Below are positions 1 through 55,483 of a stretch of DNA of 55,483 nt, piece by piece (position 1 is the stretch's first letter; every line of letters begins with the position of its first letter). Source of the DNA: a virus; the IMG/VR virus record IMGVR_UViG_3300015192_000002, positions 1-55,483 of that record; one strand, 5' to 3'. Under the pieces are notes generated by a model. The model was given only the letters and a program-made list of their open reading frames with translations. It made no database searches and was not told the origin of the DNA. Position numbers and translations under genes: made by a program.

Positions 1-113
1 TGCTCGAAAGCCCGCTCCATGAAAGCTTCAAACACGCGAGGGTTTCGGGCGAATGGTTCCGTCCGACCGAGGGCCTGCTGGCACTAATCGGCGGCCTCGT
101 AAAGTGCGTTTAG
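1..113 (+). CDS. 3' end of the GIY-YIG/T5orf172-like gene (second copy)
   Basis: These bases carry the last codons of the gene at 54849-55457, because the window wraps round a circular genome. Bases 14-113 are identical to 55358-55457, ending in the same TAG stop. Bases 1-13 do not align cleanly with 55345-55357, which looks like a low-quality contig end. It is not a separate gene. Confidence 0.85.
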   Translation, partial: LESPLHESFKHARVSGEWFRPTEGLLALIGGLVKCV

Positions 114-139
114 CGACCAAGCGGTTGACTGCTAACAAA
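14..139 (+). repeat. terminal direct repeat, left copy (assembly overlap)
   Basis: This 126-bp stretch is identical to 55358-55483. Since it holds a gene's 3' end that continues seamlessly at the other side, it is best read as overlap of a circular or circularly permuted genome and not as a biological terminal repeat. Unique length is about 55,344 bp. Confidence 0.9.
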
Positions 140-153
140 AACGGCTGTAGAAA
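125..153 (+). promoter_or_regulatory. probable sigma70-type promoter upstream of the sspB-like gene
   Basis: TTGACT (125-130) and TAGAAA (148-153) are separated by 17 bp. They sit in an unusually AT-rich stretch between the converged end of the early rightward genes and the SspB-like gene at 228. It would start a transcript near 160 that could carry the small genes and possibly the late genes. The -10 box is imperfect. Confidence 0.5.
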
Positions 154-227
154 TAGTAGAAGCTGGACGTTGTACGCTCGACGCTGTTCGGTTTTCACCG
201 CGTCGGCCCCATCAAGACAGGTGCGCC

Positions 228-629
228 ATGGGCGACGTGCTTGAGTTCAAGCCGCGCCGGTCCACCACCACCGTTTCCGCTGGTCCGCTGCCCCCGAACG
301 AAAAGCGCGACGCGCTCCTGCGCATCCTCGACACGGGCGTCGCGATGGTGCACCTCGATGCAAGGCTTCCCGGCGTGGCCGTCCCGGCGCAGTACGCTGG
401 CGACTATCACCTGCGGCTGAAGTTCTCCTGGAAGTACCGCATCCACGATCTCGACATCGGTGCGGAGAAGGTGGTCGGCTCGCTGTCGTTCTCTGGCAGA
501 AGCTTCCGCGTCGAGCTTCCGTGGGCAGCCATCTTCGCCATCACCAGCGAGTCCCGCCGGGAGATGTCCGAGCACTGGCTCAAGGATGTGCCGACCGAGC
601 TGGTGCAGGCCAAGCCTGACGCCGGCTGA
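228..629 (+). CDS. SspB-like ClpXP specificity adaptor
   Basis: Predicted adaptor of 133 aa that would bind ssrA-tagged peptides and hand them to ClpXP in the cytoplasm. Residues 38-106 have the SspB pattern: VHLDARLPGV-VP at 41-53, alternating strands, an LSFSG turn at 86-90 and PWAAIFAI at 98-105. The family fold is short, and this length is slightly under that of cellular SspB. The charged tail after residue 110 shows no obvious LRVVK-like ClpX-binding motif, so coupling to ClpX is uncertain. The ATG follows a 70-base untranslated leader after the promoter at 125-153. The gene is far from the integrase, yet the phage attachment site matches ssrA, the gene for the tag that SspB reads. Assignment is by motif reading, not alignment. 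Confidence 0.72.
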   Translation: MGDVLEFKPRRSTTTVSAGPLPPNEKRDALLRILDTGVAMVHLDARLPGVAVPAQYAGDYHLRLKFSWKYRIHDLDIGAEKVVGSLSFSGRSFRVELPWAAIFAITSESRREMSEHWLKDVPTELVQAKPDAG

Positions 630-630
630 A

Positions 631-900
631 ATGCGCCTCCTCCACTACAGCGACAAGCCGCTGGCCGCGACGCCGCGGGCCACCTGGCAGCCGTACAAAC
701 ACAACGGTCGCGGGACGGTCGTGATCCGCTGTCCGTCCTGTGCAAAGGCCATGAGCCTGCCGCACCACCGGATCGACCACGACGGGGTAGTGCTGCAGCC
801 GGTGACCTGCCCGTTTGTGAAGACCGGGCGCTGTACGATGAAGAAGGCCAAGCTCGTGCTGCTCGGCTGGATCGAGCACTGGGCGCAGGCTCCGAACTGA
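631..900 (+). CDS. small Cys-rich protein, possible zinc ribbon
   Basis: 89 aa, starting one base after the SspB-like stop codon, so probably co-transcribed and translationally coupled. Cysteines occur as CPSC near residue 35 and as C-x7-C near residue 62, with a His pair between them, which suggests a metal-binding knuckle. The C-terminus is hydrophobic/aromatic (LLGWIEHWAQ). No family recognised. Confidence 0.6.
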   Translation: MRLLHYSDKPLAATPRATWQPYKHNGRGTVVIRCPSCAKAMSLPHHRIDHDGVVLQPVTCPFVKTGRCTMKKAKLVLLGWIEHWAQAPN

Positions 901-928
901 CTCCCGGCCAGCTTTCCGCGAGGTCTGA

Positions 929-1234
929 ATGGCCGAATCCAAGACCGAGCCGGCGTTCTCGCTCCCTCGCTCGCTCAGCCAGCGTCGTCCGTGGTGGCTC
1001 GCGGCGCTGCTCTCTGGAGTGGGGATCGGGATCGGCGTGGTCGTCACGCTCGGACTGGCCGGTTCGCAGGCGCGCGGGGAGTCGCCCATGCGGTCGTCCA
1101 GCATGACAATGCAGGCTCCGACCGACGCCGAATGGCGAGCACAGATTTCGGCCAAGCTCAACGAGATGGGCGCGCAACAGAACGAGATGGGCCAGCGGCT
1201 CGCGCGCATCGAGGGCCGAATGGAGCGCCGATGA
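929..1234 (+). CDS. single-pass membrane protein with C-terminal coiled coil
   Basis: 101 aa. A hydrophobic segment at about residues 22-44 (WWLAALLSGVGIGIGVVVTL) follows an Arg-rich N-terminus, predicting an inner-membrane anchor. The C-terminal 35 residues are heptad-like (AKLNEMGAQQNEMGQRLARIEGRM). No family recognised. Confidence 0.6.
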   Translation: MAESKTEPAFSLPRSLSQRRPWWLAALLSGVGIGIGVVVTLGLAGSQARGESPMRSSSMTMQAPTDAEWRAQISAKLNEMGAQQNEMGQRLARIEGRMERR

Positions 1235-1256
1235 TTCCGCAGGAAGCCCACGCCCC

Positions 1257-1412
1257 GTGACACTCTCGCGGCTCCGCGCGGCACGCGCGGCGGTCGCTAC
1301 TGTTCTTGCCCTCGGGATCGCGGTGGGGTTGCTGGCGATGGTGGAGCTGCAGCGGCTGGTGGCGGAGGCTGACGATGAGGAACGCGCGCAACGGCCCGAC
1401 GATCGACAATGA
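1257..1412 (+). CDS. 51-aa membrane miniprotein
   Basis: A GTG start at 1257 gives a 51-aa peptide with one hydrophobic helix (about residues 12-30) and an acidic tail. It overlaps the next gene. The presence of several small membrane proteins in a row is the main support; it could be spurious. Confidence 0.4.
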   Translation: MTLSRLRAARAAVATVLALGIAVGLLAMVELQRLVAEADDEERAQRPDDRQ

Positions 1413-1512
1413 GTGGGACACCATCGCGAACTTCGGCGCGCTGTGCACCGCGGTCGCGCTGGTCGCCATCGCCGTTCTCTTCTGGCCTGAAGTCCTGAGC
1501 TTGCTGCCGTGA
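1375..1512 (+). CDS. 45-aa membrane miniprotein
   Basis: Starting at ATG 1375, the peptide has a polar N-terminus and a single strong transmembrane helix (ALCTAVALVAIAVLFW). Its TGA stop overlaps the GTG start of the next gene, the same tight coupling used throughout this cluster. Function unknown. Confidence 0.5.
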   Translation: MRNARNGPTIDNEWDTIANFGALCTAVALVAIAVLFWPEVLSLLP

Positions 1513-1721
1513 ACCTCGTGGAAGCCGCGATGCTCGACCAAGAGCGGCGGATCCTCGCAGCCTCGCCGAAAGACCTCCTCGTCCAGCGTCAGCACGATGA
1601 GTGCAGGTTGTGCGGGGGCAAGGTGACCCGGTGGAATCGGTTCGGCGTCTGCGCCAGCACCCCGCAATGCCGAACGCTCGCCACGAAGGAATGCAAGGCC
1701 AGAAGGAAGGCTCGCGAGTGA
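1509..1721 (+). CDS. small Cys-containing protein
   Basis: 70 aa from a GTG start in a GTGA overlap with the upstream stop. The second half has CRLCGG, then two further spaced Cys and a basic tail ending KARRKARE, compatible with a small zinc finger that binds nucleic acid. No family recognised. Confidence 0.55.
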   Translation: MNLVEAAMLDQERRILAASPKDLLVQRQHDECRLCGGKVTRWNRFGVCASTPQCRTLATKECKARRKARE

Positions 1722-1876
1722 GACGCCTGCGGCTGGTGACCGGCTCCTGCGCGAAGTGTTCCCGCCCGGATCGGGTATGGCCCTTCGCCGGCCGGCTGCT
1801 TTGTGAAGCCGACTGGCGGCAAGCACTCGCGGAAGCCGCGCGCAAGATGGAAGACGAGGCCGCGGCAGCGGCATAG
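1718..1876 (+). CDS. 52-aa CxxC protein
   Basis: GTG start in a GTGA overlap with the previous gene. It contains SCAKC and a later Cys in LLCEADW, a typical minimal zinc knuckle, and ends in a run of alanines (DEAAAAA). No family recognised. Confidence 0.5.
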   Translation: MRRLRLVTGSCAKCSRPDRVWPFAGRLLCEADWRQALAEAARKMEDEAAAAA

Positions 1877-1885
1877 AGGCTCCGA

Positions 1886-2206
1886 ATGGGCCATCCAGAT
1901 CACCAACGGATCGTGCGCCACTGCTCCACCTGCGGCGAGGTGGAGTTCACCGCCGTGCTGGTGGCGGTCGTGATCGACGCGCCTGGGATGGCAGAGCCAC
2001 TGAACCTCACGCCCAACGACAAGCTGCGCATCTGCGACAGCGGCAACCGAGACTGCGATGCGCGATGGACCTTCGTGACGAAGTGCGCGTCGGCACACGA
2101 GTTGTCGCGGAACGCCGGGCCGTGGACTTGGGCCGCGCTTGTGTTCAGGGATGGGCGCGGGTTCACACTGAAGGCCAAGCGGCGCGAGATCGTGGGCATG
2201 GCGTGA
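1886..2206 (+). CDS. hypothetical protein with Cys pairs
   Basis: 106 aa. CSTC near residue 13, C near 50 and 56, and a C near 67 could form one zinc site around a beta-rich core (EFTAVLVAVVID). It ends in a GTGA overlap with the next gene. Function unknown. Confidence 0.6.
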   Translation: MGHPDHQRIVRHCSTCGEVEFTAVLVAVVIDAPGMAEPLNLTPNDKLRICDSGNRDCDARWTFVTKCASAHELSRNAGPWTWAALVFRDGRGFTLKAKRREIVGMA

Positions 2207-2442
2207 CGGTCGAGGCGTCCGTCCTGGCGACGCTCGGCTCGATGCTCGAGCTACTCACCAACCACGGGCCCCGCGCTTGCGGCGACGAGATGGCGCACAA
2301 GGACGGCGATCGACCGATGCTGGAATCGCGGCTCGGAGTGCTCGACAAGGACCGCAGCGCCGGAGTGGATGCCGCGGTCTATCAGTGCTGCTGCGGATGG
2401 GTCCGGTATGAGCGGCTGAGTCCGCCGGGAGTCAGGGGCTGA
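2203..2442 (+). CDS. hypothetical protein
   Basis: 79 aa from GTG 2203, coupled to both neighbours by overlapping stop and start codons. An amphipathic N-terminal helix is followed by CCCGW near the C-terminus. No family recognised. Confidence 0.55.
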   Translation: MTVEASVLATLGSMLELLTNHGPRACGDEMAHKDGDRPMLESRLGVLDKDRSAGVDAAVYQCCCGWVRYERLSPPGVRG

Positions 2443-2690
2443 TGCTGGCCCACCGCACCGCCTACGATCTCGCCCGCCAGCGCTTCCAGGCACAGGACCG
2501 CCGCCTTCGCCACGTTGCCCTCGCTCGTCCGGTGCCGGTCCGGGAGACAGTCGCCAAGCGCCCCGCGGAGGACGTGCCCTTCACTCCGCCCGCAGTCACC
2601 ATCCTCAAGCCCAAGCCCGAGACACCAGAGGACGTGCGCCGGTTCGTGGTGGAGCAATTCAGGGAAGCAGCCCGGAAGAGGAGCGCATGA
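2442..2690 (+). CDS. hypothetical basic protein
   Basis: 82 aa with an Arg-rich first half and a Pro-rich centre; its ATG shares bases with the upstream TGA, and its stop overlaps the next start. No family recognised. Confidence 0.55.
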   Translation: MLAHRTAYDLARQRFQAQDRRLRHVALARPVPVRETVAKRPAEDVPFTPPAVTILKPKPETPEDVRRFVVEQFREAARKRSA

Positions 2691-2986
2691 TCAACGCCCA
2701 CTCGTTCACCGCGCCGACCGTGTCGCCGCTCTCCCTGGCGCCCGCTGCGTCGCTGCGGTTCGGGATCTCCCCCAAGAGCACCGCGGCCTCGCTCCGGCAG
2801 CTTGCGGACATGATCGACTCCGGCGCGGTCACGCTCGATTCGGTCCGGGTGCAGTCCCTCGCCAGCCATGAGGACTGGACGACCACCGTCCTTCGTCTCA
2901 AGCTGTACGAGAGGGCACCGCTCCAGCCGTCCACCGAGGCGGAGGTCAACGCCTTCATCGCGGCGGTGCAGGCCGACCCGTCCTGA
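2687..2986 (+). CDS. hypothetical protein
   Basis: 99 aa, ATGA overlap at the start. The centre reads LRQLADMIDSGAVTLDSVRVQS followed by a beta segment with LRLKLYE, a small alpha/beta layout common in phage accessory proteins. It directly precedes the HNH gene and shares a base with its start. Confidence 0.6.
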   Translation: MINAHSFTAPTVSPLSLAPAASLRFGISPKSTAASLRQLADMIDSGAVTLDSVRVQSLASHEDWTTTVLRLKLYERAPLQPSTEAEVNAFIAAVQADPS

Positions 2987-3324
2987 TGCCTCTCCGGTCT
3001 GCTCATCCCTGCGCCTTTCCGTCTTGCCCCGCGCTAGTCCGTGGCCAGCCCCGCTGCCCTGCGCACACCGTGGCGCGGCCAAGCTCTGCGGCTCGCGGCT
3101 ACGGCTCAGACTGGCAGCGCCTTCGCCTTCGCCACCTCGCGGCCCATCCCGACTGCGGCGAGTGCATAAAGGCAGGGCGCAGCGTGACCGCCACCGACGT
3201 GGACCATGTCCGCCCCCACCGTGGCAACGAGGCGCTCCGGCTCGACCCGGCCAACCTCCAGGCGCTCTGCCATGGATGCCACAGCCGCAAGACCAGCACC
3301 CGCGATGGTGGGTTCGGACGCTGA
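2986..3324 (+). CDS. HNH endonuclease, packaging-associated
   Basis: 112 aa. The HNH core is DVDH (71-74), Asn90 and CHGCH (95-99), with zinc cysteines at 57, 60, 95 and 98. HNH nucleases just upstream of terminase are a known feature of HK97-like cos phages, where they help the terminase cut cos. Position immediately before the small terminase fits that role. The first 30 residues carry extra CPALVRGQPRC cysteines. Confidence 0.85.
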   Translation: MPLRSAHPCAFPSCPALVRGQPRCPAHTVARPSSAARGYGSDWQRLRLRHLAAHPDCGECIKAGRSVTATDVDHVRPHRGNEALRLDPANLQALCHGCHSRKTSTRDGGFGR

Positions 3325-3408
3325 CCGCCAGCCATCCCCTGAAGGGAGGGGGCGGGTCGAATCTCTACGGGACATGGGGCGCGTGACCGCTCCCACCGAA
3401 AAACTCAC

Positions 3409-3430
3409 AAATACGCTTTTCAGTGTATTT
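3409..3430 (+). promoter_or_regulatory. AT-rich stem-loop upstream of terminase (cos or TerS-site candidate)
   Basis: The 134-bp gap 3325-3458 between HNH and terminase genes contains an 8-bp inverted repeat, AAATACGC with GTGTATTT (one G-T pair), around a TTTTCA loop. The surrounding 60 bp are much richer in AT than the genome. HNH/terminase phages usually keep cos or the terminase-binding site here. A promoter or leader hairpin is equally possible. Confidence 0.35.
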
Positions 3431-3458
3431 CGCCCTTTGCAAATTTGAGGTAGCACGA

Positions 3459-3968
3459 ATGCCTGTCCCGCCCGGCTCAACGAAGGCGCGGGTGCCTACG
3501 GCGCTCAAATTGCTCAGGGGGACCCTGAACAAGTCCCGAGAGGCAAAGCAGTCCCGCAGCCCGCCAGCCGTCACGCTGGGCATTCCGGATGCGCCGGATC
3601 ACCTCGACGAAGAGGAGTCGGCGGCGTGGGAGCGGTTCGCGCGGATCCTCTCCCCTCTGCGGGTGTGCGCGCAGGAAGATTTCGCGGCGCTCGAGTCGCT
3701 GGTGACGGCGTGGGTGCAGGTGCAGCGGCTGCGCGCCGAGCTGCGCGCCGATGCGGCAGCCGGGGACAAGAAGCTGACCTACGAGTCGGTCAACGATAAG
3801 GGCGCGACCATGCAGCGCGTCAAGCCTGCCGTGACCGCCCTCAACGAAGTGGATCGGCGCCTCAAGGACTGGCTCGGACGGTTCGGGTTGACGCCGGCGG
3901 ATCGCGGACGGGTGAGCGCGGACACCGATGGGAAGAAAGCCGGGGACAGGGAAGCCGAGTTCGCGTAA
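3459..3968 (+). CDS. terminase small subunit, P27-like
   Basis: 169 aa. The N-terminus VPTALKLLRGTLNKSR matches the P27 small-terminase signature, followed by a helical domain and a C-terminal helix (AVTALNEVDRRLKDWLGRFGLTPADRGRV). ATG 3459 is preferred over the upstream ATG 3423 because of the GAGG motif just ahead and the family's usual N-terminus. It recognises phage DNA and feeds the large subunit, whose gene overlaps it by 41 bp. Confidence 0.82.
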   Translation: MPVPPGSTKARVPTALKLLRGTLNKSREAKQSRSPPAVTLGIPDAPDHLDEEESAAWERFARILSPLRVCAQEDFAALESLVTAWVQVQRLRAELRADAAAGDKKLTYESVNDKGATMQRVKPAVTALNEVDRRLKDWLGRFGLTPADRGRVSADTDGKKAGDREAEFA

Positions 3969-5868
3969 GCCCAAGAGCGCTCGCGTTGAGTTGGGTCCGG
4001 CCTCGCTCGACGCGATCGAGGAAGCCGCCGCGCCGCTGCCGCCGCGGGACGTCCACGTCGCGAAGGCGCTGCAGTACATCGACGATGTTCTCTCGGGCGG
4101 GGTGTTGGCCTGCAAGTACGTCAGGCAAGCCTGCCAGCGGCAACGCAACGACCTCGAGCGCTACAAGGACAGCGCCGTCTTCGCCTTTGACCCGGACCTC
4201 GCCGGCCGCGTCTGTCGCTTCATCGAGCTCCTGCCCCACACGCAGGGGCCGGACGCCAGCGACCTCGAGAACGGGGAGCCGAACTGCGTCGTCCTGCAGC
4301 CGTGGCAGTGCTTCATCCTGACGACGGTCTTCGGTTGGCGGAGGAAGGACACTGGTGGCCGGCGCTACCGCAAGGCATACGTCGAGGTGCCCCGCGGCAA
4401 CGGCAAGAGCTTCCTGCTCTCCGGTGTGGCGATCTACGGGCTGACCTCGGACGGCGAGCAGGGACCCGAGAACTACAGCGCCGCGACCACCAAGGAGCAG
4501 TCGCAAAAGGTGTTCGAGGTGGCGCAGCAGATGCTCCGGCGGAAGCCGGCATTCGCGGCCAAGATCGGCGCGGTCGTCAACGAGCACGCGATCCTGTGCC
4601 CGAAGAACAACGGGAAGTTTTTCGCGCTCTCCAGGGAGGCCGGGCGCAGCGGCGACGGCAAGAACCCGCATGTAGCCGTGGTGGACGAACTGCACGCGCA
4701 CAAGACGCGGGCGATCTACGACGTCCTCAAGACGGCGATGGCGAAGAGGACCGCCTCGCTCTTGTTCGTCATCACGACGGCGGGATTCGACACCTCGGGT
4801 ATCTGCTATGAGGTCCGTAGCTTCTGCGCGAAGATGCTCGCGGGCGAGGCGACGGACGAGTCGCAATTTGCGATCATCTACACGCTGGACGACGGGGACG
4901 ACTGGCTCGACGAGGTCCTCTGGAAGAAGGCCAACCCGAACTGGGGCGTATCGGTACAGCCGGACTCGTTCGCGTCTGACGCAGCCCAGGCCGCGCAGAT
5001 CCCGTCCGAGCAGAACAACTTCAAGACCAAGCACCTCGGCGTCTGGTGCAACGCCGACCGGCCGTGGATGGACATGAAAGCGTGGGACCTCTGCGGAGAC
5101 CCTGCGCTCGACCGGGCCGACTTCACCGGGCAGCCGTGCATGATCGGCCTAGACCTCGCCAGCAAGGTGGACATCGCCGCGAAGGCGTCGGTCTTCTGGA
5201 AAGACCTGATGGTCGAGGTCTGCGGAGCCTGCGGGAATCACGCCGACCGCCATCCGGTGGCGATCCCCGCGAAGAAAGACGCGCCGGGTTTCATCTGCGA
5301 GGCCGCGGCAACGTCCGAATCGAAAGCTGAGCGGCACTACTACCTCTTCGTTGACTCCTATCTACCCGAGGCCAAAATCTCGGAGTCGCGCAATTCGCAG
5401 TACGCCGGGTGGGTGCGCGAGGGGTGCATCACCACCACCCCCGGCGACGTGACCGACTTCGGAGTCATCCGGGACCAGATCATCGCCGACCGTTCCCGAT
5501 TCGATCTGCGTGAGGTCGCCTACGACGAATGGCAGGCCGTCCAGCTTGCGCAGGAGATGGAAGCGTCCGGGTTGAAGACGGTGAAGGTGCCGCAGAACAG
5601 CCGGCACCTCAGCGCGCCGATGAAGGAAGCCGAGGCGCTGGTGCTTTCGCGGCGGCTACATCACGACGGGAATCCGGCGATGCGCTGGATGGTGAGCAAC
5701 GTGGTGGCGCACGAGGACGAGCACGGCATGGTGAGGCCCACCAAGATGGTCCCCGAGAACAAGATCGACGGGCCGGTGGCGTTCTTCTCGGTGATGCGGT
5801 TGGCGATGCTCGTCGGTGCGGACACAACGTCTTCGTATCTCGAGACCGGGGAGCTTCTGACCGTATGA
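3928..5868 (+). CDS. terminase large subunit
   Basis: 646-aa DNA-packaging motor. ATPase: Walker A-like VPRGNGKS at 154-161 and Walker B VVDELHAH at 251-258, with ITTAG (282-286) as coupling motif. The RNase H-like nuclease begins at GLDLASKVD (407-415), where Asp409 is the likely metal ligand. Between nuclease strands there is an insert with Cys432, Cys435, His438, His442 and Cys457 that could bind zinc. Long for the Terminase_1 type partly because of this insert. The start overlaps the small subunit. Confidence 0.95.
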   Translation: MGRKPGTGKPSSRKPKSARVELGPASLDAIEEAAAPLPPRDVHVAKALQYIDDVLSGGVLACKYVRQACQRQRNDLERYKDSAVFAFDPDLAGRVCRFIELLPHTQGPDASDLENGEPNCVVLQPWQCFILTTVFGWRRKDTGGRRYRKAYVEVPRGNGKSFLLSGVAIYGLTSDGEQGPENYSAATTKEQSQKVFEVAQQMLRRKPAFAAKIGAVVNEHAILCPKNNGKFFALSREAGRSGDGKNPHVAVVDELHAHKTRAIYDVLKTAMAKRTASLLFVITTAGFDTSGICYEVRSFCAKMLAGEATDESQFAIIYTLDDGDDWLDEVLWKKANPNWGVSVQPDSFASDAAQAAQIPSEQNNFKTKHLGVWCNADRPWMDMKAWDLCGDPALDRADFTGQPCMIGLDLASKVDIAAKASVFWKDLMVEVCGACGNHADRHPVAIPAKKDAPGFICEAAATSESKAERHYYLFVDSYLPEAKISESRNSQYAGWVREGCITTTPGDVTDFGVIRDQIIADRSRFDLREVAYDEWQAVQLAQEMEASGLKTVKVPQNSRHLSAPMKEAEALVLSRRLHHDGNPAMRWMVSNVVAHEDEHGMVRPTKMVPENKIDGPVAFFSVMRLAMLVGADTTSSYLETGELLTV

Positions 5869-6044
5869 GCGAGACCGCCGATCAGAAGCCCACGCCGCAC
5901 AGGCGATGGCCCGACGCCGCCATGGCGCTGGGCCTCGTGCTGCTCATGGCTGGCGTGTGGCAGGCGCTGCGCGTTCCGGGAATGCTGATCCTCGGAGGCC
6001 TTGCGTCCATCGCGGTCGCGGTGGCGGGAGCGCGACTCGAATGA
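5865..6044 (+). CDS. small two-helix membrane protein
   Basis: 59 aa between terminase and portal, coupled to both by ATGA overlaps. Two hydrophobic stretches (AMALGLVLLMAGVW and MLILGGLASIAVAVAGA) predict a hairpin in the membrane. Small membrane proteins at this site occur in some HK97-like phages, but no function is known. Confidence 0.6.
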   Translation: MSETADQKPTPHRRWPDAAMALGLVLLMAGVWQALRVPGMLILGGLASIAVAVAGARLE

Positions 6045-7438
6045 GCTACCTCGCGCGACTCGTGAGGGGCCAGCCGGAAACGAAGGTGCTCGATGCCTCG
6101 GCGCTGCTCTACGACAACCTCTTCGGCGGGCCTGCGTCGAAGTCGGGCGTTGCCGTCTCGGTGGAGAGTTCGCTCAAGGTGACGGCTGTTCTCGCCTGCG
6201 TGCGCGTGCTCTCGGAGGGGATCGCGCAGCTGCCGCTCAAGCTGTACCAAGAGCGCGACGACGGGGTGAAGCAGATCGCGAAGTCGCACCCGCTCTACAA
6301 GAAGCTCTGGCGCCGCCCGAATGGTTTTCAGACCTCCTTCGAGTGGCGCGAAAGCAAGATGCTGCACGCCTGTCTGACTCACGGCGGATTCGACATCATC
6401 AGCCGCAACGGCGTCGGGGAAGTGCTGGAGTTCCTGCCAGTCATGCCCGGACAAGTGCGGGTGATCCAGAGCGCCGATTACTCGGTGTCGTACGAAATCT
6501 CCAACGGCGCCGGGACGCGGCGCAGCTACCCGAAGGCGTCGATCCTCCACCTGAAGGGGCCGAGCTGGAACGGCTTCTCCGGGCTGGAGGCGATCATCCA
6601 GGCGCGCGAGGCGATCGGGCTGTCCATTGCGGCAGAGGAAAGCCTCGCACGGCTCTACTCGAATGGCGCACGGCCGAGCGGCCTGCTCTCGACGGACAGC
6701 AAGCTCGAGCCGGCGAACCTCGACAAGATCAAGCGGGCTTTTCAAGAGGGCTACGCCGGCCTGCAGAACGCCTTCCGCACCATCGTCCTCGACGCGGGAA
6801 TGAAGTTTTCGCAGATGTCGATGTCCCCGGTGGACAGCCAGACGCACGAGTCGCGCAAGCACCAGATCGAAGAGATTTGCCGGGTCTTCCGGGTGTTCCC
6901 GCAGATGATCGGCTACGGGGACAAGACGAGCACCTACGCCAGCGCCGAGCAGTTCTTTATGGCGCACGTCACGCACACGCTGATGCCGTGGATCGAGCGG
7001 TTCGAGCAGATGCTCGCGGTGCAACTGCTCACCGAGGAAGAATTGGACGCGGGGTACTTCCCCAAGTTCTCGGTCGCTGCTCTCTTGCGCGGCGACGCGA
7101 AGAGCAGGGCGGAATACTACGCATCCGGGATCCTCAACGGCTGGATGACGCGCAACGAGTCGCGCAAGCTGGAAGACCTCGATCCACTGGACGGCCTCGA
7201 TGAGCCGCTCGTCCCGATGAACATGGCGACGCGCGCAGCCGCAGGCGATCCAGCGCCGGGGGCAGGCAAGGCGAACACAAAGATGCTGGCCAGGGCGATT
7301 GCGGATCAGATGGGCGCGCCGGGGCTGGAAGAGAAGATTGGCCGCGTGCTGTCGGCGCGGAACGAAGGAAAGCTGCAGCAGGCGCGGGACCTCCTAGACG
7401 AGGTGCTGCAGCAGGTGGACGCGCAGCAAGACTCATGA
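6041..7438 (+). CDS. portal protein, HK97 family
   Basis: 465-aa ring subunit at the capsid vertex through which DNA enters. It has the HK97 portal pattern: VSVESSLKVTAVLACVRVLSEGIAQLPL, GLEAIIQAREAIGLSIAAEE, the EICRVFRVFPQMIGYG segment and YASAEQFFMAHVTHTLMPWIERFE. The start at 6041 was chosen because MSYLARLV is typical and overlaps the upstream stop; the longer open frame is a shadow. Confidence 0.95.
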   Translation: MSYLARLVRGQPETKVLDASALLYDNLFGGPASKSGVAVSVESSLKVTAVLACVRVLSEGIAQLPLKLYQERDDGVKQIAKSHPLYKKLWRRPNGFQTSFEWRESKMLHACLTHGGFDIISRNGVGEVLEFLPVMPGQVRVIQSADYSVSYEISNGAGTRRSYPKASILHLKGPSWNGFSGLEAIIQAREAIGLSIAAEESLARLYSNGARPSGLLSTDSKLEPANLDKIKRAFQEGYAGLQNAFRTIVLDAGMKFSQMSMSPVDSQTHESRKHQIEEICRVFRVFPQMIGYGDKTSTYASAEQFFMAHVTHTLMPWIERFEQMLAVQLLTEEELDAGYFPKFSVAALLRGDAKSRAEYYASGILNGWMTRNESRKLEDLDPLDGLDEPLVPMNMATRAAAGDPAPGAGKANTKMLARAIADQMGAPGLEEKIGRVLSARNEGKLQQARDLLDEVLQQVDAQQDS

Positions 7439-7629
7439 GCGCAGACGCAGACAGTCGGGTCGAGGAAGCCGAGCGGCGCGCGAGAGATGCTGCGGCCGAA
7501 CTTCTCGAAGAGCGCGCGCTCAACATGCGGGCGAGCGGTATCGAGGCGCAGCGGACCGCCGACGCCGAGGACCGCATCCGGCGGCTGGAGGCGCTGCTGC
7601 GAGCGCACGAGATCGAGGTCCCGACATGA
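7435..7629 (+). CDS. small coiled-coil protein
   Basis: 64 aa, nearly all charged helix (VEEAERRARDAAAELLEERA, then DAEDRIRRLEALLRAHEIE). ATGA overlaps join it to portal and protease genes. It may be a scaffold-like helper of head assembly, judging only from position and helix content. Confidence 0.6.
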   Translation: MSADADSRVEEAERRARDAAAELLEERALNMRASGIEAQRTADAEDRIRRLEALLRAHEIEVPT

Positions 7630-8594
7630 AGAAGATGACCGACGTCAAATTCGCCACCGAGATGATCCCGCACCACCAGATGGCGATCGACATGGCGAAC
7701 GGCCTCTTGGGGTCTGGCACTGAACCCGCTCCCGAGATCGCGGCGATCGCCAGGAACATCCTCGTCACACAGCGGGCCGAGATCGACGAAATGCAGAAGT
7801 GGCTCGACTCCAGGGGCGATGACGCCCAAACGAAATCTTCCCCCAGGAGGGGCGGCGGTATGGACCTCAAAAACAAGAAGTCAGCACGTCCGGAGCGGAG
7901 CTTTGCCATCACCCGTCTGGAGATCAAGAAGGCCTCGCCCGACGGCAAGGTGGACGGCGAGGCCGGCGAACCCGACGGCAGCTTCGACGGATACGGGGCG
8001 CTCTTCAACAGCCCGCATCCGACCTCGGCGTGGAGCCTGCCTCCGGACTGGATGGACCTCGTCGCTCCGGGTGCATTCAAGCGCACGATGGGCGAGCACA
8101 AGGCGCGCGGCACGATGCCTGCCCTCCTCTGGATGCACGACCTCGCGGACCCGATGGGCGCGTGGAACGACATCTCAGAGGACAAGATCGGACTGGCGGT
8201 GGACGGCCAGCTCTGCCTCGACGTCCAGACGATCAAGGACCGGCATGCGCTGATGAAGATGGGAGCGGCCAAGGGGCTCTCCATCGGCTTCGTGCCGGTG
8301 AAGACCGAGATCGACGAGAAGGCCAAGCAGCGGCGGATCCTCGACGTGGACCTCTTCGAGATCAGCGTGGTGACGATCCCCGGGGATCCTTCCGCTGGTG
8401 TAACCGACATGAAGTCTTTCGATCCGAGCAACATCCGAGAATTGGAGGGCGCCCTGCGTGACGCGGGCCTGTCCTCCACCGAGGCCAAGCGGCTTCTCGC
8501 CGGTGGCTTCAAGGCTCTCTCGCAGCGTGACGCTGACGACGATGAGACCGCGCAGGCGTTCGAGAAGCTGATGAAGGCGCTGAAGGGCGAGTAG
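7626..8594 (+). CDS. DUF305 domain fused to HK97-type prohead protease
   Basis: 322 aa. Residues 1-62 form a DUF305 module: FATEMIPHHQMAIDMA near the start, then NILVTQRAEIDEMQKWL. After a basic linker, residues 85-240 are the capsid maturation (HK97 prohead) protease: FDGYGALFN, the LLWMHDL His region, MGAAKGLSIGFVPV with its Ser, and LFEISVVTIPGDPSAGV. DUF305 proteins are usually exported copper-associated proteins; there is no signal peptide here. The protease also has its own ribosome site inside the frame (ATG 7860), so two products are likely. It lies between portal and capsid genes as expected for the protease. Confidence 0.85.
   Translation: MKKMTDVKFATEMIPHHQMAIDMANGLLGSGTEPAPEIAAIARNILVTQRAEIDEMQKWLDSRGDDAQTKSSPRRGGGMDLKNKKSARPERSFAITRLEIKKASPDGKVDGEAGEPDGSFDGYGALFNSPHPTSAWSLPPDWMDLVAPGAFKRTMGEHKARGTMPALLWMHDLADPMGAWNDISEDKIGLAVDGQLCLDVQTIKDRHALMKMGAAKGLSIGFVPVKTEIDEKAKQRRILDVDLFEISVVTIPGDPSAGVTDMKSFDPSNIRELEGALRDAGLSSTEAKRLLAGGFKALSQRDADDDETAQAFEKLMKALKGE
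7845..7862 (+). promoter_or_regulatory. internal Shine-Dalgarno and in-frame start for the protease
   Basis: AGGAGG at 7845-7850 is 9 bases ahead of an ATG at 7860-7862, codon 79 of the fusion frame. It would give a 244-aa protease without DUF305. This is the best ribosome site in the local region, better than that at 7626, which relies on an ATGA overlap. Confidence 0.6.
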
Positions 8595-8704
8595 CCCCGC
8601 AGGCCACCCACCCACCTCACACAACCCGGCAACCAGCGCAGGCCCTGGACCGCACACGCGGCCCGGGGTGCTCGCGCTTCGTCGCCAGAAAGAAAAGGAA
8701 GCAG

Positions 8705-9982
8705 ATGGCAGAGTTCAACGTGCAGGAGAACTTCGGCAAGCTCCACGAGGCCGTCACCGCGCTCCGCGAAGAGCAGAAGAAGGGATCGGACGCGAGCAAG
8801 GACGTGCTCGCCAAGATCCACGCGGACGTGGCCGACAAGGACGCCAAGAACCAGGCGTTCATCGCGGCGCGCGAGGCGAAGGAGAAGGCCCTCAAGGGGC
8901 AGCTCGACGCGATCGAGGCCAAGCTGAACCGGCGCGACTTCGGCACCGGCAGCGGCGCCAGCGACCGCGAGCAGCAGGCACTGGAGCGCAAGGAGGCGTT
9001 CGTCGCCTACTGCCGCTTCGGCAACCCGAACAGCGACCGCGACGCCGAGCGGATCGAGCAGAAGTGGGCTCGGGTCCGCGAGGAGAAGGGCCTCAAGCTG
9101 GAGGCCAAGGCCCTCTCGGTGTCGGACGACACCGCGGGCGGCTACCTCGCGCCGACGGACTACGTGAAGGAGATCATCAAGGCGGTGGTGCTCATCTCCC
9201 CGTCGCGCGATCTCGTCAAGGTCCGGCAGACCAGCAGCAAGTCGGTCAGCCTGCCCAAGCGGACCGGCGCCGCGGCCGCTGTCTGGGTGGCGGAGAACGC
9301 GACCCGCAGCGAGTCCACCAACCCGACCTACGGGCTGCTGGAGTGCCCGGTCCACGAGATCACCGCCGAGGTGTACGTGACCTTCGCGGACCTCGAGGAC
9401 AGCGCCTTCGACCTGGAGGCCGAGCTGTCCGCTGAGTTCGCGGAGCAGTTCGCGAAGAGCGAGGGCGCCGCGGTGATCAACGGCAACGGCGTCGGCAAGC
9501 CGTTCGGCATCAACGACGCGGGCCAGGCCGTGCCCACCACGGCATCGGGCGGCACGACCACCATCCAGGACGCGAGCGGCCAGGCGAACGGCATCATCAA
9601 GTGCTTCCACGCCGTGAAGAGCGACTACGCGAAGAACGGTCGCTGGGGCCTGAACCGGACCACCCTCGGCAGCGTGCGCAGCCTGCAGGACTCGCAGAAG
9701 CGGTACCTCTGGGAGCCGTCGCCGGCCGTCGGCATGCCGTCGATGATCCTCGGGGCGCCGTACACCGAGCTGCCCGACATGGACAACGAGGGCGCCAACA
9801 AGTTCCCGATGGCGTTCGGGGACTGGAAGCGGGCGTACACCTTGGTGGACCGCCTCTCCATCTCTGTGCTGCGCGACCCGTACACCAAGGCGGGCAGCGG
9901 CCAGGTGAAGTTCCTCGCGCGCCGCCGCGTGGGCGGCCAGGTCGTGCTGGCCGAGGCATTGAACCTGCTGAAGTGCGCGTAA
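8705..9982 (+). CDS. major capsid protein, HK97 fold
   Basis: 425 aa. Residues 1-80 are a charged helical delta-domain that the protease would remove; residues about 120-425 carry HK97 capsid features (AGGYLAPTDYVKEIIKAVVLISPSR, then NGNGVGKPFGI, GAPYTELPDMDN and AFGDWKRAYTLVDRL). A GGAAG motif precedes the ATG. The 110 bases before it (8595-8704) hold no recognisable gene. Confidence 0.95.
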   Translation: MAEFNVQENFGKLHEAVTALREEQKKGSDASKDVLAKIHADVADKDAKNQAFIAAREAKEKALKGQLDAIEAKLNRRDFGTGSGASDREQQALERKEAFVAYCRFGNPNSDRDAERIEQKWARVREEKGLKLEAKALSVSDDTAGGYLAPTDYVKEIIKAVVLISPSRDLVKVRQTSSKSVSLPKRTGAAAAVWVAENATRSESTNPTYGLLECPVHEITAEVYVTFADLEDSAFDLEAELSAEFAEQFAKSEGAAVINGNGVGKPFGINDAGQAVPTTASGGTTTIQDASGQANGIIKCFHAVKSDYAKNGRWGLNRTTLGSVRSLQDSQKRYLWEPSPAVGMPSMILGAPYTELPDMDNEGANKFPMAFGDWKRAYTLVDRLSISVLRDPYTKAGSGQVKFLARRRVGGQVVLAEALNLLKCA

Positions 9983-9993
9983 GCGCCTGACCC

Positions 9994-10019
9994 GGGGCCG
10001 GTGCAGTTCGGCCGGCTCC
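9994..10019 (+). terminator. stem-loop after the capsid gene
   Basis: GGGGCCGG pairs with CCGGCTCC (8 bp, one G-T pair) around a 10-base loop, 12 bases after the capsid stop. The tail is pyrimidine-rich, not a T run, so it may be an RNA-stabilising or weak termination hairpin. Confidence 0.4.
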
Positions 10020-10099
10020 GTCTCCCTTCCTCTTCCACACCCATTCCCGACGCGCGCCGGGCACCGCGCGCGATCCCCTCACACAAGGAGGCCACGCAC

Positions 10100-10519
10100 A
10101 TGCGCGACCTGCACAACAACATCAAGTCCAGCCGGGCCATCAGCCCGGCGGCGGCCATCACCGGCAACACCACCACCGACAGCCAGATCATCGACATGCA
10201 GGGCTTCGAGTCGGCGGAGTTCCTCATGCAGGCCGGCGTCATCACCGACGGCACCTTCGCCTACAAGATCCAGGAGGGCGACGCGGCCAACCTGTCGGAC
10301 GCGGCGGACGTCGCCACGATCGACTACCTTGGCGCGGTCGGGTCATTCGTCGCGACGACCGACAACAACGCCTCCAAGAAGATCGGCTACCGCGGCGGCA
10401 AGCGGTACCTCCGGCTGCGCCTGACCCAGTCGGGCGCGACCTCGGGCGGGTTCATCGCGGCGGTCGCTGTGCAGAGCCATGGCCGCAACAACGCGGGCGG
10501 TCCCGCCGTCTCGCCGTAA
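10100..10519 (+). CDS. probable capsid-associated structural protein
   Basis: 139 aa with a strong AAGGAGG ribosome site, which excludes the longer upstream frame. It is a Thr/Ala/Gly-rich beta protein (SQIIDMQGFESAEFLMQAG, RYLRLRLTQSG) placed right after the capsid gene and flanked by hairpins, the usual place for decoration or head-fibre proteins. The strong ribosome site suggests high expression. Confidence 0.65.
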   Translation: MRDLHNNIKSSRAISPAAAITGNTTTDSQIIDMQGFESAEFLMQAGVITDGTFAYKIQEGDAANLSDAADVATIDYLGAVGSFVATTDNNASKKIGYRGGKRYLRLRLTQSGATSGGFIAAVAVQSHGRNNAGGPAVSP

Positions 10520-10535
10520 CACACGCAGTTCCGGA

Positions 10536-10575
10536 AGCGCGGGCGGTGCCTCTTCGCCGCCCGCGCTCCTCTTTT
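10536..10575 (+). terminator. rho-independent terminator-like hairpin
   Basis: AGCGCGGGCGG (10536-10546) pairs perfectly with CCGCCCGCGCT (10557-10567) over 11 bp, followed by CCTCTTTT. It separates the capsid/decoration genes from the connector genes and may lower expression of the latter. Confidence 0.65.
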
Positions 10576-10592
10576 CGGAAAGGACGTAACCG

Positions 10593-11444
10593 ATGGTCGG
10601 AGACCTCACCACGCTCGCGAAGGTGAAGTCCTATCTCGCCATCGATCCGTACGACGCCTCGGCCGACGCGGTGCTCTCGACGCTCATCAGCACGCAGTCT
10701 CGGCTGTTTCGGTCGAAGGCGCGACGGGACATCCTCTACCAGAAGTACACCGAGACACGGGACGGCACCGGGCAGCCGGGGATCGAGCCGTGGCAGTACC
10801 CGGTGCAGAGCGTCGTCTCGGTGCTCATTGACAACGTGACGATCCCCGCAGAGCCGACAACGGTCGCGGGAGACGCGCCGCAGTATGGCTGGGTGCTCTC
10901 GCGGGACCGCATCGAGATCGTGCGCTACCCGGACAGCCTGACCGGCTTTGTTCCGGACTACGGCGGGTTCGGCTACGGGTCGAGCCCGTACAGGTTCAGC
11001 CGCGGGAGCGGCAACGTCGTCCTGACCTATTGGGCCGGCTACTTCGTGAGCGGCGAGGCCGGGACCATTCCCGGATCGCCCTACCAGGTGCAGGCGCAGG
11101 ACAATTTCTACAGCGACTCCGGCGTGACGTTCGCGAGCGGAGGCGCTGCGCTGACGAAGGTCACGAGCGCACCGACCGCCAGCCAGTACAGCGTCAGCGC
11201 GACGGGGCTCTACACATTCGCCGCGGCGGACACCGGCAAGGGTGTGCTCCTCTCCTACGCGGTGGTGCCGGCGGACATCGAGCAGGCCGTGACCGATATG
11301 GTCGCGTGGGTCTACGCGCGGCGCACTCGCGAGGCCACCCGCAGCAAGAGCGGCATCGGCGGGGAGTCGATCGTCTACCAGACCGATGCGATCCCGCCAT
11401 CGGCGCAGGCCGTGATCGACCTCTACGAACGGCAGCAGGTCTGA
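10593..11444 (+). CDS. head-tail connector with inserted beta domain
   Basis: 283 aa. N-terminal LTTLAKVKSYLAI and the C-terminal YAVVPADIEQAVTDMVAWVYARR are typical of gp6/gp15-like head completion adaptors. The family is usually 100-200 aa. The extra length comes partly from a beta module at about residues 165-225, ALTKVTSAPTASQYSVS then GLYTFAAAD, which recurs in the tail tube protein. It docks under the portal. Confidence 0.75.
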   Translation: MVGDLTTLAKVKSYLAIDPYDASADAVLSTLISTQSRLFRSKARRDILYQKYTETRDGTGQPGIEPWQYPVQSVVSVLIDNVTIPAEPTTVAGDAPQYGWVLSRDRIEIVRYPDSLTGFVPDYGGFGYGSSPYRFSRGSGNVVLTYWAGYFVSGEAGTIPGSPYQVQAQDNFYSDSGVTFASGGAALTKVTSAPTASQYSVSATGLYTFAAADTGKGVLLSYAVVPADIEQAVTDMVAWVYARRTREATRSKSGIGGESIVYQTDAIPPSAQAVIDLYERQQV

Positions 11445-11446
11445 CC

Positions 11447-11659
11447 ATGGCGAGCCAAAGCGAGAAGGCCAAGGCGCACCGCGAGCGGCAGGCGCTCCGG
11501 TCCCCGGATGCGCTGGGCGGGATCAAGATCCTGCCGGGCTACCCGAACCGCCACGCGCGCAGGCTCGCTGCCTCGACGAATGGCAAACTCGCGCAGGCCG
11601 TGGTCGATCGCGACGCCGAGAAGCTGCAGGCGGCTCTCGCGGAGAAGCCCACCCCATGA
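11447..11659 (+). CDS. small hypothetical structural-region protein
   Basis: 70 aa from ATG 11447, very basic N-terminal half and an Ala-rich helix at the end. Stop overlaps the next ATG. Nothing is recognisable beyond its place in the head-tail joining cluster. Confidence 0.55.
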   Translation: MASQSEKAKAHRERQALRSPDALGGIKILPGYPNRHARRLAASTNGKLAQAVVDRDAEKLQAALAEKPTP

Positions 11660-12120
11660 TCTCCGTCACAACCACCGTCAGCAACGAGGGCCTCCTCCGG
11701 CGATTCGAACACGCCGGCTCCGCCATCCGCGCGCGCATCCGCACGGCGCTGGGCTACATCGGCCAGCAGGTGGCAGACCGTGCCCGGGCCGGCGCTCCGC
11801 ATCGGACCGGCGACCTGCAGGGCAGCATCGCTCCCTTCTACGTCGAGACGCAGAACAAGCAGGCCGAAGTGATCAAGGCGGGCGCGTTCTACGCGATCTT
11901 CCTTGAGCACGGCACCGTTTCCCACGGCGGCGCGCACAACAAGAACGCGGGCAAGGGGAAGAAGGCCAAACTCTCCCGACTGCACCAGTTGCGCGCGCAA
12001 GGCGTGTGGCGCATCCAGCCGCGGCCCTTCATGTCGCCTGCGCTGGCGGCGCTGCGGTCGCAGATCCACGCCGACCTGTCTGCGGCTCTGACGGGCGCGG
12101 TTGAGGACGCGAAGGAATGA
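11656..12120 (+). CDS. HK97 gp10-like tail completion protein
   Basis: 154 aa. The pattern RAGAPHRTGDLQGSI, AGAFYAIFLEHGT and RPFMSPALAA is diagnostic of the HK97 gp10/neck family, which links tail to head. An Ala/Lys-rich loop with KNAGKGKKAKLS is inserted in the middle. ATGA overlaps at both ends. Confidence 0.88.
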   Translation: MISVTTTVSNEGLLRRFEHAGSAIRARIRTALGYIGQQVADRARAGAPHRTGDLQGSIAPFYVETQNKQAEVIKAGAFYAIFLEHGTVSHGGAHNKNAGKGKKAKLSRLHQLRAQGVWRIQPRPFMSPALAALRSQIHADLSAALTGAVEDAKE

Positions 12121-12578
12121 GCGCGAAGAGAGAGCAGGTCCAAGCTGCGCTTCTCTCCCGGCTCGTGTCTTCGCTTGGGTCAAGCATCAAGTCGAGCACG
12201 CGCTACTACGTGGACTTCTCCAAGCTCTCGCCGGAGAGGCAGCCGGCGCTGTCGGTCATCGCCGTCTCATCCACCGCGCAGTACGAGCCGGGCCTGCCGG
12301 CGAAGTGGATGCAGCAGGCGATGGTCGTTCTCTACGTCCGGACGCCGAACGAGACGAACACCACGCCAGAGACGCTGCTCTTCTCGCTGATCGAGCAGGT
12401 GGAGACAGCACTCCAGCGCCAGCCGAGCGAACTCGGCAACATGACCGACGATTACGGAACGACGCTCGGCGCGCTCGTTTGGACCTGCCACATCACCGAT
12501 CTGCACATCCATCACGGCCTCGGTGACGGGCAGGCCGCCGCATCGCTCACCGTCGAGATGCTCGTCTACCCGTCGTAA
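12117..12578 (+). CDS. tail terminator-like protein
   Basis: 153 aa, following the gp10-like gene as in lambda/HK97 neck order. A central MVVLYVRTPNETNTTPETLLFSLIEQVETAL and a final beta strand resemble tail terminator proteins that cap the tube. Assignment rests mainly on order and secondary structure. Confidence 0.6.
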   Translation: MSAKREQVQAALLSRLVSSLGSSIKSSTRYYVDFSKLSPERQPALSVIAVSSTAQYEPGLPAKWMQQAMVVLYVRTPNETNTTPETLLFSLIEQVETALQRQPSELGNMTDDYGTTLGALVWTCHITDLHIHHGLGDGQAAASLTVEMLVYPS

Positions 12579-12659
12579 CTCCGCAGCCCCTCTTCGCACC
12601 GCTAACCCGCTCGGCGCCTCCGCGCGCCCGGGCATTCGTCCGCCCATCGGAGGCAAACC

Positions 12660-13418
12660 GTGCAAGTCAATTTCGGTGTTGGCAATCTCACCCTGATCCC
12701 CCCCTCGACGGCGACGGACCCGACGCCGCTCCTCATCGGCGTCCTCCAGGACGTGCAGATCGACTACTCCAGCGCGAAGAAGATGCTCTACGGCGCCAAG
12801 CAGTTCGCGGTGGCCGCGGCTGACGCGGAAGCCAAGCTCACCGGCAAGGCGAAATTCGCGCAGATCAAGGGCGGTCTCCTGCTCGCGGCCTTCGCGGGCG
12901 CAACCAGCGTGGCCGGCGAGACGACGGAGGTCACTGACGCGAGCACCGCGATCCCGACCACGCCGTTTCAGATCACCGTCTCCGGCTCCGCGACCTACGT
13001 CGAAGACCTCGGCGTGGTGAACGCGGCGACCAACGCGCCGCTGACCCAGGTGCCGAGCGCTCCGACTGCCGGGCAGTATTCGCACGCGGCCGGCGTCTAC
13101 ACCTTCGCATCGGCGGACAACGTCTCGGGGATCTCGGTCAAGATCAGCTACACGAAGACCGTCTCGGCGGTGGGCAAGACGATCTCCCTCGGCAACCCGC
13201 TGATGGGGATCTCGACCACCTACGTGCTGGACCTCTTCAACGACACGGGCGCCAACTCCGCCAAGCCGTACGGTGTCCGGCTCTCCGCCGTCGTCATCCC
13301 CAAGCTGGCGCTCGCGTTCAAGAACGCCGACTTCACCATGCACGACATCGACTTCGAGGCGCTGGACGACGGCACCGGCTCGGCCTCGTCGATCCTCAAG
13401 GCGATCACGGTCGAATAA
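12660..13418 (+). CDS. major tail (tube) protein
   Basis: 252 aa from a GTG start with CGGAGG upstream. N-terminal FGVGNLTLIP and VLQDVQIDYSSAKKMLYGAKQFAVAAADAEAKLTGKAKF are typical of tail tube subunits. Residues about 105-170 hold the same beta module seen in the connector at 10593 (LTQVPSAPTAGQYS, VYTFASAD). It stacks into the tube around the tape measure. Confidence 0.85.
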   Translation: MQVNFGVGNLTLIPPSTATDPTPLLIGVLQDVQIDYSSAKKMLYGAKQFAVAAADAEAKLTGKAKFAQIKGGLLLAAFAGATSVAGETTEVTDASTAIPTTPFQITVSGSATYVEDLGVVNAATNAPLTQVPSAPTAGQYSHAAGVYTFASADNVSGISVKISYTKTVSAVGKTISLGNPLMGISTTYVLDLFNDTGANSAKPYGVRLSAVVIPKLALAFKNADFTMHDIDFEALDDGTGSASSILKAITVE

Positions 13419-13727
13419 ATGGGCGCTCAGTTCACGACCGCCGAAGGGGCAGTGCTCAAGCTGTCCCCCTTCGTGCTGGCGGCGACTCGCGTCTGCTTGC
13501 CCAAGATCACCGAGATGCAGCAGCCAGACGTGCCGATGGAGCGCGCGACCGGACTGATGGTCGAAGTGATCGTCGAGGCGCTGCGCCGGCAGAATCCGGA
13601 CGTGACGGCGGCGTGGCTGGACGAGCACATCCAGACGCAGGAGCTGGGCGATCTGCTCGCGGCGGTGCTGGCGGCATCGGGCCTGCGGAAGCGAGCGGAC
13701 GAGCCGGGGGAAGTGAAGAGCCCGTAG
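13419..13727 (+). CDS. tail assembly chaperone (G-like)
   Basis: 102 aa directly between tube and tape-measure genes. Helical, with VPMERATGLMVEVIVEALRRQNPDVTAAWLDEHI. This is the position of lambda G; translation probably continues into the next frame at 13706-13712 for a minority of ribosomes. Confidence 0.75.
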   Translation: MGAQFTTAEGAVLKLSPFVLAATRVCLPKITEMQQPDVPMERATGLMVEVIVEALRRQNPDVTAAWLDEHIQTQELGDLLAAVLAASGLRKRADEPGEVKSP

Positions 13728-13987
13728 ACTGGGTCGGGCTCTACGGGCTCCTCTGCACGGCGCTGCACAAGACGCACGCCGAAGTCGGCGAGATGCTGCT
13801 CGGCGAAGTGGAAGAGCACATCGCCTACTGGAACGAGTTCCCGCCGCCGCACATCTCCCTGCGAATGCTGGCGCAGGCGATGGCCGGATGGAAGCCGCCG
13901 CCGAAACTGAAGCTGCAGGCAGGCACCTTGAAGCCGTCGAGCAAAGAAGACGTGGCCGCGTTCATTGCGGCCGTGACCGGAGGCTGA
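13709..13987 (+). CDS. tail assembly chaperone T extension (-1 frameshift product)
   Basis: This frame has no good start and overlaps the end of the G-like gene in the -1 frame. A slippery GGGGGAA at 13706-13712 (G codon GGG then GAA) would join G to GSEEPVDWVGLYGLLC and the next 80 residues, ending at 13987 just before the tape measure. G/GT frameshifting is conserved in long-tailed phages. The heptamer is not the lambda one, so the exact slip point is inferred. Confidence 0.65.
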   Translation, partial: GSEEPVDWVGLYGLLCTALHKTHAEVGEMLLGEVEEHIAYWNEFPPPHISLRMLAQAMAGWKPPPKLKLQAGTLKPSSKEDVAAFIAAVTGG

Positions 13988-13991
13988 CCCC

Positions 13992-15698
13992 ATGCCTGAC
14001 AGCGCGCTGAATGTCGAAGTCCGCGTCGGCTCCGACGGGGCGGTCAAGGGCTTCAAGATCGCCTCCAGCGCCGCGACGGATGCGGCAGAGTTGATCAGGT
14101 CGAGCCTTGCGACGCTCGGCAAGGAGTCCACACACGCGAAGGAGAAGCACGAGGGCCTTGTCTCTACGATGCGGGAATTCAAGAAGGAGGCGACGCAGAA
14201 CAGCCGCGTGGCGCGCTTCTTCGCGAATGACCTGGCGGCGATCGTGCCCGGCGCCTCGGGGGCCGCCGGAGCGCTGAGAAGTCTGATCGGGATCGGCCTT
14301 GGCGGGGCGTCGCTCTTTTCCGGCATCGAGTTGGGCGTGTTCGCGCTGGAGCATGTAACCGAGCGCTTTCACGAGATGGCCGAAGAGCAGAAAAAGGCCA
14401 AGGAGGAGTTCGCGAAGTGGACGGCCGAACTGGAGGCCGGCAGCAAGAAGGTGGTGGAGTCTGTCGCCGCGGAGATGATGGCTATCAACGGCGCCTCCAA
14501 GGCGGAGATGGCCGCGCACAAGGACCTGACGCCACTGCTCGACGAGCGGCTGCAGTGGAAGGAGAAACTCGCCACCGCGGAGCACGCCCTGGCTGCCGCA
14601 GAGGGCGAGACGGCCGCGGACGAGTTCGCCGAAATCGCTCGCGCCAAGGCAATCGCTGACGCAACCATGGCTCGCGCCGACGCCATCGCGCACCTCGCCC
14701 AGCTGTCGCACGCTTTCGTGGCTCGCGCCGAGCCCATCTCCCATCTCGGAGACGCGGAGGACAAGGAGCACGCCCGCAAGGCAGAAGAGGAGCACGATCT
14801 ACTGCTGACGGAGCTGGAGAAATCAGAGAAGGAGTTCTCCGCGCACATTCTCCAGATGCGCACCGCGCTGGCAAGAGGCGAGGAAAAGATCGAGCTCGAA
14901 AACGCCGCCAAGATCGAGGAGATCAACGCCAAATACGGGGCGGGCACCGTGAGCGCACATGCCGCGATTGCCGTGCAGTCTCAACTCTACGTCAAGCAGA
15001 CCAACGATTTCCGGGAGGCTGAGGAAAAGAAGATCACCGATCGCATCATCGACCTGGAAGCGAAGGCCGCCGAGAAGATCCGCCACCTGCGCCACGAGCA
15101 GGATCAGCAACGCGCGGAGTTCGCGGTCAAGCTCAGCGAGTCGGCCAAGAAGGAGCTCGACGAGGAGATCGCGGTGGCGAAGGGTATCGGGCAAGCCTTC
15201 GGAGCCACGTTCGCCGGCATCGCCGACGGCACGATGAATGCGGCCGGCGCATTCAAGACCCTGGCGAAGGCGGTCATTGAGGCGGCGGTCAAGTCGGTGG
15301 AGGCATACGCAGCAAGCGCGGCGGCGGCGGCCTACTTTGCGGAGGCTGGCATCCCCGTGGTCGGCCCCATCCTGGGTGCTGCCGCGGCGGCCACCGCCGG
15401 AGCATTTGTTCTTGCCTTGGTCGGCAACATCCCGAGCGCGGCCGGCGGTTACGACATCCCTGCCGGCCTCAACCCGGTAGTGCAGACCCACGCGAGGGAG
15501 ATGATCCTCCCTGCGCATCTGGCGGACGGGTTCCGCAACATGATCGATGGCGGAGGAGGCCCTGGCGGTGGGGGCGGAGGAGGCGGCCCGCACGTCCACA
15601 TCCACGCCATGGACGGCGTCAGCGTGCAGCGGGTGGTCGAAAGCCCTGCCTTCGCGCGCGCGATCCACGAGGCGCGGCGCAATGGGCTGGTGGAATAA
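13992..15698 (+). CDS. tape measure protein (short)
   Basis: 568 aa of mainly coiled coil (residues 110-400), then a hydrophobic Ala/Gly segment (about 440-490) and a C-terminal GGYDIPAGLNPVVQTHAREMILP signature followed by a Gly-rich linker and VHIHAMDG. It sets tail length; at about 1.5 angstrom per residue it would give a tail near 85 nm, short for a siphovirus. Confidence 0.85.
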   Translation: MPDSALNVEVRVGSDGAVKGFKIASSAATDAAELIRSSLATLGKESTHAKEKHEGLVSTMREFKKEATQNSRVARFFANDLAAIVPGASGAAGALRSLIGIGLGGASLFSGIELGVFALEHVTERFHEMAEEQKKAKEEFAKWTAELEAGSKKVVESVAAEMMAINGASKAEMAAHKDLTPLLDERLQWKEKLATAEHALAAAEGETAADEFAEIARAKAIADATMARADAIAHLAQLSHAFVARAEPISHLGDAEDKEHARKAEEEHDLLLTELEKSEKEFSAHILQMRTALARGEEKIELENAAKIEEINAKYGAGTVSAHAAIAVQSQLYVKQTNDFREAEEKKITDRIIDLEAKAAEKIRHLRHEQDQQRAEFAVKLSESAKKELDEEIAVAKGIGQAFGATFAGIADGTMNAAGAFKTLAKAVIEAAVKSVEAYAASAAAAAYFAEAGIPVVGPILGAAAAATAGAFVLALVGNIPSAAGGYDIPAGLNPVVQTHAREMILPAHLADGFRNMIDGGGGPGGGGGGGGPHVHIHAMDGVSVQRVVESPAFARAIHEARRNGLVE

Positions 15699-16637
15699 GT
15701 GTCGAATCTGATCTTTCCATCCACGCTCCCCGGCTGCGTGCTCACCGGCAGGGAAGCGCTGGACGATGACGCGCTGATCGAGGAGTCGCTCTCCAAGAGA
15801 GAGCTGCGCTCGACGTGGTCCACATACGGCAGGTATCGCTACGAGTTCACGTTCAGCGTGCTCCGCTCTGCAACGGCATTCGTGGAATACCAGAAGGTGC
15901 TGGGCTTCCGCTCGCGGCATCGCGGCACGCTGGACTCGTTCCTGCTGACGGACGCAGAGGACAACACCGTCACCGCCCATCCCTTCGGCATTGGCGACGG
16001 GGTGACGACGTCCTTTCAGCTTCAGCGGACGCTGGTGGCGAGCACCGACCTCGCGGCAGCGGCGAGCCGGGCCTACTGGCCGACGATGGGCGACGGCTAC
16101 GAGCCGATATGGGACGTGAACAGCGCCCCCGCCATCTACAAGGACACGGGCGGCGGCCCGGTGCTGCAGGTCTTGAGCGTCGATTACACGCTGCCGGGGC
16201 TGGGCACGGTCACCTTCACCGCGGCGCCCGCAGCGAATGCGATCCTCACCTGGACCGGCACCTACTACCGCCGGGTCCGTTTCGAGTCGGCATCGCTTCC
16301 GACGGGCCGCATCGTCAGCGGTCTGTGGTCGGCGAAGTGCACGCTCATCTCGATCAAGTCTCAGGAGGCTACTCCGCCCATGGTGCCCCCGCAATTCGGG
16401 CTCACGCCCAAGTCCGAGACGCCCACCGGCACCATCAACGGGACGACCGGCAGCGACGGCAACGCGACGTTCACGCTCTCGCACACGCCTGTCGGCCCGG
16501 TCGCGATCTACCGCAACAGCATCCGGCTCACGCAGGGCGTGGACTACACCGTCGCTAGCGCGACGATCACGGCCATCGCTCCGAACATCCCGATCGCTGG
16601 CGACTCCTACGTCGCTGACTACTTCTACACGGTCTGA
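15699..16637 (+). CDS. DUF2460-type distal tail protein
   Basis: 312 aa from GTG. The opening IFPSTLPGCVLTGREALDDDALI and FRSRHRGTLDSFLLTDAEDNTVTAHPFGIGDG fit DUF2460 (gene transfer agent g12 family), which forms the distal tail ring. The C-terminal 80 residues (TGTINGTTGSDGNATFTLSHTP) look like an added Ig-like fold. Confidence 0.8.
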   Translation: MSNLIFPSTLPGCVLTGREALDDDALIEESLSKRELRSTWSTYGRYRYEFTFSVLRSATAFVEYQKVLGFRSRHRGTLDSFLLTDAEDNTVTAHPFGIGDGVTTSFQLQRTLVASTDLAAAASRAYWPTMGDGYEPIWDVNSAPAIYKDTGGGPVLQVLSVDYTLPGLGTVTFTAAPAANAILTWTGTYYRRVRFESASLPTGRIVSGLWSAKCTLISIKSQEATPPMVPPQFGLTPKSETPTGTINGTTGSDGNATFTLSHTPVGPVAIYRNSIRLTQGVDYTVASATITAIAPNIPIAGDSYVADYFYTV

Positions 16638-16649
16638 GGCCCACCGCCC

Positions 16650-17318
16650 ATGAACAAGACTCCCATCGCGGCAGGTGCCGCCGCCGCTGCATTGCTTGCC
16701 CTCGGCGCGTACGGCGTCACCAAGTTCACGACCGACCAGGCGAACGTCGTCGCGGCGCCGGTGGCCGTGAACATGACCGGCGTCACGGCCGCGCAAGGGA
16801 CGAGCCGCTCCTTCGCGACGGCGGACCACGTCCACTCGACATCGGGAACGCTGCCGGAGGCGCGTGGCGGCACCAACCAGAGCACCTACGCACAGGGCGA
16901 TCTGCTCTACGCCAGCGCGGCGAATACGCTGGCAAAGCTGGCAAAGGGGACCGGCGGCCAACTCCTGCAGATCAGCTCGACGGTTCCCATCTGGGTCGGT
17001 GATACGGCGTGGACCAACGTCTCCTGCGCCCCGTGCAGCAACTCGTGGACGAATACCGGCGGCGTCTATCAGGTCGCCGGCTACCTCAAGGACGGAGCGG
17101 CCCAGGTCCACCTGCGCGGAGCCATCAAGTCCGGCACTCTCGGGCTGGCTGCGTTCACGCTGCCGACCGGCTATCGGCCGACAAACAGAATGATCTTCGC
17201 GAGCGATTCCAACGGGGCCTATGGACAGCTGCTCGTCAACGCAGACGGGACCGTCGTCCCGAACGCGGGCAGCAACGTCCAGTTCAACCTCGACAACGTG
17301 TCATTCGACGTTCGCTGA
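16650..17318 (+). CDS. tail-fibre-like protein with N-terminal hydrophobic segment
   Basis: 222 aa. Residues 4-22 form a hydrophobic helix (AAGAAAAALLALGAYGVTKF) resembling a signal anchor. Residues 60-110 have the fibre repeat pattern LPEARGGTNQSTYAQGDLLY then ANTLAKLAKGTGGQLLQ. The C-terminal beta region (TLPTGYRPTNRMIF, LLVNADGTVVP) resembles fibre tips. It sits between distal tail and hub genes, an odd place for a fibre. Confidence 0.65.
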   Translation: MNKTPIAAGAAAAALLALGAYGVTKFTTDQANVVAAPVAVNMTGVTAAQGTSRSFATADHVHSTSGTLPEARGGTNQSTYAQGDLLYASAANTLAKLAKGTGGQLLQISSTVPIWVGDTAWTNVSCAPCSNSWTNTGGVYQVAGYLKDGAAQVHLRGAIKSGTLGLAAFTLPTGYRPTNRMIFASDSNGAYGQLLVNADGTVVPNAGSNVQFNLDNVSFDVR

Positions 17319-18218
17319 ATGCGCACCGCTCCCGCCGCCCTCAAGACATGGCTCGCCGCGAACAACGTCGCGTGGCGTGCCGACCTCGTCACGATCGTTT
17401 TGTCCGACGGCGTGACGAAGTACCGCTGGACGACGGCTGACGGGAACATCGCCTATGGCGGGAACCTCTTCTACGCGGCGGGGCCGAATGGGCCGCTCGT
17501 CAAGCGCAGCGCCTATAACTGCGCAGCGCGGCTCGTGATCGATACGCTCGACCTCGAGCTTGTCGGCGGCGGGTACACCATCGCCGGCAGCGCGCTTCCG
17601 CTTCTCGGCGCTCAGGGCTACTTCGACGGGGCGCGCGTCCAGATCGACCACGCGATCGGCTCGGACCCGAATGCGGCCATCGCCGGCACGGGCGGCGGAG
17701 TGATCCCCAGCTTCTTCGAGGGGCGTATCGCGGGGGTCGAGCCAAAGGCGATGTCCTTGCGGATGCGCCTCAAGAGCGAGTTGGTCGCGCTCAACCAACT
17801 TCTCCCGCGCTTCCTCCTGCAACACCAGTGCGGCAACGCCGTGTACGACGCCAACTGCACGATGAGCCGCGCGACCTTCACGCTGACCGGCGCGGCCTCG
17901 GGCGTGCCGACCACAACGACGGTGCCGACCACGACCGCGGCGCTGACGGCCAAGGCGTCGGGCTACTTCAACCTCGGCGTGTTGCGGTTCACGCAGGGGC
18001 CTAACAACGGCCTCGCGCGCGCCGTGCAGAACTGGGACGGCACGACCTTCACGCTGGCGCTGCCGTTCCCATCCGCGCCGCTGGCCGGCAACACCTTCAC
18101 CGTCTATCCCGGCTGCGACAGGTCGAAGGGCCGATGCCTCACGGTGTTCAACAACCTCGCGCACTACCGCGGCTTCCCGCACATGCCGTCCCCGGAAGCG
18201 GGTAGCTGGTATGCCTAG
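17319..18218 (+). CDS. DUF2163/BR0599-type tail hub protein, likely Fe-S binding
   Basis: 299 aa. N-terminus ALKTWLAANNVAWRADLVTIVLSDG matches DUF2163 (gene transfer agent g13). Four conserved Cys, HQCGN and ANCTMS near residue 167-178 and YPGCDRSKGRC near 266-273, match the family's iron-sulfur site, as in lambda gpL-type tips. It ends with NNLAHYRGFPHMPSP, the family's C-terminal signature, and overlaps the next gene by 8 bp. Confidence 0.85.
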   Translation: MRTAPAALKTWLAANNVAWRADLVTIVLSDGVTKYRWTTADGNIAYGGNLFYAAGPNGPLVKRSAYNCAARLVIDTLDLELVGGGYTIAGSALPLLGAQGYFDGARVQIDHAIGSDPNAAIAGTGGGVIPSFFEGRIAGVEPKAMSLRMRLKSELVALNQLLPRFLLQHQCGNAVYDANCTMSRATFTLTGAASGVPTTTTVPTTTAALTAKASGYFNLGVLRFTQGPNNGLARAVQNWDGTTFTLALPFPSAPLAGNTFTVYPGCDRSKGRCLTVFNNLAHYRGFPHMPSPEAGSWYA

Positions 18219-20874
18219 CTACAAGCCGCCCATGCGCGGCAGCAGGCTGTTGGGCGGCGGTGACCGCGGGAATCTCGACGTCGTTCCGTACCAGGGGCCA
18301 CAACTCCCGACCGCCGCAAAGACACCCGTCACCACGTCGAATCAGGCGCACCCGCTCCCGATCCTGTGGGGCACCGGCAAGGTGTCGGCGTACTTGATCG
18401 AGGGTGGACCGCCGCGCAAAAGCTCCATCTCCTACTGGGTGGCGAGCACCTCGTATCCGGGCGGCTCGATCGTTGCTAGCGACGGTGGGGCGTGGCTCGC
18501 GCTCAAGGGAGGCACGTCGGGCGGCTCCGGCAACAATCCGCAAGGTCAGGGCGCGAACCCCTCGTTCTGGAACCCGAGCACCGCCTATGCGGCCGGGAAT
18601 GTTCGGCAGAACGCGCAATCCGCTGGCGTCACGGGGGCGGCTGCATTCGTGTACCAGTGCACCGTGGCGGGGGCGAGCGCGGGCAGCGGTGGACCCGGCG
18701 GGACTGGCTCCAACATCATCGATGGCGGAGCGCACTGGCAGTACCTTGGCGAGACATCGAACGCTCTACCCACAGGCGGAGAGGGAAGCTTCTCGATCAA
18801 CCAGACCCCGGACGGACTGGTCTGGAAGTACCTTCAACAACTCCCGTACGACAGCTGGCACATCGCGCTGTGCTGCGCGGTCTGCGAGGGTGAGGTGCAG
18901 GGCGCGCTGAAGCTCTATTGGGATCAGGAGCGGTATGTCACGCCCAGCACGACCGATCTCGGGAAGCTGCTCAAACTCTACCTCGGACCGGACGCCCTCG
19001 GACAAGCGCCCACCGGCAACTTCGACAGCTCCGGGTATCAGCACACCGTCCTGATCGCCCCGAACACCGCAGCGGGCCGGAACGTGCCGACCGGGACAAA
19101 GAGCGAAGTGCCGGCGCTCGCGCTCGAGCTTCAGGGGGTGATGTTTGGCTCGGCGGTGCCGGATGTGAGCCCGGCCGACATCGTCTACGACGTGCTGACG
19201 CACACGCGGCGCGGGGTGGGCTGGCCGTCGGGGCGCGTTGACGCGGTCACCATCACTGGCGCAGGAGCCTCCAGCTTCCGCACCTACTGCGACGCGGCCG
19301 GCTTCCGCTTCTCCATGCTGGTGGACTCGCAACGCAGCGCGCTCGACATACTGGCCGACATCCTGAACGCCACCAACTCCGATGCGATCTGGAGCGGCGG
19401 CGCACTGAAGATCATCCCGCTTGGCGACCAGAACATCGCGGCCCCGGTCTATGGAGCGGTTGCCTACGTCGCGCCGAACGCCGCGCAGTATAACCTGACG
19501 GCGACGGACTTGTTGGACCCCGTGCAGGTGCGGCGCCGCGAGGACGTGGACTGCTTCAACGACTATCCGGTCCAGTATTTCGATCGGTTCGAGGCGTACC
19601 AGCAGAACACAGTCGAGGACCCGGATCAGACGGACGTGGAGAAGCGCGGCGGGATGTGGCGCGGGCCGACGCTGGCACTGCCCTGCATCTTCCCTGACGG
19701 GAGTTACCCGATCGCGCTCTCGCGCATCCTCGCGCAGCGTTCGCTCGCCATCCGGAACACGTACACCTTCCGGCTTCCGTGGCGGTACCTGCTGCTGGAG
19801 CCGACCGACGTCGTCACGCTGACCGACACCGTGCTGGGCCTCAACCTGACCCCGGTGCGGATCGTCAGCATGACGGAGGGGTCGGACTTCACTTGGACGG
19901 TGGTCGCTGAGGACTACCCATCCGGTGTCGCCGCGTCGAAGGCCTACGCGCCGCAGCCGGGTGACGGCTACCAGCCGAACGCGGCGGGCACCTCTTCGGC
20001 GGGCATTCCGAGCGCCTTCGGGACTGGCGCGCTCACCGGCGGCGGCCTCGACAACATCTGGCCGAACCCGACGAGCGAGGTCAGCCCGTCGAGCAATGTG
20101 TCCGTGGCTGACGACGGGTCGAGCCCGGAGTGGGACTACCGCCTGAACGCCGGGGCCGGAGCCAAGGCCGGCGATTGGGTCAGGTCGCTCGCTTCAGGCG
20201 TCGGCCTCTTCTATGCCTTCCCGGTCGTTCCGGACGACATCATCCAGTTGTCCTGCTGGTCGAAGAACATCAGCGGCGCCAACGGAAACATCGCGCTGGT
20301 CTTCTACAACAGCTCCGGCGGCGTCGTGACTACCGTTCCGGCCCCGACCGCATGGCTGTCGGGTCCGTACACATGGGGAACCGCTGCGGGCGCTGGGGCG
20401 TGGGGCTGGAATATGGCGAACTGGCGCGTGCCGGCCGGTGCGGTGAGGTGCCGCGCCTATCTCAACCACAACGGCACCGTCGCGAGCGTCGGCGCCAACT
20501 ACTACGACTCCATCTTGCTGAAGAAGCTGCCGCCCGCAGGACCGGCCGGAGGTAGCTATGCGGAGTCCGACGGGCTGGTCACGCTGGATTGCACACTCGC
20601 GGATCACTTCTTTTCGCAGGCCGTTGCCGCGGGAGCCACGACGATCGCGGCACCGTCCAACGGCTACATCGGCCAGCGGATCGCGGTGAAGTTCAAGAAC
20701 GCGCGCGGAGGCGGCCTCGGCTGCAACTGGACATTCAACGCCGCCTACAAGATCGCGGGCGGCAACGTCTTCGTCGGCATCCCCGCCAACGCCTTCAGCC
20801 GGACGATCGACTTCGTCTACGACGGCACGAACTGGGTCGAAGTGTCGCGCACCCCGGCCGACGTTCCGAACTGA
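18211..20874 (+). CDS. tail tip attachment protein (J/GTA host-specificity-like)
   Basis: 887 aa. N-terminal PLPILWGTGKVSAYLI, IALCCAVCEGEVQGALKLYWD and ALALELQGVMFGSAVPDVSPADIVYDVLTHTRRGVGWP match the central hub domain of phage tail-tip proteins. An insert at 75-190 (GGTSGGSGNNPQGQGAN) is Gly/Ser-rich. The C-terminal 250 residues form a carbohydrate-binding-like beta region (ENIWPNPTSEVSPSS type, NYYDSILLKKLP). Likely recognises the host surface. Confidence 0.8.
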   Translation: MPSYKPPMRGSRLLGGGDRGNLDVVPYQGPQLPTAAKTPVTTSNQAHPLPILWGTGKVSAYLIEGGPPRKSSISYWVASTSYPGGSIVASDGGAWLALKGGTSGGSGNNPQGQGANPSFWNPSTAYAAGNVRQNAQSAGVTGAAAFVYQCTVAGASAGSGGPGGTGSNIIDGGAHWQYLGETSNALPTGGEGSFSINQTPDGLVWKYLQQLPYDSWHIALCCAVCEGEVQGALKLYWDQERYVTPSTTDLGKLLKLYLGPDALGQAPTGNFDSSGYQHTVLIAPNTAAGRNVPTGTKSEVPALALELQGVMFGSAVPDVSPADIVYDVLTHTRRGVGWPSGRVDAVTITGAGASSFRTYCDAAGFRFSMLVDSQRSALDILADILNATNSDAIWSGGALKIIPLGDQNIAAPVYGAVAYVAPNAAQYNLTATDLLDPVQVRRREDVDCFNDYPVQYFDRFEAYQQNTVEDPDQTDVEKRGGMWRGPTLALPCIFPDGSYPIALSRILAQRSLAIRNTYTFRLPWRYLLLEPTDVVTLTDTVLGLNLTPVRIVSMTEGSDFTWTVVAEDYPSGVAASKAYAPQPGDGYQPNAAGTSSAGIPSAFGTGALTGGGLDNIWPNPTSEVSPSSNVSVADDGSSPEWDYRLNAGAGAKAGDWVRSLASGVGLFYAFPVVPDDIIQLSCWSKNISGANGNIALVFYNSSGGVVTTVPAPTAWLSGPYTWGTAAGAGAWGWNMANWRVPAGAVRCRAYLNHNGTVASVGANYYDSILLKKLPPAGPAGGSYAESDGLVTLDCTLADHFFSQAVAAGATTIAAPSNGYIGQRIAVKFKNARGGGLGCNWTFNAAYKIAGGNVFVGIPANAFSRTIDFVYDGTNWVEVSRTPADVPN

Positions 20875-20877
20875 CCC

Positions 20878-21240
20878 GTGCTGCTCGCGCTGCTGCTTGC
20901 CGTGGGTATCCCGCCCGCGCTGGACGGTGCCTTGCTCGGAACGGGGCTGGTGCTGATTGCCGCGGACAGCTGGCAGTCGGCGCGCAACATCAGCCGGGGA
21001 ACGCTGGTGCGAGGGCGTCTGCACCACGAATGGGATGAGGCGAACCCGCTCGTAGCCGGCGCGTTTGGGCCGAACCCCTCGGCGCTGACGTTCGCCGCGA
21101 TCGGGGTCGCCGGAGGCGCTGGGCTGACGGCGGCGTGGCTGCTCCTGCCGCGGCGGTGGCGGTGGGTTGCGCCTGCGGTGGTCTGCGCGGTCGAGGGCTT
21201 CACGGTCGGACGGAATGCGGCGATCGGCATGAGGTTCTAG
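20878..21240 (+). CDS. multi-pass membrane protein
   Basis: 120 aa from a GTG start. Three hydrophobic segments (LLALLLAVGIPPALDGALLGTGLVLIA, LTFAAIGVAGGAGLTAAWLLL, VAPAVVCAVEGF). Located directly upstream of the lysis-like enzyme, it could be a holin-type protein, but no holin family is recognised. Confidence 0.6.
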   Translation: MLLALLLAVGIPPALDGALLGTGLVLIAADSWQSARNISRGTLVRGRLHHEWDEANPLVAGAFGPNPSALTFAAIGVAGGAGLTAAWLLLPRRWRWVAPAVVCAVEGFTVGRNAAIGMRF

Positions 21241-21254
21241 GCAGGAGGTCCGCC

Positions 21255-21626
21255 ATCTACCTCTACAAGCAAAAGACCGGCGAACTGTTCCGGTGCGACT
21301 CCCTCGTCGCGACCGGCTACTCCGGATTCGGCCCCGGCAAGAACGACCCCCGCGCGCAGCATCTCCCGAACGTTGGGCCGATCCCTCAAGGTGCCTATCT
21401 CATCGGAGAGCCGTCAGAGTCTCTCGACCACGGACCCGTTGCGCTGCACCTCCTGCCGCTGACCGGAACGCAGCTGTTCGGGAGGTCGGGCTTCCTCGTC
21501 CACGGCGACTCGATCGCCAACCCCGGCAGCGCATCGCACGGCTGCGTGATCATGCCCCGCGCTGTCCGCGAGGCAATGCGCGACGGCCCGGACAAGCTCC
21601 TGATCGTGATCAGCGGCAACGTCTGA
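21255..21626 (+). CDS. DUF2778/L,D-transpeptidase-fold cell-wall enzyme
   Basis: 123 aa. GPIPQGAYLIG (41-51), GRSGFLVHGDS (76-85) and GSASHGCVIM (91-100) give the His83/Cys97 pair of L,D-transpeptidase-like enzymes (DUF2778/Tlde1 type) that act on peptidoglycan peptides. It probably serves in lysis or as a wall-modifying tail-region enzyme. The frame has no ATG, GTG or TTG near its start: AGGAGG at 21243-21248 is followed six bases later by ATC at 21255, and translation from there gives a typical N-terminus (IYLYKQKTGELFRCDS). ATC may be a genuine rare start or a base error for ATG. Confidence 0.75.
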   Translation: MYLYKQKTGELFRCDSLVATGYSGFGPGKNDPRAQHLPNVGPIPQGAYLIGEPSESLDHGPVALHLLPLTGTQLFGRSGFLVHGDSIANPGSASHGCVIMPRAVREAMRDGPDKLLIVISGNV

Positions 21627-21651
21627 CCCCTCACCGGAACGGAGCCACCCC

Positions 21652-21927
21652 ATGACCTTCGCCGAACTGCGCGGATCTTTCTTCGACTGGTGCCTCGCGC
21701 ACCCGCTGGAGTCGATCGGCCTCGCCATCTTCATCCTGTCGAATCTCGCGACTGCGTTGACCAAGTACCCGCGCGCGAGCGGTTTCCTGACCGGCGTCCG
21801 CGCGCTGCTGGACCTCATCTCCTGCCTGCCGCACAAGGACTCGCCGGCGTACTTCACGCTGCCCCTCGTCCAGCGGAGTCCGCCGCCGCCTCCGGAGCTC
21901 GAGGCGGTGCAGGGCGGCAAGCCGTGA
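21652..21927 (+). CDS. holin-like membrane protein
   Basis: 91 aa. Hydrophobic segment WCLAHPLESIGLAIFILSNLATAL plus a second one (GVRALLDLISCL), with a Pro-rich charged tail. Between the wall enzyme and lipoprotein/spanin-like genes, a holin role is plausible. Confidence 0.55.
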   Translation: MTFAELRGSFFDWCLAHPLESIGLAIFILSNLATALTKYPRASGFLTGVRALLDLISCLPHKDSPAYFTLPLVQRSPPPPPELEAVQGGKP

Positions 21928-22124
21928 AGCTCGCGGCGCTGGCGCTCCTTCTGGCCCTCTGTGCCTGCGCTCGCGCCATCCCTCGCCCCGTGCTGCAGGA
22001 CCCGGTGCGCTTCCTTTGGGAAGCCTGCCTGGAGTTCTGCGGGCCGGAAGAAGAAGCGCGCTCGGTTGACGTGCGTGACTACGACGCCACCTGTCACTGT
22101 CGGAAGAGGCCGGATCCCACATGA
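21924..22124 (+). CDS. small lipoprotein (outer-membrane spanin candidate)
   Basis: 66 aa, GTG start in a GTGA overlap. Signal peptide KLAALALLLALCACARA has lipobox-like LLALC or ALCAC, then a Cys-rich acidic remainder. It is followed by a gene for an anchored periplasmic protein; the pair resembles o-spanin/i-spanin, though order differs from lambda. Confidence 0.5.
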   Translation: MKLAALALLLALCACARAIPRPVLQDPVRFLWEACLEFCGPEEEARSVDVRDYDATCHCRKRPDPT

Positions 22125-22678
22125 CCGCCGCCTACGCCCTTCTTCGCGCGCACTGGCCGCTCGCGCTCGCGCTGCTGCTGGGCGTCGCCATCGGCTGGGC
22201 GCTGTGCCACTCCCGTCAGCCTGCGGTGCACGAGAAGGCGGACACGCATGCCAGCGAGTCTGAGCAGGGGCAGAAGGACACGCGAGAGGACGTGGGGGGT
22301 TGGACGAGGACGACGTACGACTTTGCGCCGGCCACGGGTGAGCCTGGGACCAGCCCCTGTCGGTTTACGAGCGGCGTGGCCCCGGCCGCTGCGCACACGG
22401 GGCAACCCCTCACCTCCGTCATCGTCGAGCGCCACGACCCAACCGTCATCACCTCGCACTCGACAGAGCAAGTGCAGGCTCAGCAGGACCAGCACCTCGA
22501 CCTGACCGTCGCCCCGGAAGCGCAACCCGGCTGGGCGCTGCAGGTTGGCATCGAGGGCATGCAGGCGCGCGCCGTGCGCCTCGCCGCGCGTCGCCGCATC
22601 GTCGGACCGATCTGGTTGGAGCTGTCGGCGGTGCCCGTGCAGCGGTCGCTGGGCGCAGCGGTGGCGGTCGAATGGTGA
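22121..22678 (+). CDS. membrane-anchored periplasmic protein (i-spanin candidate)
   Basis: 185 aa. One N-terminal transmembrane segment (WPLALALLLGVAIGWALC, residues 12-29) and a soluble domain ending in beta strands (IVGPIWLELSAVPVQRSLGAAVAVEW). The topology fits an inner-membrane spanin, but it lacks a long coiled coil. Confidence 0.5.
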   Translation: MTAAYALLRAHWPLALALLLGVAIGWALCHSRQPAVHEKADTHASESEQGQKDTREDVGGWTRTTYDFAPATGEPGTSPCRFTSGVAPAAAHTGQPLTSVIVERHDPTVITSHSTEQVQAQQDQHLDLTVAPEAQPGWALQVGIEGMQARAVRLAARRRIVGPIWLELSAVPVQRSLGAAVAVEW

Positions 22679-22692
22679 GTCCCGGAGGTTCC

Positions 22693-25026
22693 ATGCAACT
22701 GCGCATCCTCGCGGCGGTCCTGCTCGCCTCGGCTGCAGCATTCGGTCAGCAGACGGTGACCAGGCCGGGCACCTCTGCGCCCAACGCGCAGGGCGTGCAG
22801 GGCGTCACGGGCGGCGTGGCGCTGCACACCGTCTGCGATTCCGGATGCGGTGGTGCGGCGTCTTTCTCCGACAACGGCGTGTTCACTGCAGGCACCACCG
22901 CCGTCACCGTCGCGGGTGGCGTGTTCAACGACTCGATCACTGCGCTGACCAGCGGGAGCGCCGGTGCGCCGCGCATGACCAGCAAGCGGGCGCTGCACTT
23001 CAACTTGCGCGACAACGCCGGCAACGAGATCCCGTTTCCCGCCGCGCTCGACGCGGACCTCGGCTTCAAGGTCCACCTGCAGAACACGTCACTGGCCGTG
23101 ACCGGCACCTTCTGGGCCACCACCGCGGCTGCGCCGACGGCCGCACGCCTCTCGGACGGGACGAGCTTCTACGACGCAGCCAAGACCGGGCAGCTTCCGA
23201 GCGCCCTCGACGGCTCCGGCTTCCTCAAGGTCCACGAGCAAGGGACGGCCAGCGTCACCGGGACCGTCACGACCACGCCACCGGCGGACGCCACCACCAA
23301 CGTCACGAAGTTCGGCGGCAGCGCCGTGGCGACGGGCACGGGCACGGGCGGTGCTGGCGTCCCGCGCGTCACCGTTTCGAGCGACTCCACCGTCGGGCTG
23401 GTCGCGGGCACCGCCGTCATCGGGCACGTCATCACGGACAGCACCTCGACCACTGCCGTCACCCAGGCCAGCGCCGCCAACCTCAACGCGACGGTGACGC
23501 AGGGGACCTCGCCGTGGGTCGGCAACACGACGCAGATCGGGAGCACGGCGGTCAACGCCTTCCCGGCGGGGTTCGCCCGCGTCACCGACGAGCCGCACCA
23601 GGTCTTCTACGATCCCTTCGACGCGGCGCTCGACACGACCAATCGCTGGGCGGCAACGACCACGGCGGGCACGGGCACTCCGGTCGCGGCATCAATCTCG
23701 GCAGGCGTGCTCACGATGTCGTCCGGCACCGGCACCGGCTACACCTACCTCCAGTCGCAACCCTCGTTCACGCCCACCGTCCCCGCGTGGCTGGGCGTCA
23801 GCTTTCTGATCAAGCTGGAGACGCCGCTCCTCGCCACCGCCCACCGTTTCTGGGGTGCCGGGACCTCGCCCGCGACGCCCACGGCGGCGCTGCCGATCAC
23901 CGACGGCTACGGGTTCGAGGTGGATACCCTCGGCAAGCTCAACGCCGTGATCTACGCGAGCGGTACAAAGACCATCGTCGCGGACATCAGCGCCAAGGTC
24001 ACGGACGCGAACTACCACCGCTTCATCGTCTACTACCGCACCGACAAAATCTTCTTCTACATCGACGGGCTCGACTCGGCCTCGCTGGCGGCGACCTACT
24101 CCGCGACCACGGCAGCTGGGCCGAACGTGCAGACGCTGCCGGTGAAGATGGCGGCAGAGGGAAACTCCGGAACGACCGCGACCATCACCTGCGCGGGCCT
24201 CGCGGTCTGGGACACCGGCAAGAACAGCGTGACGCTGTCCGACGGATCGTTCGGCTGGCGAAAGGCGACCATCAAGCCGGGCAGCACCGCGGCCGTGGCG
24301 ACCGACTCGCCCGTGGTCGTGGCGCTGCACCCCTCATCGCCGCTGCCGGCCGGCAACTCAGTGATCGGCCACGTCGTCGCGGACACCGGGAGCACGACGG
24401 CGGTCACTGGAAACGTCACCGCTGTCCAGCCGGCGGGGACAAACCTCCACGCCGTGATCGACACCGGCAGCACGACGGCCGTGACGCAAGCGACCGGAAC
24501 CAACCTGCACAGCGTCACCGACAGCGGCTCCGTCACCAGCGCCACCATCACCACCGACTCCGTGGGGCTCGCCAAGGACGGCACGCTCTCGACGATGAGC
24601 GCGAAACTGCCGGCGGTCCTGGACGCCTCTGGCTACCTGCAGACGCACGAGCAGGGCACCGCAAAGGTCGCGCTCGCGGGCGTCCAGCCGGTGCGCCAAA
24701 CGGACGCGCAGGGTCGCCAGACGCCGATCGGAGACTCGGCCTTCCGCTCGATCCACGTCACCACCGACAACGCGGTGATGCCGGTTGTCCTCGGCACCGA
24801 CTCCATCGGCCTCGCGAAGGACGCGACGCTCGCATCGACCGTCGCCCGGCAAGGTGCCGCAGCTCCGCAGAGCGCGCAGCAGGTGGCCGGCATGTCTCCC
24901 ACCGGCAGCGCACAGCCCATCGCCGTCAGCCCGACCGGCGCGCTCTACGTCGTCATCGCCCCGCAGGGCATGAATCCGCTCCTTCCGCGCTGCAACCCCG
25001 TCCTCCGCGCCAACTGCAACCCCTAA
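22693..25026 (+). CDS. large Sec-exported beta-repeat protein with LamG-like domain
   Basis: 777 aa. A clear signal peptide (LRILAAVLLASAAAFGQQ, residues 3-20) starts at ATG 22693 behind GGAGG; the longer frame from 22672 lacks such a ribosome site. Residues 300-480 resemble a concanavalin/LamG fold (DPFDAALDTTNRWAATT, HRFIVYYRTDKIFFYIDGLD). The flanks repeat GSTTAVT and LDASGFLKVHEQGTA/LDASGYLQTHEQGTA units. It resembles virion adhesins in sequence style but is predicted to leave the cytoplasm. Confidence 0.75.
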   Translation: MQLRILAAVLLASAAAFGQQTVTRPGTSAPNAQGVQGVTGGVALHTVCDSGCGGAASFSDNGVFTAGTTAVTVAGGVFNDSITALTSGSAGAPRMTSKRALHFNLRDNAGNEIPFPAALDADLGFKVHLQNTSLAVTGTFWATTAAAPTAARLSDGTSFYDAAKTGQLPSALDGSGFLKVHEQGTASVTGTVTTTPPADATTNVTKFGGSAVATGTGTGGAGVPRVTVSSDSTVGLVAGTAVIGHVITDSTSTTAVTQASAANLNATVTQGTSPWVGNTTQIGSTAVNAFPAGFARVTDEPHQVFYDPFDAALDTTNRWAATTTAGTGTPVAASISAGVLTMSSGTGTGYTYLQSQPSFTPTVPAWLGVSFLIKLETPLLATAHRFWGAGTSPATPTAALPITDGYGFEVDTLGKLNAVIYASGTKTIVADISAKVTDANYHRFIVYYRTDKIFFYIDGLDSASLAATYSATTAAGPNVQTLPVKMAAEGNSGTTATITCAGLAVWDTGKNSVTLSDGSFGWRKATIKPGSTAAVATDSPVVVALHPSSPLPAGNSVIGHVVADTGSTTAVTGNVTAVQPAGTNLHAVIDTGSTTAVTQATGTNLHSVTDSGSVTSATITTDSVGLAKDGTLSTMSAKLPAVLDASGYLQTHEQGTAKVALAGVQPVRQTDAQGRQTPIGDSAFRSIHVTTDNAVMPVVLGTDSIGLAKDATLASTVARQGAAAPQSAQQVAGMSPTGSAQPIAVSPTGALYVVIAPQGMNPLLPRCNPVLRANCNP

Positions 25027-25041
25027 CCCAAGGACACGCCC

Positions 25042-25521
25042 ATGAAGACCCTCGCTCGCCTCGTCACCTCCACCATCATCGGCCTCGCCATGGCGATGCT
25101 CGCCATCCCCTCGCTGCCGGCGCTGGCCGACACGCCCGGCACAGCGACCACGCAGACTGCCACCCGCTACGACGCCTGCACGCCCATCAACAAGGTGGGC
25201 GCGGCCAACGCGCAGATCACCCTCACGATCCCCGCAGTCGCCGGCCAGTACATCTACGTCGCCGGCATCGACCTGACCGCCGCGCAGAACGCGACGGCGA
25301 CGGTCGCCACGCTGTCGCAGTTCACCTCCACCAACCTCGGCGGCTGGATCTATCAGTTCAGCCTCGCGGCCACGGCGAACGCGCAGGTCAGCGAGCACTT
25401 CTACTTCACGACCCCGCTCAAGGCTCCCATCGCCGGCACCGCCGTCACCATCGTCAGCCCGGCGGCGGCGACCAACACCGCGTTCAACATCAACGCCTGC
25501 TACTACACCTCGAACCTCTAG
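25042..25521 (+). CDS. secreted beta-rich protein
   Basis: 159 aa. Strong Sec signal peptide (LARLVTSTIIGLAMAMLAIPSLPALA). The mature part is a Thr/Ala-rich beta domain with two Cys (YDACTPINK and NACYYTSNL) that may bond in the periplasm. It follows the 777-aa exported gene by 15 bases. No family recognised. Confidence 0.65.
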   Translation: MKTLARLVTSTIIGLAMAMLAIPSLPALADTPGTATTQTATRYDACTPINKVGAANAQITLTIPAVAGQYIYVAGIDLTAAQNATATVATLSQFTSTNLGGWIYQFSLAATANAQVSEHFYFTTPLKAPIAGTAVTIVSPAAATNTAFNINACYYTSNL

Positions 25522-25523
25522 GC

Positions 25524-25835
25524 GTGCTGATCTCCATCTTCATGGGCAGCCTGGCGGTGCTCTCACTGGCCGCCATGTGCCTGCCGCGGCTGCGTCGTCG
25601 CCGCCTCGCCGCGAGCTACGCCGAGCTGCTCGAGGAGTGCCTCGACCGCCAGCCGCACCACGAGCGAGATCACAGCGAGAAGCACGAGACGGCCACGCCG
25701 TTTACGCGGTCGCTGCGGGCGGCGGCCATCGCCAACCGCTTCAGCCGGAAGATCCACGAGGCCGGGCTGCCGATGCTCTCCCCTGAAGAGCGCATCAAGC
25801 GCGCAAAGGAGGCCATGTGCCGCTCTCGTACATGA
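25524..25835 (+). CDS. membrane protein with basic cytoplasmic tail
   Basis: 103 aa from GTG 25524. Residues 2-21 form a transmembrane helix, followed by RLRRRRLAASYAELLEECL and an Arg/His-rich tail. Overlaps the next gene by 19 bp. Function unknown. Confidence 0.55.
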   Translation: MLISIFMGSLAVLSLAAMCLPRLRRRRLAASYAELLEECLDRQPHHERDHSEKHETATPFTRSLRAAAIANRFSRKIHEAGLPMLSPEERIKRAKEAMCRSRT

Positions 25836-26185
25836 GCGGCGACGTCACGGTATCCACCGGTCAGCCAGTCACCGGCTGGGTAGCTGTCGGTGCCGTCGCG
25901 ATCTCCGCCGCTCGCAACCACCTCGTGGCCCGGCTCGTCCTCTACAACAAGGACGCGGCGAGCTCGGCGCACATGATCATCGAGGCGGCCGAAGAAGTGA
26001 CCAACGGCGTCGCGGCGTTCTCCGAGATCATCGAGAAGAACGCGGACATCGCGGCCGATCCGCTCGGCCAGCGCGAGTACAGGCTCCAGAACTGCATCCA
26101 TCGCTACTTGCGCCTCTCGGCGTCCAGCGACTCGCCCGGCTTCAGTCCGATCACGGTGCAGGGCGGCATAGAAGTCATCCAGTAA
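25817..26185 (+). CDS. hypothetical beta-sandwich protein
   Basis: 122 aa from GTG. GDVTVSTGQPVTGWVAVGAVAIS then ARLVLYNKDAASSAHMIIEAAEE suggest a beta-sandwich like small tail or fibre accessory proteins. No signal peptide, unlike the genes on both sides. Confidence 0.55.
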   Translation: MPLSYMSGDVTVSTGQPVTGWVAVGAVAISAARNHLVARLVLYNKDAASSAHMIIEAAEEVTNGVAAFSEIIEKNADIAADPLGQREYRLQNCIHRYLRLSASSDSPGFSPITVQGGIEVIQ

Positions 26186-26198
26186 GGAGATCCCCAAA

Positions 26199-26981
26199 AT
26201 GAAGAAGCTCATCCTCTCGGCCGCCGCGATGTGCCTGTGCGCCCTGCCGGCCGTCGCGCAGACCACCTACTCGACATACGACGTGTCGGGCGGCATCTCC
26301 GCATCCATCGTCACGGCCGGCGATGCCGTCCAACTCGCTATCCGCGGCGGCTCCTACGCCACTGCGCGGTGGGTCGTCAGCACTGCCGGAACCGCCACGA
26401 TCACGACCGAGTACAGCACCGACGGCGCCGTCAACTGGCTCGCCAGCGCCTACTCCAAGCGGCTCGACGCCGTGAGCGCCAACCCGTCTGTCGCGCCGTG
26501 GGCCAACAACAGCCCCGTGGCGGGCACCTTCGAGACGCCGCTCCCCGGCAACGCGACGCACTTTCGCATACGCTGCGGGACCGGCGGCACGGCGACTGTC
26601 GTCTCGCTCTCTGGCGGCGCCTTCTTCGTGCCCGGCGTTCCGGTCGCGGCCGTCCTTTGGGATGTCACCAGCGGCACCAACGCGGCCAACAACACCGGAA
26701 CGCTCGACGTCTCCGGCTGGGCGTCGGCGGAACACACCTTCACGATGAACGGCGGCGTTCCAGCGTTCGCCATCGCCGAGGTGGACGACGCAGGCGTCGC
26801 GCTCGCCAACCTCGTCACCGGGACCGCTGCGTTCTCAGGGAACATCGGCTCAGGCACCATCGGCGGGACGGCCGGCATCGTTGCGGCCACCTCGACCGTG
26901 CAGCTGCCGCGGCGCCTCCAATACACCTCGGCGGCCATCGCCGCGCAGACCTCCCGCGTTCGCATCGTGGCGAGGCGGTAG
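26199..26981 (+). CDS. secreted beta protein
   Basis: 260 aa. Canonical signal peptide (KKLILSAAAMCLCALPAVAQ) with AAGGAGA-type ribosome site. The mature domain is Thr/Ser/Gly-rich beta repeats (ATARWVVSTAGTATITTEYS, FVPGVPVAAVLWD) ending in RVRIVARR. Third exported protein in this stretch; no family recognised. Confidence 0.65.
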   Translation: MKKLILSAAAMCLCALPAVAQTTYSTYDVSGGISASIVTAGDAVQLAIRGGSYATARWVVSTAGTATITTEYSTDGAVNWLASAYSKRLDAVSANPSVAPWANNSPVAGTFETPLPGNATHFRIRCGTGGTATVVSLSGGAFFVPGVPVAAVLWDVTSGTNAANNTGTLDVSGWASAEHTFTMNGGVPAFAIAEVDDAGVALANLVTGTAAFSGNIGSGTIGGTAGIVAATSTVQLPRRLQYTSAAIAAQTSRVRIVARR

Positions 26982-27037
26982 CGGCAAGCAAAGGAGTGGC
27001 GGCGCTCTTTCCATCTCAAACGCTGGAGGCTTACCAA

Positions 27038-28276
27038 ATGGGACGGTCCTTTGGCTTTGACTGGAGCGCACCCGGAAGAGTTGAGCGCATCGTGGCGCTG
27101 CGGCTTTCCGGGAAGATGTGGTTTGAGATCGCGCAGCTCATCTCCTCCGAATGGAACGAGCCTGTCCGCGAGAGCCAGGTCAGGGCCGCCTATCGGCAGG
27201 CGCGGATCGATGGACGTGCCGGAGGCATGGGGAGCGAGTCGCCGAAGGGCGCGCCGTCGGTCGCACCGAAGGCCGCAAGCCCCGCGCCTCCGGCGCACAT
27301 CGGACAAGACGCGACGTTGACACCGGCGGCAAGACCGAGCGCTGTAGAACCGGCTCCGCCAGTCGCAAGGACTGCGACTCCGCCTCCGCCGCCAGACGAC
27401 TGCGAGATCGTGGAGGAGGAGGATTTACTAACGGCTCCGGCTGGGCAAGGAGCGTTGCCTAGTGCGCACACACCTATACCGCCAGTGAGTATCCGCGCAG
27501 AGCGAACAGCAGCGGACGCCGCGCGGCCCGAGGCGCCGTTCATCCGCACGAGCCGGACGAAGGGCGAGGCATACCTCATCATCCCGGATACCCAGGACCC
27601 ATACGCGGCCCCGGGATGGCTGTCCTTCGCTCGCGCGGTCGCTGCCGAGGAGGGAGTCGACGTCAACGAACCCGGCCGGGTGCTGCACACCGGAGACGAG
27701 GCGGACCAGTACCACGCCAGCATGTTCGATCACGATCCGGACTCGCCGCACACCCCGAAGGGCGAGCTCCGGGCGTACCGTGAGCGCGTCGCCGAAACCG
27801 CCGCCGTCTTCCCGCACATGCTGCTCGCTGCCTCGAATCACGGCGACCGATGGAAGAAGCGCGCGCTGCACTGCGGCTTCCCTGCCGAGCTGTTCCGGCT
27901 CTGGGCCGAGGTCATCGGAGCCCCGCCCGGCTGGCGATGGGATCGGAAGTGGCGCATCCCGGCGAGCAAGCGGCCCTTCCTCCTCGAGCATGGCGACTGG
28001 GGCGCGCAGGGCCTCAACGGGACCCGCCAGCGCGTGCTGGACAACGGCATCCCCACAGCCCACGGCCACCAGCATTCGACGGCTGCAGTCGTCTGGGTGG
28101 CTACGATCCATCGCCCGCAGGAGTGGGGCATGAACGCTGCGTGCCTGATCGACGTCGATGCGAAGGCCTTCGACTATGGGCGAGCGTCGCGGTTTCAGCC
28201 GACGCGCGGCATCGGAGCCGTGAGAGACGGCGGGAGGATGCCGGTCTGGTATCCGTACGGTGGAACGTGGCCGTAG
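27038..28276 (+). CDS. calcineurin-like metallophosphoesterase with N-terminal HTH-like region
   Basis: 412 aa. Residues 10-50 resemble a winged or homeodomain-like HTH (VERIVALRLSGKMWFEIAQLI). A Pro/Ala linker leads to the phosphoesterase: IIPDTQDPY, HTGDEAD, ASNHGDRW, LEHGDWG and GHQHS supply Asp, His and Asn metal ligands. Such phage enzymes cleave phosphodiesters of nucleic acids or nucleotides. GGAGG lies 9 bases before ATG 27038. Confidence 0.8.
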   Translation: MGRSFGFDWSAPGRVERIVALRLSGKMWFEIAQLISSEWNEPVRESQVRAAYRQARIDGRAGGMGSESPKGAPSVAPKAASPAPPAHIGQDATLTPAARPSAVEPAPPVARTATPPPPPDDCEIVEEEDLLTAPAGQGALPSAHTPIPPVSIRAERTAADAARPEAPFIRTSRTKGEAYLIIPDTQDPYAAPGWLSFARAVAAEEGVDVNEPGRVLHTGDEADQYHASMFDHDPDSPHTPKGELRAYRERVAETAAVFPHMLLAASNHGDRWKKRALHCGFPAELFRLWAEVIGAPPGWRWDRKWRIPASKRPFLLEHGDWGAQGLNGTRQRVLDNGIPTAHGHQHSTAAVVWVATIHRPQEWGMNAACLIDVDAKAFDYGRASRFQPTRGIGAVRDGGRMPVWYPYGGTWP

Positions 28277-28572
28277 CCAAAAAGAAGAAGGCGGCCGAGG
28301 AAGAGGGGGCGGCCAAGAAGCAGGTCGAGACGGACCGACGCGAGGACGAGCGCCACCGCGCCGACGTGGCACTGAGCCTCGCGAGCGTCTTCTGGCACCT
28401 CACCCAGGACAACGGCGTCGGCCCGGCAGAGAGAGACGTGCTCGGCATGATCATGCACCGCCTGCGCGACGTGCTGCGGGATGGTCCGTGCCCGGCGTGC
28501 ATGGAGATCGCCCTCGGAAAGCAACTCGACAGCGACATGCGGCGCGACATCCCGGCGGAGGCGAAGAAATGA
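28267..28572 (+). CDS. Lys-rich N-terminus hypothetical protein
   Basis: 101 aa from GTG 28267, overlapping the phosphoesterase end. It opens with AKKKKAAEEEGAAKK and ends with a helical domain carrying CPAC. Coupled to the guanylate kinase gene by ATGA. Function unknown. Confidence 0.6.
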   Translation: MAVAKKKKAAEEEGAAKKQVETDRREDERHRADVALSLASVFWHLTQDNGVGPAERDVLGMIMHRLRDVLRDGPCPACMEIALGKQLDSDMRRDIPAEAKK

Positions 28573-29114
28573 GCCACCGCCTATTCTGCATCGTCGGCGC
28601 CTCTGGTGTGGGGAAGACCACCCTCGCGCGCGGCCTCGCTCGCAACGGAGTCCCCGAGGTGGTCAGCCACACCAGCCGCCCGCCGAGGAGGGGCGAGATC
28701 GACGGCGTCGCCTACCGATTCGTCACCCCGGCTGACTTTGAAGAGCTGGTCTACCGAGGGTCGATGCTGGAGCATGTCACCTACGGAGGCCACTCCTACG
28801 GGGTCAGCAGGCTGGCCGTGGCGGATGCCCTCGCGGAAGGCCCTGCCTGCGTGGTGGTCGAGGCGAAGGGGGCAGCGCAGTTGAAGGGCGAGCTCGGCCC
28901 AACCGCCTGCGTCCTCTTCCTTGCCGCGCCAGCGCTCGACGTCCTGCGGCTGCGGATGGCTGCTCGCGGAGACTCAGCAGCGGCGATCGAGGCGAGGCTC
29001 GCGACGGTGGACGCGGAAGTGAGCGCAGGCCTGCGGGTGGCCGAGCATGTGATCTTCCCGGCGAGCGAGGCGGAGACGTTGCGGCGGGTGCTGAAGATCA
29101 TCGACGCGCAGTAG
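28569..29114 (+). CDS. guanylate kinase-like nucleotide kinase
   Basis: 181 aa. P-loop GASGVGKT (10-17), SHTSRPPRRGEIDGVAYRFVT with the GMP-binding Ser/Arg, DFEELV, and LEHVTYGGHSYGV all match guanylate kinase. Slightly short (cellular enzymes about 200 aa) with a reduced lid. It would phosphorylate GMP or dGMP and last gene of the rightward block before attP. Confidence 0.88.
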   Translation: MSHRLFCIVGASGVGKTTLARGLARNGVPEVVSHTSRPPRRGEIDGVAYRFVTPADFEELVYRGSMLEHVTYGGHSYGVSRLAVADALAEGPACVVVEAKGAAQLKGELGPTACVLFLAAPALDVLRLRMAARGDSAAAIEARLATVDAEVSAGLRVAEHVIFPASEAETLRRVLKIIDAQ

Positions 29115-29117
29115 CGG

Positions 29118-29306
29118 TCAGCCCACCACCTCGATCGCCAGCCAGCCCCAGTCGGCCTTCTGTTTGGCGCGCTCGATGGCCGCAGCGATGTCGTGGGCGC
29201 GGTCGGTGAGGACAGTGCGTACACGATCCGCCTGAACGTGCCGATGTGCCCATATAACTAGTAGCATCGGTCGCAGTCGGTCCTGAGTGATTCCGGCGCG
29301 TTGCAC
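29118..29306 (-). CDS. small hypothetical protein next to attP
   Basis: 62 aa from GTG, convergent with the guanylate kinase gene. ERAKQKADWGWLAIEVV looks like real protein and there is no competing frame. It ends the leftward integration block. Confidence 0.4.
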   Translation of the reverse strand: MQRAGITQDRLRPMLLVIWAHRHVQADRVRTVLTDRAHDIAAAIERAKQKADWGWLAIEVVG

Positions 29307-29343
29307 GGACGCATCCAGATTCGTCCAGACGCCAGATAAGGCC

Positions 29344-29373
29344 GGACGCGGGTTCGATTCCCGCCGCCTCCAC
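29344..29373 (+). mobile_element. attP core matching the 3' end of a tmRNA (ssrA) gene
   Basis: The 30 bp begin GGACGCGGGTTCGATTCCC and end CCGCCTCCAC. They hold a perfect T-arm (GCGGG, TTCGATT loop, CCCGC) plus the 3' acceptor strand of a typical one-piece tmRNA. It lies beside the integrase, where attP is expected. The phage continues with TCTG instead of CCA, followed by TTTTT. A tRNA 3' end is the alternative; GGACGCGG ahead of the T-arm favours ssrA. Confidence 0.8.
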
Positions 29374-29381
29374 TCTGTTTT

Positions 29382-29654
29382 TCACTCTATGACTCGCTGC
29401 GGTGTACCCACCACTGTCCCCACCGCCGCGCTGGCCGGTTCAGCCGGGACGAGAACAACTCTCACGGGCGGCGCGTTCGGGCAGCCCCACGCCCGCCCGG
29501 ATGAGTGAAGGTGGGTTCCGGCGTGGCCGGAGCGAAGGCAGCAGCCGTAGCCGACTCCGTCCGCGCCCGGCCCCGACCAGACCCGGCAGCCACTTCCGCT
29601 GGGGGCGAAGAAAACGCCAACGCCATCCGCACTGGTCGGCCATTCGAGCGTCAT
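29382..29654 (-). CDS. small hypothetical protein downstream of integrase
   Basis: 90 aa starting in an ATGA overlap with the integrase stop. Cys-containing centre (GSGCRVWSGPGADGVGYGCC, then HAGTHLHSSGRAWGC) suggests a small metal site. The upstream part of the open frame is a shadow of integrase. It ends 9 bp from the attP core. Confidence 0.55.
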   Translation of the reverse strand: MTLEWPTSADGVGVFFAPSGSGCRVWSGPGADGVGYGCCLRSGHAGTHLHSSGRAWGCPNAPPVRVVLVPAEPASAAVGTVVGTPQRVIE

Positions 29655-30853
29655 CGTTTCGCCTTCGCGGCCACCGGCCGCCGCTGCACCTTGAGGCACT
29701 GCACCTGCGCGCACAGCCGCGCCCAGCCGAACGACGTGTAAGCCTCCATCACGTCTCGCCCCGCCCCGTGGGTACAAAGCCGCAGGATGTCCCGATCCGC
29801 GCCGTCCTCTCGCGCGAGCGTGATCGCGGTGCGCCTGGTGTCGTGCACCCGCCTCCCCGCCCAGCCGAACGCCTCCAGGTCCTTGCGCAGCCGCTTCCAT
29901 GAGTCGTGCTCCGAGCGCATCCCGCCGAACACGACGCGCCTGCCTCTGTTGGTGGGCCTTGGGTGCGGGACGATCAGATCATCTGCCGTCGGGGCACGGT
30001 CTTGCTGCGACGCCCAGCCTGAGAGCTTCCACTCGGCCAGCATCGCGGCGAGTACGGGGTGCAGCGGCATCCACCGCTCGACCTCGGTCTTGGTCGTGCC
30101 GTCGTCGTAGCTCGTCGCCACCACCATGCGCCCGAGCGGCTGCAGGCCGGTGACTAGGTGCCGCCAGCGCAGGCCCGCCGCCTCGCCGTGCCGGAGCATC
30201 CCGAGGAAGAGCAGGCCGTAGAACACGCGCCGGTCCCACGGCACCCGCTCATCGCTGATCAGCTGCTCCAACTCGTCGCGGGTGAAGATGGCCTGCGCGC
30301 GCCACTCCGTTTTCCCGTCGCGGATCTTACCGAGCTGGTGCGAGGTGAGGATGCACGGCGAGGCGTCGATCAGCCCGTCGATCTGCGCATCCCGAAAAAG
30401 CGACTTGAGGACGGAGTAGATGTTCCGCACCGTGCGCGGGGCTGGCGCTGGAATCGCGGCCCGCACGCCGCGGATCAGTTCTGCCACGTGCCGGGCGCGC
30501 ACGTCCTCGAGCGGCATCGAGCCGATCGCCGGGTAGACGTGCGTCGCGAGTCGCGACAGATCGTCATCCCAGGAGGCGATCCCGTCCGCCTTCCGGCGAG
30601 GCACCCAGCGCTCGCCGTAGCTCTCCACGGTGCACGCGGTGCCGGGGGCTATTCCCAACTCCAGCCCCGCGTCGAGGCGGTCCTGCGCGAGCCGGCGGAA
30701 GGCTGCGGCCTTCGCCCCGTCCGGATCGTCCGCGAGCATGTAGGGCGTCTTGAGTTTCTTCCAGCCGCCGCGCTTGCGCTCCACGGCGAGTCTCATCCAA
30801 AGCCGCTGACCACGAGCGGAGATGTACCTCGGCAGCTGCATTCTGCGCCTCAT
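29651..30853 (-). CDS. int: tyrosine integrase
   Basis: 400 aa site-specific recombinase. N-terminal arm/core-binding region, then catalytic Arg in FLGMLRHGEAAGLRW, His337-x-x-Arg340 in HDTRRT, His362 in CTHGAGRD and nucleophile Tyr372 in VMEAYTSF. ATG 30853 is chosen because it overlaps the excisionase-like stop (ATGA). With attP nearby it should integrate at ssrA. Confidence 0.92.
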   Translation of the reverse strand: MRRRMQLPRYISARGQRLWMRLAVERKRGGWKKLKTPYMLADDPDGAKAAAFRRLAQDRLDAGLELGIAPGTACTVESYGERWVPRRKADGIASWDDDLSRLATHVYPAIGSMPLEDVRARHVAELIRGVRAAIPAPAPRTVRNIYSVLKSLFRDAQIDGLIDASPCILTSHQLGKIRDGKTEWRAQAIFTRDELEQLISDERVPWDRRVFYGLLFLGMLRHGEAAGLRWRHLVTGLQPLGRMVVATSYDDGTTKTEVERWMPLHPVLAAMLAEWKLSGWASQQDRAPTADDLIVPHPRPTNRGRRVVFGGMRSEHDSWKRLRKDLEAFGWAGRRVHDTRRTAITLAREDGADRDILRLCTHGAGRDVMEAYTSFGWARLCAQVQCLKVQRRPVAAKAKR

Positions 30854-31215
30854 CTGCCCGTCCCTCGGGCATGGCGCAGAGACTTCTCCAACTCGCCCCG
30901 GATGTCCACCGGCACCGCCGACTTCTCGCCGGAGAGCCAGCACTGCAGGTCCCGCGCGTCGATCAGCCACTCTCGGCTACCGGCGGGCTTCTGGGCGCGC
31001 AGCTTCTTCGCCTTGATCGCGCGGCGCAGGGTATCGGGGTGCATGTTGCCGGCGAGCTGCGCGGCGTGGCGGATCTTGAGCCTGCCGGCCGGGAGGCGCG
31101 GGACCGGCGCGGGAACTGGCGTCGAGGCGGAGCACGCCGAGCGGATCGCGGCTTGACCCTCCGGGCTTTGCAGCGCGGCGATCATCTGCTCGCGCAGCGT
31201 CTCCTCAAAGCTCAT
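30850..31215 (-). CDS. excisionase-like HTH protein
   Basis: 121 aa, directly upstream of integrase. The centre LKIRHAAQLAGNMHPDTLRRAIKAKKL then SREWLIDARDLQCWL is a MerR/excisionase-type winged helix. It may direct excision or regulate int. ATG 31215 overlaps the upstream stop. Confidence 0.7.
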   Translation of the reverse strand: MSFEETLREQMIAALQSPEGQAAIRSACSASTPVPAPVPRLPAGRLKIRHAAQLAGNMHPDTLRRAIKAKKLRAQKPAGSREWLIDARDLQCWLSGEKSAVPVDIRGELEKSLRHARGTGR

Positions 31216-31703
31216 CCGCGCCCCCGAATGTCCTTCGTCAGCCGAGGCCGGAAGGTGTAGCCCTGCCGCGCGCAGTGGGCCGCGAACCGGCGATCCCACT
31301 CCTCTCGGCTGGGCTCGTTCTCGGTCTTGGCCCGATGACAGGCGCGGCTCAAAAACCACGTCTCTTCGACGGAGATGTGCTGACGGCCGTAAAATTCGTC
31401 CCACTCCGGCGGGAAGAAGCCCCGGCCGACTGGCCACCCGCATCCGCACTCACACGCGCCCGCCGCTCGCGCCTCCACCTGTGGCCGCACGAGGGCAACA
31501 CGCCCCTTCCTGGTCAGCCGCTTTTCCTCTCGCCGCTCGCCCGTGCTCTTGAACGGCAGCACCTTCCGGATCTTCGGCCGCGGATGCAGGAATGCCACCG
31601 CCTCCCGTGCCCGAGAGACAAGACCAGCCGGCGCAGTCGCCAGCCCGGCGATCTCCTCCAGGACGCCACGGACAAGGCGGGCGCGGCCGGAAGTGAGCTT
31701 CAC
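31212..31703 (-). CDS. HNH-like protein upstream of int operon
   Basis: 163 aa from GTG 31703 (a longer TTG start at 31769 is possible). ECGCGWPVG, FYGRQHISVEETWFLSRACHRAKT resembles an HNH/ribbon fold with CxC and C..H, but the canonical DH pair is not evident, so activity is doubtful. Confidence 0.55.
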   Translation of the reverse strand: MKLTSGRARLVRGVLEEIAGLATAPAGLVSRAREAVAFLHPRPKIRKVLPFKSTGERREEKRLTRKGRVALVRPQVEARAAGACECGCGWPVGRGFFPPEWDEFYGRQHISVEETWFLSRACHRAKTENEPSREEWDRRFAAHCARQGYTFRPRLTKDIRGRG

Positions 31704-31762
31704 GGCCCCTCGCAGGGGCGATGCTGGCGGGCGGCGTGGGTCAAGCGGCCTCCAGAGGAGAC

Positions 31763-31791
31763 TTGACAAGCTGATATGCTTGTGCTATACT
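31763..31791 (+). promoter_or_regulatory. near-consensus sigma70 promoter
   Basis: TTGACA (31763-31768), 17-bp spacer, TATACT (31786-31791), the best promoter seen in the window. A transcript would start near 31798, 8 bases before the AAGGAGG ribosome site of the gene at 31819. No operator of the immunity type is visible here, so it could be active in the lysogen. Confidence 0.85.
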
Positions 31792-31818
31792 CTGTGCATC
31801 GGTTGAAGGAGGGTGCAC

Positions 31819-32388
31819 ATGGGCGTTCCGATTCGAGAGTGGTACGCAAGAGTCAATTCCGTGTGGATGGGGCCGCTTCCGGTTCTGACCGAGCCGGAGG
31901 CGCGCACTGCCGCCAAGCGTCTCTGGCGGTGGGCTACCGGGAACGTGCTCCCGTACAGAATCGACTTCACGTCCGGCAGGCGCTACACATGGGAGCGCCG
32001 GGGCACACTCTACATCAACGCCGGCAAGGGCTGGTCCGACTTCGTGCACCTGATGTCTCATCTCGCGTGGAGGAAAACCAACGGCGCGGCTGTCCGAGGC
32101 CACGAGAGAGGACACGCCCAACTGGAACTTCGGATGCGGCGCGAGGTCCAGAAGCGCGGCTGGCTCGATGGATCGATGAGGAGAGAGGAGGCTGATGAGC
32201 CGGCGCCATCGGTTGCACCGTTGGAGGCCGCCCGCGAGGCCCGCGCCATCCAGGCTCAGAAGCGAGAGGCGCGAGTCCGGGCAGCATTCGAACTCGCGGA
32301 GAAGAGGCTGCTCTCTCAACAGCGTAGGCTCTCCATACTGCGCGCCAAGGTGCGCTACTACGATCGGAAGAAGGACGCCCATGTCTGA
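31819..32388 (+). CDS. conserved-looking protein with His-rich centre
   Basis: 189 aa from ATG behind AAGGAGG (31806-31812). WSDFVHLMSHLAWRK followed by GHERGHAQLELRMRREV gives spaced His residues that could bind metal. Residues 125-185 are a basic coiled coil. Expressed from the strong promoter alone on this strand; a lysogenic or early role is inferred. No family named. Confidence 0.7.
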   Translation: MGVPIREWYARVNSVWMGPLPVLTEPEARTAAKRLWRWATGNVLPYRIDFTSGRRYTWERRGTLYINAGKGWSDFVHLMSHLAWRKTNGAAVRGHERGHAQLELRMRREVQKRGWLDGSMRREEADEPAPSVAPLEAAREARAIQAQKREARVRAAFELAEKRLLSQQRRLSILRAKVRYYDRKKDAHV

Positions 32389-32572
32389 CAAGCCCACGTC
32401 ACACCGTCTGCTGATCACGGTGACGGAGCAGGAGCACCGGCTGATCGAGCGGGCGGCGAAGGCAGAGGCGGCGCAGCTCGGGCTCCGGCTCCCGGTGGCG
32501 ACGTACATCCGCCGGGCCGCCGTCCTGGCTGCCCAAGCCGCGCTCGCGATCACTTATCCGCCTCGGGGGTGA
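32381..32572 (+). CDS. ribbon-helix-helix-like small protein
   Basis: 63 aa, overlapping the previous gene by 8 bp. SHRLLITVTEQEHRLIERAAKAEA then LPVATYIRRAAVLAAQ fits a CopG/Arc-type ribbon-helix-helix DNA-binding fold. It may regulate the island promoter. Confidence 0.65.
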   Translation: MSDKPTSHRLLITVTEQEHRLIERAAKAEAAQLGLRLPVATYIRRAAVLAAQAALAITYPPRG

Positions 32573-32696
32573 GGGGAGGGGCGGGGGAACGAGCTCGCGG
32601 CTGAGATGAACCCCCCGTGGAGATGCCCCCGCAGCCGGGGCAAGGCTGGCCCTTGGGGATGCCGCCGCGCTTGGGCTGCTGGTGGGGGAGGGTCAT
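32550..32696 (-). CDS. 48-aa CPGCGG protein
   Basis: ATG 32696 overlaps the methylase-like stop. Short basic protein with CPGCGG. It overlaps the end of the plus-strand gene by 23 bp; could be spurious. Confidence 0.35.
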   Translation of the reverse strand: MTLPHQQPKRGGIPKGQPCPGCGGISTGGSSQPRARSPAPPLTPEADK

Positions 32697-33202
32697 GCGG
32701 CCTCGCTTTCGTTTTTCGGGAGCAGGAACAGCCCGCGCCACGTCCCCCACGCCTTCGTCACCGCGCCGGTTCCGGGGTAGAGGTCCGCCAGATCATCCTC
32801 GGGCCGCGCTCCGACCATTTCAAAGGCCCAATGGCAGACCTTCTCCGGCTTCGCGCCGGTCAGCCCGCGTCGCAGCGTGATCGATGCCTCCACCCAGTCG
32901 CGCATCACGAGGCGCTTGCTCACGACCGGCTTGCGGGCGGCCTTCACGATCACCGGCTCCCATGCATGGGCCACGGAGACGTTGCGCTTGAATGCTGCGA
33001 AGCCCTTGACCCACGCCATCACACGCGCCTCTGGCGGCAGCAGCGGCAGGACCACCTTCAGGCCCGGAACGTGAGTGTGCAGAACCCAGCCGTCGAAGTC
33101 CGCCTGCAACTGCGCGATCAGGGCGGCGTGGTCTACCTCCCGCTTCTCCGGGTAGAGGTGCGCGCAGCCAGGATAGGGCGGATCCGCGTAGCCGATTCTC
33201 AT
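32693..33202 (-). CDS. small DNA methyltransferase-like protein (DPPY)
   Basis: 169 aa. It opens RIGYADPPYPG, a catalytic DPPY-type motif at the N-terminus, followed by alpha/beta strands (GWVLHTHVPGLKVVLPLL, RVMAWVKGFAAFK) as in MT-A70-like phage methylases. A SAM-binding motif is not obvious. ATGA-coupled to the ASCH gene. Confidence 0.7.
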   Translation of the reverse strand: MRIGYADPPYPGCAHLYPEKREVDHAALIAQLQADFDGWVLHTHVPGLKVVLPLLPPEARVMAWVKGFAAFKRNVSVAHAWEPVIVKAARKPVVSKRLVMRDWVEASITLRRGLTGAKPEKVCHWAFEMVGARPEDDLADLYPGTGAVTKAWGTWRGLFLLPKNESEAA

Positions 33203-33639
33203 TCGCCAGCCTCTCCCTCATCCCCACCGCCGTCGGGGTTGATGCAGACGTGATCGGAGGGCGCAGGCTGATCGACCAGCGCTTCTGCGTCGGGGGGCAG
33301 CCGCCACAGCCCGAGCGCGCCCTTGCACTGGACCGGAACCTCCAGCACGCGCACCTCGTCCAGCAGCCAGCCGTAGTCGCCCACAAACCAGCGGTCGTCC
33401 GACTTCTCGACCACGCCCGTCACGCGCGCCGTCGCCACCACGGCCATCGACGGAAGCTCGCCCGGCGGCCGGATGCCCTGCGACAGAATCAGCGCGGCGT
33501 CGTCGCGCTTCTTCCCTGCGTGGATGGCGATCCGCTGCCCGATGATGCGGGCGGGGGGCGGCCAGTCTCGGTTCTCGATGCGCTTCCCGGCGTGGCAGAT
33601 GGCCCACGCCCAAGGCTGAATCAGCGTCAGCGCCAGCAT
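33199..33639 (-). CDS. ASCH domain protein
   Basis: 146 aa. LTLIQPWAWAICHAGKRIENRDWPPP is the canonical ASCH opening (beta-barrel, PUA-related), followed by RIAIHAGKK and a D-rich end. ASCH proteins bind RNA or modified nucleosides; its pairing with methylase genes is common in phages. Confidence 0.85.
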   Translation of the reverse strand: MLALTLIQPWAWAICHAGKRIENRDWPPPARIIGQRIAIHAGKKRDDAALILSQGIRPPGELPSMAVVATARVTGVVEKSDDRWFVGDYGWLLDEVRVLEVPVQCKGALGLWRLPPDAEALVDQPAPSDHVCINPDGGGDEGEAGE

Positions 33640-33966
33640 CTACTTCCCCCTCGCGCGTCTCGGGCCGGTCCTGCCGCAGAAGCCGCACGGCAACTGGCGC
33701 ATCGCCTGCTCGATGATTTGGACGCGCGTGTTCAGCGCCGCCGCGATATTCGGATACCTCTCGGGCGTGACGCCGCGCCGTCCGTGCTCCACGTCGGACC
33801 AGTAGGGCGCGGACACGCCGATCTCTTCGGCCACTTCACGCAGCGTCTTGCCTGCCTCCTCCCGCAGCCATGTCAGGAACAAGCCCGGCGGAAGGCGCTC
33901 GGCCTCGACCATCGCCAGGGCGGTGTTGACGGTGCGCGGGCGCTCGATGTTGGGCCAAGTGACCAC
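33640..33966 (-). CDS. XRE-family HTH regulator
   Basis: 108 aa from GTG. REEAGKTLREVAEEIGVSAPYWSDVEHGRRGV is a classic HTH_3 fold, followed by CGFC-x5-RR. It could act as a Xre-type repressor or antitoxin; no toxin partner is seen. Confidence 0.8.
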   Translation of the reverse strand: MVTWPNIERPRTVNTALAMVEAERLPPGLFLTWLREEAGKTLREVAEEIGVSAPYWSDVEHGRRGVTPERYPNIAAALNTRVQIIEQAMRQLPCGFCGRTGPRRARGK

Positions 33967-33968
33967 CG

Positions 33969-34328
33969 CTACTTCCCCCTCTCGCGGACGGGTAGGGCGC
34001 GGATGCGAGCGGCAATGCCGTCATCGCAGCGACAGGCGACATCGACACAGGCTGCCGCTCGCTCCCGCATCGCCTCCGCGCCTGCGAGGTAGGCGGCGTC
34101 GGCGCTCCGCGCGAGGGCGATCAGCTCCGGCGCTGCGTTGCGGAGGGCGACCAACGCGAGCGCATCAGGGTCGTCTGCTTCGACGGCACCCTCGGATTGC
34201 TCCCCGAAAAGGATCGTGGTCTTGTCCCCCGGCCCAACAAAGCCGTAGTCGATTCCCCACTCCCTCCAGACCCACGGCCCCGGTGTCGCCTCCGCGAGCA
34301 GCCGCTCCAGCGCGTCGAGGTCAATCAC
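33969..34328 (-). CDS. Ea22-like small early protein
   Basis: 119 aa from GTG 34328. DLDALERLLAEATPGPWVWREW followed by DDPDALALVALRNAAPELIALAR is the ead/Ea22-type pattern found repeatedly in phage early operons; function unknown. GTGA-coupled to the upstream gene. Confidence 0.65.
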   Translation of the reverse strand: MIDLDALERLLAEATPGPWVWREWGIDYGFVGPGDKTTILFGEQSEGAVEADDPDALALVALRNAAPELIALARSADAAYLAGAEAMRERAAACVDVACRCDDGIAARIRALPVRERGK

Positions 34329-34489
34329 TTCGCACCTCTCGCGCGCCCGTAGCGGTCCAAGACGCCCAAGCCAAGGCGGAACATCGCAAGCGTCCCGATC
34401 ACGCCCACCTGCAGGCCGCCCATGAATCCTCCGGCTCGGACGCCCAGCAGGACGACGACCGCGTACAGGCACAAACGAACCACCGTCAC
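34325..34489 (-). CDS. 54-aa membrane protein
   Basis: GTG 34489. Hydrophobic LCLYAVVVLLGVRAGGFMGGLQVGVIGTLAMF predicts one or two membrane helices. Function unknown. Confidence 0.5.
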   Translation of the reverse strand: MTVVRLCLYAVVVLLGVRAGGFMGGLQVGVIGTLAMFRLGLGVLDRYGRARGAK

Positions 34490-34728
34490 TTCGCACCTCT
34501 CGCGCGGATGGCGGTGGCGGCCTGCGCGAGCGCCTCGCTGGCGGCGGTCGTGTACACCCGCAACCCCTCGGCCACCTTCGCGCACTCCTCCCTTTCGCTC
34601 TCGCGCACGCGGGCGAAGGCGGCGGCGATGTCCGCGATCTGGTCGCGCGTCTTGTCCTGCCACGCGATCTGGACGAGGCCGCGGTCGACGATCCTGTCCG
34701 CTTCCGTCACCACGGGCTCACTCGGCAT
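34486..34728 (-). CDS. small helical protein
   Basis: 80 aa from ATG 34728, with AGGAGGAGA just upstream. Helical, acidic-basic (RDQIADIAAAFARVRESEREECAKVAE), typical of early-operon accessory proteins. Confidence 0.6.
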   Translation of the reverse strand: MPSEPVVTEADRIVDRGLVQIAWQDKTRDQIADIAAAFARVRESEREECAKVAEGLRVYTTAASEALAQAATAIRARGAK

Positions 34729-35032
34729 CGGTCTCCTCCTTCGCTGCGGGGGTGGGGGCATCCGGCTCTAGGACCGCGAAATACGCAGCGATTGTTTTCC
34801 ATTTCGCTGGCGTCAGCGGGGGGGCCACCCACAAGCAGAACCGAATGGCCTCGCTCGACACAGCGAGCACCGGCTGCTCGTTGACGGGGTAGTGTTGTGC
34901 GACTTCAAGGACGTACTTCTTGAAGTCCGCGAACACGACGCAGCCGTGACAGCCCTTCGAGATGTGAAATCCGGCGTTGAAGGCGTGCTCTGCCGTGACC
35001 GCCTCATACGCCTTGTGCAACAGGTCCAGCAT
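34718..35032 (-). CDS. hypothetical early protein
   Basis: 104 aa. MLDLLHKAYEAVTAEHAFNAG, KGCHGCVVFADFKKYV and LWVAPPLTPAKWKTIAAYFAV. Start shares its base with the large upstream gene's stop. No family recognised. Confidence 0.6.
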   Translation of the reverse strand: MLDLLHKAYEAVTAEHAFNAGFHISKGCHGCVVFADFKKYVLEVAQHYPVNEQPVLAVSSEAIRFCLWVAPPLTPAKWKTIAAYFAVLEPDAPTPAAKEETDAE

Positions 35033-36702
35033 CACTCCTCCTCCTTCGCTGCGGGCTGGGCGGCGGTGGCGTTGCAGACGCACGGCGGACTGCCCTGCTC
35101 GTAGTGCCCGGTCGTGCAGCCGTAGCTGTTGTGGCAGACCCATGCATGACCACACGACGGGCAGGTGGCAGGAGCGTGTTCGCCGGTCATGGCCAGCGTC
35201 GTTGCCACCAGCGCCACCGTCGCGGGCACCGCGCGCCCCACGTCAGCAGGAGGCTGCTTTTCAGGGGTGCTCCGGCCCCCTGCGGGCTGGGCGGCTCTGC
35301 TCTCGGACGCGGGCTGGGCGGCGGGAGCGGCGTAGGTGTCCTGCGGAAACGGCGCGGGCTGGGCGGCGGGCTCTCTCAGACGGCGGCGCGCCCCCTCAAC
35401 ATCCCCCCACGACAAGCCCACCAGCGGCCACGCCCTGTCGCAGACGCAATGTCCCTGACCCGCGCAGTCCGTCGTGTGGCTCGACAGGAAGTCCAGAATC
35501 ACCCGCTCATAAGCGGACGGCCCGGCGGCGCTGCTCTCGGACGCGGACGCGGGCGGGGGAGAGGCGAGGGTAGCCAACACGGTCACCGACGCGCCGTTGA
35601 TCGTTGGCACTGGGTGATCGTCGCAGCGCGGCACCCTGGAATCGCTACCGCCCACGGCTCCGGTGACGACGATGCGGTAGATTCGCGTGGCTGGTCGGCC
35701 GCAGACGATGCAGCGCTCTCGCGGGGCATCGGGGCACGGCCCGGCTTCGCGCATGGACGGCGGCGAGTCGTGGAGCGTGTAGTGCCTTTCGCCGTCGCAA
35801 CTCTGGGTAGGCGGAACGTGCGGCGGGGGCGAGGCGAGGGCGGCGCGGGCGAGGACCGCACGGATGCTGGCGGAGCAGGAGTCGGCCTCCGCCGCCTTCG
35901 AGAACCAGCGGTCGCCCTTGGAGCCGCCGCGCGTCCGTTGCAGATAGGCGTAGCCGTCCACGAAATGCAGGGCGTCGGCGAGTTGGGTCTGCGCTTGCTG
36001 ATTCCACTCCCGCAGCCGCGCCACCTCGGCAACGGCAGCGTCGCGCTCCGCCTCCGCCTTCTCGGCGCGGGTGCGCTCGGCGGCGAGGAGCACCAGCGCC
36101 TCCTCCTCTCGCTGTACGGCCCCCACCAGGGCGTCGTGCTCGGCGGCCAGTTGGCCGCGCAGCCGCGCCACCTCGGCAACGGCTGCGTCGCGTGACTCTT
36201 CCGCGTCCTGCCGCTGCCCCGCTTCTGCCACCTGATTCAGCCAGAGCAAGCGCACGCGCTCCGGCAGTGGGCTCGTTTCGTACCACCACGAGTCAGGCAG
36301 TTCTGCCGCGATGGCCTTCAACTCCCCTTCCGCCTTCTCGGCTCGGGCGCGGGCGATGTCGTAATCGTCCGCCGCGTTGTCGGCCGCCTCGGTCACATGG
36401 GCCACTACCCGCTTTGCCTCGGCCAACTCCCCTTCCGCCTTCTCTCGCGCGGTCCTCTCGGCGGCGAGATGATCGCAGGCTTTGTAGTACGCGGCCCGCG
36501 CTCGGTCCCGCTCGGCTACTAACTCCGCACACATCTCCTCCCCGCGCCGCTCGGAGTGCGCCAGATCGGCGCGCAGGCAGCAGATGCAGTCGCACGGGTG
36601 CTCCGTCGTCCCGAGGCACTTGTCGTGCCCGAACGACTGCGGAGCGCAGCAGGAGGAGCACACGTAGTCCTGGAGCGCGGTGCGCAGGTCGCTGTCGTTC
36701 AT
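35032..36702 (-). CDS. large coiled-coil protein with Cys clusters (Ea22-like architecture)
   Basis: 556 aa. An N-terminal Cys cluster (CSSCC, HPCDCICC), long heptad-rich coiled coil (70-245) with duplicated RDAAVAEVARLR, then three more Cys patches (CIVCGR, CAGQGHCVC, CPSCGHAW...CVCN) separated by Ala/Pro linkers. Possibly a zinc-linked scaffold; no enzyme seen. The DNA carries a 35-bp near-exact direct repeat. It overlaps the next gene by one base. Confidence 0.6.
   Translation of the reverse strand: MNDSDLRTALQDYVCSSCCAPQSFGHDKCLGTTEHPCDCICCLRADLAHSERRGEEMCAELVAERDRARAAYYKACDHLAAERTAREKAEGELAEAKRVVAHVTEAADNAADDYDIARARAEKAEGELKAIAAELPDSWWYETSPLPERVRLLWLNQVAEAGQRQDAEESRDAAVAEVARLRGQLAAEHDALVGAVQREEEALVLLAAERTRAEKAEAERDAAVAEVARLREWNQQAQTQLADALHFVDGYAYLQRTRGGSKGDRWFSKAAEADSCSASIRAVLARAALASPPPHVPPTQSCDGERHYTLHDSPPSMREAGPCPDAPRERCIVCGRPATRIYRIVVTGAVGGSDSRVPRCDDHPVPTINGASVTVLATLASPPPASASESSAAGPSAYERVILDFLSSHTTDCAGQGHCVCDRAWPLVGLSWGDVEGARRRLREPAAQPAPFPQDTYAAPAAQPASESRAAQPAGGRSTPEKQPPADVGRAVPATVALVATTLAMTGEHAPATCPSCGHAWVCHNSYGCTTGHYEQGSPPCVCNATAAQPAAKEEE
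36011..36045 (+). repeat. 35-bp direct repeat inside coiled-coil gene (copy 1)
   Basis: Near-identical (one mismatch) to 36158-36192, 147 bp away, an exact number of codons. On the minus strand each encodes RDAAVAEVARLR, so the coiled coil grew by in-frame duplication. Confidence 0.75.
36158..36192 (+). repeat. 35-bp direct repeat inside coiled-coil gene (copy 2)
   Basis: Second copy of the repeat at 36011-36045; the single difference is A versus T in GGC(A/T)GCG. Confidence 0.75.
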
Positions 36703-37001
36703 GGAATCCTCCCTGCGGCGCGGAGGGCGGCGCGGGCGTCGGTCTGGATGGCCTTGAGGAAGTCCGCCACGTCCTGCGGATCGCCCAGGTCAACGTAGGC
36801 GACGAGGTCTTCCAGCGTGTCCGCCAGCGTCGGGGCGGCGGCGATCAGGGCGGCATCCGCAGCGCACCCAACGGTGCCGTATATTTCCGATACAATGACA
36901 TTGCCGCCCACAGGTCCGGCGCCGCGCGCGGTAACGACCCATCTGTTGTAGCCGCCGTGGCTGGCGGTCCACGGCCCCGGCGTGCCCTTGGCGTTGCTCA
37001 T
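36699..37001 (-). CDS. Ea8.5/GTPGPW-type early protein
   Basis: 100 aa. Opening AKGTPGPWTASHGGYNRWVVTA and AALIAAAPTLADTLEDLV match a common small phage family of unknown function. ATGA overlap with the preceding gene. Confidence 0.65.
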   Translation of the reverse strand: MSNAKGTPGPWTASHGGYNRWVVTARGAGPVGGNVIVSEIYGTVGCAADAALIAAAPTLADTLEDLVAYVDLGDPQDVADFLKAIQTDARAALRAAGRIP

Positions 37002-37516
37002 TTGCCTTCTCCCTGGTCAGCCTTCGCCGCCTCACCCTCGATGTGCCCAAAAGGAACCGGGCGCAGCGCAGCGGGCAGGTAGAGCGGGTGCGATGGGTGC
37101 CCGTCTTTCGTCAGCCGCAGGCAGTGCAGCGGGGGTCGCTCATAACGCAGGGCTGTGAGCGTGCGATCCGCTTGGTCCCGCGCGAATCGTTGCGCACCCC
37201 ATGCGCAGACCACGATGCCCGCCATGCGCGCCGCCTCCCCGACGTGGAACAGGTTGAGCGGCCCGACCGGATCGGGATGCCCGACCAGCATGCGCGGATC
37301 CGTCGAGCGCAGCGCGAAGAGGTTGACGACGGCGAGGCCGCCGTAGCCCCACGCCTTCGCGTAGCCGACGCAGCGGCGGATGGTGGGATCGTCCTGCGTC
37401 TCGTCGGCCGTGGACGGGTTCAGCATGACGAAGAGGGCGTGCGGCTGTGTCGCGTCCCAGATGCGCAGCAGGCGGTAGCGGTATCGGCCGCAGTCGGAAA
37501 TGATCGCGCTCGTCAT
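36998..37516 (-). CDS. DUF1643 protein
   Basis: 172 aa from ATG 37516. CGRYRYRLLRIW and ALFVMLNPSTADETQDDPTIRRC, then GGLAVVNLFALRSTDPRML, are diagnostic of DUF1643, a phage/bacterial protein of unknown, possibly nucleotide-related function. Confidence 0.85.
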   Translation of the reverse strand: MTSAIISDCGRYRYRLLRIWDATQPHALFVMLNPSTADETQDDPTIRRCVGYAKAWGYGGLAVVNLFALRSTDPRMLVGHPDPVGPLNLFHVGEAARMAGIVVCAWGAQRFARDQADRTLTALRYERPPLHCLRLTKDGHPSHPLYLPAALRPVPFGHIEGEAAKADQGEGK

Positions 37517-37884
37517 TGCGCACCCTCGGGGCCGGAAGGCGGGGACGAGAGGGCGCGGGCAAGCGACGCAGCATCCGTGAAGGCGTCGGCGCGACCGATC
37601 CAATACGCTTGAGTAACGGCGGTCGTGGCCCCACCGCGCTCGACGGCACAGATTGCGGAATGCCGCTTCATCTCGGCCGCCAGCTCCCGCAGCGCCGTGT
37701 CTGCCGGGGGTGGCGCAGCAGGCGTCAGCGCTCGGCGGGCGAGGGCGAGGAGGGTGGGCAGCTTGCGCATGACCTCGCCCATGCGCGGGCCGGGGTCAGC
37801 GAAGGGCGCGCCTCCGTTCCAGTCCGCCACCACCCGCTCCAGCCGCTCCACTTCTTCCAGCGTCAGGTCTTCGCTCTCGCTCAT
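37513..37884 (-). CDS. hypothetical early protein
   Basis: 123 aa from ATG 37884. Acidic N-terminus (MSESEDLTLEEVERLERVVADWNG) and Ala-rich helices. No family recognised. Confidence 0.6.
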   Translation of the reverse strand: MSESEDLTLEEVERLERVVADWNGGAPFADPGPRMGEVMRKLPTLLALARRALTPAAPPPADTALRELAAEMKRHSAICAVERGGATTAVTQAYWIGRADAFTDAASLARALSSPPSGPEGAQ

Positions 37885-38081
37885 AGCTTCACCCTCGTCA
37901 GCCGCAGTTCGGTCCGCATCGACACCAGATCCATCAACCGCCTCCGCAGGGTGCGGCACTGGTTGACGTACCCGCGCCGCTCCTGCACCCGCAGCAACTC
38001 TTGAGTGGATGCGTCCGCAATGCGGAGCGCCCTGTCCAGCAGGATGCGCAGGTCTTCGGGGGTGGGGGTGGGGTCAGCCAT
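37881..38081 (-). CDS. small helical protein
   Basis: 66 aa from ATG 38081; DLRILLDRALRIADASTQELLRVQ and a basic second half. It overlaps the upstream gene's stop by 8 bp. Confidence 0.55.
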   Translation of the reverse strand: MADPTPTPEDLRILLDRALRIADASTQELLRVQERRGYVNQCRTLRRRLMDLVSMRTELRLTRVKL

Positions 38082-38682
38082 TGGTGGGCTTCCTTGCGAG
38101 AGCGGCCGGGACGAATAGCGGCGCATCGTCGGCCACGCCCCGGATCGGCATGACCGCCGCGAGCCAGCCATCCGCCCGGAAGATGTACGGCGCGAACTCG
38201 CCGGAGTGGCCCACCCGCAGGGCGGTCACGCCCTCCGGCACCGTGCAGAGCACGCGCGAGAGCAGCATCCGGTTGAGCGCGCCGCGGAGCAGCTTCCCGC
38301 CACGGATGCCCTCGATCTTGCGACCCAACGAATCGCACTCGCCGCAATACCGCCCGCGCTCGGACTGGCCGTAATACGCGGCGTACGGCGGCTTGCCATT
38401 GCATTTTGGGCAGACGCTCTCCGACGGATACGGCAGCCCCGCCCATTCGCGCAGCGCCGACAGTTGCGCGGTGTGCTCAGGCGGCGGCTCAACGGCGATG
38501 ATAGCCCTTGCGTCGGGACCGTCGCTGCGCAGCTCGCCGTCGTAGTGCAGCGCCGCGAGCAGGTGGCCGTCGGTGCCGGCCGCCCATGCCCTATCCTCGA
38601 AAAGCATCTTGAAGGGCGTGGCGATGGTGGCGCGGTCGCCGCCCGTGTAGCAGATGGTCTGCAGCGTATCGAGCACCGTCAC
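38074..38682 (-). CDS. hypothetical protein with zinc ribbon
   Basis: 202 aa from GTG 38682 behind AAAGGAGA. CPKC and CGEC near residues 105-130 form a ribbon within an alpha/beta protein (TPFKMLFEDRAWAAGTDGHLLAALHYDGE, RADGWLAAVMPIRG). The flanking strands vaguely recall sliding-clamp-like repeats, but this is weak. Confidence 0.6.
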   Translation of the reverse strand: MTVLDTLQTICYTGGDRATIATPFKMLFEDRAWAAGTDGHLLAALHYDGELRSDGPDARAIIAVEPPPEHTAQLSALREWAGLPYPSESVCPKCNGKPPYAAYYGQSERGRYCGECDSLGRKIEGIRGGKLLRGALNRMLLSRVLCTVPEGVTALRVGHSGEFAPYIFRADGWLAAVMPIRGVADDAPLFVPAALARKPTNG

Positions 38683-38867
38683 GGTGTCTCTCCTTTGACT
38701 GCGCGGCCCTTGCGCCCCTCGGCGCGCTCCCGGAACTCGACGGCCAGCGCACGGAATGCCGCCTGCAACGGGCGCGTGAAGAGGACAGCGCGCGAGTACA
38801 TCTCGGCAGCGGACGCCATGTTGATCAGCGCCGCTCGCATTGCGTTGGTGCGCGTGGCCGGTTTCAT
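38679..38867 (-). CDS. 62-aa basic protein
   Basis: Helical and Ala/Arg-rich (TNAMRAALINMASAAEMYSRAV). Stop and start codons overlap with neighbours (GTGA). No family recognised. Confidence 0.5.
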   Translation of the reverse strand: MKPATRTNAMRAALINMASAAEMYSRAVLFTRPLQAAFRALAVEFRERAEGRKGRAVKGETP

Positions 38868-39472
38868 TGCGCGGCCTCCAGGTATTCATTCAGCGCGTCC
38901 CGCAGCGCCTCCACGTCCGAGTTCGTCAGCAGCACCGACTCCACCTTCCCGGTGCAGTGGACCGCCGCGACCTCGAACAGCACGCCGTCACCGCTCGCGC
39001 GGATGTGGTCGATCCCATAGCCCCACTCGCGCTTCATGTAGACGCGCCCGTACGGCTCGGGCTTGGGCTGGTGCTCCTTCAGCGACCAGCCGCACTCCTT
39101 GCACCCCGGGTTCAGCCGCTCACGCAGGCGGTAGAGCCACGCGCGCGGGCCGCCGATCTTCCACCGCAGCGCTCGCAGTCGTTCAGGAAGCGGCGGCTTG
39201 ATCACGCGCCACGGTGCCTTCAACTTTCGCAGGTAGACTGGTCGCTCGGCGCGAATGCCATCGTTCACGGTGCCGGACGGCTCCGACGCCTCCTTGTCGA
39301 AGGCGGGGCACCGATCGGCGGGCTGGTCGCAGGGGATTCCGGCGTCGTTGTCGAATGTCATTCCGCCGATCAGCCCGTGCCCGCAGGAGCCCCAGCACAC
39401 CTCGGCCACCTTCAGGCCGATGGCCTCATGCGCCTGCAGCGGGATGACGTAGAGCCTGGGGAGATCAGCCAT
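38864..39472 (-). CDS. hypothetical protein
   Basis: 202 aa. YVIPLQAHEAIGLKVAEVCWGS at the N-terminus and CKECGWSLKEHQ near residue 125 (possible zinc site); ends DALNEYLEAAQ. No family recognised. Confidence 0.6.
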   Translation of the reverse strand: MADLPRLYVIPLQAHEAIGLKVAEVCWGSCGHGLIGGMTFDNDAGIPCDQPADRCPAFDKEASEPSGTVNDGIRAERPVYLRKLKAPWRVIKPPLPERLRALRWKIGGPRAWLYRLRERLNPGCKECGWSLKEHQPKPEPYGRVYMKREWGYGIDHIRASGDGVLFEVAAVHCTGKVESVLLTNSDVEALRDALNEYLEAAQ

Positions 39473-40223
39473 CGGCCGCCTCCCTCTTCTTCAATCCCCG
39501 CCGCCCCTTCGTCGGCCGCAGCTCCGGATACCTCTCGGCCAGCCACTCCGCCCTGACCGACACGGGAGCAGCTCGATGCAGGGCGCACACGCAGTCCGCG
39601 CGCTCGCCCAAACCTTGGTTCGGGCATTCAGGAGCTAGGCAATTCAGGAAGAGAGCAGGGGCTGTTTCCGGCTCGCGCGCCCCATCCTTCTCCGCGTCGA
39701 AGGCATCACCGCATGATGTTGCGCGGTTCTCCTCCGGCGAGTCGCGGCGATCCGAGGCGGTCCCGGGTACAGCCTCGCCGTGCACGGTGCCGCTATCGGC
39801 CAGCCTCTCCCCTCTCGGCGGAATGTCTTGCGCGGCTTGAGCCGGATTCGCCGGTGGCGATGGTTCGGCTGCCGGCGGGACCGCGCACCCGTTCGGCTTT
39901 TCGGAAGGAAGATCCTCGGCGGCACCCTCGCCCATGGAGGCACGGGGGGGCGGGCCGCCTGACTCGGATGCCGCCGAGGAAGGGTTGAGCGCTGCTCGGA
40001 TCGCGGCGAGTTGTGCCTCCGCCGCCCGAAGCGCCGCCTGCAGTGCGTCCAGTTCTTGGGCCTGCAGCGTCTCTGCGATATGCCGCCACGAGTCGCGGTC
40101 CTCGCGCAGGACATCCACCTCCTCCAACGCCCGGAGAACCATCTCTCTCGCTTCTGGAGTGAGAAACGTGCCAGCCTGCGGCGCGGCGAGAAGGTGGATC
40201 GCTTGGTCGTGGACTGCGCCCAT
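39465..40223 (-). CDS. hypothetical helical/low-complexity protein
   Basis: 252 aa. N-terminal coiled coil (LQAALRAAEAQLAAIRAAL), a Pro/Ser/Ala-rich middle and a C-terminal Cys-containing part (CLAPECPNQGLGERADCVCALH). Function unknown. Confidence 0.55.
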   Translation of the reverse strand: MGAVHDQAIHLLAAPQAGTFLTPEAREMVLRALEEVDVLREDRDSWRHIAETLQAQELDALQAALRAAEAQLAAIRAALNPSSAASESGGPPPRASMGEGAAEDLPSEKPNGCAVPPAAEPSPPANPAQAAQDIPPRGERLADSGTVHGEAVPGTASDRRDSPEENRATSCGDAFDAEKDGAREPETAPALFLNCLAPECPNQGLGERADCVCALHRAAPVSVRAEWLAERYPELRPTKGRRGLKKREAADG

Positions 40224-40225
40224 CG

Positions 40226-41419
40226 CTAGCCCGCCTTCCCGAGAGCCCTGGGCTTGTGGGCCTTCACCTCGACCCCGCGCCTGGTCGTGATGCCGCCGGC
40301 CGCCTCGATCTCCTCAAGGAGCATCCGCAGCGTCGGCGCCACCTTCTCGCCGCGCGCTTTGACGCTCGGCTTGATCAGGCTCTCGATCGCTTCCTGGCTC
40401 GCCTTCACAGGCAGCGCGCTCGCATCCCCTGCGTTGCCGAGGAACTTGGCGAGCACCGCCCGCGCCTTCACTCCGTCAATCTCTCGCGACGTCGTCTCGA
40501 CCGGCCCGTAGACCATGCCGTTCGCCAGCGCGATCGGATGCTCTGCCGCGTACATCTTGAGAACGTCTTTCGCGCGCCTTGCCGCCTGCTCCACCAGCGG
40601 GATGCGCTCGACAAGCAGCCTCGCCGTGTCGTCCGTGAGCGCCGCCGCCATGGCCGCCGCGTCGCCGTCGGCCAGCACCATGCTCACCTGGCCGCGGATC
40701 TCCGGGCAGGCGCTGAACGCAGGGCAGTAGGTGCAATGCGGCCCAGCCACCAGCGTCGGCGCCTTCCCTGCGGCCACCGCCTCCCGCTCGCGGATGATGG
40801 TGAGCGCGAGCCGCCGCAGGTCGTCCGAGTCGCGCTCGAGATCGAACGGCCCCAGCCCGAGGGACTTCTTCCAGGGCTTGCCTTCGTCGTTGAGCCTGAT
40901 GATCTCGATCGTGGCCGCAGAACGTCCCCACGCCGCGGTCGCCGCTCTTGCAAGGAAGCGGAGCTGTCGGTGCTTCTCCAGCGGCGGGGCCGTGACCTCG
41001 TATCGGTGGCCGGTCTTGTAGTCCCCGATGTAGACCCCGTCGTCCTGCTCCAGTGAGCCGACATCCGCCGTGCCGGCGATCTCCGTCTTGCCCAACTCGC
41101 CGTAGCGCCTCCTGGTCGCCCGCCCCAGCTCGCGCGCCTTGCCGGTCTCGACGTCGTAGGCGAACGCCACCTCCTGCACGTAGGCTCCGCTTTCGAGCGG
41201 CAGCCGCGAGAGGTCGATCTCCTCACAGACCGCCCGCAGGCCCGCGTCGCCGATTTCCTCGAGCGCGGCCTCGCGCCCAACCTTCGGCACCCGCTCGAGG
41301 AATGCATGAACCCCTGTCCCGTGCTCCGATGCCGGACGGACCCGCTCCACATGGGGGAGCGTTTCCGAGCCGGGGCAGACCTCGGCGCGCTGCAATCCGC
41401 TGGCGCTGGGCAGGTTCAC
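40226..41419 (-). CDS. PD-(D/E)XK exonuclease (Cas4/RecB-like)
   Basis: 397 aa from GTG 41419. N-terminal PSASGLQRAEVCPGSETLPHV with conserved RxxxCPxS-type opening, GTADVGS and GDYKTG (nuclease motifs), and Cys in CTYCPAFSACPEI completing an Fe-S-like four-Cys set. It should trim double-strand ends for the RecT-like partner, to which it is coupled by GTGA. Confidence 0.85.
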   Translation of the reverse strand: MNLPSASGLQRAEVCPGSETLPHVERVRPASEHGTGVHAFLERVPKVGREAALEEIGDAGLRAVCEEIDLSRLPLESGAYVQEVAFAYDVETGKARELGRATRRRYGELGKTEIAGTADVGSLEQDDGVYIGDYKTGHRYEVTAPPLEKHRQLRFLARAATAAWGRSAATIEIIRLNDEGKPWKKSLGLGPFDLERDSDDLRRLALTIIREREAVAAGKAPTLVAGPHCTYCPAFSACPEIRGQVSMVLADGDAAAMAAALTDDTARLLVERIPLVEQAARRAKDVLKMYAAEHPIALANGMVYGPVETTSREIDGVKARAVLAKFLGNAGDASALPVKASQEAIESLIKPSVKARGEKVAPTLRMLLEEIEAAGGITTRRGVEVKAHKPRALGKAG

Positions 41420-42324
41420 GGCTGCCCCTTCGCGAGAGACGCCCTCTTCGCGTCGAATCCCGGCTTGAGCGCCCGCTGGTCTTCCCTGCTCAGCCGCTGC
41501 AGGTCGGGGACGAGCTTCTCCAGGCCGGCGAGGGTCTGCGCTTCTTCGATGGCCGCGGCGAGTTTGTCCGCGTCCGACACCGGGTCTCCCTGCGGCGGGT
41601 CCGCGGCAGGCCGGGGTGCCTGTATCGCCTCCTTGGCTGGCTCGGTTCCGTTCTGCGCCGGGGTCGCTGCGGCGGCGGGCCGTGCCGGCAGCGGCTCGGA
41701 GTGGGCCACGTCCACCGGGGCCGGCGGTGCCGACCGGAGCCGGGTGGGGATCGGTCCGTTGACCTCGATTTCCGCCGCCTCGCTCTCTTCGTAGACCCCG
41801 AAGAAAAGCTCTTCGTAGACCTCCTTGCAGAGAGAAGACTTGCAGCGGTTGCGGAGCATCCGGGCTGGGTAGGACTTCCACGGCCCCTTCTTGTCGAGAA
41901 GCCCCGCTGCCTGCGCTTCCTCGATCGTGAAGGACATCTCCACGGGGGCCGGATCGCCCTTGCGCTTGGTCTCGTAGGTGGCGACCCGCGCGCTGGACTC
42001 GACGAGCCGGAACCACTCGCAGATGTCCGCCTTCTTCGCGATCCCGACCATCGCGTCAGCGGAGAGCGACGGCTTGCCCTCGACGACGTGGATCCCCCGC
42101 ATCGACTGCATCGGGCTCCAGCCGAAGTCGCGTCCGGCCGCGATGGTCACGAAGATGTCCGCGACGTTCTCGAGCGCCCGCGGGACGAGCTTGCTCTGCC
42201 CGTAGTATTTCGCGAGGGTCCATGCCTCCGTCGCGTTCTCCGGCTCCCAGTGAACGATCGCCGTCGAGGCCCTGGCGGTCTGCTCCTGCGGCTTCTGCTG
42301 CTCGTGCGTCGCGTTCTCGCTCAT
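41416..42324 (-). CDS. RecT-like single-strand annealing protein
   Basis: 302 aa from ATG 42324 with AGGGGG upstream. SKLVPRALENVADIFVTIAAG, GWSPMQSMRGIHVVEGKPSLS and GPWKSYPARMLRNRCKSSL match the RecT/SSAP family core (about 25-165); the C-terminal third is Ala/Pro-rich. Together with the nuclease it forms a phage recombination pair. Confidence 0.85.
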   Translation of the reverse strand: MSENATHEQQKPQEQTARASTAIVHWEPENATEAWTLAKYYGQSKLVPRALENVADIFVTIAAGRDFGWSPMQSMRGIHVVEGKPSLSADAMVGIAKKADICEWFRLVESSARVATYETKRKGDPAPVEMSFTIEEAQAAGLLDKKGPWKSYPARMLRNRCKSSLCKEVYEELFFGVYEESEAAEIEVNGPIPTRLRSAPPAPVDVAHSEPLPARPAAAATPAQNGTEPAKEAIQAPRPAADPPQGDPVSDADKLAAAIEEAQTLAGLEKLVPDLQRLSREDQRALKPGFDAKRASLAKGQP

Positions 42325-42337
42325 CGCTTCCCCCTGG

Positions 42338-42640
42338 TCAGCACTGATCGTCCCCGCCTTCCGCTTCCCACCGGCCGCGTGCGTCCGCCTCTTCTGCTGC
42401 TCCCCGCTTGGCGTCGTCGCCACCACCAGCCTCCGCGTCGTCCTGCATCGCGGCCTTCTCGCTCTCGCTCGGCTCGCCTCCGATGCACTCTTCTCCTGGG
42501 AGGCAGGCCGGAAGGTGCCAGCAGTGCCCCTCGTCCAGCCTCCGATAGAGGGCATGCGAGTGCTTCCGCAGCGCCCGCATGATCCGGGGCATGAGCTTGG
42601 AGAGCAGCTCCATCTGTTCGGCGGAGTAGGGCGTGCTCAT
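42338..42640 (-). CDS. hypothetical protein
   Basis: 100 aa. Helical start (AEQMELLSKLMPRIMRALRKHS) and an acidic low-complexity tail. No family recognised. Confidence 0.55.
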   Translation of the reverse strand: MSTPYSAEQMELLSKLMPRIMRALRKHSHALYRRLDEGHCWHLPACLPGEECIGGEPSESEKAAMQDDAEAGGGDDAKRGAAEEADARGRWEAEGGDDQC

Positions 42641-42990
42641 TTGCGAGGCTCGCCAGTGCTCCAGCCGTCAGCCGGCAGATCCAGCGCTCCGCTCCTCAAT
42701 CCACCGCGCCCGACCGCAACCTCCACTCCAGCCCGCGCTCCGAAGGCGGGCCCTTCCTTTCCCACCAGCACCAGCCGCCGCACGTTCGCGGGTGCTGCCG
42801 CAGTCGCGGGCGGTGCCTCATCCGCGTGCAGCAGCCTGCGTCCCTCGCAGACCCAGCCGCCCAACTCCACCCGCCGATCGAGGTCCAGCGTCGGCCCGAG
42901 TTGTTGCACTGCCGAGTCCAGCATCGCCAGCAGTCGCCGTGCTTCTTCCCGGATGGCTGCTGTTGCCGTGTCTCGCTCGTAGGTGCTCAT
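42637..42990 (-). CDS. hypothetical protein
   Basis: 117 aa. Helical N-terminus (TAAIREEARRLLAMLDSAV) with one Cys; the rest is Gly/Ala-rich. ATGA coupled downstream. Confidence 0.55.
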   Translation of the reverse strand: MSTYERDTATAAIREEARRLLAMLDSAVQQLGPTLDLDRRVELGGWVCEGRRLLHADEAPPATAAAPANVRRLVLVGKEGPAFGARAGVEVAVGRGGLRSGALDLPADGWSTGEPRK

Positions 42991-42993
42991 GGA

Positions 42994-43278
42994 TCATCCC
43001 TCCCCGGTCTTGTGCTTGCTCCACGCGAGCCGACGCCTTGCGCGGGCTGCGTCGTTCCTGGCGGCCACGTCGAGCCCGAACTCGGCGCGGTCCTCCTCGA
43101 ACTTCCGCCGCTCGTAGGGCGTGCTCGTCGGCTCGGAGTCGTCGGCCAGCATCCGCGCGTCTCGCTCGGCGTCAGTCTCCACCTTCGGCGTGCAGCTTTT
43201 CAGATGCCGCCCGTAGGCGAAGAAGTCGTCACCGAAAGCTGCCCGGCAATGCGCGTGAGGGCAGAGGAGGGGACTCAT
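42994..43278 (-). CDS. C2H2-like zinc-finger protein
   Basis: 94 aa from ATG 43278. CPHAHCRAAFGDDFFAYGRHLKSC supplies Cys, Cys, His and Cys in finger spacing, then a basic helical tail. Likely nucleic-acid binding. Confidence 0.6.
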   Translation of the reverse strand: MSPLLCPHAHCRAAFGDDFFAYGRHLKSCTPKVETDAERDARMLADDSEPTSTPYERRKFEEDRAEFGLDVAARNDAARARRRLAWSKHKTGEG

Positions 43279-43523
43279 TCGCCACGCTCGGCCATCGCGT
43301 CGTACGACCGCAGCGCCCTGTCGTTCTCCATGTCCCGCAGGAGCGAGCGATCTTCTTCGGAGAGCCTGTACTCCTCCGCAGTCGAGAGGCCGCATCCGCC
43401 AGCGATGAAGCGAGGATCGGTCGCGTCTTCGTAGCCCAACGCGCGGGCCAAGCTGTAGGTCGCCCGATCGACCGCGGTCGGCTCCACGAACAGCAGCGAG
43501 GCCACCATGCCGGAGGCGCGCAT
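43275..43523 (-). CDS. hypothetical early protein
   Basis: 82 aa, overlapping start with the next gene. Helical second half (STAEEYRLSEEDRSLLRDME). No family recognised. Confidence 0.55.
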   Translation of the reverse strand: MRASGMVASLLFVEPTAVDRATYSLARALGYEDATDPRFIAGGCGLSTAEEYRLSEEDRSLLRDMENDRALRSYDAMAERGE

Positions 43524-43802
43524 CTAGGCCTCCGCCCCGGCCTGCGTCGGCACCACCACCCGCGATGCTGCCCCCCGGAAGAATGCGATCACCGCCTGCT
43601 GCGTGAGGAGCGAGGGCATCGGCCTCCCCGCCTTCTCCGCCGCCAGCTTCCAGAAGTCCTGCCCTGCGGCTTCCAGCTTCTCGACGAAGGCTGGCGAGAG
43701 CACGTCCTCTCCGTGCGCTACTGCGTCCACCATGATCGCCGCCGCCAGCGCCATCGCCTTCTGTGCTCGCCCCGCGACCTCGTGCTGGCTTGACTTGTCC
43801 AT
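43524..43802 (-). CDS. first gene of the leftward early operon
   Basis: 92 aa from ATG 43802, about 155 bases after the predicted pL start. Helical Ala-rich protein (VAGRAQKAMALAAAIMVDAV). As first gene after pL it occupies the position of lambda N, but it is not visibly an antiterminator. Confidence 0.6.
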   Translation of the reverse strand: MDKSSQHEVAGRAQKAMALAAAIMVDAVAHGEDVLSPAFVEKLEAAGQDFWKLAAEKAGRPMPSLLTQQAVIAFFRGAASRVVVPTQAGAEA

Positions 43803-43962
43803 GTGCCGCCCCCGTTTTGTGCTGCCCTCTCCCCGCCCCACCGGCCCCGTGCTCACCCTGCCGCCGGATTCCCGCTCCACCCGCCCGCTTCCTTCAGCGC
43901 CCCGTTGTGCTCCCTCGGGTGTCTCGCTGACCGTCCAACCCCTGCCCCTCAACCGTGGTCGC

Positions 43963-44001
43963 AAGGTGCCACGAGGGCACCCATGGTGTCAAGCAGGCAC
44001 C
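43963..44001 (-). promoter_or_regulatory. OL/pL: paired operators over the leftward promoter
   Basis: Operator OL1 GGTGCCACGAGGGCACC (43965-43981) and OL2 GGTGTCAAGCAGGCACC (43985-44001) share half-sites GGTGCC/GGCACC and a 5-bp gap, centres 20 bp apart. On the minus strand TTGACA (43992-43987) lies in OL2 and CACCTT (43968-43963, spacer 18) in OL1. A bound repressor would block pL. Confidence 0.8.
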
Positions 44002-44054
44002 TTCGCTATCTCGCAAGGGCGCGGGTGCGCTACGGTTTCGGACAGGGGTCGCCA

Positions 44055-44717
44055 ATGACGAAGATGATCGCCGCCGCGTGCGTTCTTTCCGTGGTCGCCT
44101 GCAGCACCTTGACCCCCGCCCAGCGAGCCGCCGTGGAGCGGGATGCTCGGCAGTTGGTCGTCTGCAACGGCAAGGAAGACTGCGAGATCAAGTGGGCCAC
44201 CGCGCTCCGCTGGGTGCAGGACAACTCCCGGTGGAAGCTGCGGGCGGTGACAGACTCGCTGGTCACGACCGAGGGGCCGTTCGATACTCCGAGCGCGGCA
44301 TTCGAGGTGATGAAGTTCCCTCGCGGCGGCGGCTCCTACGAGTTCCAGTTCAGGGCGGCCTGCGGGAACATTTTTGGCTGCATCCCGGAGATCGTGGTCC
44401 TGGCCGCCGACTTCAACAACACCGTCGCGAACGCGGGAGCCCGCAAGGGCTGGAGCGCCGCCGACACAAGCGTCTTCATGGACCGTTGTCGCAAGGATTC
44501 AATCAAGGTCCACGGCGCATCGCGCACCCCGGAGCAACTGGAGTACGGGTGCTCTTGCCTCGGCCGTGGCTTGGAGGCTCGCTACTCGCTGCGCGAGTTC
44601 GGCGCCCTGATCAAGGACGAGGAGCGGCTCAAGCGCGAGGTTGCCGAGATCAACGCCGAGTGCCGGAAAGACCTGCCGCCTGGCAATGCGACACCCGCCC
44701 CCGCGGCGGGGCACTGA
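44055..44717 (+). CDS. lipoprotein encoded in the immunity region
   Basis: 220 aa. Signal peptide TKMIAAACVLSVVACS has lipobox VVAC, so Cys16 would be lipidated. The mature part is Cys-rich (CNGKEDC, AACGNIFGC, YGCSCLG, CRKD). It lies between OL and the repressor gene, on the strand opposite to the repressor. Lysogeny-expressed surface lipoproteins often block superinfection; here that is inferred from position only. Confidence 0.7.
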   Translation: MTKMIAAACVLSVVACSTLTPAQRAAVERDARQLVVCNGKEDCEIKWATALRWVQDNSRWKLRAVTDSLVTTEGPFDTPSAAFEVMKFPRGGGSYEFQFRAACGNIFGCIPEIVVLAADFNNTVANAGARKGWSAADTSVFMDRCRKDSIKVHGASRTPEQLEYGCSCLGRGLEARYSLREFGALIKDEERLKREVAEINAECRKDLPPGNATPAPAAGH

Positions 44718-44833
44718 TGGCGGCGCCGCCCCTCAGTCGAACGAGACGCACCTCGTAGGCGAGCGCGTGCTCTTCCTCTTCGACTGCCTGAACTTCGGTC
44801 GGATGATCTGCGCGTCGGTGGACGGCCAGAGTT

Positions 44834-45364
44834 CTACTTGCGCAGGACGCGGCCTGGCCTCTTGCCCGCGTCCTGCTCGGAAGGGTTTGCGGCCTCACGC
44901 AGCGCGCGCGAACACGCCTCCATCGCGCTTGCCCTGGTGTCGTCATCGGCGATGGCGTCCAGCCTCATCGCGATGTACTTCGCTTCCTCGGTCTTCACGT
45001 AGTACGCCCCCGCGTTGTCCTTCGGGGGCAAGCTACCGCGCCGGTCTGACGTTTCTGGAAGATCCGTGGGTTGCGCCGCTGCTGGCAGCAACGCTCCCAT
45101 CTCGACCCCGAGGGCCTCGGCGAACGCCGCAAGCAGCTTCACGTTCGCCGCGCCCTTGCGCTTCCCGTTGATGATCCGGGTCACATAAGAGCGATCCTTG
45201 CCGATCTTCCTGCCGAGCTGCTTGTGGGTAAGCTTCGCCGCGTCCGCCAGCGCGCCGATGCGCTCCCCAATCTCCACCGACAGGTTGGGGTCGTCGGCCG
45301 GCGAAACGTCTTGCGGCTGCGCGGTCTTGGCCACTCCTGGCACCGTGGCGGAATTGCACATCAT
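44834..45364 (-). CDS. CI-like HTH repressor without peptidase domain
   Basis: 176 aa from ATG 45364 (45361 is an alternative). HTH_3: DAAKLTHKQLGRKIGKDRSYVTRIINGKRKG (about residues 40-70). The C-terminal 80 residues are helical and show no S24 Ser/Lys protease motif, so RecA-driven self-cleavage is unlikely. Divergent from the Cro-like gene, with operators between them, it should be the lysogeny repressor. Confidence 0.75.
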   Translation of the reverse strand: MMCNSATVPGVAKTAQPQDVSPADDPNLSVEIGERIGALADAAKLTHKQLGRKIGKDRSYVTRIINGKRKGAANVKLLAAFAEALGVEMGALLPAAAQPTDLPETSDRRGSLPPKDNAGAYYVKTEEAKYIAMRLDAIADDDTRASAMEACSRALREAANPSEQDAGKRPGRVLRK

Positions 45365-45376
45365 GCCGCAACACCG

Positions 45377-45415
45377 GGGGCCGGTTTGACACCGCGGGTG
45401 CCCATGTGGCACCCT
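45377..45415 (+). promoter_or_regulatory. OR/pR: paired operators over the rightward promoter
   Basis: OR1 GGTGCCCATGTGGCACC (45397-45413) and OR2 GGGGCCGGTTTGACACC (45377-45393), centres 20 bp apart, mirror OL exactly. TTGACA (45386-45391) lies in OR2 and CACCCT (45410-45415, spacer 18) abuts OR1. Transcription should begin near 45422, beside the Cro-like ATG at 45424. The -10 is poor, so the promoter may need help or be weak. Confidence 0.8.
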
Positions 45416-45423
45416 GCGTCCCC

Positions 45424-45648
45424 ATGGCACATCCGCTTGCGAAGTACCTCGAAGACGAAGAGCTGACCCACGAGGCGTTCGCGAAGAAGGCCGGCATCGA
45501 GCGGACCGTCGTGACGAAAGTGCTCAATGGGAAGCGCAAGCGGTTCAGCGTCGAGTACGCGCGGAGAATTGAGAAGGCCACCAGCGGCAGGGTGACGCTC
45601 GAAGACGCGCTGGGCCTGACCGCGCGCGCCAAGACCCAGGCCGCCTAG
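45424..45648 (+). CDS. Cro-like HTH repressor
   Basis: 74 aa. THEAFAKKAGIERTVVTKVLNGKRKRF is an HTH of the Cro/CI type. ATG 45424 is preferred to GTG 45406, which lies upstream of the predicted pR start. No ribosome site precedes it, consistent with leaderless translation. First gene of the rightward operon. Confidence 0.8.
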   Translation: MAHPLAKYLEDEELTHEAFAKKAGIERTVVTKVLNGKRKRFSVEYARRIEKATSGRVTLEDALGLTARAKTQAA

Positions 45649-45657
45649 TTCCTTTCG

Positions 45658-45684
45658 GGCTCGTACTTCGGTGCGGGCCTTTTT
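45658..45684 (+). terminator. rho-independent terminator after cro (tR1-like)
   Basis: GGCTCGTAC pairs with GTGCGGGCC (9 bp, two G-T pairs) over a TTCG tetraloop, followed by TTTTT. It lies between the Cro-like gene and the next regulator, as lambda tR1 does, implying readthrough control. Confidence 0.85.
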
Positions 45685-45761
45685 CATGTCGCAAGGCAGC
45701 ACGGCGTAGCAGGGCGGAATTCTACTGAACGGCAAGTGAACTCGATCCGCTGAGGGGACAA

Positions 45762-46181
45762 ATGGCGAAACAGACCACCATCAACGTCCCGAAATACGAG
45801 CCCAAATTGCCTACGCTGCATGAAGCGATCGTGGATGTGATCAAGCGGTACGGCCCGCGCAAGCAGGCGGTGCTGGCGGAGCAGCTCGGCGCCAGCGAGC
45901 AGCACTTCTCCGACGTGTTCGGTGGCAAGACCGGCAAGCACTGGCCGGAGGCCTGGATTGAATTCATCGTCAAGCACTACGACTTCGAGGCGCAGGTCCC
46001 CGCGCTGGTTGCTGGCTGGCGCGGACTCACCGCGCGGCCCCCGCGCAAGCGAACGGCAGCCGAGGAACTTCGCCGGCTCAAGTACGCCCTCGCCAAGCAC
46101 AACGGACTCGGCAAGGCGATCCGCGATGAGGCCGAGGCGCTGCCCGACGATGTGTTTGCCGACGAGGAGGTGGCGACATGA
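45762..46181 (+). CDS. HTH regulator, CII-position protein
   Basis: 139 aa with GAGGGG before ATG. HEAIVDVIKRYGPRKQAVLAEQLGASEQHFSDVFGGKTGK is an HTH resembling lambda CII-like phage regulators. Location after cro and the terminator matches cII. It could activate repressor or integrase transcription; not proven. Confidence 0.65.
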   Translation: MAKQTTINVPKYEPKLPTLHEAIVDVIKRYGPRKQAVLAEQLGASEQHFSDVFGGKTGKHWPEAWIEFIVKHYDFEAQVPALVAGWRGLTARPPRKRTAAEELRRLKYALAKHNGLGKAIRDEAEALPDDVFADEEVAT

Positions 46182-46888
46182 GCAATACCGTCACGGCCGA
46201 AGACCGCGAGGAGATGCGCCTCGTGACCACCAAGGGTGTCAGCGATGCCCCGCTGCCGGAGAAGTACCAGGCCGCGAAACAAGCCCTGTCCGTCTGCCAG
46301 AGCGTTGACGAGTGCTCGACGTGGGCAAAGAAGGCCGCCGCGCTGGCGAGCTACGCCCGGCAGGCCGACGACGACTCCCTCGAAACCATGGCGATGAAGA
46401 TCCGGGCGCGGGCGATCCGTCGGTGCGGGGAACTGCTCAAGGAATTGCCGTCGAAGGCACACGGGCGAGAGGTGGGGGGGCGCCCCTCCACCTCTCAACG
46501 GTCCGAGCGAGCACAGGCGGCGACTGGCGCGGGGATGTCGCGCGATCAAGTGAAGCAGGCGGTGCGCGTCGCGAGCATCCCCGCGAAGGCGTTCGAGGCG
46601 GCAGTCGAGTCCGAGACGCCGCCTTCCATCGAAGTGCTGGCAGAGCAGGGCACCAAGAAAAAGCCGGTGCCGCTGGTGGACATCGAGGGCCGCGACCCGC
46701 GGGATTTCAACAACGCGCTGCAACTGGCCGCCGCGTTCGACGCCTTCGCAAAGCACCTGAGCACCATCACGCCAGAGGCGTTCCTTCGCGGCGCTCTCGA
46801 TCGCCATGTCGCGTTGGCGACGCGCGGCATTGCTGTGATCGAGGCGTGGGTATCCGATCTTCGCAAGAAAAACAGGAGAGCAAAATGA
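46178..46888 (+). CDS. conserved phage replication-region protein
   Basis: 236 aa. AAKQALSVCQSVDECSTWAKKAAALASYARQADDDSLETMAMKIRARAIRRCGELL is a widespread phage motif of unknown role found before replication genes. The centre has a ParB-like helix region (MSRDQVKQAVRVASIP). Confidence 0.7.
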   Translation: MSNTVTAEDREEMRLVTTKGVSDAPLPEKYQAAKQALSVCQSVDECSTWAKKAAALASYARQADDDSLETMAMKIRARAIRRCGELLKELPSKAHGREVGGRPSTSQRSERAQAATGAGMSRDQVKQAVRVASIPAKAFEAAVESETPPSIEVLAEQGTKKKPVPLVDIEGRDPRDFNNALQLAAAFDAFAKHLSTITPEAFLRGALDRHVALATRGIAVIEAWVSDLRKKNRRAK

Positions 46889-47328
46889 ATCAGAACGAGA
46901 TCCGGCACGAGATCCGCGACGTGATCGACCAGCGCATCGCCTCGAGCGATACGGTGCAGATGTCCTGGCTCGTGAAGCAGGTGCTGCGGGACCATGGAAT
47001 CGACGCTTTTGACGACTTCCTCGGCTACTGCGCACACGCCACGGTCTGGCGGGAGGCGCGCGAGGTTCTTCGGCAGATGAAGGGCGCCGAGGCCGAGCAA
47101 GACGAGAAGGAGCGTCAGGAGATCCTGCCGGGGTTTGAGCGGCTTCAGCGCCGCTACGTCTTCGAGCGCGACAACGAGCAGGTCGTGGTGCCGCTGGAGT
47201 GCATGAGCGACTCCGAAATCACGGCCAAGGCCGACGAACTCCGGGCGATGGCGCTGGGCTGCCAGCTCCACGCCAGCGAACTTGAGGACTATCTGCGGCA
47301 GCGCACCGGCTCGCTCCAGAGCGCGTGA
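46885..47328 (+). CDS. hypothetical protein
   Basis: 147 aa, ATGA coupled. SSDTVQMSWLVKQVLRDHG and YVFERDNEQVVVPLECMSDSEITAKADELRAMA suggest a small alpha/beta DNA-related protein. No family recognised. Confidence 0.6.
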   Translation: MNQNEIRHEIRDVIDQRIASSDTVQMSWLVKQVLRDHGIDAFDDFLGYCAHATVWREAREVLRQMKGAEAEQDEKERQEILPGFERLQRRYVFERDNEQVVVPLECMSDSEITAKADELRAMALGCQLHASELEDYLRQRTGSLQSA

Positions 47329-47335
47329 GCGGCCG

Positions 47336-47533
47336 ATGACCCTCACCGCCCGCCAGGCCCGCGCGCTCGATCCTCTGGAGTTCACGCTCCGCAAGATTCG
47401 CGCAGACGCGGGGATCTACATTCACCGCGCGCGCAAGCTCATTGACGACCTCGCGCTCGACGCCACCTCGCACGCCCGCCAGCGCGAATCTGCGCAGCGG
47501 TCGGTCGGGACGCAAGGGGAGGGCGGCAAATGA
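47336..47533 (+). CDS. small helical protein
   Basis: 65 aa from ATG 47336. LTARQARALDPLEFTLRKIRADAGIYIHRARKLIDDLAL is amphipathic helix. Stop overlaps next start. Confidence 0.55.
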   Translation: MTLTARQARALDPLEFTLRKIRADAGIYIHRARKLIDDLALDATSHARQRESAQRSVGTQGEGGK

Positions 47534-47775
47534 TCGACCTCCTCTACGTCGGCGGTTGTCTCGTTCTGCTCTCCGTCACGCTCGCGGCCATGGTGCGCGC
47601 TGCGGTTGGCCGACGAACGCCGGTGGTCTACGAGCGGCAGAGCGCGACCTATACCGTCCGCTTCACCAACGGCGCGGTGGTGGAGTTCTCCGGCGACGAT
47701 GAGCGGGGACGGCTCGCGGTCCTCTCCTGCTACCTGCTCGACAAGCCGGCCGCGCGAGCGAGGCTCCCTTGCTGA
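47530..47775 (+). CDS. small membrane protein
   Basis: 81 aa. N-terminal transmembrane helix (YVGGCLVLLSVTLAAMVRAAV) and a soluble beta tail. Function unknown. Confidence 0.55.
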   Translation: MIDLLYVGGCLVLLSVTLAAMVRAAVGRRTPVVYERQSATYTVRFTNGAVVEFSGDDERGRLAVLSCYLLDKPAARARLPC

Positions 47776-48062
47776 CCGCCTACCTGAATGCGCTGGCGGA
47801 TATGTTCGACGCCGGCATTCGCGGCTCCGGCATGAGCCACCTTCCCGCCATCGTCCAGGCGCTCGCGGTGGTGTTGCTCGGCGCGATCGCTCTCCTCTTC
47901 GTGCGGTGGTCAATGGCGATGGTGGACTCGCCGTTGACGCTGCACGCCTGCGGACGCTGCACGTACGAGGCTTGCGGCTACTGCCAGCGGGCGAAGAGGG
48001 ATCGCGTCGTCTCGGAATATGTCCGGCAAGCGCGAGAGAGGAAGGCTGCGCGCAATGGCTGA
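47769..48062 (+). CDS. membrane protein with Cys cluster
   Basis: 97 aa from TTG 47769 (ATG starts are absent early). A transmembrane segment (PAIVQALAVVLLGAIALLFVRW), then HACGRCTYEACGYCQRAKRD, a probable zinc site next to the membrane. Confidence 0.55.
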   Translation: MLTAYLNALADMFDAGIRGSGMSHLPAIVQALAVVLLGAIALLFVRWSMAMVDSPLTLHACGRCTYEACGYCQRAKRDRVVSEYVRQARERKAARNG

Positions 48063-48741
48063 CCTCTGCCGGTGTCCGTCAGTGCTGCATCACCGCGCCT
48101 CGTGCGAGCTTGTCCACGGCGACCGCGCACGGCCTGCGTCACGGGGGCCGCTCACCATCCTCTGCGATGTGGACTCGATCATCGCGGACCTGCTCGCGCC
48201 GTGGCTCGCTGCCTACAACGACAAGCACGGTCGCTCGGTGCGCGTCGCCGACGTGACGAAGTGGAAGATCCACGAGTGCGTCCCGGACGGCGAGCGCATC
48301 TACGAGTTGCTGCACACCGAGGGGCTCTACCGAACCCTCCTGCCGCTGCCGGGCGCGCTGGAGGGGTTGAGGCTCCTGCACGACGCCGGGCACCACGTCG
48401 TCTTGCTCACGGCCTGCGCGAACAAGAACGAGAACGCGGCCGGCGACAAGCTCGCGTGGATCCGAAAGCACCTCCCGTGGCTCTCGTACAGAGACGTGAT
48501 CATCGGGTTCCACAAGCACCTCGTCCGCGGGGACGTGCTGATCGATGACTCGCCCGAGAACATCCGCGAGTACCGGGCCGCATGGCCTTCGGCCAGCATC
48601 CTGACGATTGACTACGCCTACAACCGAGGGCCGGAGATCGACGCGCTGATCGACTGCCGCGCCGAGAGCTACCAGGACACCGCAAAGGCGTGGGCGCAGA
48701 TCGTGGAGCACGTCTCCGCGCTCGCCACGGAGGCAGCATGA
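48055..48741 (+). CDS. HAD-type 5'(3')-deoxyribonucleotidase-like protein
   Basis: 228 aa from ATG 48055. ILCDVDSIIAD supplies the HAD motif I Asp pair, LLPLPGALEGLRLLHDAGHHVVLLT motif II, and GDVLIDDSPENIREY motif IV. It dephosphorylates nucleotides, perhaps balancing the guanylate kinase. N-terminal RCPSVLHHRASC adds Cys. Confidence 0.82.
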   Translation: MADLCRCPSVLHHRASCELVHGDRARPASRGPLTILCDVDSIIADLLAPWLAAYNDKHGRSVRVADVTKWKIHECVPDGERIYELLHTEGLYRTLLPLPGALEGLRLLHDAGHHVVLLTACANKNENAAGDKLAWIRKHLPWLSYRDVIIGFHKHLVRGDVLIDDSPENIREYRAAWPSASILTIDYAYNRGPEIDALIDCRAESYQDTAKAWAQIVEHVSALATEAA

Positions 48742-48839
48742 ATGCCCTAATCCGCACCATCGCCCTCGGCACGGCCGGCGCTCTCTTCGCTTGGCTTTGG
48801 GGCGCTCTCCTCTACGCATTCGAGGTGGTCTATGGCTGA
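48738..48839 (+). CDS. 33-aa membrane miniprotein
   Basis: ATG 48738 overlaps the nucleotidase stop (ATGA), and its TGA overlaps the next start. Nearly all hydrophobic (LGTAGALFAWLWGALLYAFEVV). Confidence 0.5.
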   Translation: MNALIRTIALGTAGALFAWLWGALLYAFEVVYG

Positions 48840-49055
48840 AAGCAGCCTCACTCCTCCCGAGCAATTCATCGCCCGGAGGATCAAGAACAAGCTCTCCGCG
48901 GCGGGGCACCACCTCGTTGACGCGCGAGCTGCGGCTATCGCGTTGACGCCGGAGATGCACCGGGCATGCGGGTTCCGGGAGCAGCTCGCGGTGTTGGAGG
49001 GACGGCTGGCGGAGTTGCGCGCCATCGTTCACGGACTGCCGGGCGCTGGTGAGAC

Positions 49056-49059
<4 letters not shown>
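48832..49059 (+). CDS. small helical protein
   Basis: 75 aa, overlapping the methylase gene start by 4 bp. REQLAVLEGRLAELRAIVHG is coiled coil. No family recognised. Confidence 0.55.
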
Positions 49060-50851
<1,792 letters not shown>

Positions 50852-50855
<4 letters not shown>

Positions 50856-51379
50856 CCTCCCCCTCCCGTCGCGGCTGCTCCATCTGCCAGCGCACGCCCT
50901 CCGCGAAGTGCCTCTGCGGGCAGCGCCTGTGCCTCCTGCACGAGTCAGTGCTGCGGCACGACTGCGCGCACTCGAAAAAGCTGCTCGCGATGACGTCGGC
51001 CGACGTGCGGCGATGGAAGAAAGAGCACGCGCCAGAGCAGGCACTGGCGACGGCGGTGGTGAACGCGCTGAACATGCTCCCCGGCGTCCACGTCGTCGCG
51101 GTGGACTCTGGCGGCGCGAGGCAGCGGAACACGCAGCGCGCGGAGCCGGGGACGGCGGACGTGCTTGGGTGGAGCTCGCCCGACGCGCGATTCATCGCCG
51201 TCGAGACGAAGTGCAGCCACAAGGCCGGTTGCGGCTGCGACTCCTGCTCGGCGCAGCGGGCGTGGGGCGCGCGGCTGGAGGCTGCCGGAGGGGTTTACGT
51301 CGGGAATGTTCGGACGGTGGCGGAGGCGGTGGACGGCGTCAGGCGGGGCCTCGCGAGTGTCAGGGCGGGCGGCCGATGA
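50852..51379 (+). CDS. VRR-NUC-type nuclease
   Basis: 175 aa from TTG 50852. N-terminal Cys ribbon (CSICQRTPSAKCLCGQRLC). Nuclease part: GTADVLGWS, FIAVETKCSHK (E-x-K), AQRAWGARLEAAGGVYVG with the family Q. This PD-(D/E)XK group cuts branched or structured DNA. Confidence 0.8.
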
Positions 51380-51564
51380 TGCGCGAGCTTTCCATCGAGA
51401 AGATCCTCCGCATCCGCCGCGCTCGCCGTCTCGATCCCGAGAAGGACCGCTCCCTCCTTGCCGAGCGGTTCGGGGTTTCGTCGCAGCGCATCACCTACGC
51501 CCTGAGTCTCACCGCCAGCGAGATCGGCCGGATGCGGGCGAAGGCCACGCGGAGGGCTGGCTAG
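51376..51564 (+). CDS. small HTH protein
   Basis: 62 aa. LSIEKILRIRRARRLDPEKDRSLLAERFGVSSQRITYALSL resembles a homeodomain-like HTH. ATGA coupled. Confidence 0.6.
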   Translation: MMRELSIEKILRIRRARRLDPEKDRSLLAERFGVSSQRITYALSLTASEIGRMRAKATRRAG

Positions 51565-51927
51565 ATGTCCTTCGCGAAAGGGCAGACGCTCCCGGTCCAT
51601 CGCGTCCAGTGCTCCTGCGGCGTTCCACTGCTGCGCAAGACCTACTGGCGAAAGCCTCAGTGTTCCGACTGCAGGAAGAGGCGGGCGCACTCGAAGTACG
51701 TGCGCAAGGTGGGCGATCTCAGGAGAGAGGCGCGGCGGTACCGGATCGTGCTCCACGTCCTTGGGTGGAGCGATGACCAGTTCGAGGAAATGCTGGCCGA
51801 GATGAAGAGGAGCCCGATGATGTTTCGGACTTCGCCGGAGACAAAGACCGGCTGGCGCGACTGGCAACTCGAGCGGCGGAGGAAGCCGGCCTCGGTTGGC
51901 CGGTGCAGCTCGGAAGGGGAACCCTGA
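51565..51927 (+). CDS. zinc-ribbon protein
   Basis: 120 aa. CSCGVPLLRKTYWRKPQCSDC gives four Cys, followed by basic helices. It precedes the initiator gene. No family recognised. Confidence 0.6.
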   Translation: MSFAKGQTLPVHRVQCSCGVPLLRKTYWRKPQCSDCRKRRAHSKYVRKVGDLRREARRYRIVLHVLGWSDDQFEEMLAEMKRSPMMFRTSPETKTGWRDWQLERRRKPASVGRCSSEGEP

Positions 51928-51928
51928 A

Positions 51929-52843
51929 ATGAGATGGGAAGACGAGCGTTACGTCCGGCTCTACACGCGCGACACGGGAGACTGGCTCTTCCTTTCATTC
52001 GACGCGCAGGCGCTGATGATGATGCTCCTGCGGAAGGTGGACCGGGCCGGGATCCTCCACCTCGGAAAGCACGGCAAGCAGGCCGTCCCCGTCACACTCG
52101 GTCACACGGAGTCACACGACCGCATCATGGCGGCTCTCGATGTCCTGCTGTCCGACGGCTGCGTCCAGGTGGACGGCGAGAAACTCATCATCCCGAACTT
52201 CATCGAGGCCCAAGAGGCGAGGATTTCCGACGCCCAGCGCAAGCGAGATCAGCGAGAGCGCGACCGCGACGTGCTGCTCGAAAAGGAAAGCTCTGGCAAA
52301 TCCGGCGGCTTAAGCGCGGAAGCGCATGTCACAACCGGTCACACTCGGTCACACTCGGTCACACGCGGTCACGCGGTCACACGACAAGTCACCCCTAGCC
52401 TAGCCGTGCCTAGCCTAGCCGTGCCTAGCCGTGCCGAAGAAGAAGGGCCGGCTGCTGCTGCACCACCCGCACCTCGCGTGGACAAGCTCGCCGCGGCGGT
52501 GAACGCCGAATGGCCGGACCTGAACGCCAGCGGCGAGGTGGTCGCGGCATGGAAGCGCGCCTTCCCGGACGTCGACCTGCCGATGGAGACGCGGCAGGCA
52601 CGCTCGCACTGGCTCTCGAACACCGAAAGCCGAAAGCCCGGCGAGCAGCCCCCTGCGTTCCTGAATCGCTGGTTCAAGCGGGCGACCACCGGGCCGCCGA
52701 TCTTCGCGCGCACGGCCTCGCCGGGGACGGTTCGCGGTCCAGGCATGCCCGTCGGAGGCTCGCGCAAGGTTCCCACGGCCGAGGATTTCGACAGGTCGGA
52801 GCGTGAGTACGCAGAGAGCAAGCTGCGGGAGGTCGGAAAATGA
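51929..52843 (+). CDS. replication initiator-like protein (O-position)
   Basis: 304 aa from ATG 51929. Residues 1-90 look like a winged-helix initiator domain (FLSFDAQALMMMLLRKVDRAGIL). Its central region is encoded by GTCACA iterons and a 15-bp repeat (HTRSHSVTRGH, SLAVPSLAVPS). C-terminal RWFKRAT and YAESKLREVGK resemble loader-binding tails. Followed by DnaC-like loader, as in lambda O/P. Confidence 0.75.
   Translation: MRWEDERYVRLYTRDTGDWLFLSFDAQALMMMLLRKVDRAGILHLGKHGKQAVPVTLGHTESHDRIMAALDVLLSDGCVQVDGEKLIIPNFIEAQEARISDAQRKRDQRERDRDVLLEKESSGKSGGLSAEAHVTTGHTRSHSVTRGHAVTRQVTPSLAVPSLAVPSRAEEEGPAAAAPPAPRVDKLAAAVNAEWPDLNASGEVVAAWKRAFPDVDLPMETRQARSHWLSNTESRKPGEQPPAFLNRWFKRATTGPPIFARTASPGTVRGPGMPVGGSRKVPTAEDFDRSEREYAESKLREVGK
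52091..52117 (+). repeat. iteron cluster 1 (3 x 10 bp)
   Basis: GTCACAC occurs at 52091, 52101 and 52111 with exact 10-bp spacing, inside the initiator gene. Confidence 0.75.
52328..52393 (+). other. iteron cluster 2, candidate replication origin
   Basis: GTCAC recurs seven times at 52328, 52338, 52348, 52358, 52368, 52376 and 52388, mostly 10 bp apart, with the fuller unit GGTCACACTC. Same motif as cluster 1. Iterons within the initiator gene are the lambda ori arrangement. Likely bound by the protein encoded here. Confidence 0.75.
52394..52433 (+). repeat. 15-bp CCTAG-containing tandem repeat
   Basis: CCTAGCCTAGCCGTG at 52394 and 52409, then a partial CCTAGCCGTG at 52424. Directly adjoins the iterons; rich in CTAG, which is rare elsewhere. 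Could be the unwinding or second binding element of the origin. Confidence 0.65.
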
Positions 52844-53598
52844 GCGACTTCGAATCGGTCGGGCACACCGTCGGCGTGGTGATGGACTCGGTCAAGGCGG
52901 CGCGCGACGCCTACGCGAAGGCCCGGCTGCGCGTGATCCCGGTGCTGTGCGGCGACTGCGGGGTGGACTCGCCGCAGATGCGCTCCTGCCACTTCAGCGC
53001 CGACCCCGAGTGCAAACACAAGCCGTTGCTCGATCGCAGGGTCCACGCGAAAAGCCAGCTCGCCCGATGCCGCGCCGCGAAGGTGCCGGCGAAGTACCAC
53101 GACGAAGTTCTGAGCATCGACCCGTGCGCGGCCCTGCATGCAGTCCGGGGCGTGCTTTCCGGGGCGGCCCAGGCGGCGGTGCTCCTGGGCAACCCCGGCA
53201 GCGGGAAGACGTTGTGCGCGGCCTACGCGCTGGCGGAACGAGGGGGTCTGTTCTGCCCGGCGAGCAGCCTCGACGTGCTCAGCGCCGAGACGGCCAACCT
53301 GATCGAGCGGCTGTGCGCGGAGCCGATGGCGGTGCTGGACGACGTCGGCCGCGGGCGCAGCGCCACGATCCTCGCGCTGGACCGGACGGAGGACATCCTG
53401 TGCCGGCGGTTCGACGCTGGCCTCCCAACCATAGTCACAGCGAACGTGACGCGGCCGGAGTTTTGGGGGCTGCACGCGGTCGGAGGAGGGCGCGTGCTGG
53501 ACAGGATCGGGGAGAAGTCGATCACGCTCTGCCGGGAGGCCAGCCGAAGGCAGCCGGAGATCGACCACCGGCCCTACAACGAGCGAGGCGAGCGGTGA
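52840..53598 (+). CDS. DnaC-like helicase loader
   Basis: 252 aa AAA+ protein. N-terminal zinc cluster (CGDCGVDSPQMRSC, C58), Walker A GNPGSGKT (117-124), Walker B AVLDD (164-168), sensor region PTIVTANV. Loads the replicative helicase onto the origin. ATGA overlap with the initiator gene. Confidence 0.88.
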   Translation: MSDFESVGHTVGVVMDSVKAARDAYAKARLRVIPVLCGDCGVDSPQMRSCHFSADPECKHKPLLDRRVHAKSQLARCRAAKVPAKYHDEVLSIDPCAALHAVRGVLSGAAQAAVLLGNPGSGKTLCAAYALAERGGLFCPASSLDVLSAETANLIERLCAEPMAVLDDVGRGRSATILALDRTEDILCRRFDAGLPTIVTANVTRPEFWGLHAVGGGRVLDRIGEKSITLCREASRRQPEIDHRPYNERGER

Positions 53599-54128
53599 AA
53601 ACGATCCCCTGCTCCGACTGCGGCCGCGCGTTGCACCGGGCGATCCGGCGGCCGAATGCGCGGTGCAAGCGATGTCGGATGGCCCACGAGCGCGATCGTC
53701 TGCGGAAATACTACGCCGCGCACAAGGCGCAGGTCCGGATGCGGCTGGACGCCTACCGCGAGCGACACCCGGAGTTGGTGAAGAAGTGGCACGACGCATG
53801 GCTCAAGCTGAATCGCAAGCACATCAACCGGCTCGAGAGGGCGCGGCGGCGCCGCGAGAGGAAGATCAACGCCACGGTCCTGCGGGAACTTCCGTGCATG
53901 GAGTGCGGCGACAGCCACGGCGAGGCCCGCCGGGAAGCGATCCTGCGGCGGATGCTGCCGGCCTCCGCGCACGAGATCCGCGAGGCGCACCCGTGCCTCT
54001 GGGGTGACGCGAGCGAGGCGCACAGCGCCGGAGAGCGCATGCTCTACCGGGATCTCCGGCGCGCGGGTGCAATGCGCGACGGCAGCACCTGGTATCCGGC
54101 GACCGAGATGGTCAGGAGGAGCGCATGA
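53595..54128 (+). CDS. Cys-rich basic protein, possible nuclease relative
   Basis: 177 aa from GTG 53595. CSDCGRALH...CKRC, a long Arg-rich helix, and CMECGDSHGEARREAI, ending with HSAGERMLYRDLRR. Two zinc knuckles suggest nucleic-acid binding, but no HNH core is complete. Confidence 0.6.
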   Translation: MKTIPCSDCGRALHRAIRRPNARCKRCRMAHERDRLRKYYAAHKAQVRMRLDAYRERHPELVKKWHDAWLKLNRKHINRLERARRRRERKINATVLRELPCMECGDSHGEARREAILRRMLPASAHEIREAHPCLWGDASEAHSAGERMLYRDLRRAGAMRDGSTWYPATEMVRRSA

Positions 54129-54397
54129 AGCCCGGGGATCGGTTTGGCCGGCTGACGGTGATGGCGGTTGGGCGCGGGCGAAGGACGGCATCCGCAGGCT
54201 GGACCGGGAGGCTGGCGGTCTGCGCCTGCAACTGCGGGAGCGTGATCGAGGTGCGCGCGGTGGAGTTGCGGCGGCAAGGATCGCACGGCCGCAGGGGTTG
54301 CCTCGGAGAGCACGTCTGCTCGCAGTGCGGGGACATGATGACGCCGCACGAGGAAAGCTGGCACATGCGACGGCACGTCAGGGCGGTGGCCGCTTGA
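54125..54397 (+). CDS. AP2-like zinc-ribbon protein
   Basis: 90 aa. GDRFGRLTVMAVGRG then CACNCGSV is the usual opening of phage AP2/HTH-like DNA-binding proteins; two more CxxC/H patches follow (CSQCGDMM, HMRRH). Confidence 0.6.
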   Translation: MKPGDRFGRLTVMAVGRGRRTASAGWTGRLAVCACNCGSVIEVRAVELRRQGSHGRRGCLGEHVCSQCGDMMTPHEESWHMRRHVRAVAA

Positions 54398-54852
54398 GCG
54401 CACCGATCGCAGACGAGGTGCTGCGGGAGTTGAACGCCCGAACAAAAGTGTTCGCGACCGTCCGGGGCGCCCTCGCCTGGTACGTCGCCTATGTGAGCGC
54501 CAAGATGGGGCGATCGGCATCCATGGAATCCGGCGGACACCCGGGATCCAGGGAGAAGCTCGACGAGGGTTATGCGACGTGGTCCCGCATCGCTAAGTGC
54601 CTCGTCATGTACGACAAGGACATCGACAAGGACCCGCCGCCGCTGCCGCAAAACTGGGACATCTGCCAGCGGATATGGGAGCGCCGGATTCAGCAGCTTC
54701 TCACCTATTTCTCGTCCGTCTCACACCAGCAGCGCGCGGCCGATGAGGGTGGGTTTCCCGACCTCGCCTCGTTCTCCGAGGTGGCCGAGAGGACCATGGC
54801 GAAGATCGGCGCTCGACTCCGGGCGCGCGGCGTACTCGGGGAGCGTCGATGA
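54394..54852 (+). CDS. helical protein upstream of the closing gene
   Basis: 152 aa from TTG 54394. Helical protein with FATVRGALAWYVAYVSAKMGR and QNWDICQRIWERRIQQLLTYFSSV. In this position lambdoid phages may encode late regulators; no Q family is recognised. Confidence 0.55.
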   Translation: MSAPIADEVLRELNARTKVFATVRGALAWYVAYVSAKMGRSASMESGGHPGSREKLDEGYATWSRIAKCLVMYDKDIDKDPPPLPQNWDICQRIWERRIQQLLTYFSSVSHQQRAADEGGFPDLASFSEVAERTMAKIGARLRARGVLGERR

Positions 54853-55457
54853 GGATCAAGTCGCGCACCAAGAAGGTCGCCGCCGACGTGCGGCCCAGGG
54901 TGAGCGCCAAGGAACGCAGAAAGATGCGCGCCAAGCTGCGGCTGGCCCCCTGGGATGGGTTCCCGGACGATGACGACAAGCAGCGGTCGCCGGTCAAGTG
55001 GTTGTCGGTGCGCCAAGTGGCCGAGTCGCTGGATATGACGGAGTTGCTCGCGGCTGCGTGTCTCCGTCGAGGGCACATCCCCGGGTCCGCCGTGTCGGTG
55101 GACGGCGATCTGCTGTGCGAGGCGGAGACCTTTGCCGACTGGATGGCAATCGAAAGGGGGAGGCTGGACTACAAGCTGCCGTGGGCCGAGCCGCTCGTGT
55201 ACTTCGTCCAGCAAGAGAACGCGCCGACGGCCCCCATTAAGATAGGGGTGACAACGCGGGACGGTCTGCACGCTCGATTGTCCAGCCTGCAGACGGGCAA
55301 CCCGAACAAGCTCAAGATCCTCGCGACGATGCGCGGCGACGTGAGAGACGAGGCCCGGCTCCATGAAAGCTTCAAACACGCGAGGGTTTCGGGCGAATGG
55401 TTCCGTCCGACCGAGGGCCTGCTGGCACTAATCGGCGGCCTCGTAAAGTGCGTTTAG
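54849..55457 (+). CDS. HTH plus T5orf172/GIY-YIG-like protein
   Basis: 202 aa. Residues 48-95 are an HTH_17-like region (WLSVRQVAESLDMTELLAAACL). Residues 110-195 match the T5orf172/MUG113 domain: PIKIGVTTRD, LSSLQTGNPNKLKILATM, ARLHESFKHARVSGEWF. The domain is a GIY-YIG relative and may bind or cut DNA. The gene ends at 55457 and its 3' end is repeated at 1-113. Confidence 0.75.
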   Translation: MRIKSRTKKVAADVRPRVSAKERRKMRAKLRLAPWDGFPDDDDKQRSPVKWLSVRQVAESLDMTELLAAACLRRGHIPGSAVSVDGDLLCEAETFADWMAIERGRLDYKLPWAEPLVYFVQQENAPTAPIKIGVTTRDGLHARLSSLQTGNPNKLKILATMRGDVRDEARLHESFKHARVSGEWFRPTEGLLALIGGLVKCV

Positions 55458-55483
55458 CGACCAAGCGGTTGACTGCTAACAAA
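55358..55483 (+). repeat. terminal direct repeat, right copy (assembly overlap)
   Basis: Exact copy of 14-139. It ends inside the promoter-like region found at 125-153: the TTGACT box is present at 55469-55474 but the -10 box is cut off by the end of the window. Confidence 0.9.

Follow-up and report, generated by a model that had tools for sequence, protein, structure and literature searches.

An SspB-domain protein without the ClpX-docking tail in a probably temperate phage whose attP core matches the 3' end of ssrA

This study revealed that a probably temperate phage encodes a divergent SspB-domain protein that lacks the ClpX-docking (XB) tail. The gene, hereafter sspB, lies at positions 228..629 (plus strand) of a 55,483-nt viral record, which was analysed over its whole length and is referred to as the window. 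The same genome carries an attP core that almost certainly corresponds to the 3' end of ssrA, the tmRNA gene. Phage SspB and integration at ssrA are each already known; the novelty lies in a divergent SspB that lacks XB and is encoded by a smaller, probably temperate phage. A functional link between the two features is not supported.

The ends of the record overlap, with positions 11..139 and 55355-55483 being the same at 128 of 129 nt, and the viral genome is therefore probably complete and circular, with a length of about 55.34 kb. It contains terminase, portal, prohead protease, capsid, tape measure, repressor and integrase modules, and its lifestyle is probably temperate. The small terminase subunit is encoded at 3423..3968 (plus strand; PHROG 83, 5.8e-20) and the large subunit, TerL, at 3928..5868 (plus strand; 44.6% to the TerL of Marinobacter phage AS1 in tblastn). 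The nearest relatives of the capsid protein and TerL belong to proteobacterial phages, and the integrase, which resembles that of Myxococcus phage Mx8, hints from its sequence at Myxococcota as the host group. A CI-type repressor gene at 44834..45364 (minus strand; Pfam HTH_3 6e-9, PHROG repressor 1.6e-9) is followed by a gene for a Cro/YdaS-type regulator at 45424..45648 (plus strand; Pfam YdaS 4e-8), whose product ends in TQAA. Two further proteins of the genome deserve mention. In the prohead protease (7626-8594, plus strand), a DUF305 domain (5e-17) precedes the Peptidase_S78 domain (6e-26) at the N-terminus, an unusual fusion, and its listed phage relatives align only from residue 76 or later. 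The product of 46178-46888 (plus strand) matches PHROG 33995 (1e-53) and shows a weak match, under the cut-off, to an AbiEi antitoxin C-terminal domain (6e-4); no match to it was found in the phage collection searched.

With regard to the sspB gene, the reading frame starts with ATG, is intact over 133 codons and shows phage-like codon usage. Residues 41-109 of its 133-aa product match the Pfam SspB family PF04386 (E 5e-7, 30.3 bits, exceeding the curated cut-off of 27 bits), and SspB chains in the PDB are its best sequence matches (phmmer E 2e-4). The NCBIfam SspB equivalog models give a score of 25.7 against a cut-off of 191; as the equivalog scores fall far under their cut-offs, the protein is, judging from its sequence, a distant SspB relative and not an equivalog. 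When a profile was made from 11 further SspBs, excluding the window protein, the latter scored 21.5 bits, which is the sole significant score among the window's 736 stop-to-stop frames; with the same profile, none of 2000 shuffled versions of the protein exceeded 5.6 bits. Its identity to other SspBs is 13-25%, and about 25% to E. coli SspB. No close homologue was found among phages, plasmids and IMG/VR, and when the search was extended to E values up to 10, enterobacterial SspBs were the only SspB matches. The degenerate DNA patterns for VPWxA[VIM]FA and HLDARxPGV gave 34 and 7 matches in IMG/VR, respectively, none of which was an SspB.

The structural models agree with this assignment. AlphaFold2, run with an alignment that included seven viral SspBs, predicted one helix and six strands at about 70 pLDDT over residues 21-109, with both termini disordered. 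In Foldseek, the 19 best PDB matches of this model are all SspB (top E 3.3e-6), among them complexes of SspB with ssrA and the SspB orthologues from Caulobacter and Agrobacterium. Given that true SspBs in the alignment bias the model toward the SspB fold, this moderate-confidence model provides support rather than independent proof; the single-sequence model has a pLDDT of 42, and its best four matches are SspB at E values of only 0.3-0.7. Taken with the Pfam match, these results leave very little doubt that the protein has the SspB fold, and the relationship to SspB proposed in the sequence-only reading is upheld.

The residue aligned with Ala73 of H. influenzae SspB is a leucine in the window protein. 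The A73Q substitution in H. influenzae SspB abolishes tag binding. The Caulobacter and Agrobacterium orthologues likewise have leucine in this column, and, as far as the alignment can tell, the residue cuts neither way as evidence on tag binding. Two Erwinia phage SspBs (L088 and L092) have glutamine in this column and, on sequence grounds, may bind other peptides.

The most significant difference from known SspBs is found at the C-terminus. Delivery by SspB combines a tag-binding groove with a C-terminal XB motif that binds the zinc-binding domain of ClpX (PMC12373786; for P. aeruginosa SspB, PMC13251409), and the XB peptide recruits ClpX (PMC12373786). The window protein has a short C-terminus that ends in TELVQAKPDAG, with neither an XB motif nor a long acidic linker. 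The SspBs of phages pf16, AH06, RAY, SNUABM_54 and Bobae end at or near PxLxxVK/IK, those of IMG/VR records L141-L146 end in LRVVK, LRLVK or LTRIK, and the C-termini of the aligned bacterial SspBs lie in or near PxLxxVK-like motifs. A simple frameshift was considered as the cause of the absence and was rejected, as no XB-like motif was found in the other two frames of the stretch read 3' of the sspB stop codon. Because XB is nearly universal in the other phage SspBs examined and absent here, a classical adaptor role in the delivery of ssrA-tagged proteins is doubtful. The SspB of phage LucasX lacks XB as well, however, and in view of this case the absence may not necessarily signal antagonism; chromosomal SspBs of the same subgroup might also lack the motif. 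As XB, the tested defining feature of the adaptor, is missing, we have chosen to refer to the product as an SspB-domain protein rather than an SspB adaptor.

We tentatively favour, at slightly less than even confidence, a role as a shield or antagonist rather than as an adaptor, because a domain that binds the tag but has no tether would keep substrates off ClpX or weaken host SspB dimers. In the mechanism that we propose, sspB would be an accessory, 'moron'-like gene whose product binds unfolded degron peptides in its SspB groove. Without XB, the protein would lack the usual means of tethering its cargo to the zinc-binding domain of ClpX, and proteins bearing ssrA-like tags or other degrons would be shielded from ClpXP. 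Alternatively, it could pair with host SspB and thereby weaken bivalent tethering. In either case, ClpXP turnover would be dampened or redirected during infection or lysogeny. Competitive inhibition by a phage SspB had already been suggested by the authors of the pf16 study (PMC5587285). If the degron shield is true, the window protein would be a phage-made SspB competitor, which would help to explain why unrelated phages retain the gene.

A working adaptor that contacts ClpX in another manner is a less probable but serious competitor of the shield. Such a protein would deliver degrons to ClpXP and speed up the turnover of selected proteins of the host or the phage, and the presence of an XB tail in nearly all phage SspBs examined suggests that delivery is their usual function. 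The contact might then be provided by the N-terminal motif VLEFKPRR, by a host SspB partner or by an adjacent 89-aa protein. The motif lies in the predicted disordered N-terminus and is unique among the 84 predicted proteins of the window. The gene for the 89-aa protein (631..900, plus strand) begins 1 nt past the sspB stop codon; the two are probably co-expressed, and the protein contains cysteine pairs that may form a zinc ribbon and has no match in Pfam, PHROG or PADLOC. Nevertheless, the canonical XB is absent, and a contact with ClpX through the N-terminal motif is purely putative.

The wider surroundings of sspB place the gene, together with that of the 89-aa protein, upstream of HNH, TerS and TerL, near the packaging module. 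On the joined circle it is preceded by a gene for a T5orf172/MUG113 domain protein (54849..55457, plus strand; Pfam PF13455 3e-11, PF10544 4e-7), which has its stop codon at joined position 113 and ends 114 nt before sspB. A weak candidate promoter, TTGACT-N17-TAGAAA, with 9 of 12 matches, is located ahead of sspB at 125..153 (plus strand); its score was reached in 0.7% of random 114-nt genome windows and in 2.7% of regional Markov shuffles, and a stricter promoter scan of the region ahead of sspB reported none.

It is rather unlikely that the SspB domain has been repurposed for peptide or protein binding in some unrelated role, outside ClpXP proteolysis. The low identity to other SspBs, the missing docking tail and the lack of close relatives would fit such a change of function, but conservation is good both in the LPGVxVP core and in the FSG...P..A strand region.

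The second feature, the attP core, consists of 30 nt at 29344..29373 (plus strand) that are the same as tmRNA 3' ends. These nucleotides form the matching 3' part of a match to the Rfam tmRNA family that spans 29295-29375 (E 5.8e-9, 27.6 bits) and scores below the curated cut-off of 47 bits because the 3' end of tmRNA alone is present. Of 75 other viral records with the 30-mer, 42 had it inside a tmRNA gene called by ARAGORN and none inside a tRNA gene, and the remaining 33 yielded no complete gene. Some of the 42 are permuted-type calls in which the 30-mer is not at the gene end. An origin of the core from the ssrA 3' end, rather than from a tRNA gene, is thus nearly certain. The sequence-only reading had named two results that would count against it, a protein with no structural match to SspB and an attP matching a tRNA; both were looked at and neither occurred. 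Many of the 75 records (L003-L077) have an ordinary tmRNA gene ending at the 30-mer, and several of the tmRNA tag peptides vary, AEPSFAIAA and VEENFALAA being examples.

A tyrosine integrase gene (29651..30841, minus strand; Pfam PF22022 4.6e-6, PF00589 0.0017) is separated from the attP core by 278 nt, and its closest annotated relative is the Int of Myxococcus phage Mx8, with 38% identity (tblastn 4e-61). Beside it lies a gene for a helix-turn-helix protein, a possible excisionase (30850..31215, minus strand; Pfam HTH_17 1.2e-4, below the cut-off). On the other side, a gene for a guanylate kinase-like protein (28569-29114, plus strand; PF00625 1e-19) directly adjoins attP. As attP supplies the whole T-arm/acceptor 3' strand and the tag-coding part of ssrA lies upstream of attP, integration should, by sequence, restore the tmRNA 3' end and leave ssrA working in the lysogen. 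A lysogen search with the attB 34-mer gave no lysogen and one genome contig only (L002), which is itself a mobile element. This contig, from an Actinomycetota MAG, carries the same 34-nt tmRNA end at 1806-1839, adjoining a tyrosine recombinase on the opposite strand, and the element on it probably also targets ssrA.

The sequence-only reading had combined both features into one strategy, in which a phage resident in ssrA supplies an ssrA-tag adaptor and alters the turnover of tagged or repressor proteins. The kinship with SspB and the ssrA attP on which it rested have both stood, and they do occur in one genome; the adaptor itself has become doubtful with the missing XB. None of the 75 further viral records that share the 30-nt tmRNA end gave an SspB match, nor did any of eight SspB-bearing viral records give one to tmRNA; many of these 75 and 8 records are fragments, so that a single absence is weak evidence, and jointly they offer no support for a link. 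SspB was also absent from the records of eight TerL relatives. On the circle, about 26-29 kb separate the sspB gene from attP and the integrase gene, which belong to another module, and nothing points to an operon shared by sspB and the integrase. As for repressor turnover, the CI-type repressor has no ssrA-like tail, and proteins ending in AA are not enriched (3 versus 1.7 expected); the repressor and the AA-ending phage proteins were therefore rejected as SspB/ClpX targets. With no co-occurrence elsewhere, tmRNA expected to be restored and the tail missing, the proposed strategy is very improbable. In three related IMG/VR records (L144, L145 and L146), an XB-bearing SspB occurs with a tyrosine recombinase (integrase family) elsewhere in the record; none of the three gave a match to tmRNA.

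Altogether, sspB and the ssrA attP are probably functionally unconnected, and we infer that ssrA is a common attachment site used here independently of sspB, with tmRNA kept intact. A version of the shield tied to the integration site, in which the tail-less SspB acts as a phage anti-adaptor of tmRNA quality control and keeps host proteins with ssrA tags, or others that bear degrons, from ClpXP in an ssrA-resident element, has a slim chance of being correct. The present work disposes of a link between SspB and ssrA integration that was suggestive but lacks support. It also extends a gene family found mostly in large phages by a divergent XB-less case, from a phage that is smaller and probably temperate.

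Compared with the SspB family PF04386, including the E. coli and H. influenzae proteins and the Caulobacter orthologue, the window protein has the same sequence core and the same predicted helix and six strands, but it lacks XB and the long acidic linker and adds a disordered N-terminal extension. As a SspB domain from a tailed phage, it resembles gp18 of Pseudomonas phage pf16 (PMC5587285), the cytoplasmic gp039 of Erwinia phage RAY (PMC10299810) and the other known phage SspBs, which include the Pseudomonas PA7-type protein, that of Xanthomonas phage LucasX and others in BFVD, as well as those of Erwinia and Pseudomonas jumbo phages. Known phage SspBs come mostly from phages with no reported ssrA link (PMC5587285). 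The named ones are mostly found in phages of 158-306 kb, and nearly all of those examined, though not LucasX, keep XB, whereas the window phage has about 55 kb and an integrase. Myxococcus phage Mx8, whose integrase aligns at 38% identity over 89% to that of the window phage, differs in having no SspB match. Mx8 integrates at a tRNA gene. The vcr islands of Dehalococcoides (PMC3146451) and the vrl of Dichelobacter (PMC2593044) use the tmRNA gene as their integration site, and the same is implied for the window phage by the position of its attP next to the integrase gene.
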